64,000 bases of DNA. Origin: Tuwongella immobilis. Its GTDB lineage: Bacteria; Planctomycetota; Planctomycetia; Gemmatales; Gemmataceae. The stretch covers positions 5,122,920-5,186,919 of the forward strand of contig NZ_LR593887.1 in assembly GCF_901538355.1 (NCBI RefSeq). The letters run 5' to 3'. Numbering within the stretch: position 1 is the first letter of the stretch; each line of letters begins with the position of its first letter. A program made the translations under genes and the position numbers. The notes beneath the pieces are model-generated. The model was not told the origin of the DNA. It saw only the letters and a program-made list of their open reading frames with translations, and made no database searches. Positions 1 through 64,000 of this stretch are shown one piece after another.

Positions 1-2089
1 CCGCACGATCATCGAACCAGGTATTCGTTAGATTGTCGCCGCCGCCCCCCCGACGTCGGAACAGGGTCACCGTGGTTCCTTGCGGACTGGTCAACTGAAT
101 CGTGACATCCCCGATAAAGGTGTGCGTCATGCTGATGAGCACATTCAGATCGTTGACTGGGAGCGTCTGGCCGCTGACAACGGTGGTGAATGTCTTGGTT
201 CCCCCGGCAGTGATCGGCGTTGTCGGGCCGGGCCAAGCGACTTCGACTCGATCGATGACGCCGTTTGCATTGCTGTCGATATGCACCAACGTCCCGGCAA
301 TTCCCGGTTCGCCGGCATCGCGTTTGCCGTTTTGGTTCAGATCTTCAAACACGCTGCCGCTGATCTGTTGAAACAGCCGAAACCGTCGAACAAAGTCATC
401 CCCAGCGGTGCCATCGCCGTTGCCATCCAGTGCGGTTCCGAATGGATTGGAAATCGTGTTTGCACGGCCTCGGAATTCGTAGAAGCCAGTGAGCAGGTCT
501 CCGGCAATGGTGAAACTCAGCCAGTTGGTCCCCACCCCGAATCGGCCCCCTTGCGGCGTGATGGTCAGCGGAACTTCGACATCGTCGCTGGTGCCGAACG
601 TGGCATCGAGTCCGGCGTTGCGAAGCACTAAACTTCCGGGTGCGAGCAAATTCGGATCAAACACCGATTCCAAGTCGAGTCGGAATGTTGTTGCCAATTT
701 CGTGACGACACTTCCTTCAGCGGGCAACGTCAGCGTTCCAAATTGTGGAGCAGCCAGGGTTTCCGTCAACGCAGCAAGCGAGTTCACCCGCCCGGTGCCC
801 AGATTGCCGATGAAGCCGGAGTTGACAGCATCGATATTGTCGGCAGTCCCCACCAGTTGGGCCGCCACTTGGTCCCGAGTCCACGTCGGATTCTTCGACC
901 AAATCAGCGCCGCCAGCCCCGCCGCATTCGGCGTCGCCATGCTGGTCCCGCTGAAATTCGCATAGCCCCCATCGGCGACGGAGGAATAGACATCCGACCC
1001 CGGTGCCGAAATGTCGACACCGGGCCCGTAGTTGCTGAATCCCGAGCGTGCATCGGTGGAGGTGGTGCTGGCCACCGTGAGCATCTGGGCATAATTTTCG
1101 GAATTGGTCGCAAACGCATTGGCATTTCCTGCCGCGTTCAGAATCAGCGCACCAGAATCGTAGGCGGAATTGACGGCCGTGATCACCACCGCATCGGCGG
1201 AAAAATTCCCAACCGTCCAACTATTGTTGATGATTTTCGCCCCGTTTTTGGCCGCGTAGTAAAACGCATTTGCCACCTGAAGCGAGGTCAAACTCGTCGG
1301 CCCACCCAGAAGCAGCCGCAGCGGCATCAACTTGACACCGGGCGCAACCCCGGTTCCGCCTTTGTTGTTGTTCATCGCCGCGCCAATGATCCCGGCAACG
1401 TGCGTGGCATGATCGTTATCCCCGGTGGAGGCGGCCTGCGGGTTGTTGTCGCCGTCCAGGAAATCCCAGCCGTTCCGGTCGTCGATGAACCCGTTGCCGT
1501 CATCATCGACGCCGTTGCCCGCCACTTCCCCAGCGTTCACCCACAGATGCGCCGCCAAATCTTCATGCGTCAACAGCATGCCGGAATCGATGATCGCCAC
1601 CACCAAATTCGAATCGCCCGGCGACGTGCTGGCGATATTCGGGAACAGATCCCACGCCAAATTTGTCTGCATCTTTGTATGCGAATACTGCGACGAATAC
1701 GATGGATCATTGGGCGTATATGTCGGCGACACCGTCACCACGCGATTCGGGGCGACCCACGCCACGCCCGGCAGATTGGCATACGCTTCCATGGCCGCAA
1801 TCGGCGAAATGCCCGCTGCCAATTCGACCTTCACGATTTCTTGTTGGCCCCCGGATGCCACCGACACCAAGCGTGTCTGTTGCACCACAGAATTGGCCAA
1901 TGCCGATGGGGTGCGCTGGAGTGCGGCCAACTCTCGCCCCGGCCCGGATGCACTCGAAAAGAATCCCGAATCGACGGCGATCACGATTTCAGTCGTCGAA
2001 ATGGATTCGCCCTGCCATTCCACCGTCGTCAACGACGGGGCAATGCGGGATTCCAATTCATGAGTGGAGTCCAACCATTTCGGCTTCAT
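1..2089 (-). CDS. S8 subtilisin-like serine protease (3' end outside window)
   Basis: The minus-strand frame is open from an ATG at 2089 to the window edge, so the C-terminus is missing. A stop codon lies two codons upstream of this ATG, which fixes the start at or below it. The catalytic triad is visible: Asp in AIIDSGM (about D168), His in DHATHVAGII (about H227) and Ser in SGTSMATPNAAG (about S383). The usual HGTHVAG has become HATHVAG. After the catalytic domain come a segment like SdrD/DUF11 linkers (DLNQNGKRDAGEPG) and the start of a P/Homo-B-like domain (THTFIGDVTIQL) that is cut by the edge. The family degrades extracellular protein. No signal peptide is visible at this start, which begins MKPKWLDSTH, so export or the real N-terminus is unclear. 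Confidence 0.9.
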   Translation of the reverse strand, partial: MKPKWLDSTHELESRIAPSLTTVEWQGESISTTEIVIAVDSGFFSSASGPGRELAALQRTPSALANSVVQQTRLVSVASGGQQEIVKVELAAGISPIAAMEAYANLPGVAWVAPNRVVTVSPTYTPNDPSYSSQYSHTKMQTNLAWDLFPNIASTSPGDSNLVVAIIDSGMLLTHEDLAAHLWVNAGEVAGNGVDDDGNGFIDDRNGWDFLDGDNNPQAASTGDNDHATHVAGIIGAAMNNNKGGTGVAPGVKLMPLRLLLGGPTSLTSLQVANAFYYAAKNGAKIINNSWTVGNFSADAVVITAVNSAYDSGALILNAAGNANAFATNSENYAQMLTVASTTSTDARSGFSNYGPGVDISAPGSDVYSSVADGGYANFSGTSMATPNAAGLAALIWSKNPTWTRDQVAAQLVGTADNIDAVNSGFIGNLGTGRVNSLAALTETLAAPQFGTLTLPAEGSVVTKLATTFRLDLESVFDPNLLAPGSLVLRNAGLDATFGTSDDVEVPLTITPQGGRFGVGTNWLSFTIAGDLLTGFYEFRGRANTISNPFGTALDGNGDGTAGDDFVRRFRLFQQISGSVFEDLNQNGKRDAGEPGIAGTLVHIDSNANGVIDRVEVAWPGPTTPITAGGTKTFTTVVSGQTLPVNDLNVLISMTHTFIGDVTIQLTSPQGTTVTLFRRRGGGGDNLTNTWFDDRA

Positions 2090-2418
2090 GCGTCACCGGA
2101 TTCATTCGATTTCATGGATGCGAGATTGGGGTGCGTTAGGATACCATGAGGATTCCATGAATTTCCAGCCTCTCTCGGAAAAATTCCAAACCATGTCCCA
2201 CACAGGAGTTCCGATCCAGACTTGGTTTCGCCATCAGCCGAAATTTGACACTCCAGAACGACACGGCTCCCGGTGTGATGGAATGATTTGCTGGCAATCG
2301 AATGCGATCGTTTTGACCAATCACGAGAATTGCGGTCAACTGGAAGCCGATTCCCCGTTGATGGAGCGGGACTCATCGTCGGTGAGCCAATCGAAATCGC
2401 AAGCGAAAGGAACGTGTG
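2090..2418. other. Intergenic, between divergent genes
   Basis: About 330 bases separate the divergently read subtilase and the small membrane protein. Both promoters must lie here if each is transcribed alone. I see no RNA gene, repeat or convincing operator. Short ORFs on both strands here have no recognisable features. Confidence 0.5.
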
Positions 2419-3171
2419 ATGGACGGGGCAATGATCATCCTCATGGGCATCAGCATTTGCATTTCGCTGCTTGCGTTCATCTCCGTCATGCTCGATGGCG
2501 GCACGCGCGCGAAGCCTTCGCACTCCGGCGGCGAGATGGCACAAATTCTGGACGATCTGGGGCCGCTGGTCGCCAGCTTCAGCAACCAATCCCCCTGGCG
2601 ATTGCGGGCGGGGTTGCTGATGTTGCTCGTCGGGCTGACGGCGGGGGGAATTGCTCAAACGATGATGGTTGCGCCGTGGGTGCTGGCAATCGCCATCGCG
2701 GGGTTGCTGTTTGGCACCGTCACGCTGCTATATGTGGCATTTGCCCCCGTGCATCGACTGCAACTTCACACCCGAGGTTTGTTGCTGATTCCCGGACGAT
2801 CCCCGCCAATGGCTGTCTATTATTCCGACATCCGGAATCTGATTTACCTCACGGTTCAATTTGAGAATAATGGCCTGCCGGGGCGACCGATTGCGAAAAA
2901 TCTGCTCATCGAAATTCATGATGCGGGTGGGATCGAGATTGGCGCGGATTTTGTCGGATTCTTGCAATTGGCCGAGGTGATTCACCAGCATCAGCAAGCG
3001 ATTCTCGCAACCGGCGAACTGGTCGGCAGTTATCGCATTCGCGGCACCAGCGTGCAGGATGGGCAGATCGAAACCATCACGCTGGAGGCCCGCTCCCCGG
3101 CCCATGCCCGACAGGAAGCCCTGACCCGATATGGGATTCTCGCCCAATCCTGCGAGAAGCTCGCCGAATAA
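2419..3171 (+). CDS. Small membrane protein, function unknown
   Basis: A 250-residue protein. The ATG at 2419 has AAAGGA seven bases upstream; a GTG three bases earlier is possible but too close to that site. Three hydrophobic segments are visible, at about residues 5-24, 63-82 and 86-108. The remaining 140 residues are soluble and contain beta-rich stretches (LIYLTVQFENN, NLLIEIHDAGG) like a PH-type or DUF-type cytoplasmic domain. I do not recognise the family. The gene stands alone, read away from the subtilase, and is followed by a strong hairpin. The residue composition and G/C-ending codons support that it is real. Confidence 0.75.
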   Translation: MDGAMIILMGISICISLLAFISVMLDGGTRAKPSHSGGEMAQILDDLGPLVASFSNQSPWRLRAGLLMLLVGLTAGGIAQTMMVAPWVLAIAIAGLLFGTVTLLYVAFAPVHRLQLHTRGLLLIPGRSPPMAVYYSDIRNLIYLTVQFENNGLPGRPIAKNLLIEIHDAGGIEIGADFVGFLQLAEVIHQHQQAILATGELVGSYRIRGTSVQDGQIETITLEARSPAHARQEALTRYGILAQSCEKLAE

Positions 3172-3175
3172 TCGC

Positions 3176-3214
3176 GGCCAGGGAGCGCCTCGCACATTCG
3201 GGCACTCCCTGGCC
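3176..3214 (+). terminator. Hairpin terminator after the small membrane protein
   Basis: Perfect 10-base inverted repeat, GGCCAGGGAG and CTCCCTGGCC, with a 19-base loop, starting five bases after the stop at 3171. There is no clear T-run, so termination is inferred from position and stem strength. Confidence 0.6.
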
Positions 3215-3340
3215 TTGCCAACATTTCAAGCGTGTCGATCGGAACATTCCGAATGCTCTCGCCTGGCATTTGGATGCCCCCGCGATTGCTGGCTCTCCCC
3301 CACCAACCGCGAGTCGTCAGACCGACACGCTTATTCCCAC

Positions 3341-3742
3341 TCAGAGGTTCCAGTGCCGCAGTCTCGATGTCACAATCGATCGCAGGCGGGTGCGTTCCAA
3401 GTCACTCCACAGAGATGACGGAAGCGGTCCAAATTCGGGAGCAGATGCCGGTGCCGATTGTGGAGGTGGAGCCGATTCGGATTCGGGGCGTGGCTTCAAC
3501 ACCAACACGGCTTCCGGGATGTCTCGTGATTCCAAACGAAGGCAGTCGAGCACGCTTTCAGCCCCCCCCCAGGGCAAATCGCGTTCCACGATCATGAGGG
3601 CATAGGGATGTTGCCGCATGGCAGCTAAGCATTCCAACCCATTGGCAACGACGGTGATTTGCAATCCCGGTTGGGACAACACCGCTTGCCAGCGTTGTTG
3701 TTCTCGAACATCATGACTGGCGACGATCACGGCTCCGACCAC
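3341..3742 (-). CDS. CheY-like receiver domain with a phospho-acceptor substitution
   Basis: 133 residues from a GTG at 3742 that has GGAGGT five bases upstream; longer ATG starts up to 3811 lack ribosome-binding sites and add only basic, unconserved residues. The fold pattern of a response-regulator receiver is visible: an N-terminal hydrophobic strand (VVGAVIVASHD), the alpha2 region ANGLECLAAMR, the strand ALMIVERDLPWGG and a LVLKP near the end. In receivers the phosphorylated Asp lies four residues before the conserved Pro; here that position is Glu (VERDLP). The Lys-Pro pair is kept. The last 35 residues are a Pro/Ser/Ala-rich linker and a basic tail with no output domain. It is probably a pseudo-receiver that works by protein contact. 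No kinase is adjacent. Confidence 0.65.
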   Translation of the reverse strand: MVGAVIVASHDVREQQRWQAVLSQPGLQITVVANGLECLAAMRQHPYALMIVERDLPWGGAESVLDCLRLESRDIPEAVLVLKPRPESESAPPPQSAPASAPEFGPLPSSLWSDLERTRLRSIVTSRLRHWNL

Positions 3743-3900
3743 GTTCCACCTCCGCATCCTTCGGTCCTGAATTTCTCCACCCCGCATTCCGTCCCATCGA
3801 CATTCGCCCATCTTGCGAACAACACCGCATCATCGTCGTCATCGCTCATTCCTCCGTCGAATCGAATCCCGAATCCTGCCCATTTCCATGCCACAGATCA

Positions 3901-4839
3901 TCAATAGTCGCCGACAATCTCGCCACCGGATCGCGTGACCAACGCCGTCAGCACCGATAAATTCGTCCGAATGTTGACCGACCGCACCGACCCATCGACG
4001 AAGACAAAATTCGTGACGCCGGGATGCGGCCCACCGAAACTCGAATTCGCAAACGGAATGCTCTGATTATTCGGCGGTAACAACGGACGTTGATCTCCGT
4101 TGACATCGCTGACCCCCATCATGCGTCGGTGCGTGTTGCGCACTTGGCTGTAGATGCTTCGATCTTCGTTCAATCCCCGCAGCGAATTGGGACGAATCGA
4201 TTTTTCGCCAAACATCGTTGTGTTGCTCGTGCCATCGGTCACGCCAGTCAACGCAACCTGATGCTGCCAACTGACCAGGAACGGCCCGGCCGAATCGGCG
4301 GTAATCGACGGAATCGCCGGCACGACCGCCCCCGTGGAAAGAATGAAATTGGCATGCGGGCCAAAACTCGCCGCATAGTCCGTCAACGCTCCCCCGGGCC
4401 GCGTGCCATCGAGAATCTGAAAGTCGTTTTGACTGAGCACCGGAGTCGGCCGCGACGGGCAGAGGAACAATTTCACCTGCGTCTGATACGCCGCCGCCGG
4501 TTGATAGCCCACCAATCGGCGGACATCCCACAGATTCAAGACATTCTGCTGCTCGATATACGGCAGAATGATCGCCCCCCAGGTGGCCCAACTATTCAAC
4601 GTCGCACTCTCGGAATTGTCGCCGATGAAGGCTGGAATCAAATACCCATACGAATCATGATAATTGTGCGCCGCAAGCCCGATCTGCTTCAGGTTATTTT
4701 GGCACTGCATCCGGGCAGCCGCCTCGCGCACCTTCTGAACCGCTGGCAAGAGCAAACCGATCAGCACGGCAATGATCGCAATCACCACCAACAATTCGAT
4801 CAGCGTAAAGCCACGTCGCATTCCATTTCGCCGATTCAT
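3901..4839 (-). CDS. DUF1559 protein with type IV pilin-like N-terminus
   Basis: 312 residues. The chosen ATG at 4839 has GGAG about nine bases upstream and puts the methylation/cleavage motif RRGFTLIELLVVIAIIAV at residues 8-25; the frame remains open upstream without support. After the prepilin helix comes the planctomycete hallmark LLPAVQKVREAAARMQ followed by NNLKQIGLAAHNYHD. A C-terminal H-x-G signature region appears as HPGVTNFVFVDGSVRSV. The family (DUF1559, pilin fold) is exported by a type II secretion/type IV pilus-like route after cleavage by a prepilin peptidase. Members are numerous in planctomycetes and their individual roles are unknown. It is read alone here, divergent from a small CxxC ORF. 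Confidence 0.92.
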   Translation of the reverse strand: MNRRNGMRRGFTLIELLVVIAIIAVLIGLLLPAVQKVREAAARMQCQNNLKQIGLAAHNYHDSYGYLIPAFIGDNSESATLNSWATWGAIILPYIEQQNVLNLWDVRRLVGYQPAAAYQTQVKLFLCPSRPTPVLSQNDFQILDGTRPGGALTDYAASFGPHANFILSTGAVVPAIPSITADSAGPFLVSWQHQVALTGVTDGTSNTTMFGEKSIRPNSLRGLNEDRSIYSQVRNTHRRMMGVSDVNGDQRPLLPPNNQSIPFANSSFGGPHPGVTNFVFVDGSVRSVNIRTNLSVLTALVTRSGGEIVGDY

Positions 4840-4978
4840 TTCGTCACACTCCGCAGAACCAGGGTTTGATGGTCGGTCACTCCTCTCCCATCTATCGACT
4901 ATTATGATCAACAAGGTAAAGTTTCCTATCCCAATTCGCGGCATCCATCGATGGTCGCGGATCACTTCGTCAGGTGAG

Positions 4979-5170
4979 ATGATTTCCGTCCGAACGACTG
5001 CGAACGCAACCCATTGCATGAATTGTGGTTACGACTTCCGGCTTCCAACGCCGCGCGACGATTTCGACTCCCGGCCACCTGACAGAGACGCTCGGCAGCC
5101 CGCGAGAATCGCCCGAAAGTGCCCTGGCATTCGCAGATTGGGACCCACCAAAAATGTCGCCCCGCGGTAA
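4979..5170 (+). CDS. Possible small CxxC protein (63 residues)
   Basis: An ATG at 4979 follows the sequence CAGGTGAG, which could serve as a close ribosome-binding site. The frame encodes HCMNCGYDFR near residue 13, resembling the first half of the CxxCGYD zinc ribbon found in many planctomycete proteins, but the second Cys pair is missing: only one further Cys (RKCPG) follows. The rest is Arg/Pro/Asp-rich. Its stop codon lies inside the hairpin that also ends the convergent gene. It may be a decayed zinc-ribbon gene or chance. Confidence 0.3.
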   Translation: MISVRTTANATHCMNCGYDFRLPTPRDDFDSRPPDRDARQPARIARKCPGIRRLGPTKNVAPR

Positions 5171-5198
5171 GATTTGTGACAATCTCACCACGGGGCGA
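5157..5198. terminator. Long hairpin between convergent genes
   Basis: TCGCCCCG...CGGGGCGA with inner paired GGT/ACC and AGATT/AATCT and a short loop. It lies 29 bases beyond the stop of the cytochrome c/WD40 gene on the minus strand and could serve transcription from either side. Confidence 0.65.
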
Positions 5199-5226
5199 TC
5201 GAAGAAGCATTCCGAGCGATTTGGTG

Positions 5227-7917
5227 TCAGCGTTTCGGCAGGAATTTGCTCAGATTCCAAATCTGGAGCGTTCCATCATGCGAGACGCTCACGGTTTGTG
5301 TGCCGCTGGGCGTGAACGCAGCCCCAACCAGCGCATCGGGGTGCCGTCGGAAGACGCCCAATTCTTTGCCCGTGCGAGCGGTCCAGATTCGCAGGGTGGC
5401 ATCACTGCCACCGCTGGCCAGGATCGTGGAGTTGGCCGACCATGCGAGCGATTTCACCGGCCCGCGATGGCCCGTCAACGTGCGAACGACCGTACCTTTG
5501 ACGGGGTCCAACAGCCGAATCAGCCCATCATCGCCACTCGCGGCCAGCGATTTGCCATGGGGCGACCAGGCCAACGTCGTCGCACTCGCGGGCCAATCGC
5601 GGAACGTCTTCACCGGCTGGCCATCGTCGAGATTCCAAAGCTGAATCTTCTGATCGGCGGCAATCGCCAGTTGCGTTCCATCGGGCGACACGGCCAACCC
5701 GTACACCGATTTCACGCGGCCATCCCAACGATTGCTCCACTTTCCGGTGGCGAGATCCCAGACTTGCACGCGGCCATCGAAGCCGCCGCTGACCAGGAAT
5801 TCGCCATCGGGCGTGAATTGCAGCGCAGAGACCAGCCCGCGATGCCCCTGAAGCAAGCGCACGGGTTCGCCAGTGGCGATATCCCAGACGCGGACGCTGC
5901 CATCGACGCTGCCGGATGCCGCCTTGGTTCCATCGGGCGAAATGGCCACGCTCCAGACCGAGCCAAGATGCCCAACGAAGCGGCGGATGTCGCGGCGGCC
6001 TTCGACTTCCATCCAGCGCACGCTCCGATCGGCACCGGCGATGAGCGCGAATCGGCCATCGGCGCTGAACACGGCCTGATTGATTTCGTTGGCGCCGCCT
6101 TCGAGTGGGTCGAGTTCGCCGGTGTTGTCGGGGAGACTGGTGGCAAGCCGCGATCCTTCAAACGGTCGGCCCAACTGCAATTCGCGGAGCAAATCCGCAA
6201 ATGATTCGATCCACACTGCCCGCGAAACGGTCCCACCCGCGACCAGCAGCGATCCAAACCGGCGGCTCAAATTTTCGGATTGTCCCAATCTCGCTTGGAA
6301 TTCCGCCAGCGGCAATCCGGCTTCGCCCGCCGCTTGAATGGCGTCCAAGTCGGCCTCGTAGCGTTGCAGCACCAGGCCGGTCGGCTCGGACTTGCTGACC
6401 TTGACGCCGATTTGCTCCAACGCGGCGACAAACCGCTTGCTATCCGCTTCCATGCGCGGCAGCGATTGCTCTTTGGGCGGGTAGAGCGCCGCGATCAGTT
6501 CCGCATCGCGATCCGGGTAAGCGCGTGGATTCTTCTTCAGATGATCGTGAATCTGATCCGCTTTGATCAAAATCCCCGAGACATGACACGTCATGCAGGA
6601 AATGCCCGTTTCGACCTGCTTGTCGGGCCGTCGCGGATCACTCACAATGGCAATCGGCCCTTTGTTGATGCGGGTGCCAATCGCATCGGTCAGAAAATAG
6701 CCCTGCATGCCGTTGGGCAGACTGAAAATCGCTTCCCCGCCCGCATGTTGGAACGTGTTTTCGACATTGCCCGGCCCCAGCGGATAGGCGAACAAATTGC
6801 GGCGATCCGGCACCAGTTGCCCGCGTTCGATCAGATTTTGGGGCACTTCCTCGAAATCGTAGGTCCGCCAATAATAGCCATGGATCGAATCGTGCCGTTC
6901 GAGCATGCGATTATTTTTGGAGACACCCGAACCGTTGAAGCCGACACGCATCACCCGTTCTTGCAGGATGTTGACGGCGGCATCGATGCGCAATTGCCGC
7001 TCCAATTCCGGGAGTGTCGCGGGGAGTTGCAGCATTTCCAGGTACAACGGCGGTCGGCTGGCGGTGGCGATGAACCAATCCGCGCGGATGATCGGCATGC
7101 GCGTCGCTGTCGCCGTGAGAATCGCCTGCGTGGTGGTCAGACCGTCTTGCACGCCGTAGGGGTATTCCACCAGCACGCGATTCCACAGCGTGGCATCCCA
7201 CAGATACCAACGCAGATCGATGCGCAGAATCGTGCCGGAAGCGTCGATCGGTTCGGGCTTGCGCAAGGTGGGATGCCAGGAGAGGCTATTCACCAGCTTG
7301 GCCAAGGCGTTGCGGTAGGTTTGCAATTCATCGTCGCTCAATCCGGCGTTGGCGAGATGCACCAGCGAGAAATAGCGCTGGAAGCGGCGGGAGCGTGCTG
7401 GGAGTTGATCCAAGTCGGCGAGAATGCGCTGCTGCGTCTGTGCGAGCGTGACAAACGGGCGTTCCGGGCCGGTGGCGGTTCCGGTTGCGCCGGCATCAAT
7501 CCAGGCTCGCAGTTGGGCAATCTGCGCATCGGTCAGGCGCGGGTGCGAATCTGGCGGCGGCATCGAACCGTTCGCAATCCGTTTGAACAATGGCGAGGCG
7601 GCGGCATTTCCGGGAAGAATTTTTTTCCGGGCAACGAGTCGGGCCAGATCGGTGACGTGATTGAAGCCCCCCTCGGCGGCTCCATTTTCGCCATGGCAGC
7701 GGTGACAACTGGCATCCAGCCAATTGCGAACCTGCGCCGCGGTCGCCAACTTGCCAGGCTCGCTCGCCGGGGCGGGTGACTCCTGCGGATTGGCCGCATT
7801 CGCTGCCGGGGATTGCGGTTGCGGCTTTGGCTTGGCTTTGGCTTTGCCTTTCGGCTCGGCGGCTGGGGCGAATCCCAGGACGGTCGCAACGAGCAATCCC
7901 GCAATCAGCACACGCAT
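5227..7917 (-). CDS. Exported planctomycete cytochrome c plus WD40-repeat protein
   Basis: 896 residues from an ATG at 7917 with GGAGGG eight bases upstream. Residues 1-20 are a signal peptide (MRVLIAGLLVATVLGFAPAA), followed by a Lys/Pro-rich linker. A planctomycete-type cytochrome c segment holds a heme site CHRCH at 71-75 with the downstream MPPP ligand-like loop, and a second CMTCH lies at about 441-445 in the middle region. From about residue 610 to the end there are repeats with the WD40 pattern (GHLGSVWSVAISPDG, VWDIATGEP, GHRGLVSALQFTPDG), consistent with a seven-bladed propeller. The architecture is a common planctomycete periplasmic fusion. The substrate or electron partner is unknown. 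It is likely monocistronic, with a hairpin just downstream. Confidence 0.9.
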   Translation of the reverse strand: MRVLIAGLLVATVLGFAPAAEPKGKAKAKPKPQPQSPAANAANPQESPAPASEPGKLATAAQVRNWLDASCHRCHGENGAAEGGFNHVTDLARLVARKKILPGNAAASPLFKRIANGSMPPPDSHPRLTDAQIAQLRAWIDAGATGTATGPERPFVTLAQTQQRILADLDQLPARSRRFQRYFSLVHLANAGLSDDELQTYRNALAKLVNSLSWHPTLRKPEPIDASGTILRIDLRWYLWDATLWNRVLVEYPYGVQDGLTTTQAILTATATRMPIIRADWFIATASRPPLYLEMLQLPATLPELERQLRIDAAVNILQERVMRVGFNGSGVSKNNRMLERHDSIHGYYWRTYDFEEVPQNLIERGQLVPDRRNLFAYPLGPGNVENTFQHAGGEAIFSLPNGMQGYFLTDAIGTRINKGPIAIVSDPRRPDKQVETGISCMTCHVSGILIKADQIHDHLKKNPRAYPDRDAELIAALYPPKEQSLPRMEADSKRFVAALEQIGVKVSKSEPTGLVLQRYEADLDAIQAAGEAGLPLAEFQARLGQSENLSRRFGSLLVAGGTVSRAVWIESFADLLRELQLGRPFEGSRLATSLPDNTGELDPLEGGANEINQAVFSADGRFALIAGADRSVRWMEVEGRRDIRRFVGHLGSVWSVAISPDGTKAASGSVDGSVRVWDIATGEPVRLLQGHRGLVSALQFTPDGEFLVSGGFDGRVQVWDLATGKWSNRWDGRVKSVYGLAVSPDGTQLAIAADQKIQLWNLDDGQPVKTFRDWPASATTLAWSPHGKSLAASGDDGLIRLLDPVKGTVVRTLTGHRGPVKSLAWSANSTILASGGSDATLRIWTARTGKELGVFRRHPDALVGAAFTPSGTQTVSVSHDGTLQIWNLSKFLPKR

Positions 7918-8005
7918 CGCAAGCCCTCCGAATCGCACGCCGGTCTTGGTCGGCAAAATCGTCTACCGTATCCGACGAGAAACCCCACCGAAGCGTTTGC
8001 GCGAT

Positions 8006-9139
8006 TCACCATGCCGCATCCGCCCGACCGGCCCGCGCTTTCAACACGGCTTCCACGAAATAATGATCGCCCCAGATCAGCGATTCATCCACCGCCAGTT
8101 GCTTCGGATAGTGGGCAATTCCATGTCGGAGAATTCCTTCCCAGGTGGAGGATTCTTCGGCCAAATACGTCGGCGAACAGAGCGATTCCAAGATCGCACA
8201 CGCCGCCAGTTGATGCCGTTCTCGATCCGCGGGATCGGCCTGTTCTTCGGAGAGATCCCACAGCGCACTCGCCGCGATGGCCGCCGCAGAGCTATCCACC
8301 AACCGCGGACCATCTTCGGGAATCTCAAAATCCCACCAAGGCACCCATCCCAACGGCTCGGCACGCTGCAAGTACGCATCGGCACAGCGATTCGCCACCC
8401 GCAGCCATTCCGGATCGTGCGTGTGTCGATAGATGCCGGTGAACCCGAGAATCGCCCACGCCAGGCCACGACTCCACGCGCTCTGCTGGGCGAAACTGGG
8501 CGAATGCGGCGGCTCCAGCGACTGCTGATTGGCCGCATCCCACAATCGATGCCCCATTGCCGTGCCATCCGGCCGCAACAAACAGTGCTGCAAGGCGCGG
8601 GCCAAATCGAGCGCCATACGTTCGATTTCGAGATCGCCGATCTCGTGTGCCACCCAGAGCATCAACTGGGCATTCATCAGCCGTTCCATGGTGTGACATT
8701 CGGGCGGCTGGTCGGTCGGTTCCCGCTGTCGTCTGGCACGCATCGCCAAGGTTTGCCCCGCGCGGATGAGCGCATCCCGAACGGTGGGATCGCCGGAAAG
8801 CCGAAAATATCGCAGCACGGAACAGCCAAACAGCAGCCCCAGTTCGGGCAGATTCGCATCTTTCTGATGGGCTTCGATCCGACGAGTGGCCTGCAATGCC
8901 GGCTGACGGAATGCCGTTTCGCCGTGATGTTTCACCAGCATCCACAGCAACCCGGGAAAGTATCCCTCGCAACCTTGCGGACGATGCGTTTCGCGGTTCC
9001 ACTGACCAGCGACGGTGTAAATTGGTGCGTAATGCGGATAGCGTGCCAGAATGCGCTGGCATTGATGGGCCGCGACATGCAAGGCCCGATCGAATTTCGA
9101 CCGCAGATCCGCTCGACGCTGGGCCACGCGTTCCGTCAT
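8006..9139 (-). CDS. Glycoside hydrolase family 88-like unsaturated uronyl hydrolase
   Basis: 377 residues, ATG at 9139 with AGGA eight bases upstream. The sequence has the alpha/alpha-barrel signatures of GH88: a Trp-rich N-terminal region (GYFPGLLWMLVKHHG), NAQLMLWVAHEIGD, QQSAWSRGLAWAILGF, DSSAAAIAASALWDL and the closing ESLIWGDHYFVEAVLKA. Family members hydrolyse the 4,5-unsaturated glucuronyl or galacturonyl residue left by polysaccharide lyases, by vinyl-ether hydration. No signal peptide is seen, so it probably acts in the cytoplasm on imported oligosaccharides. No lyase or transporter is adjacent. GH105 is a close alternative. Confidence 0.85.
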   Translation of the reverse strand: MTERVAQRRADLRSKFDRALHVAAHQCQRILARYPHYAPIYTVAGQWNRETHRPQGCEGYFPGLLWMLVKHHGETAFRQPALQATRRIEAHQKDANLPELGLLFGCSVLRYFRLSGDPTVRDALIRAGQTLAMRARRQREPTDQPPECHTMERLMNAQLMLWVAHEIGDLEIERMALDLARALQHCLLRPDGTAMGHRLWDAANQQSLEPPHSPSFAQQSAWSRGLAWAILGFTGIYRHTHDPEWLRVANRCADAYLQRAEPLGWVPWWDFEIPEDGPRLVDSSAAAIAASALWDLSEEQADPADRERHQLAACAILESLCSPTYLAEESSTWEGILRHGIAHYPKQLAVDESLIWGDHYFVEAVLKARAGRADAAW

Positions 9140-9317
9140 GGGGAATTTCCTGGGCTTGTCGCGGAATCCTTTCTTCGATCATACCCCCGCCGGGTGCCGC
9201 TGACAAGAAGTCGGGGTTGTCGTGGCTTTGCTGCGTGCGGTATCTTGCCGATGTCCCGTAGTCTGCTCACTTCGATGGGGCGAAATTCGCCTCGGCTTCA
9301 GGGAGGAACGCCGAACC

Positions 9318-11162
9318 ATGTGTGGAATTTTTGGCTATGTTGGCCCGCGGGAAGCGGAACCGATTCTGGTGGATGGACTGCGTCGGCTGGAATATCGCGG
9401 CTACGATTCCGCAGGAATGGTGACGCTGACGGGTCGGCATCTGCACCTGCGAAAAACCGCAGGCCGCGTCGGCGATCTTGCCAACCATGTTGCCGACAAA
9501 CCCGCCCCCGGTTGCATTGGCATCAGCCACACGCGATGGGCCACCCATGGAGCCGCCACCGATTGCAATGCCCACCCGCACTTGGCCGGAAGCGGCGATT
9601 CTCTAGTTGCGGTTGTCCACAATGGTGTCATCGAAAATTATCAGTCGCTCAAGCGCCAACTCGAAGCCGCGGGAGTCGTCTTCCGCAGCCAGACCGATAC
9701 CGAGGTGATCGCGCAACTGCTGGCATTCCATCACGATGGTGATCTGCTGGCGACCGTCCGCCGCGTGCTGCCCATGCTCAAGGGCACCTACGGATTGGCG
9801 ATTGTCAGCCCGCGTGATCCCAACACGATCGTTGCCGCGCGACTCGGCTCCCCACTGGTGCTGGGCATCGGCGATTGCGAGCATTACCTATCCAGCGACC
9901 CGGCCGCGCTCATCGGCCACACATCCAAGGTGGTTTATCTCCGGGATGGTCAGTTGGCCGTCATTCGGGAAGATGATTTCCAGATTGAAGACATTCATAC
10001 CGGCCCAGTGGATGCTCGGGTGGAGACGATCGATTGGGAACTGGGCGACACGGATCGCGGCGAGTTTGCCCACCACATGCTGAAAGAGATTTTCGAGCAG
10101 CCCGATTCGCTGGAAAATGCCATGCGTGGGCGGCTGGTCGAAGCGGATGCCTCCACGCATTTCGGCGGCCTGAATCTCGACCCGCAGAAACTCCGCCAAG
10201 CCGAGCGCATCATTCTCACGGGGTGCGGCACCTCGTATCATGCCGCCTTGGTGGGGGAATATCTGTTTGAAGAATTCGCTCGAATTCCCGTGGAAGTGGA
10301 GTACGCCAGCGAGTTCCGCTATCGCAATCCGCCGATCGACCGCAACACAATCGTCATCGCCATCACGCAGTCCGGCGAAACCGCCGATACGCTGGCCGCG
10401 TTGCGCGAATCGAAGCGCAAAGGGCATACCACGTTGGCGTTATGCAATGTGGTGGGCAGCACCATCGCCCGCGAAGCCGATGGCGGCGTCTACCTGCATG
10501 CCGGCCCGGAAATCGGCGTCGCCAGCACGAAAGCCTTCACCTCGCAAGTGACAGTGCTGGCCATGCTCGCCATCTACTTTGGCCGACTGCGGCACCTCTC
10601 CGCACTACAAGGCATGCAGATGATCGAACGGATGCGACAACTCCCGGAAATCATCCGCGAAACGCTCACCTGCTACGACGATGTCCGCCGAGTGGCGCAA
10701 CGCATCCACACCGCACGCAGTGTGTTGTACCTGGGCCGCAATTACCTCTACCCCGTCGCGCTGGAAGGGGCACTGAAACTGAAGGAAATCAGCTACATTC
10801 ACGCCGAGGGCTACCCCGCCGCCGAGATGAAACACGGCCCCATCGCCCTGGTCGATGCCGATACGCCGTCGATCTTCCTGATTCCACGCGGCGGATTGTT
10901 CGAGAAAGTCATGAGCAACCTCGAAGAAGTCAAAGCACGCGGCGGCCCCGTGATTGCGATCACCAACGACGGCGACGAATCGCAATTGGCCCACCTGCGA
11001 GCGAAATGCGATGAGCTGATTTTGGTGCCCGAAGTGCCCGAATTCCTGCAACCGCTAATTTGTTCGATTCCACTGCAACTATTGGCCTACGAAATCGCCG
11101 TCCTCCGCGGCTGCGACGTGGACAAACCTCGCAACCTCGCCAAGAGCGTCACCGTGGAATAA
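9318..11162 (+). CDS. glmS: Glutamine-fructose-6-phosphate aminotransferase (isomerizing)
   Basis: 614 residues; start ATG at 9318 with GGGAGGA upstream, giving the N-terminal nucleophile Cys2 in MCGIFGYVGPREA. The glutaminase (Ntn) domain occupies about residues 1-240, followed by two SIS domains (GCGTSYHAALVGEY, AITQSGETADTLAAL, then YLGRNYLYPVALEGALKLKE). It ends with the conserved DKPRNLAKSVTVE. It makes glucosamine-6-phosphate from fructose-6-phosphate and glutamine, the first step to UDP-GlcNAc. Length fits the family (about 609). No glmS ribozyme-like structure is evident in the 178-base leader. Confidence 0.98.
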   Translation: MCGIFGYVGPREAEPILVDGLRRLEYRGYDSAGMVTLTGRHLHLRKTAGRVGDLANHVADKPAPGCIGISHTRWATHGAATDCNAHPHLAGSGDSLVAVVHNGVIENYQSLKRQLEAAGVVFRSQTDTEVIAQLLAFHHDGDLLATVRRVLPMLKGTYGLAIVSPRDPNTIVAARLGSPLVLGIGDCEHYLSSDPAALIGHTSKVVYLRDGQLAVIREDDFQIEDIHTGPVDARVETIDWELGDTDRGEFAHHMLKEIFEQPDSLENAMRGRLVEADASTHFGGLNLDPQKLRQAERIILTGCGTSYHAALVGEYLFEEFARIPVEVEYASEFRYRNPPIDRNTIVIAITQSGETADTLAALRESKRKGHTTLALCNVVGSTIAREADGGVYLHAGPEIGVASTKAFTSQVTVLAMLAIYFGRLRHLSALQGMQMIERMRQLPEIIRETLTCYDDVRRVAQRIHTARSVLYLGRNYLYPVALEGALKLKEISYIHAEGYPAAEMKHGPIALVDADTPSIFLIPRGGLFEKVMSNLEEVKARGGPVIAITNDGDESQLAHLRAKCDELILVPEVPEFLQPLICSIPLQLLAYEIAVLRGCDVDKPRNLAKSVTVE

Positions 11163-11192
11163 CCCCCACCGCCCCCGCAATCCCAATCCCGC

Positions 11193-11231
11193 ACACGCTT
11201 TCGCGGCCAACACCCGCCCCCGAAAGCGTGT
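11193..11231 (+). terminator. Hairpin terminator after glmS
   Basis: ACACGCTTTCG pairs with CGAAAGCGTGT across a 17-base loop, 30 bases after the glmS stop. The rest of 11232-11415 is C-rich and shows no gene. Confidence 0.65.
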
Positions 11232-11415
11232 CGCCGCATCTCTCCCACCCCGCCCCAATCCGCCCAGCCCAAGCTGCCGATCCGCAACGAAGGAATCCCG
11301 AAATCACACATCCTCGGAAGCGAATCGATCGGATTCACACCCCGAAACCCGAACGCGGTAACGCCGCAAGTGCACCAATTCAGCCGACCACGCATCACCC
11401 CTGGGGAGGTTCATT

Positions 11416-11453
11416 GACACCAATTTCCTCGATCGGCTTGCTGGTGCCATCCG
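11416..11453 (-). pseudogene. Fragment of a Hint (intein-like) domain, copy a
   Basis: 38 bases match 18385-18422 with two differences. Read on the minus strand they encode DGTSKPIEEIGV, the same residues found near the start of the Hint domain at 17527-18543. Nothing on either side continues the domain. It marks the left edge of the decayed toxin region. Confidence 0.7.
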
Positions 11454-11554
11454 CGTAAGTTCCTCATTTCGGTTCTTCTTGATCTGGCGAATTCCGACAC
11501 AACAGCATTCACCAAATGATCAATGTCATGCGATTCTCGACATGCGGTATTCTG

Positions 11555-11902
11555 TTATTCTTCGCCGGTATATCCATTTGTTTCAAGCAGCTCATTCCAG
11601 CGATCAAGTAAATCTTGCATTTCAGAAAGAGATACTGTGACTGGTGGTGGACCATCGTCATATTGAAACGTGATTGTGACGCTGGAGCGATTGGCGAACA
11701 CCGTATAGGCATCACCTGACATCTGATCGTTCTCGAGCGCATTGCTCGAAATCTCCCTCAAAAGTCGCGCAAATTCAGAGAATACCCAGCTATCGGTACA
11801 ACTTGCCTCGGATGTCAGAAATTCACCGAGCAACTGGTACTCCGACGGAACCTCAGCGACAGCAATTCCATACGGACCACGCGATAGATTGAGTTGAATC
11901 AT
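11555..11902 (-). CDS. Probable immunity-type protein, 115 residues
   Basis: Start ATG at 11902 with GGAG seven bases upstream. The N-terminus IQLNLSRGPYGIAVAEVP and the middle motif NALENDQMSGDAYTVFANRSSVTITF resemble small acidic proteins of the YacL/UPF0231-like type that often sit next to polymorphic toxins. I recognise this pattern only loosely. It is acidic and lacks a signal peptide, as expected for a cytoplasmic immunity protein. The 150 bases upstream hold no readable toxin end, so its partner appears to have been lost. Codons are less GC-rich than in flanking housekeeping genes. Confidence 0.6.
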   Translation of the reverse strand: MIQLNLSRGPYGIAVAEVPSEYQLLGEFLTSEASCTDSWVFSEFARLLREISSNALENDQMSGDAYTVFANRSSVTITFQYDDGPPPVTVSLSEMQDLLDRWNELLETNGYTGEE

Positions 11903-12056
11903 GGATTAACTCCGGACGAGGATCGCTACCAATCTGCAATGTCTGGCTTGGGCTACAAGGACGTGCAGGCCACGGCGGCAGATGGTTCCCACCGTGTTCC
12001 CAATCCATGACGTTTGCCGGCTGGAAGGGATGGCAGGGCAGGAAATGCCACCGGGA

Positions 12057-12314
12057 TCAGGTGGACACCAACTCCCTGAGCCACTTCGCAAACTGCTCTG
12101 TCGCTTGACGATTCCCCATCAGACCCAGTGAATCCGTTTCGACAATCCAAAGGTATCCGAACACTTCTACCTCGGACGGATTGCTTCTCAACAAGTTGCA
12201 AAGGCCCGAAACATAGGAATCGTACTCGCCAAGTTCAAGTGCGGATTCTCCAATTCCAATCGGATCCCATTTGGTGTGCACTGCTTCGCGGACGACCTCG
12301 TAGAGATCTGCCAT
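12057..12314 (-). CDS. DUF1871-like immunity candidate, 85 residues
   Basis: ATG at 12314, eight bases after the toxin-remnant stop at 12321-12323, the arrangement expected for a toxin-immunity pair. The sequence KWDPIGIGESALELGEYDSYVSGLCNLL matches the general DUF1871 pattern (WDPIGIG, then DEYD-Y), and the C-terminus WLRELVS is helical. It is acidic, with no membrane segment. It probably neutralised the toxin whose frameshifted end lies directly upstream. Confidence 0.7.
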   Translation of the reverse strand: MADLYEVVREAVHTKWDPIGIGESALELGEYDSYVSGLCNLLRSNPSEVEVFGYLWIVETDSLGLMGNRQATEQFAKWLRELVST

Positions 12315-12320
12315 GATGTG

Positions 12321-12691
12321 CTACCCCACTCCCGGAATGATGGTGATGACTCGCCCCGTTTCGGAGTTCGCGATGACGTGGCGTCGATTGACTGTATCGG
12401 TGAAAACCGTTGTTCCTGCTGGATTGCCTGCCGCTGGGATTCTTGTGCGAATCGCATTCTCGACCACTGAAGGGCCCCCCCACGCTCTTGCATGCGATCA
12501 ATTGCGTGTCTACTGAGATCACGCCTATTCATCTGCGCTGGCGCATTTCGGGGAGCGGGAGCGTTTGGGAAGACCAAACGGCCGGCGCTCGGGAGCCGAG
12601 ATCGGCAGTAGGCGGATTCCTTCCGGGCCTCCCAACAGACATAGACGGATGAGATACACCTCTTGTACTTGCCGCCGTATTTGCAGCCCAC
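12321..12691 (-). pseudogene. Frameshifted toxin C-terminal tip
   Basis: One minus-strand frame reads GRLVFPNAP... then LSRHAIDRMQERGG. Past a run of seven C on the plus strand (12475-12481) the sense continues in another frame as GPSVVENAIRT, GTTVFTDTVNRRHVIAN and GRVITIIPGVG before a TAG at 12321. Together these two halves give one well-formed C-terminal toxin domain of the HAIDRMQERG...VVENAI...GRVITI type. One additional G in the run would join them. No start or N-terminal half is present. Either the toxin is inactivated, or the run is a slippage or sequencing site. Confidence 0.65.
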
Positions 12692-12714
12692 AGCCGAGAA
12701 GCCGCTCGATCGCG

Positions 12715-13173
12715 TTATCGTTCGGTCCCGGAGAGATAGTTCAACAAGACGTCTCGAAAAGTCGCTCCAACATCTCCAGTTGTTGCTCGTGTCTCTGAAT
12801 CAAAGCCGACGACCGGACATTCGGAATCCGGTCGTTGTCGTGAGAAATCCAGACACCAATAGATCATTAGATCAGAATCATGGAGGATCACGATGAGATG
12901 ATGCGGAAGTCCAATTTCTTCTCGTGCAATTACCGTTTCTCCATATGTGGTCCCACCTTCGATCAATGACGGGTCGTTATCGAAAATTCCACAAAAACCC
13001 CCTTCCAACGAGTATCCGCCCCCTCCAAGTGTATGTAAAAATTCACGATACGATGGCGGGAGTCGGACATCCAATAACATTTCCAATTGCTCAATTGATT
13101 CAAGCGATTGGGGGCCGTAGAAATCAAACCGCTGCCCAGCGGATTCCATCTTCGAAATGAGTTCTTGATCCAT
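12715..13173 (-). CDS. SUKH (SMI1/KNR4-like) immunity protein
   Basis: 152 residues from the ATG at 13173 (GGAG seven bases upstream; a TTG start six codons earlier is less likely). The SUKH signature is clear: IEQLEMLLDVRLPPSYREFLHTLGGGGY near residues 26-53, then IFDNDPSLIEGG, a central LPHHLIVILHDSDLMIYWCLDF and a C-terminal FRDVLLNYL helix. SUKH proteins neutralise a wide range of polymorphic nuclease and deaminase toxins. No cognate toxin is readable directly upstream, so it is an orphan immunity gene here. Confidence 0.88.
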   Translation of the reverse strand: MDQELISKMESAGQRFDFYGPQSLESIEQLEMLLDVRLPPSYREFLHTLGGGGYSLEGGFCGIFDNDPSLIEGGTTYGETVIAREEIGLPHHLIVILHDSDLMIYWCLDFSRQRPDSECPVVGFDSETRATTGDVGATFRDVLLNYLSGTER

Positions 13174-13341
13174 GTTCGCTCCAGTCACCAACGCTCACTG
13201 ATTCGTTCGCTTCATGATTCACAACGGAATGGATGATTCACAGAAATCAGGATTCCAGGAACCAGCACGTCGGACCGCAAAATGACAATCGTTCCGGATG
13301 CCATCGCGACCTCTCCGATCCACCTACAATTCGAGTTCAGA

Positions 13342-13665
13342 TCAGGATCGTTCTTGATTTTTGCGGTTCTGCAGTTGACTGAATTCCTGTTGAAGTTCTT
13401 CTCGAGTCATGCCCAAACAATCGATCGATTCGCGATCCGTGATCCCAAGTCCATGAAGACACTCATTGAAACAGTTCGAGATGACCCAATCGTGGTCTCG
13501 CTCAGCATCAGAAATCGAAGAAACCGCCAATCGAGCAAGCAGCCGATTGAGTTGGTCACGACTCATTCCGATTCTCGTCATCAATTCCGATTCCTCAAGA
13601 TCAGCCCGTGACACAAGATACGACACCACGGCAATCATCACGCGATTTTGTCGAGAGGTCGCCAT
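13342..13665 (-). CDS. Unrecognised 107-residue protein in the immunity cluster
   Basis: The start at ATG 13665 is fixed by a strong AAGGAGGTGAGG just upstream; the same frame stays open to 14046 but without support. The protein contains two similar helical segments, RIGMSRDQLNRLLARLA and CLGMTREELQQEFSQL, suggesting an internal duplication of a GMxRxxLxxxLxxL element. It is helical and soluble. The family is unknown. Its place among immunity genes suggests a similar role, by position only. Confidence 0.6.
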   Translation of the reverse strand: MATSRQNRVMIAVVSYLVSRADLEESELMTRIGMSRDQLNRLLARLAVSSISDAERDHDWVISNCFNECLHGLGITDRESIDCLGMTREELQQEFSQLQNRKNQERS

Positions 13666-13897
13666 CCTCACCTCCTTCCCCCGATGACAGCCCAACGATC
13701 GACTTCTCCCCCAGAAGTGGGCCGGTCGCTGCTCACAGAATCCGTCCTCGTTCAGACGCTGACAATCCGCTACCACAAGATGGGAAATCGCCTGCGACTT
13801 CCTCATGATTGGCAACGCACACTCCAGCGGACCGGAGCAATCGTCATCGTCCCGAGCGATCACCAGCTGTGAAGAATCCACCATCCGTCGCGACAAT

Positions 13898-14119
13898 TCA
13901 GTGCCATTCCTCGTCGGGTATTTCAACCCAAGCATCCAATGGAATTCCAAACCGATCCTCACAGAACTGCTTCGCAAGCGCCAGATCGGGCTGAAAGGGA
14001 TCTTGGATCGGCCTGGGAGAATCTTCCATCTCAAATAAGTTGACAAACACCCCTTCAGGATAACACTCGAGCAACACCCGGTATCGATTTGGCTGATTGA
14101 GGATCACTTCGAACGCCAT
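13898..14119 (-). CDS. Small acidic protein, immunity candidate (73 residues)
   Basis: ATG at 14119 with GGAGCG six to seven bases upstream. Sequence features are VLLECYPEGVFVNLFEMEDS, PFQPDLALAKQFCEDRFGI and the acidic end WVEIPDEEWH. It is compact, strongly acidic and lacks a signal peptide. I do not recognise a named family, but size, charge and neighbours fit an immunity protein. It starts 28 bases after the stop of the next gene upstream on the same strand. Confidence 0.6.
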   Translation of the reverse strand: MAFEVILNQPNRYRVLLECYPEGVFVNLFEMEDSPRPIQDPFQPDLALAKQFCEDRFGIPLDAWVEIPDEEWH

Positions 14120-14147
14120 CGAAAACGCTCCGTTTTCCGTTCATCGC

Positions 14148-14447
14148 TCAGGAAATCGAAAGAATGATCCCTTCGCCAACTTGAGCCCAAACTTCGATAA
14201 GGTCAAACGTGTTCCCTGGCCTCAGGTAATGCATCGGAGGATTGTCCGCAATGAACCAGATGTCAGCTTCCCAAGTCCAGCCATTATCAGCTGTCGATCG
14301 ACACCTGACCACAAGTGTCCAGCCAATGTCTGGCCAATCAGTTGTGTCGTCCGCGAATTTCACGAGAGCCGAGAATCGGCCAATTGGTGGCCACGGTGCC
14401 GTCGCGTGGATTCGAAGCCAGTTGATCGTTGCGATCGCTGGTATCAT
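14148..14447 (-). CDS. Small beta-rich protein, immunity candidate (99 residues)
   Basis: ATG at 14447 with AAGGG about nine bases upstream. Strand-rich segments RFSALVKFADD, GWTLVVRC and WEADIWFIADNPPMHYLRPGNTFDLIEV resemble the elongation-factor-Tu-domain-like immunity proteins that end in an RPG-x-x-F-x-L-x-E pattern; this is a weak resemblance. It is transcribed in series with the 73-residue gene downstream. Confidence 0.6.
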   Translation of the reverse strand: MIPAIATINWLRIHATAPWPPIGRFSALVKFADDTTDWPDIGWTLVVRCRSTADNGWTWEADIWFIADNPPMHYLRPGNTFDLIEVWAQVGEGIILSIS

Positions 14448-14753
14448 GGTCGCCCTTCAATCGCTTGAGAATCACCAAAAAATGATTCCGAATCTTGATG
14501 TGAATCATCCATGATGGGCCGTGCCCGTCAAGCATCTGGAAGAATCGCACTTCACAACGACTTGGATGCGAGGCACAATGCCCCGTGGGCTCACCGCCTC
14601 GATTATGTACCAAATCTCACCAGGGTTCAGCCTCCTCCCCCGATTCCATCGCATCGTCTGGGGATGTCGCAAAGTAGTTCACCTGACTGCCAAAGGGGCT
14701 GGAGTCCCCATTCTCTTCCGTACCAACTGTCGGTATTCACACTCCGAGACTAC

Positions 14754-15023
14754 TCAGAAAACAGGTGTCTGAGCCAAATCGGATCGCGAATTGTGCATTC
14801 GCTCGCAGTAGCCCCAGAACTTTTGGCCCAACTTTGTGCGGATCGACTTGCGGCAGGCGCTGGCACGGTCGAGTTCGAGGTCATCGATCGCCAACCAGGT
14901 GCCAAGCGGCCAATCGCCGGGAAGAATAGCCCGCCCGCATCGATTCTTTCGGAAACCAAGGATGGCCAACGACTTCGGGCCGATGCCGGTGCGGTGCTGC
15001 TCTGGCTGATTCGCTCGGAACAA
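14754..15023 (-). CDS. Uncertain ORF, coding strand unresolved
   Basis: The minus-strand frame has mostly G/C third positions and sensible composition (SLAILGFRKNRCGRAILPG, DLELDRASACRKSI), with a TTG at 15023 as the first start; the frame continues open to about 15083. On the plus strand the same bases are open from 14511 to 15056 and end in a four-base ATGA overlap with the nuclease fragment at 15053, which also looks like real gene coupling. I cannot decide which is genuine, and no family is recognised for either. Confidence 0.3.
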   Translation of the reverse strand: MFRANQPEQHRTGIGPKSLAILGFRKNRCGRAILPGDWPLGTWLAIDDLELDRASACRKSIRTKLGQKFWGYCERMHNSRSDLAQTPVF

Positions 15024-15052
15024 GTCTCCGTTCGGTGTTCGAGGAAAACCGA

Positions 15053-15349
15053 ATGAGCGAACAGGATCTGGTCAATCAATTGATCGCCTATCTGCGCCTG
15101 AAACGATGTTTCGTTTGGCGGCAGAACCAAGGTGGCATGCGGGATCGCACGAATCGATTCGTGCGGTTCTGTTCACAGTCGGGCATTAGTGACATCATCG
15201 GCATGTTGCCCGATGGCCGCTTTCTGGCCATCCAGCGTGCGGAGCCGGTAGCCTGGTGCCAGCGAGCGGGCTTCGATCCAGCCGAGGGACTACTCGAAGA
15301 AGGGATGCTCGCCTGTGGTGGCGATCGTCACGCCGCCCGCGAGCGTTAG
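15053..15349 (+). pseudogene. VRR-NUC-type nuclease, truncated and fused to antisense Hint DNA
   Basis: The ATG at 15053 begins MSEQDLVNQLIAYLRLKR, followed by VWRQNQGG and SGISDIIGMLPDGRFLAI, the N-terminal half of a VRR-NUC/Holliday-resolvase-like nuclease domain (catalytic pattern Q-N-x-G ... D-I-I ... G-x-F-x-A-I-E-x-K). At about 15230, exactly where the catalytic ExK should follow, the DNA switches to the reverse complement of the Hint domain, and the frame runs on to a stop at 15347-15349 as nonsense. The catalytic core is therefore cut. The family is typical of phages and of some restriction or repair genes. Confidence 0.6.
15231..15349 (-). pseudogene. Hint-domain fragment, copy b
   Basis: 119 bases about 93 percent identical to 16981-17100 by eye. 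The minus-strand reading is LTLAGGVTIATTGEHPFF followed by an in-frame TAG, then SLGWIEARSL. Both ends are abrupt: the left end joins the VRR-NUC gene and the right end stops at the same base where the similarity to the other copies ceases. It is non-functional. Confidence 0.75.
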
Positions 15350-15673
15350 CACTGGGCTGAATCGCTCACGCCAGGCTCCGACTCCATTCCGCACAGCAAC
15401 TGCGGTCGCTGCTGACAAAGCGAACGAACGACCAAAGGCATCGGCTATCGGAAGGGCGGGCTATGCTCGATTGCTTGCCGTGCCGGGGCCGGCCCCTCGT
15501 CCGTGACGGCCTCAGCGAGCATTGTGAGCGAACGAACAAAGGGTACGGGAGCCGGACTTCGTTCGTTCGTTCGTTCGATGCCGATCACGGGAGTTGCAAG
15601 CCGAATTCCCGTGCCAGCTTGCTGGACACGGTTTTCGCTCAGGACGATGGCAACCCAAGGTGTCGTCATCCCA
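15350..15673. other. Non-coding stretch with GAACGAAC/GTTCGTTC motifs
   Basis: No gene is supported. It holds a first AAAGCGAACGAACGACCAAAG motif near 15417 and a larger inverted-repeat block at 15524-15645 described separately. The short ORFs here are low-complexity or contain repeat DNA. Confidence 0.5.
15524..15645. repeat. Degenerate repeat block with inverted repeat, copy 1
   Basis: GAGCGAACGAACAAAG (15526-15541) is followed by its near-complement CTTCGTTCGTTCG (from 15557), then CGATCACGGGAGTTGCAAG...ACACGGTTTTCGCTCAGGAC. The same order of elements occurs at 17142-17257. It lies between a Hint fragment and an immunity gene. Confidence 0.5.
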
Positions 15674-16126
15674 TTAGCCACCGTGGGTGGCAGTTTCATA
15701 GTCCCATTGCCAGGAAGGATTGGCCTCAACCCGCCGTAGAAACTCAATGGCGGGAAGATCCAGCCCGTACTGACCGACTACCACTGCGGTGATGCCAGCG
15801 TCTGTAAGGCATCGCACCACAACCGGGAACAGTTGATTCGAGGGTCGGCTATTCCTTAACGTCACGCTGAATGGCTTGGAAGCACCCTGGAGATGCGGAT
15901 TGTGGAATAACTCCTGAACGAGTGGCGAATCGGCGTCCCATTCTTCGAGAGCGTTCTGGAGCGTCATTTCCTGAACGCTCACGGCGTCGAAGTCCACCTC
16001 GTCTTGCGTCGTCACTCGGAGCCTGACGGTTTCGTCGGACAGACTGCTCAACGGGAATTCTCTAGCGATTACCGCTGCGAACCTGTCGATAGTCACATCA
16101 GGCCGAGTTAAGAGGTATGCAATCAT
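15674..16126 (-). CDS. Immunity candidate paired with the toxin end at 16146
   Basis: 150 residues, ATG at 16126 with GGAGCGG upstream, 19 bases after the upstream toxin stop. The sequence begins MIAYLLTRPDVTIDRFAAVI, continues with VRLRVTTQDEVDFDAVSVQ and ends LPAIEFLRRVEANPSWQW. It is acidic, soluble and without a signal peptide. I do not recognise a named family. Tight placement right after a Hint-toxin end is the main evidence for an immunity role. Confidence 0.65.
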   Translation of the reverse strand: MIAYLLTRPDVTIDRFAAVIAREFPLSSLSDETVRLRVTTQDEVDFDAVSVQEMTLQNALEEWDADSPLVQELFHNPHLQGASKPFSVTLRNSRPSNQLFPVVVRCLTDAGITAVVVGQYGLDLPAIEFLRRVEANPSWQWDYETATHGG

Positions 16127-16145
16127 TGTTCCGCTCCGTCCGGGG

Positions 16146-17117
16146 TCAAACAGGGGGCAGCCCCGCCCGCAGGCGAGCGATCATGTCGAGGAGTTGATCG
16201 GGCCGGTTCGTGGCGATTCGCCCTTGAGCGTCGCGGAACGGTGGCCCGAACAGTCTTGAGCTGACGGTCCCATCCGCGACACCGATCACAGTTCTACCCG
16301 CAAAGGGCGTTCCCACAATGTGGGTCGTCGCAGCAGTGATCCCGTTGCCAAGGTGAGCCTTGCCCGATGCCAGACTCAAGATAGCGTGTTGCGTGACGAT
16401 GTCCAAATCGGTCGAGTCGTAACCGGCGGCCCTCCTGAGAACCACGTTCAGTTTTTGCACTTCACCAGGGAACGCACGCTCGATGAGGTTCACCACCTCA
16501 GTCGTGCCAGGATCGAGAACACCTCGACCAGACCCACCCGGAACCAGTGTCATCCCTTCAATCGCATCGGGCGAGGCAACGATCCGCCTACCACCGACGA
16601 GAACTTCCGTAGCCCCAGCAGGCGAGAAGTTGGTGAACGCACCGGTCGGCCCAGTCAGTATCCGACTTGTCAGGTAAATCGGGTCAACGTGGCCAGCGTT
16701 AAGAGCGTCGATCAGCGCCCGACCGTTGGTGGTAGGCATTCCGCCAAGTGCGGCAAGCTCATCTGCGTGAGCTACTCCCAGTGTGCGAAGCCGGGCAGCG
16801 ACCGACGCCTGCTCCGCAGCATTCACGACGGGATCAACGTCGTAAGCATTGTGCGCCCACACCGCCCATTCCCACTCGTCGGAGCCGACGAAGTAGGTAT
16901 GCCAATCCGCGACTCGCAGATTGTACACCGGCTGCCATTGGCCCGTCTCGGCAACAGCCTCCACGGCGATCGCGGATCCATCCAGCGTGCGGAGCCGGTG
17001 GCCCGGCGTCAGCGAGCGGGCTTCGATCCAGCCGAGGGATTCCTCGAAGAAGGGATGCTCGCCGGTGGTGTCGATCGTCACGCCGCCCGCGAGCGTTAGC
17101 CGCAGAATCTCTGCGGT
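16146..17117 (-). pseudogene. 5'-truncated Hint plus toxin C-terminal domain, copy c
   Basis: The frame opens near 17117 in the middle of the Hint domain (RTAEILRLTLAGG) and could start only at an internal GTG at 17081. Hint residues TGEHPFFEESLGWIEA through YNLRVADWHTYFVG and the terminal WAHNAY are intact, but the N-terminal splice block with its Cys is absent. The following 220 residues form the toxin. They contain STDLDIVTQHAILSLASGKA, a shape like the D...(E/Q)xK core of restriction-endonuclease-fold toxins but lacking a normal ExK. The N-terminal export half is missing, so it is probably a displaced orphan toxin cassette. Confidence 0.7.
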
Positions 17118-17141
17118 GCGGCATCTTCGCGGGAAATCTCA

Positions 17142-17257
17142 GTGAGCGAACAACGGGTGCGGCTGCCGGGCTTTGTTCGTTCGCTTGACGGTGAGCACGG
17201 GAGCCCCAACCCAATCTGCTATGCCAACTTCCCGTGGACAAGGTTTTTGCAAAGGAC
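17142..17257. repeat. Degenerate repeat block with inverted repeat, copy 2
   Basis: GTGAGCGAACAA (17142-17153) faces TTTGTTCGTTCGCT (17172-17185), followed by GTGAGCACGGGAGCCCCAA and CCCGTGGACAAGGTTTTTGCAAAGGAC. The order and many bases match 15524-15645. It sits immediately beyond the broken 5' end of copy c. Confidence 0.5.
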
Positions 17258-17293
17258 GCGGCCTGTCAACTCATCGGTCAGGTTGGTAGATCA

Positions 17294-17530
17294 TTACGAT
17301 TCGCTCCAGTTTATTACCCAGTTGCGAGTTTTGATCAATGATTCAAGTTGCGTTATGTTTTCAATCCACTCATCATACTGCACACCGTCAATGGGGTCTT
17401 GAAGGAGAACGAGCAGCCCGTTAGTGATTGAGTCAGTTTGGACTCGAATACTCCACCCATGCCACTCTGCTGGGGATTGAATCTGTCCGTTCATCGGTAG
17501 TTGCTGCGTTATCGGTAGTTGCTGCGTCAT
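17294..17530 (-). CDS. Immunity candidate, translationally coupled to the toxin
   Basis: 78 residues. The ATG at 17530 overlaps the toxin stop as ATGA, the classical coupling of toxin and immunity genes. After an N-terminal TQQLPITQQLPM duplication, the protein reads AEWHGWSIRVQTDSITNGLLVLLQDP and ends LIKTRNWVINWSES. It is acidic and cytoplasmic by appearance. The family is unknown. Confidence 0.7.
   Translation of the reverse strand: MTQQLPITQQLPMNGQIQSPAEWHGWSIRVQTDSITNGLLVLLQDPIDGVQYDEWIENITQLESLIKTRNWVINWSES
17493..17528. repeat. 18-base tandem duplication at the toxin/immunity junction
   Basis: Two adjacent copies of ATCGGTAGTTGCTGCGTT (last base C in the second) cover the overlap of the toxin stop and the immunity start. 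In the immunity protein they give TQQLPI followed by TQQLPM. Confidence 0.8.
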
Positions 17531-18543
17531 CCGTTGTTTGGTCCAAAGAGAGGAATGTGGTTGTTTGAATTGGCGTGCGGTGCACCAGGATAGGGAAGCC
17601 GTTCCAAGTGAATGTGTGGCCCGATGTTGCCGTGTGCACCGGTCAAAGAGCCCTCGTCAATTCTCGCTTGTCGAACGCCACTTCGAAACACACCCGATCC
17701 TGGTCGACCCAGCTCAACGATTGGTGCTCCCCCTTGAGCCAGATGAGCGGCGGCAGCGTCAAGTGCCTCGTTGTGGGTCAGGCGTGTTCGACTGGTAAAG
17801 TTGGGCGGACCAGTACGCTGCATCGTCTCGTTTATCACCTGATTGATCTTCCGAGCAGAAGGGATGCGAGCCTGTGCGATGGCGGCATCCGCGACGTGAG
17901 CAGCCACATTATTTCTTGCAAGATAGGCACGCAGAGCCGTTTCGCCACGCTGTCGGAGCACTCGGAACGCATATCTCGCTTGACCGGCAGTTAGGCCATT
18001 GTTTGAGGCATATTCAACAAACTGGCCGTAAGCATTATGCGCCCAAACCGCAAATCCCCACTCGTCGTCGCCAACGAAGTAGGTATGCCAATCCGCGACT
18101 CGCAGATTATACACCGGCTGCCATTGGCCCGTCTCGGCGAGCGATTCCACGTCGATTGACGAGCCGTCCAGCGTGCGGAGCTGATGGCCCGGTGTCAGCG
18201 AGCGGGCTTCGATCCAGCCGAGCGACTCCTCGAAGAACGGATGCTCAGCGGTGGTGTCGATCGTCACACCGCCCGAGAGCGTCAGCCGCAGGATCTCTGC
18301 GGTGCGGACAAAGACTTCTTCGACGACTTTACCACTCGCAGGCGATTCTGGCGAGTGCTCATCGCGGCTGAGAACCATCTCGCCGACACCGATTTCCTCG
18401 ATCGGCTTGCTGGTGCCGTCCGATTGCGTTCGTCTGGCGTTTCGATCCGCGGCGATTGGTCCGACGGCCCGGTTTCGCTTGGCAGGTTGTCGGGATTGCA
18501 CAAGCCGCAGAATCCGGAGAATTCGTTCGAAAAATCGGCGCAA
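17527..18543 (-). CDS. Hint-domain polymorphic toxin, N-terminally truncated, copy d
   Basis: 338 residues if translated from a TTG at 18543; no ATG with a ribosome-binding site is seen, so translation is doubtful. Residues 1-40 are Arg-rich and look like unrelated DNA. The Hint domain begins abruptly at DGTSKPIEEIGVGEMVLS and runs through VEEVFVRTAEILRLTLSGG, TAEHPFFEESLGW, YNLRVADWHTYFVG to WAHNAY. The block with Cys-1 that should come first is gone. The toxin domain follows, with a helical stretch (QARYAFRVLRQRGETALRAY) and a His-rich end (GAHGNIGPHIHLERL, NNHIPLFG), like HNH/metal-dependent nuclease toxins. The immunity gene overlaps its stop codon. Confidence 0.7.
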   Translation of the reverse strand: MRRFFERILRILRLVQSRQPAKRNRAVGPIAADRNARRTQSDGTSKPIEEIGVGEMVLSRDEHSPESPASGKVVEEVFVRTAEILRLTLSGGVTIDTTAEHPFFEESLGWIEARSLTPGHQLRTLDGSSIDVESLAETGQWQPVYNLRVADWHTYFVGDDEWGFAVWAHNAYGQFVEYASNNGLTAGQARYAFRVLRQRGETALRAYLARNNVAAHVADAAIAQARIPSARKINQVINETMQRTGPPNFTSRTRLTHNEALDAAAAHLAQGGAPIVELGRPGSGVFRSGVRQARIDEGSLTGAHGNIGPHIHLERLPYPGAPHANSNNHIPLFGPNNG

Positions 18544-18613
18544 TCCTGGCTGGATTCGTCATTCGTCAGGCAGGAACGCAACCTGGATCGAACGAAATCA
18601 ACGGATCACAACC

Positions 18614-19246
18614 ATGAACAAGCTCATGCGAATCGGAATGATGGTGGCGATGGTCGTCGGCGTGATGGCTCCGACTTCTCGGGCACAAAACACACCCTCG
18701 GGACTGCTGCTGGGCATCTATGCTGCCCCCAGCCCCAACGGATTGCGAGTCATCAACACCATCCCCGGAACTCCCGCAGTCGGAATCCTGCAAGCCAACG
18801 ACAAACTGATGCGGGCCACGCCCGACGGTGTCAATGTCTACGACATCAGCAGCCCGCAAGCGATCGAGCAAGCGAAAGATCAAATCGGTGTCAACGTCCA
18901 AACGTACCTGGAAGTGTTTCGCCCCGGTGTTGGCATGATCTACCCCAGCGTGACCTTTGTGCCGGTCGGCGGTGGAGTCCGAGCAATGGCGACTTACGAG
19001 GCTCCTGTCGCGGAAAATCAACGCTTCTTCAAGAAGCCCGACGTGAATCCGACTCCGACCCCGAAGCCGATGCCGCGACCGATGCCGACTCCGGTCAATC
19101 CGTTCCCGAATCAACCTGGGGTGAATCCGTTCCCGATGCCGCAACCGTTCCCGATGCCGACGCCGATCAACCCGTTTCCGAATCAATCTGGGGCGAACCC
19201 CTTCCCCATGCCGCGTCCGGGTAGCTCGCTGTTCCCGCCCCGCTAA
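18614..19246 (+). CDS. Exported PDZ-like small protein with Pro-rich tail
   Basis: 210 residues, ATG at 18614. A signal peptide (MRIGMMVAMVVGVMAPTSRA) is followed by about 95 residues resembling a PDZ domain: GLRVINTIPGTPAVGILQANDKLMRA matches the usual pattern in which a ligand loop precedes GDxIxxxNG. The rest is a Pro/Asn/Phe repeat tail (NPFPNQPGVNPFPMPQPFPMPTP). It probably acts in the periplasm or at the surface. It is the first intact gene to the right of the toxin region, whose last copy ends only 70 bases upstream, so its promoter lies in or near toxin DNA. Confidence 0.75.
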   Translation: MNKLMRIGMMVAMVVGVMAPTSRAQNTPSGLLLGIYAAPSPNGLRVINTIPGTPAVGILQANDKLMRATPDGVNVYDISSPQAIEQAKDQIGVNVQTYLEVFRPGVGMIYPSVTFVPVGGGVRAMATYEAPVAENQRFFKKPDVNPTPTPKPMPRPMPTPVNPFPNQPGVNPFPMPQPFPMPTPINPFPNQSGANPFPMPRPGSSLFPPR

Positions 19247-19275
19247 GTCGATGCCGCAACCATCGCTGGCCGCCA

Positions 19276-19319
19276 AGACCGCTCGAATCGCTCCTCGGGG
19301 AGATGATTCCGAGCGGTCT
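19276..19319 (+). terminator. Hairpin terminator after the PDZ-like gene
   Basis: AGACCGCTCG pairs with CGAGCGGTCT across a 24-base loop, 30 bases past the stop at 19246. Confidence 0.65.
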
Positions 19320-19686
19320 GGCCGTTGTTGGAACGAATTCGCTGCGGGGTAGCCGGTCGGCGAAGTGCGATTCTGCCCTTCGAAATCGGCGGCACTTGCG
19401 GAAAAATCTCCTCAGTCTCTCATTTTTTTGGGAACTCGTCGCCGGGCAGTTCGTCCAAGGCGTGTCACCGAGGCAAGATCGGTTGCCGGTACCAACTGCT
19501 GGCCATCACACGGTTGCAACCTGGATGATTCCCTCGCGCAAGGCTCAGGGTAATGCCCCTGAACAATCGGCGTGGGCGATTCGGGCTTGGATCCGCGTGA
19601 TTGCCCTCCCTTCACCAGTTGGCGACAACGGATCTCGGCGACAATTTGGACCATTTCGGTTCTTTCCAAATCGATGCAACGAGCCA
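19320..19686. other. Leader region of the large surface protease
   Basis: The frame of the downstream protein is open through this stretch, but its residues are Arg/Ser-rich and unlike the protein. No start with a good ribosome-binding site was found before 19687. I read it as a promoter and untranslated leader. Confidence 0.45.
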
Positions 19687-22600
19687 ATGATGCGGAACAA
19701 GCACGGATTTGCTGCTTTTATTCGACGTTTGTTTGGATTCCACACAGACCGAATTTGCGCCAGTCGCAGTCATTCGCTTCGATTCCAACTGTTGGAATCG
19801 CGATTGACGCCGTATGCGACGCTGGCCAATGGGATGCCGATTCTGAATAGTCTCCCGACGGCCCCCGCATCGATTTTCATGGATTTTGACGGGCATACGG
19901 ATGAATATCTGTCGTTCTCGGTCGATGCCGATCATGCCACGTTCAACTTGGAAGAGCAGACACACATTCACGAAGCCTGGCGGCAACTGTCGCAATACTA
20001 TGCCATGTTTCATGTGAATGTCACCACCATTGAGCCGGCAGCGAATCATCCCAAAGCCTGGGCGCTGATTTCGCCTTCGATCAACGGCGGCTATTCGGGC
20101 GTGGGAGCGTTCCCGAATAATCGCCCCGTGTCGTTCAACAATCAGGGCGATGGCATTGGTCGCGTGTCGGGGATTGCTCACGAAGTGGGGCATAATTTCG
20201 GCATCGGCCACCAAGCGACGTATGACCTGCTGGGGAATATGACCCGCGAATATGCCTTCGGGTTGGACCCGTGGCATGGCCCGCTGATGGGGGTCGATTT
20301 CGATGGTGTCGTCCACAAGTGGATCATCGGCCACCCCGATAATAACCCCAGTCTCATCGATGATCCCGCTCCCAGTTTGCTCCTGGATGATGTGGCGATT
20401 ATTGCCGGGGAATTGGACGATTATGGCGGCGATGGCTTCCGGCCCGACGAGCATGGCAACACACTGGCAACCGCCACCGCGCTGACCGTCAGCGGAACCG
20501 ATCGACTTGGCACGGGCATCATCGAACGACTCACCGATGCCGACTTGTTTTCGTTCCAGATCGCATCGGCAGGTCGCTATCTCATCGCCTCGACTCCGGA
20601 GTATCCATCCGGGATCGAATTGAAGCACGAAATCCTCGATTCCGCAGGCAATTTGCTTGCCTCGGCTTCCGATGGACGGAATGCCCAGCGCACCACATTG
20701 CAATTGGCCGCGGGCACGTACTATCTGCGGATTTCGAGCATCGGCAACTACGGCGATTTGGGTTCGTACAACGTCCGGGTGACGCCCGGCATGGCCGACG
20801 GCTGGCTGGCCACCGATGTCGGCGTAGTCGGGAAATCGGGCACTAGCGCCTTCGACCCCGCGACCGGCACCTTCTCGATTACCGGCAGCGGCGACGACAT
20901 TTGGGGACGCGACGATGCGTTCCAATTCGCATATCAAGCGCTCACCGGCGATGGCAGCATCACTGCTCGTGTGACTTCGCTCACCAATACCCACCCTTGG
21001 GCCAAAGTAGGCCTGATGATGCGGTCATCGCTGGATGAATCTTCGGCCTATGTGATGGCAATGATGACGCCGGAAAACGGCTTTGCCGTCCATTCGCGGG
21101 CCCAGTTGGGGAATAATGCCACATCCCGCCACCAGAATAGCGCGCTGGATGCCCCCATCTGGATTCGCCTCACGCGGGCGGGGAACACCATCACCGCGCT
21201 GCGTTCTGCCGATGGAATCACCTGGACGCAAGCCAGCCAATTTCAACTGGCGCTGGGCGAAACCGTGCTCATCGGGCTGGCTGTCACCTCGCACGTCAAC
21301 GAAGAAGAACGAGCGATGATCGGCACCAGCGACACGCCCACCATGGCCACTGCCACCTTCAACAACGTGGCGTTCACCGGCTCGATCAATGCCCGCCCCG
21401 CGACGAATGCCTTGGCGGCCCCCACCGGAGTTGCGGTGACGTTGCCGCCGGCTGGTTCGGGACTACGCATCGCCTGGAATGCGGTCGCCAGCGCCACCGG
21501 ATACACCGTCGAACGCTCGCTCAACGGCGTCGATTTCGTGACCATCGGCACCACCGAAGCGGGTGTGACCAACTTTTTGGATGCGGATCTGCCGGGTTCG
21601 CATCGCTATTTCTATCGCGTTCGTGCGAATGACGCGACGGGGGTATCCACCGCTTCCGCGATCGTCCATCGCGTCAATCGCCCATCGTCGGTGACCAGTT
21701 TCACCGTCACCTCTTGGCGGCCGGATAAGCTGATTCTCAACTGGCGGGAAACCACCGGCGAGACCGGCTACCGCATCGAGCGATCCGGCGATGGCGGCGC
21801 GACCTTCCAAGTCGTCGGCAACGTGGGAGCGAATATCCCCTCCTACACCGATACCGGACTCATGCCGGGCACCAATTATCAATATCGGGTCATTCCGACC
21901 AGCGATATCGGCGACGGCGACCTTGCCACCGGCGCGGGCAACACCCGACTACCTGCGCCGACGAATCTGACGCTCCTGACCGCGCCGAATGTCGTGCTGA
22001 CCTGGACGGCGATTCCCGGCGCCAGCAGCTACACCATCGAACGCTCGCTGGACGGCGTCACCTTCACCACGCTCAGCAGCGACACGACCGAACCGCAATA
22101 CACCGACAACACCACAACCCCGCTCACCGGCTACACGTATCGCGTCTATGCGAACGGTCCCGGAGGCGAAATCGGCGCGATGAGTCGGGTGATGGGGGCC
22201 ACGCCGGGAGTGCTGCCGGCTGGCTGGCAGAATCGCGATGTTGGCAATGTCGGTGGCCCCGGAGCCAGCGGCGCCACCAATGGCACATTCACCCTCGTCG
22301 GCAGCGGCAACGATATTTGGGATCGCGCCGATGGATTCCACTTCACCTATCAGACACTCACCGGAGATGGCAGCATTACCGCCCGTGTCAGCGGTCTCAC
22401 CGATCAGACCGCCGACAGTCTGGATGGCTGGGCCAAGACCGGCCTGATGATGCGAACCTCGCTGGATGCGAATTCGCCGTACATCATGGCGATGATTACC
22501 GGCAGCAACGGCGTCTCGGTACAATCGCGCTCGGCGGTCAACAATTTCGCCACCAACAACAGTACCATCGCGGGCATCAACGCCCCGATTTGGCTGCGAC

Positions 22601-24585
22601 TGGTGCGAGCGGGCAACACCGTGACCGCCTTCCGCTCCACCGATGGCGAAACCTGGACGCAAATCACCCAGTTGAACATCAATCTGGGGCAAACGATTTT
22701 CATCGGCATGGCCGGGATGCCGCACAACAATCTGCGCTACCTGACCGCGACATTCGATCACGTGACGCTGAGCAATCGCACGCCGACCATCAGCAGCGTC
22801 GCCAGCGCCACGCCGAACCCCGTCACGATGAGCACCACGACGGCGGTTGCCGTGCAAGCCAATGACGATTTCGGCGAACGGAATTTGATTTACAGCTGGT
22901 CGCTGGTTTCCGGCCCGGCGGGGGCACCGGAACCGAGCTTTTCGGAGAACGCCAGCAACGCCGCCAAGAATGCCACAATCACATTCCTGCAAGCGGGCAG
23001 CTACACCTTCCGTGTCACCATCACCGATTTGGGTGGGTTGCAAGTCACCAGCGATGTCGTCGTGAATGTGCAATCGCGTGCCCAAAGCCTGAGCATCTCG
23101 CCGAGCAGCCCCACCTTGTTGATCGGTGCCCAGCAGCCATTCACCGTCACCGGCGTGGATCAATTCGGTCAACCGGTCACCGTCACCTGGTCCGCCACGG
23201 CGGGCAGCATCACTTCGGATGGCCTGTTCACCTCGCCACAAACGGCCCAAACGGTCATCGTCACCGCCCAAGGCTCCGGCGGCAGCGCCACCGCCTCCAT
23301 CACCGTCCAAACTCCACCCGCTCCGCCGACTCCGCCGACCGTGCCGCCGACTCCGCCAGTCGTCCCGCCGACTCCGCCGACCGTGCCGCCGACTCCGCCA
23401 GTCGTACCGCCGACTCCGCCAGTCACACCGCCGACTCCGCCAGTCGTCCCGCCGACTCCGCCAGTCGTCCCGCCGACTCCGCCAGTCGTCCCGCCGACTC
23501 CGCCAGTCGTGCCGCCGACTCCGCCGACTTTGCCGCCGACTTTGCCGCGACCGGGGCCGATGCTGGTGGGGATGCCGGGGTTTGCAACTGGGGCGGATCG
23601 GCCGCTCTCGAGCGTGTTTGTCTATCGCGCCAACGGCGAGGTGGCGATGACCAAAGAACCCTTCCCCGGTCGAACGGGTGGGGTGCGGGTTGCGCTCGGC
23701 GATGTCAACGGCGATGGAGTCCCCGATTTGATCGCGGGGGCCGGGCCAGGGGGAACAGCGCAGATCGTCGTGTTCGATGGGGCATCGCAGCAAGAAATCG
23801 CCCGATTCGATGCCTTTGAATCGGCATTCATCGGCGGCGTCTACGTCGCAACCGGCGACCTGGACGGCGATGGCCTTTCCGAAGTGGTAGTCACGCCCGA
23901 TGAAGGGGGCGGTCCGGTGGTGGCCGTCTATTCCGGGGCCGCACTCCGTCAGGGCATCGTCACGGAACTGACTCGCTTCTTCGGCATCCAAGATCCATCC
24001 TTCCGCGGCGGCGCTCGACCGGCCATGGGCGATGTCAGCGGCGATGGCCAAGCGGATATCGTGGTCAGTGCCGGCTTCCTGGGCGGGCCACGCATCCAAG
24101 TTTGGGACGCCAACGCGGTGCTGATGGGCCGAACCGGAAACTCCGACACGGCGATGGCCAACTTCTTTGCCTTCGAGCAAACCCTGCGAAACGGCGTGTT
24201 TGTCGCTGTGGGCGATGTCAACGGCGATGGGCACGCGGACTTGATTTTGGGCGGCGGTCCCGGTGGTGGGCCGCGGGTGCGGATTGCCGATGGCGCGCAA
24301 TTGCTGCGAGCGGGCGATTTCGGCTCGCTGGATCTGCCGCCGGCGCAATCGTTGACCATCTCCAACTTCTTCGCTGGCGATGTCACCAATCGCGGCGGAG
24401 TGCGGGTTGGCGTGGCGGATCTCGATGGCGATGAGCGGGCGGATCTCGTCGTCGGCTCCGGTCCGGCGGCTGGCTCGAAGATTTCGACCTATCGCGGGTC
24501 GCTGCTGACCACGATGGAAGTGCCGACCGCATTCGATGAATTCTCGCCGTTTGGCGGATTCACCGGCGGCGTCTTCGTCGGCTAA
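19687..24585 (+). CDS. Large metzincin-like surface metalloprotease with FN3, LamG-like and FG-GAP domains
   Basis: 1632 residues from the paired ATGs at 19687/19690. The N-terminus carries the planctomycete surface-protein motif FQLLESRLTPY. The zinc site HEVGHNFGIGH lies at residues 165-175, matching metzincins (HExxHxxGxxH). Then come a pre-peptidase C-terminal domain (DADLFSFQIASAG...YYLRISSIGNYGDLGSY), two DUF1349/regulation-of-enolase-like lectin domains (TGSGDDIWGRDDAF and GSGNDIWDRADGF), fibronectin III repeats between them, a PKD/Big2-like part, a 7-residue Pro repeat and C-terminal FG-GAP/VCBS repeats (GDVNGDGVPDLIAGAGPGG). It is probably a secreted, surface-attached protease. A hairpin ends the unit. 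Confidence 0.85.
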   Translation: MMRNKHGFAAFIRRLFGFHTDRICASRSHSLRFQLLESRLTPYATLANGMPILNSLPTAPASIFMDFDGHTDEYLSFSVDADHATFNLEEQTHIHEAWRQLSQYYAMFHVNVTTIEPAANHPKAWALISPSINGGYSGVGAFPNNRPVSFNNQGDGIGRVSGIAHEVGHNFGIGHQATYDLLGNMTREYAFGLDPWHGPLMGVDFDGVVHKWIIGHPDNNPSLIDDPAPSLLLDDVAIIAGELDDYGGDGFRPDEHGNTLATATALTVSGTDRLGTGIIERLTDADLFSFQIASAGRYLIASTPEYPSGIELKHEILDSAGNLLASASDGRNAQRTTLQLAAGTYYLRISSIGNYGDLGSYNVRVTPGMADGWLATDVGVVGKSGTSAFDPATGTFSITGSGDDIWGRDDAFQFAYQALTGDGSITARVTSLTNTHPWAKVGLMMRSSLDESSAYVMAMMTPENGFAVHSRAQLGNNATSRHQNSALDAPIWIRLTRAGNTITALRSADGITWTQASQFQLALGETVLIGLAVTSHVNEEERAMIGTSDTPTMATATFNNVAFTGSINARPATNALAAPTGVAVTLPPAGSGLRIAWNAVASATGYTVERSLNGVDFVTIGTTEAGVTNFLDADLPGSHRYFYRVRANDATGVSTASAIVHRVNRPSSVTSFTVTSWRPDKLILNWRETTGETGYRIERSGDGGATFQVVGNVGANIPSYTDTGLMPGTNYQYRVIPTSDIGDGDLATGAGNTRLPAPTNLTLLTAPNVVLTWTAIPGASSYTIERSLDGVTFTTLSSDTTEPQYTDNTTTPLTGYTYRVYANGPGGEIGAMSRVMGATPGVLPAGWQNRDVGNVGGPGASGATNGTFTLVGSGNDIWDRADGFHFTYQTLTGDGSITARVSGLTDQTADSLDGWAKTGLMMRTSLDANSPYIMAMITGSNGVSVQSRSAVNNFATNNSTIAGINAPIWLRLVRAGNTVTAFRSTDGETWTQITQLNINLGQTIFIGMAGMPHNNLRYLTATFDHVTLSNRTPTISSVASATPNPVTMSTTTAVAVQANDDFGERNLIYSWSLVSGPAGAPEPSFSENASNAAKNATITFLQAGSYTFRVTITDLGGLQVTSDVVVNVQSRAQSLSISPSSPTLLIGAQQPFTVTGVDQFGQPVTVTWSATAGSITSDGLFTSPQTAQTVIVTAQGSGGSATASITVQTPPAPPTPPTVPPTPPVVPPTPPTVPPTPPVVPPTPPVTPPTPPVVPPTPPVVPPTPPVVPPTPPVVPPTPPTLPPTLPRPGPMLVGMPGFATGADRPLSSVFVYRANGEVAMTKEPFPGRTGGVRVALGDVNGDGVPDLIAGAGPGGTAQIVVFDGASQQEIARFDAFESAFIGGVYVATGDLDGDGLSEVVVTPDEGGGPVVAVYSGAALRQGIVTELTRFFGIQDPSFRGGARPAMGDVSGDGQADIVVSAGFLGGPRIQVWDANAVLMGRTGNSDTAMANFFAFEQTLRNGVFVAVGDVNGDGHADLILGGGPGGGPRVRIADGAQLLRAGDFGSLDLPPAQSLTISNFFAGDVTNRGGVRVGVADLDGDERADLVVGSGPAAGSKISTYRGSLLTTMEVPTAFDEFSPFGGFTGGVFVG
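23323..23547. repeat. 21-base tandem repeat encoding a Pro-rich hinge
   Basis: About ten copies of a 21-base unit inside the metalloprotease gene encode VVPPTPP with variants TVPPTPP and VTPPTPP. It separates the adhesion-like domains from the FG-GAP part and is prone to length change. Confidence 0.85.
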
Positions 24586-24603
24586 TCTCGCCCCAAAACC
24601 GAA

Positions 24604-24645
24604 GTCGCGGTCGAATCCCCGCCACTGAGGGAATTCGACCGCGAC
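24604..24645 (+). terminator. Hairpin terminator after the metalloprotease
   Basis: GTCGCGGTCGAATCCC pairs with GGAATTCGACCGCGAC (one mismatch) over a 10-base loop, 19 bases past the stop. Confidence 0.7.
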
Positions 24646-24665
24646 CAAGTCACATCAGCATTTTG

Positions 24666-24703
24666 CGCATCGGCCAGCATTTCACGCATCGGCCAGTATT
24701 TCA
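24666..24703. repeat. Two 19-base direct repeats
   Basis: CGCATCGGCCAGCATTTCA is followed directly by CGCATCGGCCAGTATTTCA in the space between two convergent genes. No function is apparent. Confidence 0.7.
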
Positions 24704-24723
24704 TATATCGGAATTCGTTGGCG

Positions 24724-26043
24724 TCAGCGCACCAGATTGACGCGGCTGACGCTCATGAAATTCCCCCCTCGAATGTCTCCCCGATAGCTCACCGAGCCAA
24801 TGAGTTCGACTTCGCGATTGAGATACGATTCGAGATTCACCCCCGGCTGGGCGGTGACATAGAGCCGATAGCGGGCATCGTAGGATTCCAGCACATACGC
24901 GGCGCGGCCATCGATGGAAAATCCACAGCGTCGCAACAATCCTTCGCCGCTGGATTGCAATCGGGCCACTCCGCCGCTGGTGGTTGATTCGCTGCTTGCC
25001 GCAGGCGGATTGTTCGTGGCACTCGGCGCGGGATTCGTCGAATTGCGGAGCGGATTCGCCGCCGTGCGGGCCACCGGCATCGCATTCGGATTCGGATTCG
25101 CGCTCGTCGTCGCCGGGATGGCATTGGGCAAACTGGTTGTGCGGGTCGGAATCGGCTCCACCGGCATGGATTGCCCCGGATTCGAGGTCGTTGTAAACGG
25201 GCTGGTCATCGGTTGCGACATGCTCGCGGCACTGGCCTGCGACGATTGTTGCAACCGATTGATGCGATTGTAACAGATCACCGACAGCTCATAATCGCCG
25301 TTGGTACGTTGGAGTTCTTGTGCGAGTTGGGCATAGGTCTGCTGCGCGGCGGCATAATCGCCACTGGCTTCCAACTGCTCCGCCCGCAACCAGAGCGGGT
25401 GATTGCTGGCCGGTGCTTGCGGCGTTGGCACTTCCGAGACGGGGCGACCAATCGGCGATGCCGAGCCGTTGCCGGAGTAATTCCCCGCATCGCGATCCAC
25501 TCGCGCAGCAACCGATTCACCCGGCTGCGGACTGCCCACCGAGGTTCGCAGAATGTAGCGATATTCGCCCGCCGGTGGCACAATCGGATACCACGTTGAA
25601 TTATCCGCAATCACTTTCGGGCCGATGATTTCCACAATCGTTCCGCGTGGCAGATTCAACTGCTTCACCGGCAACGGTAGCCCCGTCACCACGCAGCCGA
25701 TGCGAATTTCCACGCGATCTTGCAGCAGAATCGCATTCGCTCGCCCCGCCTGTTCGTTCATCATCTCGCTGAGAAATCGGTGATTGACCCAACTGACCGA
25801 TCCCGTCGGCGGCGTGATCGCTAGGTAATCGCCATCGATGTGATGGATCTGCACGCGATCGCCCCGGCGCAAATAACTGGCGACCGCGTATTTATCCGTG
25901 GGGCCGCAACGGACAGGCACTTCAACCGAGGCAATGCTGGCAAATACGGGATTTGACGGAGGCGATGCCGGATCAGCGGCCAAGGCTCGACCCAGCGCGA
26001 GCGTCACGCCGACGATCACGATGCCGATGCGGGTGCGAATCAT
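24724..26043 (-). CDS. Exported SH3-domain protein
   Basis: 439 residues from an ATG at 26043 with AGGAGGG upstream. A signal peptide (MIRTRIGIVIVGVTLALGRALA) is followed by a bacterial SH3 domain (VEVPVRCGPTDKYAVASYLRRGDRVQIHHIDG...SVSWVNHRFL) and a second SH3-like segment (LNLPRGTIVEIIGPKVIADNSTWYPI). A helical region of about 50 residues (LWLRAEQLEASGDYAAAQQTYAQLAQ) follows, then a long Pro/Asn/Thr linker, and a C-terminal beta domain (DARYRLYVTAQPGVNLESYLNREVELIG). Periplasmic, probably a cell-envelope factor; the ligand is unknown. Confidence 0.85.
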   Translation of the reverse strand: MIRTRIGIVIVGVTLALGRALAADPASPPSNPVFASIASVEVPVRCGPTDKYAVASYLRRGDRVQIHHIDGDYLAITPPTGSVSWVNHRFLSEMMNEQAGRANAILLQDRVEIRIGCVVTGLPLPVKQLNLPRGTIVEIIGPKVIADNSTWYPIVPPAGEYRYILRTSVGSPQPGESVAARVDRDAGNYSGNGSASPIGRPVSEVPTPQAPASNHPLWLRAEQLEASGDYAAAQQTYAQLAQELQRTNGDYELSVICYNRINRLQQSSQASAASMSQPMTSPFTTTSNPGQSMPVEPIPTRTTSLPNAIPATTSANPNPNAMPVARTAANPLRNSTNPAPSATNNPPAASSESTTSGGVARLQSSGEGLLRRCGFSIDGRAAYVLESYDARYRLYVTAQPGVNLESYLNREVELIGSVSYRGDIRGGNFMSVSRVNLVR

Positions 26044-26391
26044 GGGTTGCCCTCCTGAGCCATCGCCATTCTTGCGGCATCGATCGCCGATCCAATTCGC
26101 AAGAACGGTCTCCATTCATCCCATTCGGCCAATTGTCCGGTACGCGTGAAGCCGCGACGACCGGATTGGCGCAGAATCTTTCCGCCTCGGAGAGGTTCCG
26201 CCGAAGCGGGTGTCTATAGCAAAGCGGCAAGGCAATGCAAGGCCGGTCTGTTTGGCGATTCGGGGAAGTTTGCCAAAGAATCTCAGCCGGGTAATGGGGC
26301 AATTCTTGACGATGGCCTCTGTTCTTCCGGCGGATTGAATCGCACAATAACCGGACCGATTTCGAATCGCTTTTCCTCTCAGGGCAGTCCC
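26044..26391. other. Intergenic between divergent genes
   Basis: 348 bases separate the SH3-domain gene (minus) from deoC (plus). No RNA or repeat was found, and the open frame upstream of deoC has no protein-like composition. Both promoters are presumed to be here. Confidence 0.5.
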
Positions 26392-27078
26392 ATGGCAGAT
26401 GTCACGTTGGCCGACTTGGCGAAAATGTTCGATCACTCGTTGCTGCAACCGGTGATGACCGATGCCGACTTGGAAGCGGGCTGCGCGGTCGCTCGGGAAT
26501 ATGGTGTCGCCTCGGTCTGCATCAAGCCATACGCGGTCAAAGCCGCCGTTCAATGGCTGGCCGGGTCGGGTGTCATCGTCGGCACGGTGATCGGCTTTCC
26601 GCATGGTGGCCATCTGACGAGCATCAAAGTTGCCGAGGCAGAAGCCGCCATGGCCGACGGTGCCACGGAATTGGATATGGTCGTCAACATCGGCAAAGTG
26701 CTGTCCGGCGATTGGGATTTCGTCGCGGCAGACATTGCAGCGGTGGTCAAGGTCGCGCATGCGAACGGCGCCAAAGTCAAAGTCATCTTCGAGAATTGCT
26801 TCCTGAAAGACGAGCACAAAGAAAAGCTGTGCGAAATCTGCGGCCAACTCAACGTCGATTGGGTGAAGACCTCCACCGGCTACGGCGTGGATGGCGCAAC
26901 CGATCACGACCTGCAATTGATGCGCCGCTGCTCCCCGCCGCATGTGCAAGTCAAGGCAGCCGGCGGCGTTCGCACCTACGAGCGACTGTTGGCCGTCCGG
27001 GCCATGGGTGTCACGCGAGTCGGTGCCACGGCAACCAAAGCGATTCTCGACGAGTGCAAGCGGAATCTGGGACTGTGA
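26392..27078 (+). CDS. deoC: Deoxyribose-phosphate aldolase
   Basis: 228 residues; ATG at 26392 with AGGGCAG upstream. Class I aldolase TIM barrel: DHSLLQP near 14-20, VIGFPHGGH at 66-74, ELDMVVNIG at 93-101 with the acidic residue, KVIFENC and the Schiff-base Lys159 in WVKTSTGYG. The end is GVRTYERLLAVRAMGVTRVG. It splits 2-deoxyribose-5-phosphate into glyceraldehyde-3-phosphate and acetaldehyde in nucleoside salvage, in the cytoplasm. It is not in an evident deo operon. Confidence 0.97.
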   Translation: MADVTLADLAKMFDHSLLQPVMTDADLEAGCAVAREYGVASVCIKPYAVKAAVQWLAGSGVIVGTVIGFPHGGHLTSIKVAEAEAAMADGATELDMVVNIGKVLSGDWDFVAADIAAVVKVAHANGAKVKVIFENCFLKDEHKEKLCEICGQLNVDWVKTSTGYGVDGATDHDLQLMRRCSPPHVQVKAAGGVRTYERLLAVRAMGVTRVGATATKAILDECKRNLGL

Positions 27079-27254
27079 TTCACTGCGGGTGGGGTGGGTC
27101 GGCATCGCGGTGGATTCGTCCGCCGCACGGTCCCACGCCCATCCGCCAATGCAATTGATTTTCCGTCTCGCGGAATTATTCGCTGGCAAAATCGGAAAAT
27201 CGCGCGCATACTGGGGAGAACTGCCTGCCTTCCTTCCCCAACATGGAGTGTCCC

Positions 27255-28637
27255 ATGTCCGCTCGACTCGCTTCGGGACGTGGTCAGCACCATTCCCACG
27301 CGGTTGGCGCAAGTGGAATGTTGCCAACGGGAAACGATCTGATTCGCGTTGGTTCACGCCGTTGGTTTTTGCAAACCGGGCTAGCCGGTCTCGCGGGCCT
27401 CTCCCTCGCCGATCAACTCCGGGCGACCCAAGCCACCAGTCGCCCCCGTCAAGCGGTCATTCTCTTTTGGTTGTCTGGTGGTCCCAGTCAGATTGATACC
27501 TGGGACCCCAAACCGGATGCCCCGATCGAAATTCGCGGACCGTATCAAACCATTCCAACCAGCGTTCCGGGGTTGCGATTCTCCGAGCATCTGCCGATGC
27601 AGGCGCGGATTGCCCACAAGCTGAACGTCTTACGCTCAGTCGATTGTTCAGCATCCAATCATACGCCCATCACCATGCAGGCGGGCAACGCGCTGGCCAA
27701 GCGGACCAACGACGGCAAAGACGGCGACGGCTATCCCTCGATGGGCTCGGTTGCGGCGAAATATCGCGGATCGAACGCCCCGGCAATGCCCGCTTTTGTT
27801 GGGCTGGCTCCCTCCTGGGTGGCCGATGTCTACGGCGCGGGGCATCTCGGCAATCAATACGAGCCGGTAAAAGGCGACGAACTTCCCGGTCGGCTCGCGC
27901 TGCGGCCCGGTGTGCAGATCCAGCAGCTTCACGATCGCACCGAACTCGCCAAGCAGTTTGACCATTTGCAACGCACGCTCGATACGACCTCGAACATGCA
28001 AGCGAGTGACCGATATTCACAAATGGCCTTGGATATGATTACCTCGCCAAATGTCCGACGGGCATTTGATCTCAATCAAGAATCGGCCAAGCTGCGCGAT
28101 GCCTATGGGCGGAACAGCGTGGGCGAAAAGGCGTTACTCGCACGGCGGCTGGTCGAAGCGGGCACTACGTTCGTTCTCGTGAGCGGCCGTTGGGGCTATT
28201 TCGATCACCACGGCGACAATGTCCCGCCTTGGGGTGGCATTCAGAAAGGGCTGACCCCGATTCTGCCAACGATCGATCGCGCCATGGCCACGCTCATCGA
28301 CGACCTGGACACTCGCGGCATGCTCGAATCGACGATGGTGCTGATGATGGGCGAATTTGGCCGCTCCCCCGTGATGACCAAAGATGCGGGACGCGAGCAT
28401 TGGCTGCAAGTCATGTCGATGCTGGTTGCCGGCGGGGCATCACCGGGCGGCCGCGTGATTGGCTCCACCGATGCCAAGGGCGGCGAAGTGAAAAGCCGAC
28501 GCATCTCCCCGTCCGACCTGGCCGCCACGGTCTTCCGCCACCTGGACATTCCGTTGGATACCAACTGGATGAATCCGCAGGGTCGCCCGATTCCGATTGT
28601 CACGGAGAACGGCTCGCCGATCTCGGAATTGGTCTGA
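27255..28637 (+). CDS. DUF1501 TAT-exported protein
   Basis: 460 residues from ATG 27255, with GGAG seven bases upstream. The TAT-like signal SRRWFLQTGLAGLAGLSLA (residues about 33-51) is followed by the hallmark ILFWLSGGPSQIDTWDPKPDAP and SVPGLRFSEHLPMQA. The sulfatase/alkaline-phosphatase-like pattern (DHHGDNVPPWGG, VLMMGEFGRSPVM, REHWLQVMSM) runs to the C-terminus. DUF1501 proteins are abundant in planctomycetes and usually pair with DUF1800 or cytochrome c-type partners; here the partner is a CocE-type hydrolase starting 27 bases downstream, likely the same transcript. Confidence 0.93.
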   Translation: MSARLASGRGQHHSHAVGASGMLPTGNDLIRVGSRRWFLQTGLAGLAGLSLADQLRATQATSRPRQAVILFWLSGGPSQIDTWDPKPDAPIEIRGPYQTIPTSVPGLRFSEHLPMQARIAHKLNVLRSVDCSASNHTPITMQAGNALAKRTNDGKDGDGYPSMGSVAAKYRGSNAPAMPAFVGLAPSWVADVYGAGHLGNQYEPVKGDELPGRLALRPGVQIQQLHDRTELAKQFDHLQRTLDTTSNMQASDRYSQMALDMITSPNVRRAFDLNQESAKLRDAYGRNSVGEKALLARRLVEAGTTFVLVSGRWGYFDHHGDNVPPWGGIQKGLTPILPTIDRAMATLIDDLDTRGMLESTMVLMMGEFGRSPVMTKDAGREHWLQVMSMLVAGGASPGGRVIGSTDAKGGEVKSRRISPSDLAATVFRHLDIPLDTNWMNPQGRPIPIVTENGSPISELV

Positions 28638-28664
28638 TCTTCTCCTCAGCCAAGGAATGTTGCC

Positions 28665-30344
28665 ATGCTGCGATGCGTCTGGGTGGTGATGCTGGGATTG
28701 GGTCTGCTCACCCCGCTGCAGGCTCAAGTCAATCTCGGCCAAATCACCGAGACGCATCAGATGATTCCGATGCGAGATGGCACCCGCCTATCCGCGTATC
28801 TCTATTTCCCACCGAAGGATGCGACGGGCCGCGCGGGGCCATGGCCGGTCGTCTTCGAGCAGCGCTACGCCGATCTGCGCGGCGCGGGCACCCGACAGGC
28901 CGCCGCTCGCTTGGCTTCGGCGGGGTTCGTCGTCGCCATGGTCAACTTCCGCGGCTGCTACCAATCCGAAGGGCAATGGGTCGGCTACCGCGCACTCGCC
29001 TGGGGCGAACAACGCGATGGCTACGATGTCTGCGAATGGCTCGCCACCCAGAAATGGTCCACTGGCAAGGTGGGCACGTTCGGCAGTTCGCAGGGGGGAT
29101 TCGCTCAGAATTTCCTCGCCGTCACGCAGCCCCCGCATCTGGTCTGTCAATACATGGTCGATACCGGGCTGAGCCTCTTCCACGAAGGCTACCGCATCGG
29201 CGGCATCACGCGGCCCGAGCGATTCCGCAGTCTGGAAGCCAGTTGCCGCAACCCGGCGGATAATCGCCGATTGCTCGCCGAGTGGTTCCAACATCCGCAC
29301 TATGATGATTATTGGAAGGCCGAAGATTGCACGCTGCATTTCCCGAAAATGAATGTCCCCTGCTTCACAATCGGCAGTTGGTTTGATTTCATGAATCAGG
29401 GGTCGATCCAAAGTTTCCAAGGGCGGCAGCATCGCGGCGGTCCCAACTCCCGTGGCCATCAGCAGTTACTCATCGGACCTTATTTGCATGGCCGACTGAA
29501 TAAGGGCAACCAATCCGGCGATTTGACCTTCCCCACGAATGCCATTTGGCCCGAAGAATCGCACATGATTCGCTGGTTCAACCACCATCTCAAGGGGGAA
29601 TCGAACGGCGTCATGAACGATCCGCCGGTGCGCTATTACGTCATGGGTGCAACCGGCGAGGCGGACGCGCCAGGGAATGTCTGGCGGACGGCGAACGATT
29701 GGCCGCCACCGGAAACGCCGCAGCAGCCCACCGCATATTTTCTGCACGCGGAAGGCAAGCTCCGGCTGGACGCCCCGACCAGCGAATCGAGCGCGACGAC
29801 CTATCGCAGCGATCCCCACAAACCGATGTCGATTCCGGGAGTCGCCTTTCCCGGAGCCAAAGATGCCCGCGCATTCGAGCAACAATCGGAAGTTCGTACC
29901 TTCACCACCGACGTGCTGACCGCCCCAGTCGAATGGACCGGGCAAGTCTGGGCCGAGCTGCAAGTCGCATCCACGGCACGAGATACGGATTTCATCGTGC
30001 GAATTAGCGATGTCTACCCCGATGGGCGATCGATCCTGCTGATGGATTATCCCATGCGGGCTCGGTATCGCGACGGCTTCGATCACGAGGTGTTGCTGGA
30101 GCCGGGCAAGGTGGCGACGATTCGCTACCCGGTGGGCTGGATCAGCCAGATTTTCAATCGCGGCCACCGCATCCGCGTTACCATCGCCAGCACCGGCGCC
30201 CCGCTCTACGAGCCCAACCCGCAGACGGGCAAGCCGCTGACCATCGCGTTTCCGACCGATGCGATTTCGGCCACCAACACGCTCTACCATCAACGCGACC
30301 ATGCCAGCCGAATTCTCGCCCCGCTGGTGACTCCAAAGCGCTGA
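28665..30344 (+). CDS. CocE/NonD family (X-Pro dipeptidyl-peptidase-like) hydrolase
   Basis: 559 residues; signal peptide MLRCVWVVMLGLGLLTPLQA at 1-20. The alpha/beta-hydrolase nucleophile elbow is GSSQGG (Ser about 142), after the oxyanion-region NFRGCYQSEG. MVDTGLSLFHEG and a galactose-binding-like C-terminal domain (FTTDVLTAPVEWTGQVWAEL, DFIVRISDVYPDGRSILLMDY) complete the S15/CocE architecture. Family members cleave X-Pro peptides or hydrolyse esters and beta-lactam side chains; the substrate here is unknown. It starts 27 bases after the DUF1501 gene. Confidence 0.9.
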   Translation: MLRCVWVVMLGLGLLTPLQAQVNLGQITETHQMIPMRDGTRLSAYLYFPPKDATGRAGPWPVVFEQRYADLRGAGTRQAAARLASAGFVVAMVNFRGCYQSEGQWVGYRALAWGEQRDGYDVCEWLATQKWSTGKVGTFGSSQGGFAQNFLAVTQPPHLVCQYMVDTGLSLFHEGYRIGGITRPERFRSLEASCRNPADNRRLLAEWFQHPHYDDYWKAEDCTLHFPKMNVPCFTIGSWFDFMNQGSIQSFQGRQHRGGPNSRGHQQLLIGPYLHGRLNKGNQSGDLTFPTNAIWPEESHMIRWFNHHLKGESNGVMNDPPVRYYVMGATGEADAPGNVWRTANDWPPPETPQQPTAYFLHAEGKLRLDAPTSESSATTYRSDPHKPMSIPGVAFPGAKDARAFEQQSEVRTFTTDVLTAPVEWTGQVWAELQVASTARDTDFIVRISDVYPDGRSILLMDYPMRARYRDGFDHEVLLEPGKVATIRYPVGWISQIFNRGHRIRVTIASTGAPLYEPNPQTGKPLTIAFPTDAISATNTLYHQRDHASRILAPLVTPKR

Positions 30345-30484
30345 GTCGGCCCCACTCACCCCGCATCGTCATGCGAGAGTCAGCGAATTCCAGCGAGAAT
30401 GACTAGACAGCCAAGTTTCCGGCTGCGAGAATAGCACTTCGGACCTGACATTGGCATATCGATTCGGATGACGATGGAGCGGCC

Positions 30485-31579
30485 ATGGCGTTTGCGTTGA
30501 GCGAAACCGAAGCCGCATTCCAACGGGCAATCTTGATTGACGCCGACGATTGGGCAGCGCGGTTGGCATACGCCGACTGGCTGGAAGAGCAACAGCGCAG
30601 CCTCGAATCGCATGTCTTGCGGATGGAATTGGCGTTACAAGAATATGCGTTTGACGATCCACGCCGTACCCAACTCCGCAGCCAACTGTGGGAACTCCAC
30701 CGCGAACTGGACACACTTTGGATTCACCGGCTCCCGACTCTGGGCGGCGTCGTCTGGGGCCACGTCGTCCACGGTGTCATGAATCAGGTGCAAATCTCGC
30801 TGGGGGCCCAATCCCGCTTCCCCGAGGGATTGTTCCCGTTTCTGCCAATGATGCATTTGCAGTTGGAACGCATTCACCCCAAACAAGTTCGGTCGATTCG
30901 GGAGCACCCCGCACTGCAATCATTGGTCGCACTCACCTGCGATTCCAGCGAGGTACCCCTCCCGGTCCTGATGGAGTTGCTCTCATCTCCATTCTTGGTA
31001 AACCTCGCAGTGTTGCGATTGCCAAATCTCTCACTGACCAATGAATGTACCGAAATCTTAACTCGTTCTCCGGTGCTTCACGGCCTGCAACGCTTAGATC
31101 TTTCTCGGAATCATCTGACGGCGATCAGCGGAGAACTCCTGGGCGAATCGCCGATGATGCAACAATTGCGGGAATTGTCGTTATATCGCAACGATTTCTT
31201 CGATGCCGGAATTCTGTCACTCGTCAAATCCCGCGAATTTCCGCAACTGACCTCGCTGGAAGTGATGAACATGCACATTGGTGATCGTGGCGCGATCGCC
31301 TTGGCGGAGAGCGGCATTTTTCGCAAACTCGCCACCATCAACTTGTGCTATAACCCCATTGGCGACAAGGGGATCGCTGCGTTTGCCGAATGTCCCGACC
31401 TGAACGGCAAGCGACTCATTCTTCGCGGCAACCGCATCGGCGATCGCGGAGCCATGGCACTCATCCGCTCCTCCGTCATTGACCCAACCGTAACGACGTT
31501 GGAACTTGGCGATCACCAGATGAGCGAAACGGCCCAGGAGCGACTGCGGGAGCATTTCGGCCCGCGCATCTATGTCTGA
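30485..31579 (+). CDS. TIGR02996 repeat-companion domain plus leucine-rich repeats
   Basis: 364 residues; ATG 30485 with GGAGC upstream. The N-terminal 40 residues (FQRAILIDADDWAARLAYADWLEEQ) are the TIGR02996 domain, which precedes repeat arrays in Gemmata-type genomes. From about residue 110 leucine-rich repeats of the ribonuclease-inhibitor type follow (LQRLDLSRNHLTAISG, LRELSLYRNDFFDAGILSL, LATINLCYNPIGDKGIAAF). There is no signal peptide. It is thought to be a protein-interaction scaffold of unknown partner. It converges on the HEAGH protease gene, whose stop is 13 bases away. Confidence 0.9.
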   Translation: MAFALSETEAAFQRAILIDADDWAARLAYADWLEEQQRSLESHVLRMELALQEYAFDDPRRTQLRSQLWELHRELDTLWIHRLPTLGGVVWGHVVHGVMNQVQISLGAQSRFPEGLFPFLPMMHLQLERIHPKQVRSIREHPALQSLVALTCDSSEVPLPVLMELLSSPFLVNLAVLRLPNLSLTNECTEILTRSPVLHGLQRLDLSRNHLTAISGELLGESPMMQQLRELSLYRNDFFDAGILSLVKSREFPQLTSLEVMNMHIGDRGAIALAESGIFRKLATINLCYNPIGDKGIAAFAECPDLNGKRLILRGNRIGDRGAMALIRSSVIDPTVTTLELGDHQMSETAQERLREHFGPRIYV

Positions 31580-31591
31580 GCCAGTTGCGTC

Positions 31592-32083
31592 TCAATCCGA
31601 ATCGGCGGCCGCTTGGGCTTGCGTGTAAAAGTGCTTCGCGGCTCGCCCGCTGATCGTCCCCAGTTTCACCAATTCGGCGGCGATCAACTCGACAGCACGC
31701 CAATTACCCGTATCCGCGAGCAAATTTTCGACCTTCGACAACATTCGACGAACAAACTTATCCAACTGGCGTTCCCCGACCCGCTGCATTGCCAATTTTC
31801 GGACATATCGCAAATCGTGGGCCGCCCCTTCCACACCATACCGGCCCGTGATTTGGGCTTCTGCGGCCATTCCCGCCAGCGCGATCAAAATTTCCCGCTC
31901 GATCCAATCATCACTCGGCCGTTGCACACCCTTATCGAATTTGCAAACGCCCAGCCGTTCGCGGTTCGGCAGCACACTGACGCCACTCACCGGACGCTCC
32001 AACGCCAGGGCGATCACCGCATGCCCCGCCTCGTGGAAGGCGGTCACGCGATCAAACGAATTCTCGGCCGTCGATTCCATCAT
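31592..32083 (-). CDS. Stand-alone M41 (FtsH protease domain)-like metallopeptidase
   Basis: 163 residues from ATG 32083 (GGGGAT upstream; a GTG at 32104 is possible). The zinc motif FHEAGHAVI gives His17, Glu18 and His21, and the helical remainder ALAGMAAEAQITGRYGVEGAAHDLRYVRKLA follows the M41 pattern, with an Asp (AAHDL) where the third zinc ligand lies. The AAA+ ATPase and membrane segments of FtsH are absent. It is likely a free cytoplasmic protease domain that depends on a partner. The sigma-factor gene lies 72 bases upstream on the same strand, suggesting shared transcription. Confidence 0.85.
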   Translation of the reverse strand: MMESTAENSFDRVTAFHEAGHAVIALALERPVSGVSVLPNRERLGVCKFDKGVQRPSDDWIEREILIALAGMAAEAQITGRYGVEGAAHDLRYVRKLAMQRVGERQLDKFVRRMLSKVENLLADTGNWRAVELIAAELVKLGTISGRAAKHFYTQAQAAADSD

Positions 32084-32155
32084 CGCCGCATCCCCTGCCA
32101 CCACAGTATGTTACGTGCGGGGGCAAAACAGTCCCCAATCCCATGGCGCATTCAG

Positions 32156-33082
32156 CTACAGAATCTGCTGAACCAGCCGATCCACGTGAGCTCGATAGAG
32201 TTTGCGGATGGCATCCGGATGTCGGTCCACGCGCAGCCCGATTTCATCCCAACCAACGCCTTCTTTACGAAGTAGGCGCACTTGCTGAAGCAGCGGCGAC
32301 AGCAGTTTCTCGGCACGCGATTCCATAAATTGCAAGAGCTCGTCGGTATCCAACTCGGGAACCGACGACGCATTCGAGGTCGCCAGATTATCCCATTGTT
32401 CATGCCCCGATTCCGTCCGCCGAGCGTCCCGACGTTTGGCAAGCAAGTACCGCTGCCGATCCGCGACTACGTGTTTAAACATCCGAACAACCAACGGATA
32501 ATAGCGCGACATCAGATCTGTCAACGCCTCGGGCGATTCGGCCAGCTCCGGTCGCAACTGCAGCCATTTTGCACGCAATTCTTCGTCGGTTGGAGCGTTT
32601 GACTTGCCCGCTTCCGGCGAGAGTTCCTCAGAATCCGCCAAAATGAGTTGCTCAAATTCCGCCGGCGAGATTTCATCCGAATTCGCCAGGCGGGTCGAAT
32701 TCACGGATGGTTGTGCCGGAGATTCGGGTGCCGAATCGAGGTCGATCCGGTGCTTCCAATTGGCAACAATCAAACAGACACTCTGAAAAATGTCATCCTC
32801 TTCAGCTTCAAACCCCACAAGCCCTCGATTCCGTCGCATGGTCTTCAGCAGCCGCAACAATTCATCACGACGATGTTGCAAACACATCATCGTCATTAAA
32901 TACACTTGGAGGGGAACAGGCTTCCGATGCCCACTCGATTCGCCTGGATTGGGCGGGGAGTCATCTGGATTGAGGGTCGCCGATGTGGCATCGGCATCCG
33001 GGGGCGACGGCTCATCGGAGCGAACCCGAGCGGTCGGGTCGAGCGGCGGTGTCGTGTCGTCGGAATTGTCTTGCACGGCCAT
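32156..33082 (-). CDS. ECF-type RNA polymerase sigma factor-like protein
   Basis: 308 residues from ATG 33082, with GGAGG five bases before it (a longer TTG start at 33133 is less likely). The first 75 residues are an acidic Pro-rich leader. A sigma region-2-like helix (RRNRGLVGFEAEEDDIFQSVCLIVANWKHR, here interrupted by an acidic insert of about 60 residues) and a second helical unit (DLMSRYYPLVVRMFKHVVADRQ) follow. The C-terminal 45 residues form an HTH like region 4 (EGVGWDEIGLRVDRHPDAIRKLYRAHVDRL). Atypical length and spacing compared with a normal ECF sigma. It may control its own cluster, including the peptidase downstream. Confidence 0.7.
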   Translation of the reverse strand: MAVQDNSDDTTPPLDPTARVRSDEPSPPDADATSATLNPDDSPPNPGESSGHRKPVPLQVYLMTMMCLQHRRDELLRLLKTMRRNRGLVGFEAEEDDIFQSVCLIVANWKHRIDLDSAPESPAQPSVNSTRLANSDEISPAEFEQLILADSEELSPEAGKSNAPTDEELRAKWLQLRPELAESPEALTDLMSRYYPLVVRMFKHVVADRQRYLLAKRRDARRTESGHEQWDNLATSNASSVPELDTDELLQFMESRAEKLLSPLLQQVRLLRKEGVGWDEIGLRVDRHPDAIRKLYRAHVDRLVQQIL

Positions 33083-33139
33083 ACCATCCTCCGGAATCGC
33101 TAAGGGGGAAATTCCTTCCCGGTCTTCGGCCAACGCAAA

Positions 33140-34663
33140 TCAGTCGGTGTCAGGATTCGTCGGTTGCGGGGGTTTGGTTGTGCGGTACACCACCGCATAC
33201 ACCAATGCCCCAACGGCGATAAACCCAACCCCAATCAGCGATTCCGTTCGCTGCGTTGTGAACATATTCGTCAGCACCAGGAGCATCACGGTGATGTAAA
33301 CCATTGGTACCACGGGGTAGCCCAAACAGGTATACGCCGGCTTCGCTGAGAGATTTTGGGATCCGCTTCGTCGTGTTCGCACTCGGAATACAAACAGCGT
33401 GCTGATCGCCAACGTCTCAAACGAAATCGCTCCAAACATGGCAAAATCGGTGACAACATCAAACAGCGGTTTGCCCGCCGGAATGTTCAAATCGATTCGC
33501 CACCCCGCCAACGCCAATTCGGGCAGCCGCACTTGCACCAGAACCGCCGCCATGATGACCAGGATTGCCGACCATCCAGCCAGAACGACAATCGCGCGGC
33601 CCGGAGTTTGATAGCGCGGATGAATCGACGCCAACCACGTGGGTGCCAACGCATCTCGGCCCATGGCAAACAACAGCCGTGGGCCCACCATCAAGTTCCC
33701 GTTCAGGGAACCGAACACCGACAGCATCACCACTGCCGATGCCAACATCGCACCAATCGGCCCCAAAAGTCGGCTGCCAAACTCAGCAACAACCGTTGTT
33801 TGTTGCAGTTGCGCCATCTCACCACGCGGAATCACCAACGCATAAGCCAGATTTGCACCCAAGTAGAGGATGGTCACTGTGCATGTGCCAACGATGAGTG
33901 CAACGGGAAGATTTCGTGAAGGATTGCGGATTTCCTCGGCAATCGGTGCCACATTCATCCACCCATGATACGCCCACAGCACTGCGACCATCGCTCCACC
34001 AACCTGACTCCACGCGATCGCCCCGAACGAATCGGGCCACCAGGGTTCGAGCCGATGCCAATCGGGCAAACTTCGCCCCGGCAATGGTTCACCACCAATC
34101 GCCGCCAAGATCATGGGCAACAACGGAATCGCCAACAATGTCCCCACTTTGGAGGTGGTGACCACCAACTGTAACCCGCCGCCCCAACGCACGCCGCGCC
34201 GATTCACCGCGGCCAAGCAGAGAATCACGCCCACCGTGCAGGCTTGCAGCGTCCAAAAATCGACGAGGTTGACATCTCGCCCCAATCCGCGTAACTGCTT
34301 CAGAACATCATGGGCCGAATCGGTGAACACGCTTGCCAACGCCGCAATGGATGCCGATCGGATGATCCAAAATTCCACCCATCCCCACAAAAACCCGAAC
34401 AATCGTCCATATCCTTCACGGAGATAGACATAATTCCCCCCCGCTTTGGGAATTCGGACTGCAATTTCGGCCAAACTGAGCGCCCCCAGCATGGCCAGAA
34501 CCCCGCCCGCGACCCAAACCAGCACAATCAATGAAAAATCGGGCACAGCCGCCGCGACAGCTTGTGGCTTTTTGAACACTCCCGAACCGATGACCGTGCC
34601 AATGACAATGGCCGTAGCGGTCCAGGCTCCCAGAACGCGGGGGAGTTCAGGTGGTTTTGTCAC
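33140..34663 (-). CDS. APC-family amino acid permease
   Basis: 507 residues from a GTG at 34663. About twelve membrane segments are visible. The N-terminal signature AIVIGTVIGSGVFKKPQAVA with the unwound TM1 GxG, SLAEIAVRIPKAGGNYVYLREGYG and GFLWGWVEFW are typical of APC transporters. It likely imports amino acids or related amines in the cytoplasmic membrane. It lies upstream of the sigma factor gene on the same strand with 57 bases between them. Substrate specificity cannot be told from the sequence. Confidence 0.92.
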   Translation of the reverse strand: MTKPPELPRVLGAWTATAIVIGTVIGSGVFKKPQAVAAAVPDFSLIVLVWVAGGVLAMLGALSLAEIAVRIPKAGGNYVYLREGYGRLFGFLWGWVEFWIIRSASIAALASVFTDSAHDVLKQLRGLGRDVNLVDFWTLQACTVGVILCLAAVNRRGVRWGGGLQLVVTTSKVGTLLAIPLLPMILAAIGGEPLPGRSLPDWHRLEPWWPDSFGAIAWSQVGGAMVAVLWAYHGWMNVAPIAEEIRNPSRNLPVALIVGTCTVTILYLGANLAYALVIPRGEMAQLQQTTVVAEFGSRLLGPIGAMLASAVVMLSVFGSLNGNLMVGPRLLFAMGRDALAPTWLASIHPRYQTPGRAIVVLAGWSAILVIMAAVLVQVRLPELALAGWRIDLNIPAGKPLFDVVTDFAMFGAISFETLAISTLFVFRVRTRRSGSQNLSAKPAYTCLGYPVVPMVYITVMLLVLTNMFTTQRTESLIGVGFIAVGALVYAVVYRTTKPPQPTNPDTD

Positions 34664-34788
34664 GTTGTTGAAAAGCCATTGAGTGGCAAAGAGGAAAAAC
34701 CGGGTCGATGCGGGGAGGCGATCGATGCGGATAATGTAAGGCAGTTCAGGGGAAGTTGTCTAGCGGAATTTTCCGCAATCCGGAAAAA

Positions 34789-35877
34789 TTATTGTTCCCG
34801 GGCTGCAGCTCGAGTCAGTCGATCGGCGACCGCCAACCAATCCAGGTCATGCGGTGGATGCGAGGCCACAATTCGGCTCAACTTCATCCCGTCTAAGAGG
34901 TGGAGTGCGGAATACAATCCTGCAGCGTAACCCATTGGCGTGGCAGGGAGTTGCAGATTGGGTTGGCCTGGCGGATGCTGAGCAGCGTCGAGTGTGGTAA
35001 TCCACCCAACAGCTTCCCCGGCCGTTCGCAACGCATGTACGAATTCCACGCTCGCAGCTTCGCTCTCTGCCAACAATAACGGCGTCTTGGGTGCGTAATG
35101 CCGCCTCATTTGTCCAGGTGAACGAGCAATTTCTGACGACGATTCGGCTCCAGGTTGCGCTGTGGAAGTGGAATCGAACGCATCCTGAAGATAAGCCAGA
35201 TGTTGCGATCGCAGATGGGGTGCCAGTTCGATTGGCCCGACAACGGACTCCAATTGCCGCACGGTGATCGGACCGGGTCGCAGGAGCCGCATCGGCGTCA
35301 CGGTTGCATCCACGACTGTCGATTCGATTCCCGTTAACGTGGGGCCACCGTCAATGATGCAATCGATTTGATCACCGAGACTTGCGACAACGTGTTCCGC
35401 GCATGATGGGGAGATTTCTAAGGATCGATTGGCACTCGGAGCCGCGACTGGAACGCCCGCCAATCGCAGAAATGCTTGCGCGATGGGATGTGCGGGCCAA
35501 CGAACCGCAACTGTTGGGCCGCCGGCGGTGACAATCTCAGGAACTTGCGGATGTTTTTGCAGTACCAAACTCAACGGTCCCGGCCAAAAATGCTGCATGA
35601 GCTTCCGGGCCAGCGGCGGAATCGCGAGCGCAACTTGTGGAAGAATCGCATCATCCGCCAAATGCACAATCAAGGGATTAGTCGATGGTCGACCTTTGAC
35701 ACGAAAAATGGCCGCAACTGCCTGCGGGTCCAACGCATTCGCTCCCAATCCGTATACTGTTTCAGTGGGAAACGCGACCAATCCCCCGTGGCGAATTCGT
35801 TCGGCAGCTCGTTCGAGCAACTCGGTCCGATGGTCGCTATTTTTGAAGCGATTTCCCGGAACCCGTGGGTCGGTCAT
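34789..35877 (-). CDS. sua5: Threonylcarbamoyl-AMP synthase (Sua5/TsaC type)
   Basis: 362 residues from ATG 35877 with GGAG nine bases upstream. The YrdC-domain core shows FPTETVYGLGANA, RVKGRPSTNPLIVHL and VPVAAPSANRSLEISP within the first 200 residues. A Sua5-type C-terminal extension follows, ending ALHLLDGMKLSRIVASHPP, after the linker RSPGQMRRHYAPKTPLLL. It makes threonylcarbamoyl-AMP from Thr, bicarbonate and ATP for tRNA t6A modification. Divergent from the TPR gene. Confidence 0.95.
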   Translation of the reverse strand: MTDPRVPGNRFKNSDHRTELLERAAERIRHGGLVAFPTETVYGLGANALDPQAVAAIFRVKGRPSTNPLIVHLADDAILPQVALAIPPLARKLMQHFWPGPLSLVLQKHPQVPEIVTAGGPTVAVRWPAHPIAQAFLRLAGVPVAAPSANRSLEISPSCAEHVVASLGDQIDCIIDGGPTLTGIESTVVDATVTPMRLLRPGPITVRQLESVVGPIELAPHLRSQHLAYLQDAFDSTSTAQPGAESSSEIARSPGQMRRHYAPKTPLLLAESEAASVEFVHALRTAGEAVGWITTLDAAQHPPGQPNLQLPATPMGYAAGLYSALHLLDGMKLSRIVASHPPHDLDWLAVADRLTRAAAREQ

Positions 35878-36000
35878 TTGATCGGACTCCCGCAATTGAT
35901 AAGATAACTTCAGTTCACGTTTGCGTTCGGTTATTGTGGCATCGAATGGACCGATTCGACAAGTGACCGCCCCCCCTCCGTGATTGAGGACACTAGGATT

Positions 36001-37515
36001 ATGTCCCAAGCAGAACCCACTCGAATCAAACCGCCGACTGCGGAACAACGCCGAATCGCCACGGAGAGCTTTGACAAGGCCAACCGCGTGATTTCGACTG
36101 GAAATTACGATTATGGAATCAATCTGCTGCTAACCTGTTGCAAGCTGGATCCGGGGAATACGGTCTATCGTACCACGCTCCGCCGCGCTCAGAAAGCCAA
36201 ATATCGCAACAACTTACGTGGCAGCCCGCTTGCATTTCTCACCACGTCTCGCCATCGCGCCCGCCTGAAAGTTGCCCAGCAGCGCCGCGACTATCTGGCC
36301 GTGCTGGAACATGGCGAACAGATTCTCAGCCGCAATCCGTGGGATCTCAGCACCCAAATGGATATGGCAGAAGCGTTTGAGGCGTTGGAGTTACTCGATT
36401 TGGCGGTGTTTGAACTGGATCAGGCCCGTCAGAAATTCGGCCGCGATGCCACACTCAACCGTGCGCTTGCCCGGTTGTTCGAGAAACGTGGCAACTTCGC
36501 CCACGCCATCAAATTATGGCAGATTGTCAAAGAAACTGATCCATCGGATCTCGAAGCATCGCACAAAGCCAAGGATTTAGCCGCGAGCGAAACCATCCAA
36601 CGCGGGCAATACGAAGAATCGGCCCAGAACAAAGGCGACGAATCCGACGATCCGCGATTCGCCCCCGCCCCGGCAGCGGCAGCATCGACCGCCAGCAAAT
36701 CCACAACCCCCGCGACTGCAAGCGGAACGGTCGGCCAAGCTGCCGTCGATCGCCTCACTCGCGAAGCGGCCCCGCTATTGGCGCAAATCGAAGCGAATCC
36801 AACCGAGGCATCGTTCTATCTGAAACTCGCCGAATTATACCGGAAGTTTCGACAAGACGATCGCGCTCGTGCCGTGCTGCAACAAGGATTGGCGGCGACA
36901 GGGCAGAACTTTCAAATCCAAGTCGAATTGATGGAATCCGATTTGGAGCCGCTGCGAAAAAATTTCGCACTCACCCAAGACAAGTTGCGAAAACGCATCG
37001 CTGGTGGGTTGGAAGCGGCCGATGAGGAACACACGCTCGAAGACCTCCGACGACTCCAGGCCAAGCTGCGGCTCGAAATTCTCAACCGAGAGATTGAGCT
37101 GTATCGCCTGAAGGCAGAACGGTTTCCGACCGATTTGTCGCATCGGTTGGAATTGGGGAACCGCCTGTATTTGGCGGATCGGATCGATGATGCGATTTCC
37201 GAATTGCAGCAAGCTCGCAAGGATGTTCGGCTTCAGGGCAAAGCCTTGATGCAACTCGGATTCTGCTTCAAAAAGCGCAACAACTGGCGTCTCGCCCAAC
37301 GAAATTTTGAAGAAGCGTTGGCATTGTTGGCGACCACGGATGAACCCGCCCGCAAGGAAATTCTGTTTGCCTTGGCGAGCGGGTTCGCCGAGAACGGCGA
37401 CTTGGCTCGTGCCATTGATATGGGGCACGAATTAGCCAATCTCGACTTCAGTTTCCGCGAGATTGGCAAACGCTTAGACGAATGGCAAGAGCGGCTGCAA
37501 AACGCGGCCAATTAA
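36001..37515 (+). CDS. TPR-repeat protein
   Basis: 504 residues from ATG 36001. Helix pairs with the tetratricopeptide pattern recur across the protein (AFEALELLDLAVFELDQARQ, LARLFEKRGNFAHAIKLWQIV, LGNRLYLADRIDDAISELQQARK, LARAIDMGHELANL). The middle (about 205-245) is an Ala/Ser/Pro linker. There is no signal peptide or membrane segment. It is probably a cytoplasmic scaffold; its partner is unknown. It is read toward the leader-peptide cluster, whose nearest gene converges 84 bases away. Confidence 0.85.
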   Translation: MSQAEPTRIKPPTAEQRRIATESFDKANRVISTGNYDYGINLLLTCCKLDPGNTVYRTTLRRAQKAKYRNNLRGSPLAFLTTSRHRARLKVAQQRRDYLAVLEHGEQILSRNPWDLSTQMDMAEAFEALELLDLAVFELDQARQKFGRDATLNRALARLFEKRGNFAHAIKLWQIVKETDPSDLEASHKAKDLAASETIQRGQYEESAQNKGDESDDPRFAPAPAAAASTASKSTTPATASGTVGQAAVDRLTREAAPLLAQIEANPTEASFYLKLAELYRKFRQDDRARAVLQQGLAATGQNFQIQVELMESDLEPLRKNFALTQDKLRKRIAGGLEAADEEHTLEDLRRLQAKLRLEILNREIELYRLKAERFPTDLSHRLELGNRLYLADRIDDAISELQQARKDVRLQGKALMQLGFCFKKRNNWRLAQRNFEEALALLATTDEPARKEILFALASGFAENGDLARAIDMGHELANLDFSFREIGKRLDEWQERLQNAAN

Positions 37516-37599
37516 GCACTTGCGATCGTCGAATCCCGGTAGAAGTCTTTGTCCGAAGGTGTCCGTGGCGGTGGTTGATCGCTGCGGCACCTGAGCGGA

Positions 37600-37842
37600 T
37601 CACCAGCGGCCGTATCGACCGCGGCCATACCCGAAGCCAGGGCCACCGAAGCCGCCGTAGCCAAATCCCGGTCGGCCAAATCCGCCGCCGCCGAATCCCA
37701 CACTAACGCCAACGCCGCGATATCCGGGGCCATCGCTCCCGGCAACGATTTGTTCCAATTCAATATCGGTCAATTCACGATCGACTCGTTGTTCGGGGGC
37801 CGGGGTGGAAGAGGTGGGTTGATGTGCTGGAATGTGCGTCAT
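37600..37842 (-). CDS. Leader-peptide-like small protein 1, Gly/Tyr-rich tail
   Basis: 80 residues; ATG 37842 with GGGAG eight bases upstream. Residues 21-35 read DRELTDIELEQIVAG, the pattern of bacteriocin or Nif11-type leaders ending before a Gly. The remaining 45 residues are a Gly/Phe/Tyr/Arg-rich core (GFGRPGFGYGGFGGPGFGYG). The leader position is the same, counted from the start, as in the second peptide at 37983-38147. It could be a ribosomally made, leader-cleaved peptide, a structural Gly-rich protein, or a family with leader-like N-termini. No processing enzymes other than the peptidase at 38313 are nearby. Confidence 0.75.
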   Translation of the reverse strand: MTHIPAHQPTSSTPAPEQRVDRELTDIELEQIVAGSDGPGYRGVGVSVGFGGGGFGRPGFGYGGFGGPGFGYGRGRYGRW

Positions 37843-37982
37843 CACAAGCTCCCTCGTGGAAGAACCAAAGATTCCACCCGACAAAGATTTTGCCGGGCGA
37901 CTCATCTATTCTATCCACGAGGTCGAACGATCCGGGTCACGGAACGATGTTTTTTCGATGCCGAAGTCGGCATCAGAAAGAC

Positions 37983-38147
37983 TTACTGCTTCCAACCATT
38001 GATGCTCAAACCACCGCGGCGAACCGGGTTGCTCGGTGCGCCACCAGCGACGATTTGTTCCAGTTCTTGCATGCTCAATTCGCGGTCAGCCTTGACTTCA
38101 ACCGGGGCGGAGATGCGGACTTCTTCGGTCTTCTTTTGTTCGATCAC
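37983..38147 (-). CDS. Leader-peptide-like small protein 2, double-glycine
   Basis: 54 residues. The GTG at 38147 is preceded by GGAGAA at the right distance, and this start puts the motif DRELSMQELEQIVAGG at residues 21-36, exactly aligned with peptide 1; an ATG at 38171 is the alternative. After the Gly-Gly come only 18 residues (APSNPVRRGGLSINGWKQ). This is a typical double-glycine leader plus short basic core. The peptide would be cytoplasmic until processed. Confidence 0.75.
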   Translation of the reverse strand: MIEQKKTEEVRISAPVEVKADRELSMQELEQIVAGGAPSNPVRRGGLSINGWKQ

Positions 38148-38312
38148 GGGGAATTCTCCGGTGAAAGCCATTCCAAACCATTCTCCAACCCATTGGCGAA
38201 TTTTGTTTGGAATTGCTCGCATGGATCATAGCTTAGCCATGCGACGATTGCTCCACAAGCGAAATTTCTAAAATTCCCAAATTTCCTATATTCATCGATT
38301 TCGGCTGATCCT

Positions 38313-39035
38313 TCATCGCGGCGAAAGCAGCGGGCGGACAGTTGGGGTTCCCGAATTCGGCGTCCATCGCAAGGGGATGCTCCAATCACCTTCTAGGTCG
38401 ATCCGCCGATCGAACAGCAGATTTCGGGGGAAGAGTGAGGTGGTTTTCACCGATTCCCGCATCTCCACAAGTCCTGTTTGCTTCAGGGCTTCCGCCACGA
38501 GTTGCGAGCAGAAATAAATGCGTTCGTCGGGTCGTGTCGCGCGATGGATCGGTCGGGGTAACAGCAAGCCGCCCAGCTGTGACTGCGAGGTAAACGCCCG
38601 TCCGATTCGCTCCTCCACGTATCGGGTGAGCTTCGCGGATTGCTCCGGCGTCAGCGGGCGAGTCCGGGCACGCACCCAAATGATCGGCTCATGTTTCTTG
38701 ATAATATAGTCTTCAATATACGATAAAAATCGATCTGGAATCGGTCGTGCGGTCACGGAGGATGCCCCGCCGCCGCCGACTTCAAAGACCATGAGTTCGC
38801 CAGTGGCCCGTCTTACGAGCATGGCCGAATGGTACGGATGCCCCGATCGTGCAAACCCGTACATAATGGAGAACGACCAATTTTTCGATGACATGAGCAA
38901 CACGTCACCTTCTTGAGGAACCCATGGGATGCCGCGATCGGTGTCTTGCTGCCGAATAAATCCGAACGGCTGCCCCGGCAATAGCACCGGCGGGAGAGCC
39001 GCGACGCTCCAAGCCAGCAACAACCCTGCGATCAT
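38313..39035 (-). CDS. Exported permuted-papain (YiiX/C92, NlpC-P60-like) cysteine peptidase
   Basis: 240 residues from ATG 39035 with GGGAGG seven bases upstream. Residues 1-20 form a signal or anchor (MIAGLLLAWSVAALPPVLLP). The permuted catalytic arrangement is visible: QEGDVLLMSS at about 41, His69 in GHPYHSAMLV and Cys176 in RIYFCSQLVAEALKQTG. In this family the His precedes the Cys. Members cleave amide or ester bonds in peptidoglycan or lipids. It lies between peptide 2 and peptide 3 on the same strand, so a role in handling those peptides is a reasonable guess but not shown. Confidence 0.8.
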   Translation of the reverse strand: MIAGLLLAWSVAALPPVLLPGQPFGFIRQQDTDRGIPWVPQEGDVLLMSSKNWSFSIMYGFARSGHPYHSAMLVRRATGELMVFEVGGGGASSVTARPIPDRFLSYIEDYIIKKHEPIIWVRARTRPLTPEQSAKLTRYVEERIGRAFTSQSQLGGLLLPRPIHRATRPDERIYFCSQLVAEALKQTGLVEMRESVKTTSLFPRNLLFDRRIDLEGDWSIPLRWTPNSGTPTVRPLLSPR

Positions 39036-39143
39036 CTGCATTCCTCCCGCGATCCGAATTTTCCGAATGCCCGGATTGCATCGGTTGAATCGCAGAAGGA
39101 ACTTCAAACTAGATTCCCAAGTCGCTGGCAAAGTCACCAACGT

Positions 39144-39287
39144 TTATTCTTTTTCTTTCTTCTCAGGCTTTTCTTTTTCATCGTCTTTCGGAGCCATCCC
39201 GCCTTGGATACCGTCCAGTTCCAATTCGGTGAGTTCCCGGTCTTGATGCGTGAGAACCGATCCAGACAAAGAAGCTACGCTTTGCAT
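39144..39287 (-). CDS. Leader-peptide-like small protein 3, double-glycine
   Basis: 47 residues, ATG 39287, stop TAA at 39144-39146; too short for usual gene finders. GGGAG stands eight bases before the ATG. The sequence has DRELTELELDGIQGG at residues 16-30, matching peptides 1 and 2, followed by a 17-residue highly charged tail (MAPKDDEKEKPEKKEKE). Upstream of the motif is a Ser/Val/Leu-rich stretch. Its tail shares nothing with the tails of the other two. Confidence 0.72.
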   Translation of the reverse strand: MQSVASLSGSVLTHQDRELTELELDGIQGGMAPKDDEKEKPEKKEKE

Positions 39288-39439
39288 TCGATACTCCCAG
39301 AAATGGGTCATTATCATCCTGTCGGCAAAGTTACACCGACGAATGTGAGTTTATTCCCGATCCGAGATAATCGCAATAGCAAAGAACAACCAATTCTCCG
39401 AATTTCCGGATTCTGCAGAATCTGTCAGTCGCACCGATT

Positions 39440-39910
39440 TTACACGCAGTGCGCTTTTTGCAACTGCATGCGGCGGGCGAAGGTGACGATGGCTTCTTCC
39501 TGGTCTTCGGTTTCGATGGAGCCGGGCCGGGATTCGCGGATTTTGAGAATCGCGTGATCCGCCGGAAGCCCTTGCGAGGCAACCAGATACGCAGCAAGGA
39601 TCGTCCCCGTTCGGCCTCGTCCGGCAGCGCAATGGACAACGACCCCCATTTGCCGTTCGGTCGCCTTGCGAATCGCACTCACACATTGGTCGAGCTGTTC
39701 TTGTGTAGGTGCCGTCATGTCATCGACGGGGACATGGACGGCGAGCAGCCCGGCATCGTCGATCCAATCGCGTCGGATCGGATCTTCGGTTAGAGTGATG
39801 ATGATCTGCACGTTTTGATCCCGCAACCAGCCGAGGTCTTCACGGGAATTCGGACGAGCCATCCCGGCCAGCAACGGTTTTTCAATCCAAGAGAATCCAT
39901 GCGGAGCCAT
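39440..39910 (-). CDS. Dual-specificity protein phosphatase
   Basis: 156 residues from ATG 39910, with AAGGA eight bases upstream (an ATG at 39937 is possible). The P-loop VHCAAGRGRTGT supplies Cys94 and Arg100, and PVDDMTAPT near residue 61 carries the general-acid Asp. Length and the IIITLTEDP element fit small DSPs of the PTP superfamily, which hydrolyse phosphotyrosine or phosphoserine and, in some branches, phosphoinositides. It starts 35 bases after the stop of the release-factor-like gene. Confidence 0.9.
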   Translation of the reverse strand: MAPHGFSWIEKPLLAGMARPNSREDLGWLRDQNVQIIITLTEDPIRRDWIDDAGLLAVHVPVDDMTAPTQEQLDQCVSAIRKATERQMGVVVHCAAGRGRTGTILAAYLVASQGLPADHAILKIRESRPGSIETEDQEEAIVTFARRMQLQKAHCV

Positions 39911-39945
39911 GCGTCCCGTCCTTCTGTGAGTGGCCATCCGAGCGA

Positions 39946-40707
39946 TCAATTCAGCTTCAACGGCTTTTGGCCAAAGCGTTTGCGACATTCGTTGGCTTGT
40001 TGCCAGACGTGTTCTTCGCTTTGGAGAAAATCGATTAAATTGCCGGTGGAAATGCCCAAACAGGCGGCGGCATCGCTAACTCGCGCCTGGCAAGCCTCCA
40101 ACACATCCAAGACAATCCCTGCGACGGGCCAGAATTTGGCATTCCGAGTGGAGATGTGCAATTTCCCGTCGGTGGGTCGAACTTCGGCATACTCGGGTAT
40201 CGCCGTAACCGATTGCTCATTGCGAAGTTCCGGCGGAATCGGGGTGCGAATTTCCAGAAAGAACGCCCGACGCAAGCGCTTGATGGCCTGATGCCGATTT
40301 TCGTGTTGCGAACGACTTTCCTCGGCGATCACCACCAACCCACTGGCGCGGTGGCGGAGTCGCACGGCGGAACTGGTCTTGTTGCGATGCTGCCCGCCGG
40401 GACCGCTAGCGCGGTAGGTATCGACATCGCATTGGGCGAGGAGTTGTTCGTCGGTCAGGCCAGTCCAGGTGGCGCGTGTGGGGGCGGGTCGCGGAGTTGC
40501 GGCGGCGAGTCGGGGCGTCACCCAGCCAGCGGATTGGAATTCCGGCAATGTCAATGGTCCATCCGCAGCGGCGGAGTTGGCCTCCGGCTGGGGATGGGAA
40601 TTGAGCGCATCGTGTTCCCCGATCAGGGGTTGCGATCCAATCGCGGGATTTGCTCCCGATGCTGGATCGGCAGGCGGGGGAGTCGGTGTCAGTTCGGCAT
40701 CGTCCAT
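39946..40707 (-). CDS. GGQ-domain release-factor-like protein (ArfB/RF-1 domain)
   Basis: 253 residues, ATG at 40707. An acidic Pro/Ala-rich leader of about 80 residues precedes the catalytic motif [21 protein letters not shown] (Gly-Gly-Gln at 104-106), followed by [24 protein letters not shown]. The C-terminal half is helical. The domain hydrolyses peptidyl-tRNA in the ribosome. It lacks a stop-codon-reading domain, so it is a rescue factor or RF-like protein rather than RF1/RF2. Probably transcribed with the phosphatase that follows. Confidence 0.88.
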
Positions 40708-40745
40708 CCCCTGCCCCTCTCATCGCGTTGCAAGATTCGGCGCGA

Positions 40746-42056
40746 TCAAACGTCGAGCTTCCAAGGCTTGCGCATGGGTCGGCTGATCATCGCATTGGCT
40801 TCGGCTTCACCGAATCGATGCGTGGCCGGGTCCCAGGTCAACGCTTTGCCCAGCCGGGTGGCAATCACGCCGGTGTGGCAGACGATGACGGAGCTTGCGC
40901 CCACTTCGACGTTGCAAATCGGCTTCTTCCGGGTGCTCAGGCACTCCATGAAGTTGTTCATATGCCCGTTGGTGACTTCGAGTCGGATGGCATCTTTGCC
41001 GAGCGGTTCTTCCAGCAGCTTCTTATCGCTGGCGCGGATGGTTCCCCGGCTGACGAAGATTGTACCGTTTTCACCTTCGAACAGCACGCCGTTTTCCCCG
41101 CCACTTTGGGCGATGACTTCGGTGCCGTTGGCGTAGGTGTAGGTCACCTTAAAGTTCGGGTGACAATTGTACGAATTCGGAGCGTCGTTGGGCTTTTCGC
41201 CTTCGCCGACGACCTTGACAGGTCCGCTGCCGTCCATCCCGAGCCCCCATTGGGCGATATCCAGGTGGTGGGCACCCCAGTCGGTCATCTTCCCGCCGGA
41301 GTATTCGTACCACCAACGATATTCATAATGACAGCGTTGCGGCACGAATTCGACGGCTTCGCACGGTCCTTGCCAGAAGTCCCAGTTGAGACCTTTGGGC
41401 ACTGGGGCGGTCTTGAAGGTGCCCTTGGGATTGCCACCGATGCGGCATTCCACCCGCTTGATTTTGCCGATGCGGCCGTTGCGGACGAGTTCGCAGGCCA
41501 ATCGGAATCGGGCATCGGAGCGTTGTTGGCTGCCAGTTTGGAAGACGCGGCCGGTTTCCTTTTGGACCTTGATGAGGATCAACGCTTCTTCGATCGTCAG
41601 TGTAAGCGGCTTTTCGCAGTATACGTCTTTGCCGCGGCGCATCGCTTCGATGGCAACGATGGCGTGCCATTGGTCGGGCGTGGCGATGGTGACGGCGTCG
41701 ATATCGGCTCGACCCAGCAGTTCGCGGTAATCTTCGTAACCCTTGATGTCGCTGGTGTTAAAGTCTTTCTTCATGATGCCCACCGCTCGTTCGAGGTGGT
41801 TGGCATCGACATCGCAGGCGGCGACGTAGCGGACACCCTTTTGACGGCGGGCATCGTTGTAAATCGCCAAGCCACGGCTGGCGGGGCTGCCGATGCCGAT
41901 CGCGCCCATGCGAATGCCTTCGGCCTTGGTTTCGGCTTTGGCTTCATCGGCGGCGACGATTTCTTGAGCGTACCACATGGGCAGACCGGCGGCGGCCAGA
42001 CCGCCCACCATGTGCTGCACGAACCCACGTCGAGAAATGGTGTTGGGACGATTCAT
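40746..42056 (-). CDS. TAT-exported Gfo/Idh/MocA-family oxidoreductase
   Basis: 436 residues from ATG 42056. The TAT signal SRRGFVQHMVGGLAAAGL is at residues 8-25. A Rossmann NAD(P) site (GAIGIGSPASRGLAI), VTIATPDQWHAIVAIEAM and CEKPLTLTIEEA (the EKP motif) are followed by the GFO_IDH_MocA C-terminal domain (DWGAHHLDIAQWGL, NGTEVIAQSGGENGVLFEGENGTI). This planctomycete class is periplasmic and acts on sugars or inositol-like substrates; the substrate is unknown. Confidence 0.94.
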   Translation of the reverse strand: MNRPNTISRRGFVQHMVGGLAAAGLPMWYAQEIVAADEAKAETKAEGIRMGAIGIGSPASRGLAIYNDARRQKGVRYVAACDVDANHLERAVGIMKKDFNTSDIKGYEDYRELLGRADIDAVTIATPDQWHAIVAIEAMRRGKDVYCEKPLTLTIEEALILIKVQKETGRVFQTGSQQRSDARFRLACELVRNGRIGKIKRVECRIGGNPKGTFKTAPVPKGLNWDFWQGPCEAVEFVPQRCHYEYRWWYEYSGGKMTDWGAHHLDIAQWGLGMDGSGPVKVVGEGEKPNDAPNSYNCHPNFKVTYTYANGTEVIAQSGGENGVLFEGENGTIFVSRGTIRASDKKLLEEPLGKDAIRLEVTNGHMNNFMECLSTRKKPICNVEVGASSVIVCHTGVIATRLGKALTWDPATHRFGEAEANAMISRPMRKPWKLDV

Positions 42057-42210
42057 GACGTTTTCCCGAAACATGCGAGAGACGAGCGTACCTTCGCTCG
42101 ATGGACCGTCATGGTAGCATCTCGGTACCGCACATGCGAACAGAATCCATCTGCGAATTTCCAACTGTTTGCCGGTCGCAGGCTGGTCGTTTCTCGGTAC
42201 GGAATCTCGG

Positions 42211-42909
42211 TCAAACGCCGCGGGCTTGCGGGTCCCAGATGTATTTGTGCAACTGCAATTGCATGCGGATTTTCTGCTCGCCGCTTTCCAACAGCCAGTT
42301 GGCCAACTGCAACGGGGTGACGCTGCCAAAGACCGCGCTTGCCAGTAAGGAGCAGCGTTCCGCCAGTTGATGTTCGCGCACGGTGGCAATCATCCAGTCG
42401 AAATCGACTCGGCTGGCGATGACGAATTTGATTTCGTCGCTGGGCTTGAGCAGCGGGAGATTCTCCCAGCGGTTTCGGGCGACTTCTCCGCTGTCGGGGC
42501 ACTTCAGATCCATGATGAGATGCACACGCGGATCGACGGGGGTGAGATCGTGTGCGCCGCTGGTTTCGAGCAGCACGGTTTTGCCGTCGTTGAGCAATTG
42601 CCGCATGAGCGGATGAATTTCGGGCTGCAACAACGGTTCGCCGCCGGTGAATTCGACCAGAGGACAATCAAAGGCGAGGACTTGCTCGCGGATGGCGGCG
42701 GGGTCCATGGGCGTGCCTTGGCCGAAGGCGTGGGGCGTATCGCACCATTTGCAGCGCAGATCGCACACGCTGAGGCGGACAAACACGCATGGCAGGCCGG
42801 CGTAACTCGATTCGCCCTGCAAGCTGCGGTAAATTTCGTGGATCAATAAGGTGCCCGTGGGCCGTGTCGTCAACAGGGCCACACGATGAGCCGGAATCGT
42901 CGGGTGCAT
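42211..42909 (-). CDS. queE: 7-carboxy-7-deazaguanine synthase, radical SAM
   Basis: 232 residues from ATG 42909. The radical SAM cluster motif CDLRCKWCDT gives Cys49, Cys53 and Cys56; EIYRSLQGESSYAGLPCVFVRL precedes it, and FTGGEPLLQPEI follows. It makes the 7-deazaguanine core from 6-carboxytetrahydropterin for queuosine and related products. Other queuosine genes are not in this window. Confidence 0.95.
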   Translation of the reverse strand: MHPTIPAHRVALLTTRPTGTLLIHEIYRSLQGESSYAGLPCVFVRLSVCDLRCKWCDTPHAFGQGTPMDPAAIREQVLAFDCPLVEFTGGEPLLQPEIHPLMRQLLNDGKTVLLETSGAHDLTPVDPRVHLIMDLKCPDSGEVARNRWENLPLLKPSDEIKFVIASRVDFDWMIATVREHQLAERCSLLASAVFGSVTPLQLANWLLESGEQKIRMQLQLHKYIWDPQARGV

Positions 42910-43064
42910 CCAAGGAGTCTCAATCAGGAACAACAGGCGACTACGGGTGGCAGTCGCTTGCAGAATTGTAGCAGGTGGTGGGCGATTCACCAAATGAACC
43001 GAGGCCGACATCAAGTTGCCCTGATGTCGGCCCCGGAGGCTACCGGATTCGGTGGGAAACCGGA

Positions 43065-46000
43065 TTACGGCTGGATTTCATCCTTCACCACGCCGGTTTG
43101 GCGGGTTTCTTCTTCCGAGTTGATGATGATTCGCGGAGTCACCATCAGCATCAGGCTTTGCGTGTCGCGGCCATAGCCCGTGTTCTTGAAGGCACGATTC
43201 ACATACGGAATCTTGCTGAGCACCGGCGGGCCAAACTCGTTTCGGCCTTCGGACAAAGTCTTCAGACCACCCAGGAGCACCGTGCCGCCGTCGGGAACGC
43301 TGACGGTGGTTTGGATTTGCACCGAGGTGAAGCCCGGCTGTTGCACGAACTGGGTGAACGGAACCGGCTGCCCCGGCAACCCGCCGAGCGTTTGCGGCGT
43401 GATGAACGAGGTGATCGGGAACAGCGGCACGTTCGTCGAAGCCAAGCTGGTCAGCGTGGGGATCAAGTTCAGTCGGACGAACCGACGGTCACCCGAAACC
43501 ACCGCTTGGATCGTCACCGTCACCCCGTAAGGCAGCGGCGTGTTCTGCGGGATGAACACCACTTGGCCGTTGACCGTGGCGATCGTGACGTTGTTCACGA
43601 AGAACTGCACGTCTTGGATCGAGATGGTCGAGGTTTGGCCGCTGAACAGCGTCAGCTTCGGTGCTTGCATCACGTTGATGCGGCGATCCCCTTGGGCGGC
43701 TTCCATGAACATGAACACTTGGATGTCGTTCAGGAACGCCAGGCCCAGCGACAGACCACCGTTATCTCCCGGGCTGTTGGGGTAGCCACCGAACGGCGGG
43801 ATCGCTCGTCCGAAGCTGGTCGCCCGAATCGGGATGTCCAGGTTATCCGTCAGGGTGCCCGCCGGCGTCAGACCGGTGATGATCCCCTTGGCATTCTTCA
43901 GGTCGTTGATGAACGGCTCGGGAGCACTGGCCTGGGTGGTCAATTGCGGTTCGATGCCGGTCGTCCAGCGGTCGGTCTTGATGTTCATCGAGAAATCGAC
44001 GCCGATTCGCTCGAAGAACGATTCCGACAGAGAGACGATGCGGACTTCGACCGCGACTTCCAGGTCTTGCAACCGACGCAGCGCTTCCAACAACTCGTAC
44101 ACTTCTTCGATCACGTCGCTGGTTTGGTTGACCACCAACGCCATGCCGATCGGGTAGTAGTCGATGGTGCCCGCACCGCCCACTTGCGACCAGGAGTTCG
44201 GGGAGACATTGTCCCGAATCAGCCGCATGAGGTTTTCTTCCAACGTGTTCTTGGCGTTGGAAAGCGTCGCGGAGGGAGCCAGCGGGCTATCCGGAGCTTG
44301 GTTGTTAATCAGCCGCCCCGGGGCCGCGGCCAATCCATCCGGCAGCGTGTTGGAGCTGTTCAGCGCGGGCATGCCCGAGCCGATCGGATTGCTGGCCGGA
44401 ACCGGAACATTGTTCAACCCGCTCAGCATCCCGCGTTGGGCCGCTTGTTGTTCCAGCACCTTGGTCAACTGCTGCGATTGCGGAATCGCGTAGTTGTCGA
44501 TGGGGATCACCAGATCCGCCACCGAGAAGGTCTTGGTCATCAGCTTGCCACGGGCCATCTTTTCCGTGGTGATCTTCAGCACGTTGTCTTCGATCACGTG
44601 GGTCAGACGAGCCTGACGGAGCAGAATGTTCAGGGCCGACTTCAGATTGACGCTGTCCAGTTCCAGGTCGATCGGCTTGGCCATCGAGATGTTTTCGTCT
44701 TCCATCGCTCGCACATCGGCGACGATGTTCAGACCGGTCATCACGCGGAGGTCGGCCACGACTTGGCTGAGCGGCACACCCTTAAACTTCAGGGTGATCG
44801 GCTTGTTCAGCCGCATTTCAATCTGCTTTTCCGCTTCCGTTCGGGTTCGCAGATGCGTTCCTTCGCGGGTCGGCGACCGATCGCGGCTGGCTCGCATGGC
44901 CGCCGGATCAATCTTCAGCGGTTCCTTGGAGGTAATGTAAGGTCCGACATCATCCGCATCGTTGAGCACGTTGCGAACATATTCTTCCTTACGTTCCTTC
45001 AGGTCGTTCCACTGGCTTTGCGCCAACTGAATCTTCGAGATGGTCACCGCCGCTTGCGTGGCAGGATCATCCGGATCCAATTCGCGGGCCTTGGCGGCCA
45101 GCACTTGCGCTTCGCGATACTTGCCTTCATCCAACTTCTGATGAAACTGCTTCATCAGCTTGGAAACCTGTTCCTTGGTGTTCTGTTCGTTCAGAGCGCG
45201 GTTGGTGATTTCCGCCTTCTGTTCGCGCAGTTCCTTGGTTTCCTTGGTGATGGCGTCCTTTTCCTTCTTGAGCAGTCGCAGGTTGTCCATGCGATACTCA
45301 ACCGGCTTGACCAACAAGGCGATCTTGTTGGGGTCAATTTGGGCGGCCTTCACCTTGTCGATGTAGGTCTTCATCATGTTCAGCGCCACGTCGGTTTCCC
45401 CCTTGGAGAACCGGCTGGTCGCTTCGGATTGCACCTTCAGCCCCTCGGTGCGGAGCATCTGGAACTGCACTTCTTGCATGGCCTGCACTTGGCTGGCCAG
45501 GGTGTCGGCACCGCTCTTAGGCTTGCCAGCGGGATCCATTGCCGCCAACGACGGAGTCGCGGGCAGGTTGGTGCTGGTGCTCGCCGGGGTGATTCCACCC
45601 ATCGGCTCGGCCTTGGGAGCGCGGGCCGTCTTTTCAACTTCCATCGTCGTCTTGGCGATCAACTCGCGGTACGCGCTGGCCTTCTGGGGTTCCAGCATCG
45701 TCGGATCAATCTGCTGCAAAATGCTCAGCGATTGCCGATAGTCGCGGTTGTTGTACGCCGTCACCGCTGCATCGTAGGAGCGGGAGACATTCGAGCGACG
45801 TTGCGAGAATTCTTCGCTGTCGATGGTTCGCAGCAAGGCTTGGGCATCGGCATTGACGCCGTAGTTGCCGGTGAAGGCTTCGATGGCCATGCGGCGAGCG
45901 GCTTCTAGGTCGCCCTTTCGCATTTCCAAGCGGGCCTTATCGAGCAACTCTTGTCCGCGTCCGGCAGGAGCCGCGGCCGTGGCCGTGCCCATCGGAGCGG

Positions 46001-47198
46001 GGATCGTCAGACCAGGAGCCGTCGCCGGGGCCAACCCCAACGCAACTCGTTGATCCATCACGATCTTCGCATCCAAGCCCAAACCAGTGGCCAATGCTTG
46101 GGCAGCATCCAACGATTTGGCAGCAGCCACCTTGTCCGCAGCCTTCGCTTTCGCGTCGGCCAGCAGCGAGGCGATTTGCTTCATGCCCGCTTCGTTGATT
46201 TGCTGTTGCAGCTTTTCGGGGCTGTCTTCCATCGGGCCAAAGCTGACTTTGGCGGTAATGGAAGTCAACTTGCCGCGAGCATCCACCAGCTTGCCGGCTT
46301 CCATCAGCTTGCGAGCTTCGGCGACCACACCAGCGACCATCGTCTTGGCGGCGGGATCAACCGCATCCGAAGGCGGATCGAGGTCCGGCAACACCAAGCC
46401 AGCCATGGTTCCCGGAGCAGCCGGAGCCGCGACCGGAGCCGGGGCCAACTTCGGCTCATCCAGTTTCGGCATCGCCGGGCCACCCGCCACCGGAGCTTGG
46501 AACGCCACCGGTTGAATCGGATTGGTCGGTTGACCGGCTTGGCTGGCCAGGGTCACAGGAGCCGGCTTCGCACCGGGCAGCGTGCCGTTGGCATTCGGGG
46601 CGAACGTGGTGTTCTTCACCAGCGGACGCACCTTGACTTTGGCGGCTTCAATGTCGGAGATCAGCCGCGACGGGCGATCACCCACATCAAACACCGAATA
46701 GGGGCCATGCAGTCGATCGGCCTTGTAGGCCATCTGCTGCGCCTTTTCCAGATTCGCCATCCGAGCATTGGCGTCCGGGGTATTGGTTTCAATCAGCTTG
46801 CGGGCTTCGATGACCAACTTCTTGGCTTCATCGCGATCCCGGTCGCTCTTGGCTTTGCTAACGGCGTCGAGCAACTTCGACGGGGTATCTTCAAACAGAC
46901 CCCATCGCGTGGTTCGACCCGCCGCTTCCGCTTGACGAGCATAGTCCTGGGCTTCTTCGATCCGATTCGCTGCCAGGGCATCGCGCCCATATCGCAGCAG
47001 CACTCGCGGATCTCGCGAAGTCGGCTTGGCTGTGCCGTTGCGATCCATTCCCGTGCTGGGCTGAACCCCAGTCGGCTGACCGGGTTGGATCACCGGCGCT
47101 TGGCCGCTCGCGGTACCGGTCAAACCGGCTACACCGGGCAGCAGCGCCAGGCCGAACGCCAAGTTCCGCCATCGTCGTGTCGTTGCCTGGAACACCAT
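43065..47198 (-). CDS. Very long secretin (type II/III secretion outer-membrane pore)
   Basis: 1377 residues from ATG 47198 with AAAGGAGG upstream. A signal peptide ending near GLTGTASGQA is followed by about 750 residues of Ala/Lys-rich helical repeats (TPR-like; AQDYARQAEAAGRTTRWGLF, ARRMAIEAFTGNYGVNADAQ). Then an STN/N0-like part (FKGVPLSQVVADLRVMTG, NIVADVRAM) and the secretin domain (VAVEVRIVSLSESFFERIG, VQFFVNNV, GGTVLLGGLKTLSEGRNEFG, PPVLSKIPYVNRAFKNTG, LMLMVTPRIII) end the protein. Secretins form oligomeric outer-membrane gates for type II secretion or pilus export, and this one may serve the DUF1559 proteins. The usual family length is 650-800 residues. Confidence 0.9.
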   Translation of the reverse strand: MVFQATTRRWRNLAFGLALLPGVAGLTGTASGQAPVIQPGQPTGVQPSTGMDRNGTAKPTSRDPRVLLRYGRDALAANRIEEAQDYARQAEAAGRTTRWGLFEDTPSKLLDAVSKAKSDRDRDEAKKLVIEARKLIETNTPDANARMANLEKAQQMAYKADRLHGPYSVFDVGDRPSRLISDIEAAKVKVRPLVKNTTFAPNANGTLPGAKPAPVTLASQAGQPTNPIQPVAFQAPVAGGPAMPKLDEPKLAPAPVAAPAAPGTMAGLVLPDLDPPSDAVDPAAKTMVAGVVAEARKLMEAGKLVDARGKLTSITAKVSFGPMEDSPEKLQQQINEAGMKQIASLLADAKAKAADKVAAAKSLDAAQALATGLGLDAKIVMDQRVALGLAPATAPGLTIPAPMGTATAAAPAGRGQELLDKARLEMRKGDLEAARRMAIEAFTGNYGVNADAQALLRTIDSEEFSQRRSNVSRSYDAAVTAYNNRDYRQSLSILQQIDPTMLEPQKASAYRELIAKTTMEVEKTARAPKAEPMGGITPASTSTNLPATPSLAAMDPAGKPKSGADTLASQVQAMQEVQFQMLRTEGLKVQSEATSRFSKGETDVALNMMKTYIDKVKAAQIDPNKIALLVKPVEYRMDNLRLLKKEKDAITKETKELREQKAEITNRALNEQNTKEQVSKLMKQFHQKLDEGKYREAQVLAAKARELDPDDPATQAAVTISKIQLAQSQWNDLKERKEEYVRNVLNDADDVGPYITSKEPLKIDPAAMRASRDRSPTREGTHLRTRTEAEKQIEMRLNKPITLKFKGVPLSQVVADLRVMTGLNIVADVRAMEDENISMAKPIDLELDSVNLKSALNILLRQARLTHVIEDNVLKITTEKMARGKLMTKTFSVADLVIPIDNYAIPQSQQLTKVLEQQAAQRGMLSGLNNVPVPASNPIGSGMPALNSSNTLPDGLAAAPGRLINNQAPDSPLAPSATLSNAKNTLEENLMRLIRDNVSPNSWSQVGGAGTIDYYPIGMALVVNQTSDVIEEVYELLEALRRLQDLEVAVEVRIVSLSESFFERIGVDFSMNIKTDRWTTGIEPQLTTQASAPEPFINDLKNAKGIITGLTPAGTLTDNLDIPIRATSFGRAIPPFGGYPNSPGDNGGLSLGLAFLNDIQVFMFMEAAQGDRRINVMQAPKLTLFSGQTSTISIQDVQFFVNNVTIATVNGQVVFIPQNTPLPYGVTVTIQAVVSGDRRFVRLNLIPTLTSLASTNVPLFPITSFITPQTLGGLPGQPVPFTQFVQQPGFTSVQIQTTVSVPDGGTVLLGGLKTLSEGRNEFGPPVLSKIPYVNRAFKNTGYGRDTQSLMLMVTPRIIINSEEETRQTGVVKDEIQP

Positions 47199-47455
47199 GG
47201 CCTCCTTTCCCCACCATCCGATCCAATCCACCTCGGACCTCCCCCAAGGGCCGAGGCCCGTTCAGGGTGCGTCGTGCATCCCCGAACTCATTCTCTGCAA
47301 ACGCCTGATCGGTTGTCGGCGTCTCAAGGTGCTGCCGGTCTGTTGTTCTTCACCGGCAACCTTCAGAAAGCGGGCGGACATTAGCCTGCCACCCACTTGG
47401 GGTCAAGGGGTTTTCTTGGCCAGGGCCAATTCCTTTCGTATTTTTTTCCGTCGAT

Positions 47456-48676
47456 TCATTCGCTCAGAAACCATTCCATCAACCGATAGCCTTCTTCGAA
47501 TACCAAATCGCTTGCCTCGGCCACCACCTCATCGTAACTTGCCTGTCCTTTGCAGGTTACGCCCGTTCCCGCAACTGCGAAGGGCACCAGCCCATACGAA
47601 TGCGCTCGCGTTCGCATCAGCGTTCGGTGATCCGGCGACACCAAAATCCGGAACGGCTCCCCCCGTTGCAGCAGTGCATCGTACAACGGCCCGACGATGT
47701 GTTGATCGATCTGCTCCAGCGCTTCCACCTTGGCATCCGTGCGGCCTTCGTGGGAGGCTTCATCCGGCGCTTCAATATGCACGCAAACGACATCGTGCCC
47801 ATCCAGCGCCGCGATTCCCGCTCGCCCCTTCGCCGGGTAATCCGTATCCAGGTAGCCCGTGGCGGTCGGCACATCGATGCGCTTCCAGCCAATGAGCATG
47901 CCCACGCCGCGCACCAGATCCACCGCGCTAATGATGGCCCCCTGCTTGCCATATTGCTCGGCAAACCGCGTCACCGTGGGCGATTTCCCTTGCCCCCACA
48001 GCCAGCATTGCGTCGCGGGCTTCTTCCCGGCGGCAATTCGCTCCGCATTCACGGGATGATTCGCAAAAATCGCCTTCGACCGTTCCATCAACGAGCGCAG
48101 CAAGTCGCTGCCCGGTCCTTGCGGCAAATGCGCGGCCGTCGGTTGATTCGGGACATCGTGCGGCGGTTGCGTTTTGGTGTCGCCAGAGAACGGGGCGCTT
48201 CCCGGAGCATCGCCCCGAAACACCAGGATATTGCGATAGCTGACACCGGGATAGAATTCGAGTCGCCCACCCGGCACCGGCCCACTCAGTTCCGCGTGCA
48301 GCGATTGAATCAGACGTGCGCCGTGATCGTTGGTAATGTGCCCCGCCGTGAAATCGACCATGACATCGCCTGGCGCATGCACCAGATTGCAGCGAATGGC
48401 CCAATCATTCGGCCCCAGGGTAATCCCCATCGCCACCGTTTCCAGCGGTGCCCGCCCGGTGTAAACCACCAACGGGTTGTACCCAAACAGGCTGAGTGTG
48501 GCGACATCGCTGGCCGGGGTCAGCGGTTTGGGCACATTATTGGAACGCCCCACGACTCCCGCTTGGGCGATGCGATCCATATTCGGCAGCTTCGCGGCTT
48601 GCAGCGGCGTTTTGCCACCCAGCGAGTCTTGAGCCTCGTCCGCGCAACCGTCCGGAATCACAATGACATATTTCAT
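47456..48676 (-). CDS. apgM: 2,3-bisphosphoglycerate-independent phosphoglycerate mutase, archaeal type
   Basis: 406 residues from ATG 48676 (AAGGA nine bases upstream; an ATG three codons earlier is possible). The alkaline-phosphatase-fold signature YVIVIPDGCADE is followed by TPASDVATLSLFGYNP, which carries the nucleophile Ser/Asp pair. The C-terminal metal motifs HIEAPDEASHEG and VSPDHRT match ApgM. It interconverts 3- and 2-phosphoglycerate in glycolysis without bisphosphoglycerate. Length fits the family. Confidence 0.95.
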   Translation of the reverse strand: MKYVIVIPDGCADEAQDSLGGKTPLQAAKLPNMDRIAQAGVVGRSNNVPKPLTPASDVATLSLFGYNPLVVYTGRAPLETVAMGITLGPNDWAIRCNLVHAPGDVMVDFTAGHITNDHGARLIQSLHAELSGPVPGGRLEFYPGVSYRNILVFRGDAPGSAPFSGDTKTQPPHDVPNQPTAAHLPQGPGSDLLRSLMERSKAIFANHPVNAERIAAGKKPATQCWLWGQGKSPTVTRFAEQYGKQGAIISAVDLVRGVGMLIGWKRIDVPTATGYLDTDYPAKGRAGIAALDGHDVVCVHIEAPDEASHEGRTDAKVEALEQIDQHIVGPLYDALLQRGEPFRILVSPDHRTLMRTRAHSYGLVPFAVAGTGVTCKGQASYDEVVAEASDLVFEEGYRLMEWFLSE

Positions 48677-48825
48677 CCGAGCCATCCTTCGGTATCAAGC
48701 ACAGCAACCGACACAATGGTTGCATCATGTCAGCCGAGCTTCCCCTCGCCAAGAGTCCGCCAGCGATTCCGCCAAATTTCTAGCCCGAAGCGGCGCAATC
48801 GATCCCGCAAGTGGGGAAATGCGAA

Positions 48826-48864
48826 CACCCCGTTTCGCTCGACACAATCGAGCAGAACGGGGTG
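48826..48864 (-). terminator. Hairpin terminator after the HEAT-repeat gene
   Basis: CACCCCGTTTCGCTCG and CGAGCAGAACGGGGTG pair (one mismatch) around a 7-base loop, 46 bases beyond the stop at 48910 read on the minus strand. Confidence 0.65.
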
Positions 48865-48909
48865 CCAACGGAGTCCGCGATTCTCAGTCGGGATCGACCG
48901 GAAGCGGCA

Positions 48910-50049
48910 TCACGGATCTTTCTTAGGATTGCGAATATCTTCAATGGCTTGCTTGGCAATTTTGGCCAAATCTTCGTCTTTGCTGGTGGTGAGGGTTTGC
49001 AGTTTGGCCAAGGCGGGATTGCCCGCGGTGCCCATCTGCCCCAGCGACCAGGCCGCCGTCGCCGCCACTTGCGGTTCCTTGTGATCCAACAATTTAATCA
49101 AATCGGGCACCGCCTTCGATGCCAATGACCCGATCACGCCCACCGCGTGCGCCCCTTGCAGGCACATTTCCGCTTCCGTGCCCCGCAACGATTGGAAAAT
49201 CACCTCGAAATTCGCATCGTTGATCGCGGTTGGGTCCATTCGCATCAGACAGACCCGCGACCACAGCGACACCAGCTTGTCTCGATCGCTGAGGGCATTT
49301 TTCGTAATCATCGATTTGAGCAGAGCCGCATCCGCCGGTTCGGTCGGTGGCCCCAGCACAATCAGCGATTGCACACAATCCCGACGCACGAGCGCGCTAC
49401 TGTCGTTCAATCCCTTGGCCAACGCGACAATCGCCCGGCGTTCGGGTGGTCCCTTTTCGGATTGGGCACAACGGCCCAATGCAACAGCGGCAGCGCGGCG
49501 GATTTCGTAGTTCGGCTCATCGGTCAGTCGGGCACACATCACCGGAATCGCGGAATTGGTGGCGGGTGGTCCAATCGCGGAGATCGCATTGACCGCCGCC
49601 AGCCGCACCACCACTTGCGGATCGCCCATGGCGGAAGTCAACCGCGACACGGCCTCCCGCTGCAAGGCCGGCTCATCGAATCCGCTAAATGCACCAATCA
49701 CCGACGCCGCCGCGGCTCGGCAATTCGCATCCGACTTGTTCAGCGATACGATCAGATTCTTGGCACCATAGCGCCGACCTTCCGGGCCGAACACCAGCAT
49801 CATTTTGATTGCGGCTTCCGAGACACCGGGATCACGATCCAGAATATCTTTGGCCCATTCGCTGGGGCCTTTATCCAGCACCTTCGTGGGATATTTCGGC
49901 TGCGGCGCGTTCTTCATGCCCGGCGAATTCGATTGCGATCCGGAAGGCATGGTTTCGGGCGTGGCGGCGGGCGGTTGGGCCACTGACATCATCACCAATC
50001 CCAGCCCCAGCCCGGCGGCAAGGATCATGCGAGCGCGATTCCGTTGCAT
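48910..50049 (-). CDS. Exported HEAT-repeat protein
   Basis: 379 residues from ATG 50049 with AGGAGGAAG upstream. A signal peptide (ARMILAAGLGLGLVMMSVAQ) and a Pro/Ser linker precede alpha-helical HEAT-like repeats (VSRLTSAMGDPQVVVRLAAVN, RLTDEPNYEIRRAAAVALG, PDLIKLLDHKEPQVAATAAW). It is likely a periplasmic binding scaffold. It follows the outer-membrane barrel gene by 102 bases on the same strand. Confidence 0.85.
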   Translation of the reverse strand: MQRNRARMILAAGLGLGLVMMSVAQPPAATPETMPSGSQSNSPGMKNAPQPKYPTKVLDKGPSEWAKDILDRDPGVSEAAIKMMLVFGPEGRRYGAKNLIVSLNKSDANCRAAAASVIGAFSGFDEPALQREAVSRLTSAMGDPQVVVRLAAVNAISAIGPPATNSAIPVMCARLTDEPNYEIRRAAAVALGRCAQSEKGPPERRAIVALAKGLNDSSALVRRDCVQSLIVLGPPTEPADAALLKSMITKNALSDRDKLVSLWSRVCLMRMDPTAINDANFEVIFQSLRGTEAEMCLQGAHAVGVIGSLASKAVPDLIKLLDHKEPQVAATAAWSLGQMGTAGNPALAKLQTLTTSKDEDLAKIAKQAIEDIRNPKKDP

Positions 50050-50151
50050 GGCAACGCTTCCTCCTGCATTTGGTGCGTCATCGGTTCGTCCACGATACCG
50101 GCTTTTCTCGATTGTATGCAACGATTCCAACCCAGGTGGGCAGATTTCGCT

Positions 50152-51336
50152 TCAGAATCGGAGCCGCCACTCGAATCGGGCCACTTCATCGTACCACACT
50201 TCACCCGTCAGGGCACGACCATACCCCACATAGGCATCCCACGCTGTCCCGGTACCGAAGCGAAGTCCCGCCTTCAGATTCACTATCGTGGCCCCGGCGG
50301 CATCTTGAATCATCGGCATTCCGTTCGGCAATCGTGATGATTCCGCACCGTCCAACACGGTCCACCCAACGGTTTCCAGCACTGGCATCACCCACGGGCG
50401 ATCCGCCTGCGGCAAGCCATAGCTCAACCCCACGCCGTAGCGCAGCACATCCCCCGCGAAATCCGAACCACCCAGCGGCACGTTGTACTGCAGTTCCCCC
50501 GTGAGTGTGCCCCGCTCACCAATTCGCTGAGCGGCCAACAATCCGGGCTGCACGCGCACGGTTTCCACTCCCAACCCACGATCCCCCTGCCCGGTCGGAA
50601 CCGTGGTCAACAATTGGAATGTTACCAATCGATCGGTATGTTGAATCAGCCCATATTTGAAGCCCACTTGCAAATCGCTCAGCCCGGCGGCATTGGAATT
50701 GATGTCCGGATTGAGCCAACGAATGGGTGTGAACGCCATCAGCGAGAAATTCGCCGCCAGCGGTTGTTCGATGAGAATCGACAAATCCTGATAATCCAGC
50801 GATTGTTCCGGTCGCGGCAGCCCCGGCCCCGTCGGTTGCCCACGCGGATAGAAATACTCCGCCCGATTGGGCCGATTCGCGCCATATGCCGTGTCGTAGC
50901 GAATCCGCAGTTGACGCAAGATTGCCGGACTATCGAGATATCCCACACTCGAATAACTCAGCGAAAGCAGATCCGCATCCAAATCCGCGAGACTCCCACC
51001 GGCCAAACTCATCGCCCGATTCGCATTCGGCAGATTCACCAACGATTCCGCAAGCGAATTGCCCGCATTTGGATTCGGCAACGGGCCAACTGGATTCGGT
51101 TGCCCGGCACCCAAACTCGGATTCGGATTCGGATTCGGATTCGGCACCAGCGGGGCGGGTTGCGGCGGATTTTCGAGCGGGGAATTGGTTGGCGGCGCAA
51201 ACGAAGTCGCCGAGAAGGGATCACCGACCGCAAACGGATGCGGTTCGCCCAGCGGATGATAGGGCGACTGTGCCGATGCCAACGCACCGCCAAACAGGCA
51301 GACTCCCAGAACGCCACCAGCGATCCCGCGAATCAT
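50152..51336 (-). CDS. Outer-membrane beta-barrel protein
   Basis: 394 residues from ATG 51336, with GGAG nine bases upstream (an ATG at 51357 is also possible). A signal peptide (GIAGGVLGVCLFGGALASAQ) leads to an Asn-Pro repeat linker (VPNPNPNPNPSLG) encoded by a short GGATTC-type DNA repeat. The rest has alternating hydrophobic strands (FSLMAFTPIRWLNP, LTGELQYNVPLGG, YGVGLSYGLPQ) and ends in FEWRLRF with the terminal Phe of barrels recognised by BamA. Probably a pore or receptor of unknown ligand. 98 bases lie between it and the kinase gene upstream. Confidence 0.75.
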   Translation of the reverse strand: MIRGIAGGVLGVCLFGGALASAQSPYHPLGEPHPFAVGDPFSATSFAPPTNSPLENPPQPAPLVPNPNPNPNPSLGAGQPNPVGPLPNPNAGNSLAESLVNLPNANRAMSLAGGSLADLDADLLSLSYSSVGYLDSPAILRQLRIRYDTAYGANRPNRAEYFYPRGQPTGPGLPRPEQSLDYQDLSILIEQPLAANFSLMAFTPIRWLNPDINSNAAGLSDLQVGFKYGLIQHTDRLVTFQLLTTVPTGQGDRGLGVETVRVQPGLLAAQRIGERGTLTGELQYNVPLGGSDFAGDVLRYGVGLSYGLPQADRPWVMPVLETVGWTVLDGAESSRLPNGMPMIQDAAGATIVNLKAGLRFGTGTAWDAYVGYGRALTGEVWYDEVARFEWRLRF

Positions 51337-51434
51337 GATTGTCGGCTCCGTCCGCATTTCCACTCGTCGCACCGTCCTGGTGCAGCGATCGCAGTACGAA
51401 GCCCATCGACAATCCCATCAGCCATGGTGGATGA

Positions 51435-54400
51435 TTACTTCGACTTTGGAGACGGTTTTTCCTTGGAGAATACCATCCGCTTGCGCAACTCGGCATAATC
51501 CGCAAGTTCGCGCACCGGCAGAAAATGCTCCGCGTTTTCGATCTCCGGAATCGCGACCGCCGGCACTCCGTCCCGATCGATTGCGGTGCGCAGTTCCTGG
51601 ATCGCCTGTGGGAGCAGTTGCGAGCGCATCTCGTTTCGACGCTCGACTGCAACCGATTCGTCGCGTTCCAACAGCCACAATCCCCGCAATCGCATTCGGG
51701 CGGCCAGAAAATAATCGCCGGGCGGGGCCGGAATCGCGTTCGGCACCGGATTCAGAAATCGCGACGCCAGTTCGGGAATTGGCTGATATTTGCCCTGGTT
51801 CAGCTCGAAATTGGCGCGAACCCGCAAATGATTGCGATAGAAATTGATGAACTCCACCTGGCGCGGATTTTGCTCGCAGACAATGCGATGCAGCCGCTCG
51901 GCTTCGTCCAGATGCGCTCCCACATCCGCGATCCGATCCGGTTGGCGTTGGAGCAAATTCGCCCAATTGTCATGAAACGATGCCAACAGATGCGGAAACG
52001 TCGGGATCGTGTGGAATTCCTCGCACAGCCGTTGTTCCAACTCCACGGCCCGCTGATAGGCTTGTTCCGCATCTTGGAATTGCTCGCGCATGCCAAATAA
52101 GGCCGCCAGATTGCCCCAGTTCATTGCCAAATCGTGGCGGTGATAGGGCATCGATCGATTTTCTTGGGCCAATCGCTCGCGGATCTTCTGGGAGCGTCGA
52201 AACAGCACCTCGGCGGTATCCAGCCGTTCCGTTCGCGCGGCCCCCATCAACCCCATCGCCTGTTCCAGGGCCAAGGTTCCCCGATTGTTCAACACGGCGG
52301 CGGTTTTACTGGCCACTTGCGGATCTTTCGGTGCCATCTGCACCAGCGATTGCCAACGATCGCTGGACTGCGAGAACTCTCGATCCGCATCATCCAACCG
52401 CCGCAAATCCCGATAGACGCGCGCCAAATCGTTCTGCGTCCCGGCCAAATCTTCGACGAATTTCGGGAAGTCCGCATGGATGCCAAAATCGGTCACCAAC
52501 TCGGTTTGCAACTCTTTGGCCTGTCGATAGAACGCCTCGGCCAGCGTGAGCTTTCCCAACTTCAATTGCGCGGCGGCCAGTTCGTTCAATGTGCGCGACC
52601 AGGCATGGCGGTAGCGTGGCTCCTTGGGATGCGCTGCGGCCAATCGCTCTTGCACCCGGCGGGCCTGTTCCAACTCGAGCAACGATTCGGTCGCCTGCCC
52701 CGTCAGATGCAGCAATTTGCCAAAATCCATCTGCACGGTGGCCAACGTCGCCTCGAATTCGGGATTCGCTCGATCGGCTTGCAGCAACTGGCTGAGCCGC
52801 TGCATGGTTTCGCGATAGGCATGGCGGGCCTCATCAATTCGGCCCAACTCGGCGAAGATGCCAGCGACTTGCCACTGAGCGCGGGCCACTTCGAATTGAA
52901 TCGCCGGGTCGTTCTGCTTTTGCCGCAAGAACGATTGTTGAAACGTCAACGCTCGGGTCAACAACTCGCGGCGAACATCGTCCAGATGCGGCACTTGCCG
53001 GAACCACGGCTGATTGGCCACGCCCAGCATTTCATCCACGGCATTTCGGGCATTCTGAAAATTCGTTTCTGCACGGCGACGCTCCGACTGCGTTTGTTCA
53101 AATTGAACCCGCAATTCCTGATTGAGTCGCTCGGCAACCTGACGCCGTTCCTCGGCGATACTCCGGGCGGCTTGCGCATCTTGCGAAGCGCGGCGGGCAT
53201 CATCTCGGGCCGTAATCGCGGTTGCCCGCGCGGCTTCCGTCTGGAGCAACTCATCCGCCAAATGACGGTTATACCGCAGCACCAGCACCAGAATCGACGT
53301 GACCGACAGCAGCGAAACCGCAATCAACCCCGTCAGCGTTGGATGCCGCTTCATCCAGCGAATTCCGGATTGCCACAGCGGAATCGGCCTCGCCTGAATC
53401 GGCCGCCCATCCAGATACGCCCGCAGGTCATCAGCCAATGCCAACGCGGAGTCATATCGGCGATTGGGCTGCTTCTCCAGACATTTCAGACAAATTGTCT
53501 CCAGATCCCGCGACAATTTCGGCTTGAGTTTCGAGGGCAACACTGGATCATCGTGGACAATCTGAATCAGCGTATCGACGGGAGAATCGCCTCGAAACGG
53601 CACCCGACCGGTGAGCATTTCGTACAGAATCACCCCCAGCGCCCAGATGTCGGTGTGTGGGCCCATGCCGCGTGCGTTGCCCATCGCCTGCTCGGGCGAC
53701 ATATATTGCGGCGTGCCTAGCACTTCCCCCGTGCGGGTTTGCGGCTCTCCTTCGGTATCCAGCACTTTCGCCAGGCCGAAATCCGCCAGTTTGGGGATAA
53801 ACGGCACATTTCCCCAGCCGTCAATGACTCCGGGGGCACGACTGGGAAACGGGGTCGATGGGGTGAGCATGCCGCTGGACGTGGGCCGCGTGGGCATGGT
53901 CGTGGGGTCGTGCCCACCTGCCGGGGCGAGCAACACGTTGCCCGGTTTGATGTCCCGGTGAACGATGCCGTTGCGGTGTGCCGAATCCAAAGCCCGTGCC
54001 AGCAGTTCGATGACGGATGCGCTTTGCCGTGGCGTCGGAGCGCGAGCCGCCATCAACGCATACAGGGATCCCCCGGCGACATATTCAAGGACGCAGTACG
54101 GTGCGCCATTGGCTTCGCCGATTTCGTAGAGCTGAACGATATTCGGATGTTGCAGGCGTGCGACGGCGACCGCTTCGTTGCGGAATCGTTCTCGCACTTT
54201 GGCGGAGTGCTGCGAATTGCCGTGAATCATCTTCAGCGCGACAATTCGCCCGAGAGTGGCATGCCGGGCGAGATAGACCACCCCCATGCCGCCCCGACCC
54301 AATTCGCGGAGAATCCGATACGGCCCGATTTGCGTGGGCAGCGGGCCGTGGTGGCTTTCCACGGTGCCGAGAAATTCCGGGAGGCCCGTGTTCGCCACCC

Positions 54401-54458
54401 AATTGGTCGGCAGCAACGGGACGATACTGCTGGTCTGCTCGGTGCTCGGCTCAGACAT
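51435..54458 (-). CDS. Membrane Ser/Thr protein kinase with TPR region
   Basis: 1007 residues from ATG 54458. The Hanks-type kinase domain (about 45-340) has the glycine loop LGRGGMGVVYLAR, the Lys in VALKMIHG, HRDIKPGNVLL, DFGLAKV and GTPQYMSPEQA. A transmembrane helix lies at about residue 380 (LTGLIAVSLLSVTSILVLVL). The C-terminal 600 residues are coiled-coil and TPR-type (DDARRASQDAQAARSIAEER; AEAFYRQAKELQTELV; AEQAYQRAVELEQRLC). PknB-like signalling kinase with a large periplasmic sensor. The rhodanese gene ends 14 bases before its start. Confidence 0.95.
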   Translation of the reverse strand: MSEPSTEQTSSIVPLLPTNWVANTGLPEFLGTVESHHGPLPTQIGPYRILRELGRGGMGVVYLARHATLGRIVALKMIHGNSQHSAKVRERFRNEAVAVARLQHPNIVQLYEIGEANGAPYCVLEYVAGGSLYALMAARAPTPRQSASVIELLARALDSAHRNGIVHRDIKPGNVLLAPAGGHDPTTMPTRPTSSGMLTPSTPFPSRAPGVIDGWGNVPFIPKLADFGLAKVLDTEGEPQTRTGEVLGTPQYMSPEQAMGNARGMGPHTDIWALGVILYEMLTGRVPFRGDSPVDTLIQIVHDDPVLPSKLKPKLSRDLETICLKCLEKQPNRRYDSALALADDLRAYLDGRPIQARPIPLWQSGIRWMKRHPTLTGLIAVSLLSVTSILVLVLRYNRHLADELLQTEAARATAITARDDARRASQDAQAARSIAEERRQVAERLNQELRVQFEQTQSERRRAETNFQNARNAVDEMLGVANQPWFRQVPHLDDVRRELLTRALTFQQSFLRQKQNDPAIQFEVARAQWQVAGIFAELGRIDEARHAYRETMQRLSQLLQADRANPEFEATLATVQMDFGKLLHLTGQATESLLELEQARRVQERLAAAHPKEPRYRHAWSRTLNELAAAQLKLGKLTLAEAFYRQAKELQTELVTDFGIHADFPKFVEDLAGTQNDLARVYRDLRRLDDADREFSQSSDRWQSLVQMAPKDPQVASKTAAVLNNRGTLALEQAMGLMGAARTERLDTAEVLFRRSQKIRERLAQENRSMPYHRHDLAMNWGNLAALFGMREQFQDAEQAYQRAVELEQRLCEEFHTIPTFPHLLASFHDNWANLLQRQPDRIADVGAHLDEAERLHRIVCEQNPRQVEFINFYRNHLRVRANFELNQGKYQPIPELASRFLNPVPNAIPAPPGDYFLAARMRLRGLWLLERDESVAVERRNEMRSQLLPQAIQELRTAIDRDGVPAVAIPEIENAEHFLPVRELADYAELRKRMVFSKEKPSPKSK

Positions 54459-54472
54459 GGCGGTGGGCCTCG

Positions 54473-54799
54473 TCAGTAGCGGGCAATACTCGGATCGATC
54501 CATTGCGACCAAGCATCAATTCCACCGTGCAGCGAAACGACGTTGGTTCGCCCGGTCATTTCCACGATGGCCGCCCCCGTCAGGCTACGCACGCCATGGT
54601 GGCAGTAGACCACCAACAGATGGGTCTCGGTGGGGTCGATCTGATCCAATTCTTGGCGGAGAATCGGCAGCGGAATCAGTTGGCTCTCCGGCAGCGCGGC
54701 AATGGCATGTTCCCATTCGTGCCGAACATCCAGCAGCGTGATTTTCTCACCGGCTTGGAGCCGAGCCGCCAGTTCCTGCGGCATGATTTCTTGCACCAT
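54473..54799 (-). CDS. Rhodanese-like sulfurtransferase
   Basis: 108 residues from ATG 54799 with GAGGTG eight bases upstream; an ATG at 54805 overlapping the ybeY stop is an alternative. ITLLDVRHEWEHAIAAL and the active-site loop VYCHHGVRSL (Cys66) define the single rhodanese domain, with the CH2A-like GGIDAW at the end. It carries persulfide sulfur. It is coupled to ybeY and the kinase on one transcript by spacing. Confidence 0.92.
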   Translation of the reverse strand: MVQEIMPQELAARLQAGEKITLLDVRHEWEHAIAALPESQLIPLPILRQELDQIDPTETHLLVVYCHHGVRSLTGAAIVEMTGRTNVVSLHGGIDAWSQWIDPSIARY

Positions 54800-54804
54800 G
54801 AGCA

Positions 54805-55254
54805 TCACACCTCGGCAATATCCGGCAGATCCAACAGTTTCAGGTAGTGCCGTTCGCGGGCGCGCATGGCTTTGCGGGCGCGATCGTCCAGATCATCGTA
54901 GTCACACAAGTGTAGCAATCCGTGGATCAGATACAACGATAATTCCGTGATGACATCATGACCACGCAACTTCGCCTGCTCCAAGGCCACTTCCACGCCA
55001 ATCACCAATTCCCCTTCCAATGTTTTGGCACCGCGGCCACTCAGCGGAAAGGTAATCACGTCGGTCGGCTCATCGTGCTTCAGAAAGCGATTGTTGATGT
55101 CGTGAATGGTCGGATTATCCACGAACGCGAGGCTAATTTTGGCGACTTTCACGCCTTCGCCTTCCAGCACCACGCGGCCAATCTCTCGGAATCGCCCGCG
55201 GGATTCATCCAGCGGCACCACTTCTTGCGGACTGGCAATCGAAATACGAATCAT
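54805..55254 (-). CDS. ybeY: Endoribonuclease YbeY
   Basis: 149 residues from ATG 55254. The UPF0054 core is FVDNPTIHDINNRFLKHDEPTDVITFPL followed by ELSLYLIHGLLHLCDYDDLDD. The first two metal His are kept (about 111 and 115) but the usual GYDH becomes DYDD, so the third His is Asp. YbeY processes rRNA 3' ends and aids ribosome quality control. Its stop abuts the rhodanese start. Confidence 0.93.
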   Translation of the reverse strand: MIRISIASPQEVVPLDESRGRFREIGRVVLEGEGVKVAKISLAFVDNPTIHDINNRFLKHDEPTDVITFPLSGRGAKTLEGELVIGVEVALEQAKLRGHDVITELSLYLIHGLLHLCDYDDLDDRARKAMRARERHYLKLLDLPDIAEV

Positions 55255-55391
55255 AAGCCCCGACACTCTGGACAGCATCCGAGAAGTCCCACGCCTCTCG
55301 ATAATCCTGCGACTGTTCAGTTTACGAAGCCTTCTGCGGTTTCGCCAGAGCCAACGCGGCGGTCGCACCTGGCAATTCGCCGGAATGCAGA

Positions 55392-55431
55392 CCACGACTC
55401 GGTCGGCACAGCAGCCAATTCCGAGTCGTGG
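55392..55431 (-). terminator. Hairpin terminator after the ParA gene
   Basis: CCACGACTCGG and CCGAGTCGTGG form a perfect 11-base stem around an 18-base loop, 33 bases beyond the ParA stop on the minus strand. The rest of the 209-base gap before ybeY shows no gene. Confidence 0.65.
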
Positions 55432-55463
55432 CAGAATTTTCGGATATGGAATAGAATTCCGGA

Positions 55464-56549
55464 TCAATCCGCGCCGGGAAATTCACGTGCCAGCAATGCT
55501 TCCAGCTCGGCATCCACCGGGCGGGTCGGTTCGCCCGTCGCCACCAGCACCGGCTCGGGCAGCACCACCGCCAATTCTTCGATGGCATCCGGCCCGACAT
55601 CCACTGCGGGAATCGCCTCGAACGCGGGGAGATCCATCGGCCCCATCGCCACCGGAACTTCCACATCTGGCAGCGATGCATCAACCGGAACTGGCATCGG
55701 TTCGGCAGGAATCGCGGTCGTCACAACCGGCACCGGAGTCGGCTCGGTCAACGGTTCGCCCAGCACTTCCTTGGCCAACCGCAGATAATCCGCCGCCCCG
55801 TTGCTGCTGGGGGCATATTGGAAGATCGATTGCCCGAAGCTGGGGCACTCCGCCAACTTGATGTTGCGGCGGATCTTCGTCGTGAACACTTGCGCGTTGG
55901 CCCACGGTTTGTTGCTCCCGCGGCAGCGCTCGAAGAACGTATTCAAATCGCGGACCACTTCTTGGGCCAACTTCGTCGCAGACTCGTACATGCAAACGAT
56001 GACGCCAGTCACACGCAATCGCGGATTGATGCGTTTGCAGACCAATTCCGTCGTTTCCAACAGCTTGGACAAGCCGTGCAAGGCCAAGAAGTGCGGCTGC
56101 AACGGAATGAACACCTCATCGGCGGCGGCCAAAGCGTTCAGCGTCAGCACACCCAGCGACGGGGCGCAATCCATCAGCACGAAATCGAGTTCTTCGGGAT
56201 CTTGCGACAACGCTTCGCGCAGAATCACTTCGCGGCCGACGATCCCGGCCAACTCCACCTCGGCGGCGGCCAAGTCGATATCCGAACCCACGATGGACAG
56301 ATTTTCGTTCACATCGCGCCGCACATCCAGAATCGCGCGGTTTTTCACCAAAATATCGTACATCGACGGCAAATCGACATCCGGTTCGATGCCCAGGTGC
56401 GTCGTCGCGTGCGCCTGCGGGTCCAAATCCAGCACGCAAACTTTGCGCCCCTTGTTGGCCAACGCGGCGGCCAAATTCACGGACGTGGTCGTCTTTCCCA
56501 CGCCGCCCTTCTGATTGATAATTGCAATTCGTCGTGCCGTCCGTTGCAT
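55464..56549 (-). CDS. ParA-family ATPase with acidic C-terminal tail
   Basis: 361 residues from ATG 56549 with AGGAG upstream. Deviant Walker A INQKGGVGKTTTSVNLA (residues about 11-27), VLDLDPQAHATTHLG, LMDCAPSLGVLTLNALAAADEVFIPL are diagnostic of ParA/Soj ATPases. After about residue 255 a Pro/Val/acidic tail of about 100 residues (TEPTPVPVVTTAIPAEPMPVPV) follows, unlike typical ParA. No parB or parS-like site is adjacent, so it may position something other than the chromosome. Confidence 0.92.
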   Translation of the reverse strand: MQRTARRIAIINQKGGVGKTTTSVNLAAALANKGRKVCVLDLDPQAHATTHLGIEPDVDLPSMYDILVKNRAILDVRRDVNENLSIVGSDIDLAAAEVELAGIVGREVILREALSQDPEELDFVLMDCAPSLGVLTLNALAAADEVFIPLQPHFLALHGLSKLLETTELVCKRINPRLRVTGVIVCMYESATKLAQEVVRDLNTFFERCRGSNKPWANAQVFTTKIRRNIKLAECPSFGQSIFQYAPSSNGAADYLRLAKEVLGEPLTEPTPVPVVTTAIPAEPMPVPVDASLPDVEVPVAMGPMDLPAFEAIPAVDVGPDAIEELAVVLPEPVLVATGEPTRPVDAELEALLAREFPGAD

Positions 56550-56879
56550 GCGAAGGCTCCTCGCTCCTTGAAGCCGGTGGTCGATCATGACGGCCGATTG
56601 TAGACCGATTCCCCGCATCGGGTCTAGTCCAACCCGCCTGCCCGCACCCCGCACCCGACTGCACCTTGCGCACCGCCAGTGCTGGCGAATCCGCCCAATT
56701 CCACTAGCCACCAGAAAAGCTGACGCTTTCGAGAAAATTCGACCAAATTTACTTCGATGTGCGATACCTCGTTGTCGAGTGCGAATATCTTTCGGATACT
56801 AATGTTGTCTGCTGGAATGCACAGAGCCACCTCTCATCTCTTCGTGGCTCTTTCCGAGATCGCAGAAAGGAACCGCTTC
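56550..56879. other. Divergent promoter region
   Basis: 330 bases between ParA (minus) and the first long DUF1559 gene (plus). The part at 56740-56820 is AT-richer than its surroundings and probably holds the promoters. No RNA, repeat or further gene was seen. Confidence 0.45.
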
Positions 56880-58622
56880 ATGGAATCTCGGTCTTGTCGA
56901 ATCGTAGGGATCGCCTTGGCGATCGGCATGCTCCTGCAATCGGGGGCCAGGGCCGGCGGGTTGGAGTACATCTCCGGCCAATCGCTTGGATTTATGCACA
57001 TGCGAGCGACGGATATGTGGAACAGTCCCAGCATGGAACTGGTCCGTAATGTCGTTCTGAAGGCGGGGCGTGAGGCGATTTCCGCCTACGATAACCGCTT
57101 TGCTCCCAAGCCGTCGAGCATTCGGGAAGTCACCATGGTGGTGCTGCCCAGTGACGACCCGAAGAATCGAGAAGGATTCGATTTGGTGGTGATCGTCACC
57201 ACCGCCACCCCGATCAATCCGATGGCGGCGATGCGGACCTTAGCCGCGGACGCCAAGCCAATTCGCGGGGATATGCCGCTGTTTTCCAGCCAGGAATGGG
57301 AATCGCTGTTTGCCTTTCCGAATCGGACCACGATGCTGGTCGGTCCCGGTCGCGCGGTTCGACTGGCGCTGGCCAAACAAGCCCCGATGGGTGAGCTGGC
57401 AGACGCGGTGAAGGCCGCCGAATCGCAGATGATGACCATGTCGATTCGTGGATCGCTGATCGAAACCGTGGCCGCCGCGATGATGCCGCCGGTGGGAATG
57501 CCCGCTCGACAGATTCCTGGCGATGCCCCGCCGAAGGCTCCCGAACCAATGGCATTGCCGGAGTGGGTGAAATCGCTGCGACAAATCACACTCACACTGA
57601 ACGAAACCAAGCAAATCGATGTCAAACTGACGACGCGCTTCGCCGACGCGGAATCCGCCCAAACCGCCGAAACCGCCATTCGCATGGCTCAAAAAATGGC
57701 AGCGGCTCAAATGGGGGAAGCCAAGCGGGAATTTGTCGAAATGCTGTCGAACCTCCCCGTGAAAGACGGAATCACACCGCTGAGCGAACTGCCCAAGGCG
57801 CTCGCATCGGCCATGGCGTTGGGGAGCATCAACGAACTGAGCCAAAAAGTTGCGGAATTTCCGATCGATGTGACCGGCAGCGAAATTCGCGCGGCCATCA
57901 CGTTGCCGGGCGGGAAATCCGGCACCGTCGTGATGACTACCGCACTCGCCGCCGGTTTCTTGCTCCCCGCCGTGCAGAAAACCCGCGCTGCGGCCCAATC
58001 GATGGCGATGTCAAACAATTTCAAGCAAGTTGGCCTGGCAATGCACAACTACGAATCCGCGTATGGGTATTTCCCCGCCGCTGCGATTCGAGACGCGAAA
58101 GGCAAACCGCTGCTGAGTTGGCGCGTGGCGATTCTGCCGTTCATCGAACAAGACAATCTGTATCGCCAATTCAAACTCGATGAACCCTGGGACAGCGAAC
58201 ACAACAAGAAACTCATTCCGCTGATGCCGTCAATCTACCTGCACCCGATGCGACCGGAAACGGAAAACGGCAAAACGCACGTCTGTGTGTTTGTAGGCGA
58301 TGCCTCGACGATGAAGGGCATCAAGGTGGCGACGTTGTTTAGCGATCCGCGCGGCAATCGCATCACCAACGTCACGGATGGCACGTCGAATTCGTTTATG
58401 GTCGCCGAAGCACGCGATCCGGTCATCTGGACGCGGCCCGACATGGAATTGGAAGTGCAGCCCGGCAAACCACTTCCGAAACTGGGCGGCGGCATGCCCG
58501 GCAAAATTCTCGTCGGTTTCGCCGATGGCAGCGTCCGCTGGATCTTGGACAATGTCAGCGACGACGTCCTGCGGCAGTACATCGGAATCAACGACGGAAT
58601 TCCCGCTCCCGAATTGAAATAA
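56880..58622 (+). CDS. Long exported DUF1559 protein, first of a pair
   Basis: 580 residues from ATG 56880 with AAAGGA upstream. The signal peptide is IVGIALAIGMLLQSGARA. The first about 345 residues form a domain of alternating strands and helices (PSSIREVTMVVLPSDDP, DLVVIVTTATPINPMAAMRTL, SQEWESLFAFPNRTTMLVG). A hydrophobic helix (MTTALAAGFLLPAVQKTRAA) then opens a DUF1559 part with NNFKQVGLAMHNYESAYGYFP, SWRVAILPFIEQDNLYRQFKL and GFADGSVRWI. The pilin-like part lies after the first domain and not at the N-terminus. It is probably periplasmic or surface-attached. A paralog follows 33 bases later. Confidence 0.88.
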   Translation: MESRSCRIVGIALAIGMLLQSGARAGGLEYISGQSLGFMHMRATDMWNSPSMELVRNVVLKAGREAISAYDNRFAPKPSSIREVTMVVLPSDDPKNREGFDLVVIVTTATPINPMAAMRTLAADAKPIRGDMPLFSSQEWESLFAFPNRTTMLVGPGRAVRLALAKQAPMGELADAVKAAESQMMTMSIRGSLIETVAAAMMPPVGMPARQIPGDAPPKAPEPMALPEWVKSLRQITLTLNETKQIDVKLTTRFADAESAQTAETAIRMAQKMAAAQMGEAKREFVEMLSNLPVKDGITPLSELPKALASAMALGSINELSQKVAEFPIDVTGSEIRAAITLPGGKSGTVVMTTALAAGFLLPAVQKTRAAAQSMAMSNNFKQVGLAMHNYESAYGYFPAAAIRDAKGKPLLSWRVAILPFIEQDNLYRQFKLDEPWDSEHNKKLIPLMPSIYLHPMRPETENGKTHVCVFVGDASTMKGIKVATLFSDPRGNRITNVTDGTSNSFMVAEARDPVIWTRPDMELEVQPGKPLPKLGGGMPGKILVGFADGSVRWILDNVSDDVLRQYIGINDGIPAPELK

Positions 58623-58655
58623 CCCCTTCCCCACACAACAGATGGAGCATGAATC

Positions 58656-60326
58656 ATGATGCAACGATGGATGGCTGTGATGGGTCTGGCGGGGCTGCTG
58701 CTGGCGCGCCCGGTGCAAGCTGCCGAGATGCCGCCGATTCCCGGCGATGCCATGATGGTGACCCATGTCAAACTCGCCAAGCTGTGGAACACTCCCGGCA
58801 TGGAGCCATATCGCAAAAACATGGCCGCCGCTGGTGAGCAAGTGCTGAAAATGCTGGATCAGCGATTTCATCCCGCACCGTCGAGCGTGCAAACGGTGAC
58901 GGTATTTCTGCCCAAACCAGCGCCCATGGCGGAGCGATTTGAGCCGAATCCGGTGGTTATCATCACCACCTCGAAGCCGATGAACGCGGCGAAAGTCGCG
59001 CGAAGCTACATGCATCCGGAAGATGTCGTCGAAAAGACGCCCGGCAAAATGTACACCAACGACGATGGCAAATTCGTGCTCGCCTTCCCCGATGATCGCA
59101 CGGTGATCGCAGGTGAGACGCAACAAGTGCTGCCGCTGCTGGCCGGGACGTACCCGCGCAAGGGGCCAATCGCGGATCTGCTCAGCACGGTCGGCGATGC
59201 CGATCTGATCGTGGGCGTGAATCGTATGGCGATTCCAGAATTGCCGCCGGATCTCCCCCCCGCGATGCAAACGCTGATGGCGATGCGCACCGCGTCGCTG
59301 ACGATGAGCGTTTCCAAGACCTCACAAATTCGCCTGGCGATGAACTACGCCAACGGCGATGCCGCCGAAGAAGCCAAGCAAGTGGGCGAGCAATTCCTGG
59401 CACTGGGCGGACAATATCTCGCCACGCTGAAAGGGCCGTTGCTCAAGGAACTGCTCGTTCCCGAACCGACCGAAGGGAGCACCATTTCCGGCCTGCCAAT
59501 GGCCACCGGCGCACTTGTGGGATTGGGCGCAATCAACACGGTGCTGGAATGGTTGGAATCGCCACTGCTGAAAGTCAATGGTTCCTCGTTGGTATTTGAA
59601 CTGGATATCACCGATGGCGATTTGTCGAGCGTTGTCGCCGCCAGCGGTGTGGCGGCCGGGCTGATGGTGCCAGCCGTCTCGAAAATCCGCGAAGCCGCCG
59701 CTCGCACGCAATCGCAAAACAACCTGAAACAAATCGGACTGGCACTGCACAACTACCACGACGCCAACAACAGCTTCCCGCCGGCGATTGTCTATGACAA
59801 GAATGGCAAAGCCCTGTATAGCTGGCGGGTCTTGATTCTGCCGTACATGGAACAAGAGGCGATCTATCGCCAATTCAAGCTGGACGAACCATGGGATAGC
59901 CCCAACAACAAACCGTTGAGCGATGTGGCGATAAAGATCTTTCGCACGCCGACATCCAAGACATCGACGCCGAACACCACGGGGTATCGCCTCATCATCG
60001 GCAATGTGGGCGAGAAAAAGACCGACCTGTGGCGGCCGCTCTTCGGCGATGGAAAATCACGCACACGATTCGCCAACATCACCGATGGCACCTCGAACAC
60101 GATCATGGTCGTGGAAACCGCCGATGAAGTGCCCTGGGCGAAACCCGATGAAATCGTGATGAAGCCCGGCCAACCGCTGCCGAAATTCGGCGGCTATTAT
60201 GCGGGCGGATTCAACGCGTTATTCGGCGATGGCAGCGTCCGCTTCATCAGCGAAAAAGTCGATGCCCGCGTTCTGCGGCTGCTGATCGCTGCCGACGATG
60301 GCATTCCGATTCCGAATATCGATTGA
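58656..60326 (+). CDS. Long exported DUF1559 protein, second of a pair
   Basis: 556 residues from the ATG pair at 58656/58659 with GGAGC upstream. It is a paralog of the preceding gene: signal peptide MAVMGLAGLLLARPVQA; PSSVQTVTVFLPKPAPMA and PNPVVIITTSKPMNAAKV correspond to the same strands; then VAAGLMVPAVSKIREAAART, NNLKQIGLALHNYHDANNSFP, SWRVLILPYMEQEAIYRQFKL and LFGDGSVRFI. Same architecture. It probably arose by tandem duplication, with divergence across the first domain. A strong terminator closes the pair. Confidence 0.88.
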   Translation: MMQRWMAVMGLAGLLLARPVQAAEMPPIPGDAMMVTHVKLAKLWNTPGMEPYRKNMAAAGEQVLKMLDQRFHPAPSSVQTVTVFLPKPAPMAERFEPNPVVIITTSKPMNAAKVARSYMHPEDVVEKTPGKMYTNDDGKFVLAFPDDRTVIAGETQQVLPLLAGTYPRKGPIADLLSTVGDADLIVGVNRMAIPELPPDLPPAMQTLMAMRTASLTMSVSKTSQIRLAMNYANGDAAEEAKQVGEQFLALGGQYLATLKGPLLKELLVPEPTEGSTISGLPMATGALVGLGAINTVLEWLESPLLKVNGSSLVFELDITDGDLSSVVAASGVAAGLMVPAVSKIREAAARTQSQNNLKQIGLALHNYHDANNSFPPAIVYDKNGKALYSWRVLILPYMEQEAIYRQFKLDEPWDSPNNKPLSDVAIKIFRTPTSKTSTPNTTGYRLIIGNVGEKKTDLWRPLFGDGKSRTRFANITDGTSNTIMVVETADEVPWAKPDEIVMKPGQPLPKFGGYYAGGFNALFGDGSVRFISEKVDARVLRLLIAADDGIPIPNID

Positions 60327-60350
60327 CCCGATTGTTCCTGCATTCCGATG

Positions 60351-60402
60351 CCCCGGATTTGCTCCCGATCGCCATTCGGTAGTGAATCCGGGGAATTTTT
60401 TT
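60351..60402 (+). terminator. Intrinsic terminator after the DUF1559 pair
   Basis: CCCCGGATT and AATCCGGGG form the stem, followed by AATTTTTTT. It is the clearest rho-independent terminator in the window. Confidence 0.85.
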
Positions 60403-60715
60403 GAAATCCGCTCCACGATTCTCACCTTCCCACGCATTTGCATCGGTTCATCGATAAGTCATTCTGGGACTTGCAGTTCCGACATCTGAAATGATCGCAC
60501 TCCGCCTGTTGTCCAGCGGCAACTCGACGAATTTCCGCAAAAATCCCATTTTTCTGGTCGGTAATCGAGATAAATCGGCGTTTGAGCTGACGTAATTCCC
60601 TTGCCAGTGAGTGATGCTCATCAGTCGAGACGACCATCCGACTGAACGCATTCCAACTCGCCTCGAGGGGGATTCGGTGGAAAAGCTTTGCAAGCATCGT
60701 CAAGGAGTTCGCACC
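60403..60715. other. Gap before the Pro-rich protein
   Basis: 313 bases with no confident gene. A minus-strand frame across 60422-60790 has some protein-like composition (a helical stretch LARELRQLKRRFI), but no ribosome-binding site or family, and it overlaps the start of the next gene on the other strand. The AAGGAG of the next gene is at the right end. Confidence 0.4.
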
Positions 60716-61210
<495 letters not shown>

Positions 61211-61284
61211 TCCGCGAATTACTCGCCTGCAAATCGCCGCGAATCGCTTGAAATTACTGAACCTATTCCTGAGGAAATCGTTCC

Positions 61285-62502
61285 ATGCGACTCACAACCG
61301 TTGCCATCTGCGTGATGATCGGGCTGGCCCCTTGCACGGGGGCGATCGCGCAACAGCCATCCCTGATTCCATTTGGGGCAATTGAAATTGGCTCAAAGGG
61401 GGTGAAATCACTCCGAATCGAATTCGATCCCCGCAGCAAAGAATGCTCGATTCTGGACGAGCGGGTCAAGAAAACCATCAACGTCACCCTGAATGAGCTG
61501 GATCTGAGCGATCCGAAGCATCCGCGGTTTGCCGATGCCACCATCCGCGAAACAATCGACGCCGTGCGACAGCTCCGCACCATGCTGATTGACAGCGGCA
61601 TTCCGCCGGAGCAAATCCTCATCGCAATCTCCAGCGGCGTGGCCAACGCGGAGAATCTGCCTGAACTGAAGCGGCAATTGCAACAACTCAACGGGAATCG
61701 TCCACCGGAGCAGATCACCGCCTTTCGAGAACTCGGGTTCGGATTGCGGGGGTTGCTGTCTCGCGAAGAAATGGCGTCGACCATCCTCATTGACATCGGA
61801 AGTGGAAATATCAAATCGGGTTATTACCAAGAAGAAACCGAGCAATTGGCAAACTGGACCGCATCGCTGGAGACCGGCGTTCCGGGCACCATCGAAGTGG
61901 CCAAGATGGTCGAAACCGAGTTGGCCGCCCAGACCAAACCGAACGGCGCTTCCACTCCGGAATCGGAATGGCAACGTCGCATGACGCTCGGGGCGACGAT
62001 TCGACAGCGGCAGTTAAGCCCGAAACTGAAACTGTTCTCGAATCGATACCCGTTTATGCGAAGTTCCGAAACCGTGGTCATGATCGGTGGCGCAACCTGG
62101 GCAATGACCACGGTGATGTATCCCGATCGGATCAAATCGCAGCGCGTCGAGTTTTCATCCGCCGACATTCGGGAATTCATGGCTCGCGTGGAGGCGGCCA
62201 AAGGCGGCTACCCCACCCCACGGTGGGAGCGAATCGACCAGCTCGCCACGAATTCCCCCTTTGCCAAGGAGGATCTCCGCAGCAACGCACAGTCCCAATT
62301 GAAGGCCGTTTTCAAAACCTTCACCCCCGAGCAACTCCATGCAGCGGCACTGATTCTGCTCAGTTCCGATGAGCAATTTCGCTTCGATCAAGCGATTCTC
62401 GGCAAGAAACGCACGCTGGTGTTTGACCGCGCCGGGCTGAATGCGTGGATGTTCGGAATGGTTCGCACGGCAGTCGAACAACAAGTGACCCGTCAACCCT
62501 GA
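61285..62502 (+). CDS. Exported Ppx/GppA-like (ASKHA fold) protein, first of a pair
   Basis: 405 residues from ATG 61285 with GAGGAA upstream. A signal peptide MRLTTVAICVMIGLAPCTGAIA precedes FGAIEIGSKGVKSLRIEF, the phosphate-1 loop of the Ppx/GppA family. The second loop is ILIDIGSGNIKSGYY and the adenosine-side loop VVMIGGATWAMTT. The Ppx/GppA family hydrolyses polyphosphate or pppGpp, normally in the cytoplasm. Here the predicted export and the change of DIGGGS to DIGSGN make catalysis uncertain. A tandem paralog follows. Confidence 0.75.
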   Translation: MRLTTVAICVMIGLAPCTGAIAQQPSLIPFGAIEIGSKGVKSLRIEFDPRSKECSILDERVKKTINVTLNELDLSDPKHPRFADATIRETIDAVRQLRTMLIDSGIPPEQILIAISSGVANAENLPELKRQLQQLNGNRPPEQITAFRELGFGLRGLLSREEMASTILIDIGSGNIKSGYYQEETEQLANWTASLETGVPGTIEVAKMVETELAAQTKPNGASTPESEWQRRMTLGATIRQRQLSPKLKLFSNRYPFMRSSETVVMIGGATWAMTTVMYPDRIKSQRVEFSSADIREFMARVEAAKGGYPTPRWERIDQLATNSPFAKEDLRSNAQSQLKAVFKTFTPEQLHAAALILLSSDEQFRFDQAILGKKRTLVFDRAGLNAWMFGMVRTAVEQQVTRQP

Positions 62503-62508
62503 TTCGTT

Positions 62509-62535
62509 CGGGAACCGCATTGGAGTGGGTTCCCG
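62509..62535 (+). terminator. Short hairpin between the Ppx/GppA-like genes
   Basis: CGGGAACC pairs with GGGTTCCCG over an 11-base loop, just after the first gene's stop. It may attenuate rather than end transcription, since the next gene starts 47 bases later with its own AAGGAG. Confidence 0.5.
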
Positions 62536-62582
62536 GATTCACCGACCTGATTTCACCGATTCGCATCAACGAAGGAGTTCCC

Positions 62583-64000
62583 ATGATTCCGATGATTTTG
62601 TGGATGTCCCTGACCTCGATCAGCCAAGCAACCCCCGCGCCGGCAGTCACGCCGGGCATCTATGCGGGGATTGAGTGTGGATCGAAGGGCATCAAGGCGA
62701 TTGCCGTCCAACTCGATGCCGACCCGGCGGTGCCGGTGAAGGTGCTGGGCCAAAAGGTCATCAACACCACGCTGATGGAAATTGACGCCAACGGCATCCG
62801 CCCGCAGGCACTGACGGAAACCGTGCAAGCAATCGATCAATTGCAACAATGGCTGCGGAAGGAACATCAAGTGCCCACCGAGCGGGTGCGCATCATCGCC
62901 AGCTCGGCAGTCGCCCAACTGCCCGGATTCGATCGCTTGCAGGCCGCCGTTCAATCCCAATTGAATCGCCCGCTGAGCGGACTCTCCGAACGGGCCGAAG
63001 TGCAATCGCTGCTCGATGGCTTGGCACTGCGAAGCGGCGATGCCCCCGAAGCTAGCATCGACATTGGCAGCGGCAATACCAAAGGTGGATTCTTGGATTC
63101 GACCGGCACGCTGAAGTTCTTCGCCCTGCCCATGGGAAGCGTCTCCACCACCATGGCGTTGCGAGCGATCGAACCGCTGACCCCGCAGACCGTTGCGGAT
63201 TTCCAGAAGGCGGAAATCGCCCCGAAACTCAACGAGGCACTACTCCCGATTCGGAATCAGAAAAATCTGACGGAAATCACGATGACCGGTGGAGCCGTCT
63301 GGGCTATGACCACGATTCTGTTCCCCGAGCAGATTCAACAAGAACGGGTGCGATTCACCGTGGCCGACCTCAACCGCTACGCCGCGGCGATGACCGCCAA
63401 GCCCGGCGAATTGCCCCAGGTGGCGCTGGAATCGATCTCCGACCCCAAAATTCGAGAAGCCGCCCGGAAAGAATTGACGACCGTGCTGCGTGTGTTCACG
63501 CCAGAAAACCTGCTCGCAGGCTCGGTTCTGCTGCAATCGCTGGGCAACTCGCTGCAAGATCGCAACCCGCAGTTCACCTTCCGTCGCAGTGGCTTGAACG
63601 CCTGGATCTTGGCACAAGCGATTCAATCCAGCGGAAAAGCGATTCCGCAAGGATCGTCGAAGCCGCAACCGCAACCGGGGATCTCGTCCCGCTCGCAAAA
63701 ACCGAACGATGCCCCCGCTCCCGCACCGACTCCAGCGCCCGCACCGACTCCAGCGCCCGCACCGACTCCAGTGCCAATGGATCCGATTCCGCACACGGCT
63801 CCTCACGCGATGCCGTGCCCATGTCCCACGCCGATGCTCGGTGGGATGCCGTACTCTCCGCCGATGTTGTGGTATGCCCCGGTTCCGACGAGTGGCCGCA
63901 TCCCCTTCCACTGCCCGCCGACGTTGGTGTGGGTTACTTCGCCTGCGGTCCCGTGCGCTCCGCCGGTGATGTGGACGGTTCGCCCAGTCCGCCCCTGGCA
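62583..64000 (+). CDS. Exported Ppx/GppA-like protein, second of a pair (3' end outside window)
   Basis: The frame is open from ATG 62583 (GAAGGAG upstream) to the window edge, at least 472 residues. A short hydrophobic leader (MIPMILWMSLTSISQA) precedes AGIECGSKGIKAIAVQL, IDIGSGNTKGGF and MTGGAVWAMTTILF, matching the upstream paralog loop by loop. From about residue 360 a Pro/Gln tail with APAPTP repeats begins, followed by a Cys/Pro-rich part (MPCPCPTPMLGGMPYSPP) that is still open at the edge. The paralog lacks this tail. Tandem duplication with gain of a C-terminal extension is the likely history. Confidence 0.75.
   Translation, partial: MIPMILWMSLTSISQATPAPAVTPGIYAGIECGSKGIKAIAVQLDADPAVPVKVLGQKVINTTLMEIDANGIRPQALTETVQAIDQLQQWLRKEHQVPTERVRIIASSAVAQLPGFDRLQAAVQSQLNRPLSGLSERAEVQSLLDGLALRSGDAPEASIDIGSGNTKGGFLDSTGTLKFFALPMGSVSTTMALRAIEPLTPQTVADFQKAEIAPKLNEALLPIRNQKNLTEITMTGGAVWAMTTILFPEQIQQERVRFTVADLNRYAAAMTAKPGELPQVALESISDPKIREAARKELTTVLRVFTPENLLAGSVLLQSLGNSLQDRNPQFTFRRSGLNAWILAQAIQSSGKAIPQGSSKPQPQPGISSRSQKPNDAPAPAPTPAPAPTPAPAPTPVPMDPIPHTAPHAMPCPCPTPMLGGMPYSPPMLWYAPVPTSGRIPFHCPPTLVWVTSPAVPCAPPVMWTVRPVRPW

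What the first reader, a model, noticed from the sequence alone, without database searches (positions are those of the whole stretch)
37600..39287. Cluster of three leader-peptide-like small genes with unrelated tails
Three minus-strand genes of 80, 54 and 47 residues share D-R-E-L-[TS]-x2-[EI]-E-L-[ED]-x-I-x2-G(G). In peptides 1 and 2 the motif starts at the same residue (21), which itself supports the GTG start of peptide 2. Behind the Gly the tails are a Gly/Tyr-rich 45-mer, a basic 18-mer and a charged 17-mer, so the leaders are conserved and the tails are not. This is the shape of a ribosomally made peptide system (double-glycine leaders). The third gene is below usual gene-calling length. 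The family and product are, as far as I can tell, undescribed.
Basis: partly seen in the sequence, partly recalled or inferred. Interest (0 to 1): 0.75.

Follow-up and report, generated by a model that had tools for sequence, protein, structure and literature searches.

The report
Double-glycine leader peptides, transporter elsewhere
Three tiny neighbouring genes (and a fourth far away) encode short peptides with the same export tag and unrelated cargo ends, very probably cut and exported by the genome's one peptide-cleaving transporter; the tag is a well-known type, the cargo peptides are undescribed and their function is unknown.

Summary
Held-out profiles, shuffles and synonymous codon differences show real protein-level conservation. 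A fourth copy lies about 3 Mb away. The box is the classic C39 peptidase recognition box (Leu-12, Glu-8, Leu-7, Ile/Val-4). The genome has one C39 ABC transporter over cut-off, an NHLM-type cassette with HlyD partner and intact catalytic residues, about 3.2 Mb from the cluster. A scan of ~85,000 species with the box alone returned mainly NHLP, Nif11 and short double-Gly precursors; 14 of 15 such genomes carry C39. Corrections: the leader type is known (Haft 2010); by register peptides 1 and 2 end in Ala-Gly, not Gly-Gly; no modification or immunity gene was recognised nearby; 94 family relatives lack this leader, one having related ones. Verdict: new members of a known kind, real, product function unknown.

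The parts
37600..37842 (-). Peptide 1 precursor, 80 aa; predicted leader 37738-37842 (35 aa, ends ...IVAG), core 37603-37737 (45 aa Gly/Tyr/Phe-rich, net +4)
   Evidence: ORF and motif; GGAG 6 nt before ATG; codon usage
37983..38147 (-). Peptide 2 precursor, 54 aa from GTG; predicted leader 38043-38147 (35 aa, ends ...IVAG), core 37986-38042 (GAPSNPVRRGGLSINGWKQ)
   Evidence: ORF and motif; GGAG 8 nt before GTG, none before the ATG at 38171
39144..39287 (-). Peptide 3 precursor, 47 aa; predicted leader 39198-39287 (30 aa, ends ...IQGG), core 39147-39197 (MAPKDDEKEKPEKKEKE)
   Evidence: ORF and motif; GGAG 6 nt before ATG
37738..37782 (-). C39 recognition box of peptide 1, DRELTDIELEQIVAG
   Evidence: register of Leu-12/Glu-8/Leu-7/Ile-4 from PMC6363468
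38043..38087 (-). C39 recognition box of peptide 2, DRELSMQELEQIVAG (a further Gly follows)
39198..39242 (-). C39 recognition box of peptide 3, DRELTELELDGIQGG
38313..39035 (-). Gene between peptides 3 and 2: secreted-looking permuted papain-like hydrolase (weak Peptidase_C92), start at ATG 39035 or 39041; probably not part of the peptide system
   Evidence: weak PF05708 match, below cut-off; conserved Cys178 and His71 among 28 relatives; relatives are not linked to leader boxes

Best explanation
The three genes, with a fourth at another place in the genome, encode precursors of small secreted peptides. Each precursor has a short N-terminal leader whose last 13 residues form a C39 recognition box; the C39 peptidase domain of the genome's single NHLM-type ABC transporter (encoded in trans, about 3.2 Mb away, beside its HlyD adaptor) binds Leu-12, Leu-7 and Ile/Val-4, cuts after Gly-1, and the ABC and HlyD parts export the core through the cell envelope. 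Shown: genes, box, single transporter with intact catalytic residues and adaptor, association of the box with C39 genomes elsewhere. Inferred: that this transporter takes these precursors, the exact cut sites, and secretion. The cores most likely work unmodified (bacteriocin-, signal- or surface-peptide-like); this last step is a guess (about 0.5).
For: Box fits the mutationally defined C39 substrate (PMC6363468) and the published NHLP/Nif11/class II bacteriocin logo (PMC2887384) at all defined positions except Gly-2 in peptides 1 and 2. One C39 domain over cut-off in the genome (E 1.9e-34), in a 712-aa protein scoring 828.5 bits for TIGR03796 (cut-off 853.3), next to a TIGR03794 HlyD above cut-off; Cys, His and Asp of the peptidase and the ATPase motifs are present. 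The box used alone as a DNA pattern over ~85,000 species found 18 stretches, most of them small ORFs in which the box ends the leader, several recognised as NHLP or Nif11 precursors; 14 of 15 of these genomes have C39 against 35 of 95 genomes of the window's family (Fisher p 4e-5; groups not matched by taxonomy). In the family only the window's genome and G081 have true double-Gly boxes, and both have the transporter. Synonymous codon differences, ribosome sites and codon use support translation.
Against: The transporter is not near the peptides, and no precursor was seen within the 20 kb around it. Peptides 1 and 2 have Ala at -2. NCBIfam precursor models do not call the three window peptides. 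No relatives with the same leaders, so no direct comparative proof of function; no expression data. No immunity or modification gene recognised nearby.
Confidence: 0.8

Rival explanations
1. The peptides are precursors of modified natural products (RiPPs): an enzyme encoded elsewhere binds the leader and modifies the cores before export.
For: NHLM transporters were described with modified precursors, which can lie far from their enzymes (PMC2887384); the genome has a class III/IV-like lanthionine synthetase; the fourth copy has a Cys/Ser core; G081 pairs a short double-Gly precursor with a graspetide-type ATP-grasp ligase.
Against: Window cores have no Cys and few Ser/Thr; the lanthionine synthetase has a Cys-rich candidate precursor of its own beside it; no relative of the graspetide ligase was found in the genome (no positive control); leaders lack NHLP or Nif11 domains.
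Confidence: 0.2
2. The hydrolase between peptides 3 and 2 (C92-like, permuted papain fold) is the dedicated processing enzyme of a local, transporter-independent system.
For: It sits between the peptide genes on the same strand; conserved Cys and His.
Against: It has a signal-peptide-like start, so probably acts outside the cytoplasm; relatives occur in 26 of 59 genomes with no leader box within 1.5 kb of those fetched; a C39 enzyme that fits the box exists.
Confidence: 0.05
3. The shared box is an intracellular protein-interaction motif or a remnant of duplicated genes, and the peptides are not exported.
For: Cores are unrelated and partly of low complexity; no secretion data.
Against: Close fit to C39 substrate rules and association of the box with C39 genomes; protein-level conservation of the box.
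Confidence: 0.1
4. Chance: not genes.
For: Short ORFs, one below usual calling length, no database family.
Against: 0 of 100 shuffles, held-out profiles, ribosome sites, synonymous differences.
Confidence: 0.02

Closest known systems
NHLP / Nif11 leader precursors with NHLM transporter (Haft, Basu and Mitchell 2010, PMC2887384)
   Same: Same 13-15 residue box ending at G-G or A-G, hypervariable cores, several paralogues per genome, same transporter type, precursors may lie far from the partner genes
   Different: Leaders here are about 23-35 aa with no nitrile-hydratase or Nif11 domain; no modifying enzyme recognised nearby
Short double-glycine leaders of class II bacteriocins / class II microcins (TIGR01847 type)
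   Same: Short leader of similar length, box E-L-[ST]-x2-E-L-x2-I-x-[GA]-G, C39 ABC plus HlyD export
   Different: No immunity gene seen, TIGR01847 model not triggered, cores unlike known bacteriocins
Unclassified ('Other') double-Gly precursors of cyanobacteria (PMC3140520)
   Same: Short precursors outside NHLP and N11P, diverse cores, C39 transporter
   Different: Those were collected within 20 kb of the transporter clusters; here the transporter is about 3 Mb away

Membership tests
C39 (AMS/PCAT) transporter substrates | Leu-12, Glu-8, Leu-7, hydrophobic -4 before the cut | tested here: met
   All three peptides and the fourth copy (rules from PMC6363468)
C39 (AMS/PCAT) transporter substrates | GG, GA or GS at -2/-1 | tested here: inconclusive
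   GG in peptide 3 and the fourth copy; AG in peptides 1 and 2, as in the NHLP precursor of L059
C39 (AMS/PCAT) transporter substrates | A C39 ABC transporter in the genome | tested here: met
   One, E 1.9e-34, with HlyD
C39 (AMS/PCAT) transporter substrates | Cleavage by the peptidase | not testable with these tools
   Needs protein
NHLP precursors (TIGR03793) | Nitrile-hydratase-like leader domain | tested here: not met
   No match
Nif11 precursors (TIGR03798) | Nif11-like leader domain | tested here: not met
   No match
NHLM transporter (TIGR03796/03794/03797) | Model scores over cut-off | tested here: inconclusive
   HlyD 271 bits over cut-off 156.2; ABC 828.5 against cut-off 853.3, best family by far; second ABC subunit not searched genome-wide
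Bacteriocin signal (TIGR01847) | Model match | tested here: not met
   No match reported at E up to 10, with HMMER filters on, which can lose so short a model
Class II microcin/bacteriocin | Immunity gene and antibacterial activity | tested here: inconclusive
   No immunity-like gene recognised by eye among ORFs of the cluster; activity not testable

The most novel reading that the evidence does not exclude
Bacteriocin-type leader and NHLM export have been put to use in this lineage as a general route for scattered small secreted peptides with unrelated cores, including a 45-residue Gly/Tyr/Phe-rich peptide that would act as a surface or matrix material and not as an antimicrobial.
Probability: 0.15. 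Interest if true: 0.5.

Novelty: new member of a known kind. Interest (0 to 1): 0.35.

Why it matters
It adds undescribed, probably exported peptides that are easily missed by gene callers, in a bacterial family where few genomes have this transporter type, and gives a short candidate substrate list (four) for an otherwise orphan transporter, testable with one protease domain and synthetic peptides.

Tried and rejected
Extra copies: weak hits in a 3785-aa protein and in G008 (LTDAELDQITAG-like, repeated) lie in giant surface-repeat-like proteins and are unrelated. One search read those loci on the wrong strand and was redone. Linkage of the C92-like hydrolase to leaders in relatives: none within 1.5 kb. 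Double-Gly ORFs beside the transporter: none with a relaxed pattern. Graspetide ligase in the genome: none, though without positive control. A lanthionine synthetase was found but has its own candidate precursor. Promoter scan was at chance level; of the terminator-like sites only a hairpin before peptide 1 stands out. PADLOC: nothing. Papers naming such peptides in Planctomycetes: none found in the held library; that the organism is a planctomycete is my inference from memory of such genomes and was not tested.

Full report
WHAT IS THERE. On the minus strand between 37600 and 39287 lie three short ORFs of 80, 54 and 47 aa, with a secreted-looking hydrolase gene (38313-39035) between the third and the second. 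Their 15-residue boxes are DRELTDIELEQIVAG, DRELSMQELEQIVAG and DRELTELELDGIQGG. Before the box and after it I see no likeness.

IS IT REAL. The DNA pattern of the box occurs three times in the window and never in 100 shuffles. As the pattern was made from the peptides, I also left members out: profiles from the other members find the missing one at genome-scaled E of 1.7e-5, 7.5e-4, 3.3e-3 and 0.012; with only two window peptides in the profile, 3e-5, 3e-4 and 0.21. Identical residues are often written with different codons (6 of 12 between peptides 1 and 2), as expected for selection on protein. Codon use resembles true genes. The GTG start is thus supported by two separate signs: the register of the motif and the ribosome site.

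THE BOX IS A C39 BOX. Counting back from the last Gly, each box has Leu-12, Glu-8, Leu-7 and Ile-4. Work on ComA and LahT defines this: Leu(-12)-x3-Glu(-8)-Leu(-7), with Leu-12, Leu-7 and Val-4 sitting in a hydrophobic groove, and the last 13 leader residues enough for cutting (PMC6363468). The published logo for NHLP and Nif11 leaders (acidic, Leu, Ser/Thr, then acidic and Leu at 6 and 7, Val/Leu at 10, Gly-Gly at 12-13) is the same (PMC2887384). By this register peptides 1 and 2 end in Ala-Gly, and the second Gly of peptide 2 is residue +1.

THE REST OF THE GENOME. A profile of the three boxes finds one more: a 38-aa ORF MMNITEPMDRDLSDLELDLVVGGLNRKDEEAEECSSCS at 2.21 Mb, with GAGG 8 nt before its ATG. 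A looser pattern finds these four and nothing else. The genome has one C39 domain over cut-off, in a 712-aa transporter whose best model by far is the NHLM export peptidase/permease/ATPase (828.5 bits, cut-off 853.3), with an NHLM HlyD adaptor next to it, over cut-off. Catalytic Cys, His and Asp and the ATPase motifs are there. It is about 3.5 Mb from the window along the contig, or about 3.2 Mb by the shorter way if the chromosome is circular.

ELSEWHERE. The box alone, scanned over one genome for each of ~85,000 species, gave 18 stretches where about one is expected by chance under even base composition (my own rough estimate). About 15 are ORFs in which the box ends a leader: NHLP (TIGR03793), Nif11 (TIGR03798) and short leaders. 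Of 15 such genomes searched 14 have C39, against 35 of 95 in the window's family. In that family the profile finds no convincing other member, and a broader pattern finds true boxes only in G081, which has an NHLP precursor, a short precursor followed by a graspetide-type ATP-grasp ligase, and the C39 transporter.

HOW IT MOST LIKELY WORKS. Precursors are made, the box docks in the C39 groove, the leader is cut off after Gly-1, and ABC plus HlyD export the core. One transporter would serve all four genes in trans, as described for NHLP and Nif11 systems, whose precursors can be far from their partner genes (PMC2887384). What the cores do is open: Gly/Tyr/Phe-rich (+4), basic (+3), Lys/Glu/Asp-rich (-1) and acidic with CSSCS (-3).

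WHAT DOES NOT FIT. No immunity or modifying gene was recognised nearby. A lanthionine synthetase of class III/IV type is elsewhere but has a Cys-rich small ORF of its own beside it. The hydrolase between the peptide genes has widespread relatives not linked to leaders.

VERDICT. Real; well explained as far as export; a known kind of leader; undescribed cores. The proposed refutation (no transporter) was tested and did not hold. Product function remains unknown.

Noticed in passing
L112:6437-10271 (G000:C1:6352436-6356270): Possible lanthipeptide-like locus: methyltransferase, a small ORF containing MANCGATCGATCTCSPACSHLPKAGNDTAKPVVSSDDLDALLAAVESISA (Cys-rich part first, helix-like part last), a 380-aa protein with sub-threshold RamC_N/HopA1 matches, and a kinase-LanC protein. 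Order of core and leader looks reversed; unproven.
   Followed up: partly
L107:7252-8484 (G081:C35): Short double-Gly precursor MSDELSPEELENVAGG... directly before a graspetide-type ATP-grasp ligase (TIGR04187/MvdD-like, below cut-offs), in a genome with an NHLM-like transporter.
   Followed up: partly
38313-39035: Permuted papain-like (weak Peptidase_C92) hydrolase with signal-like start; up to five copies per genome in relatives at about 30-39% identity.
   Followed up: partly
L007, L008, L012, L075: Giant surface-repeat-like proteins carry a recurring LTDAELDQITAG that mimics the leader box.
   Followed up: no
37874-37900: 12-pair hairpin on the minus strand just before the ribosome site of peptide 1, weak T tail; could be a terminator after peptide 2 or a 5' UTR element.
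   Followed up: no
37943-37975: Perfect 7-pair hairpin GATGCCGACTTCGGCATC shortly after the stop of peptide 2, followed by an A-run and not a T-run on the minus strand.
   Followed up: no
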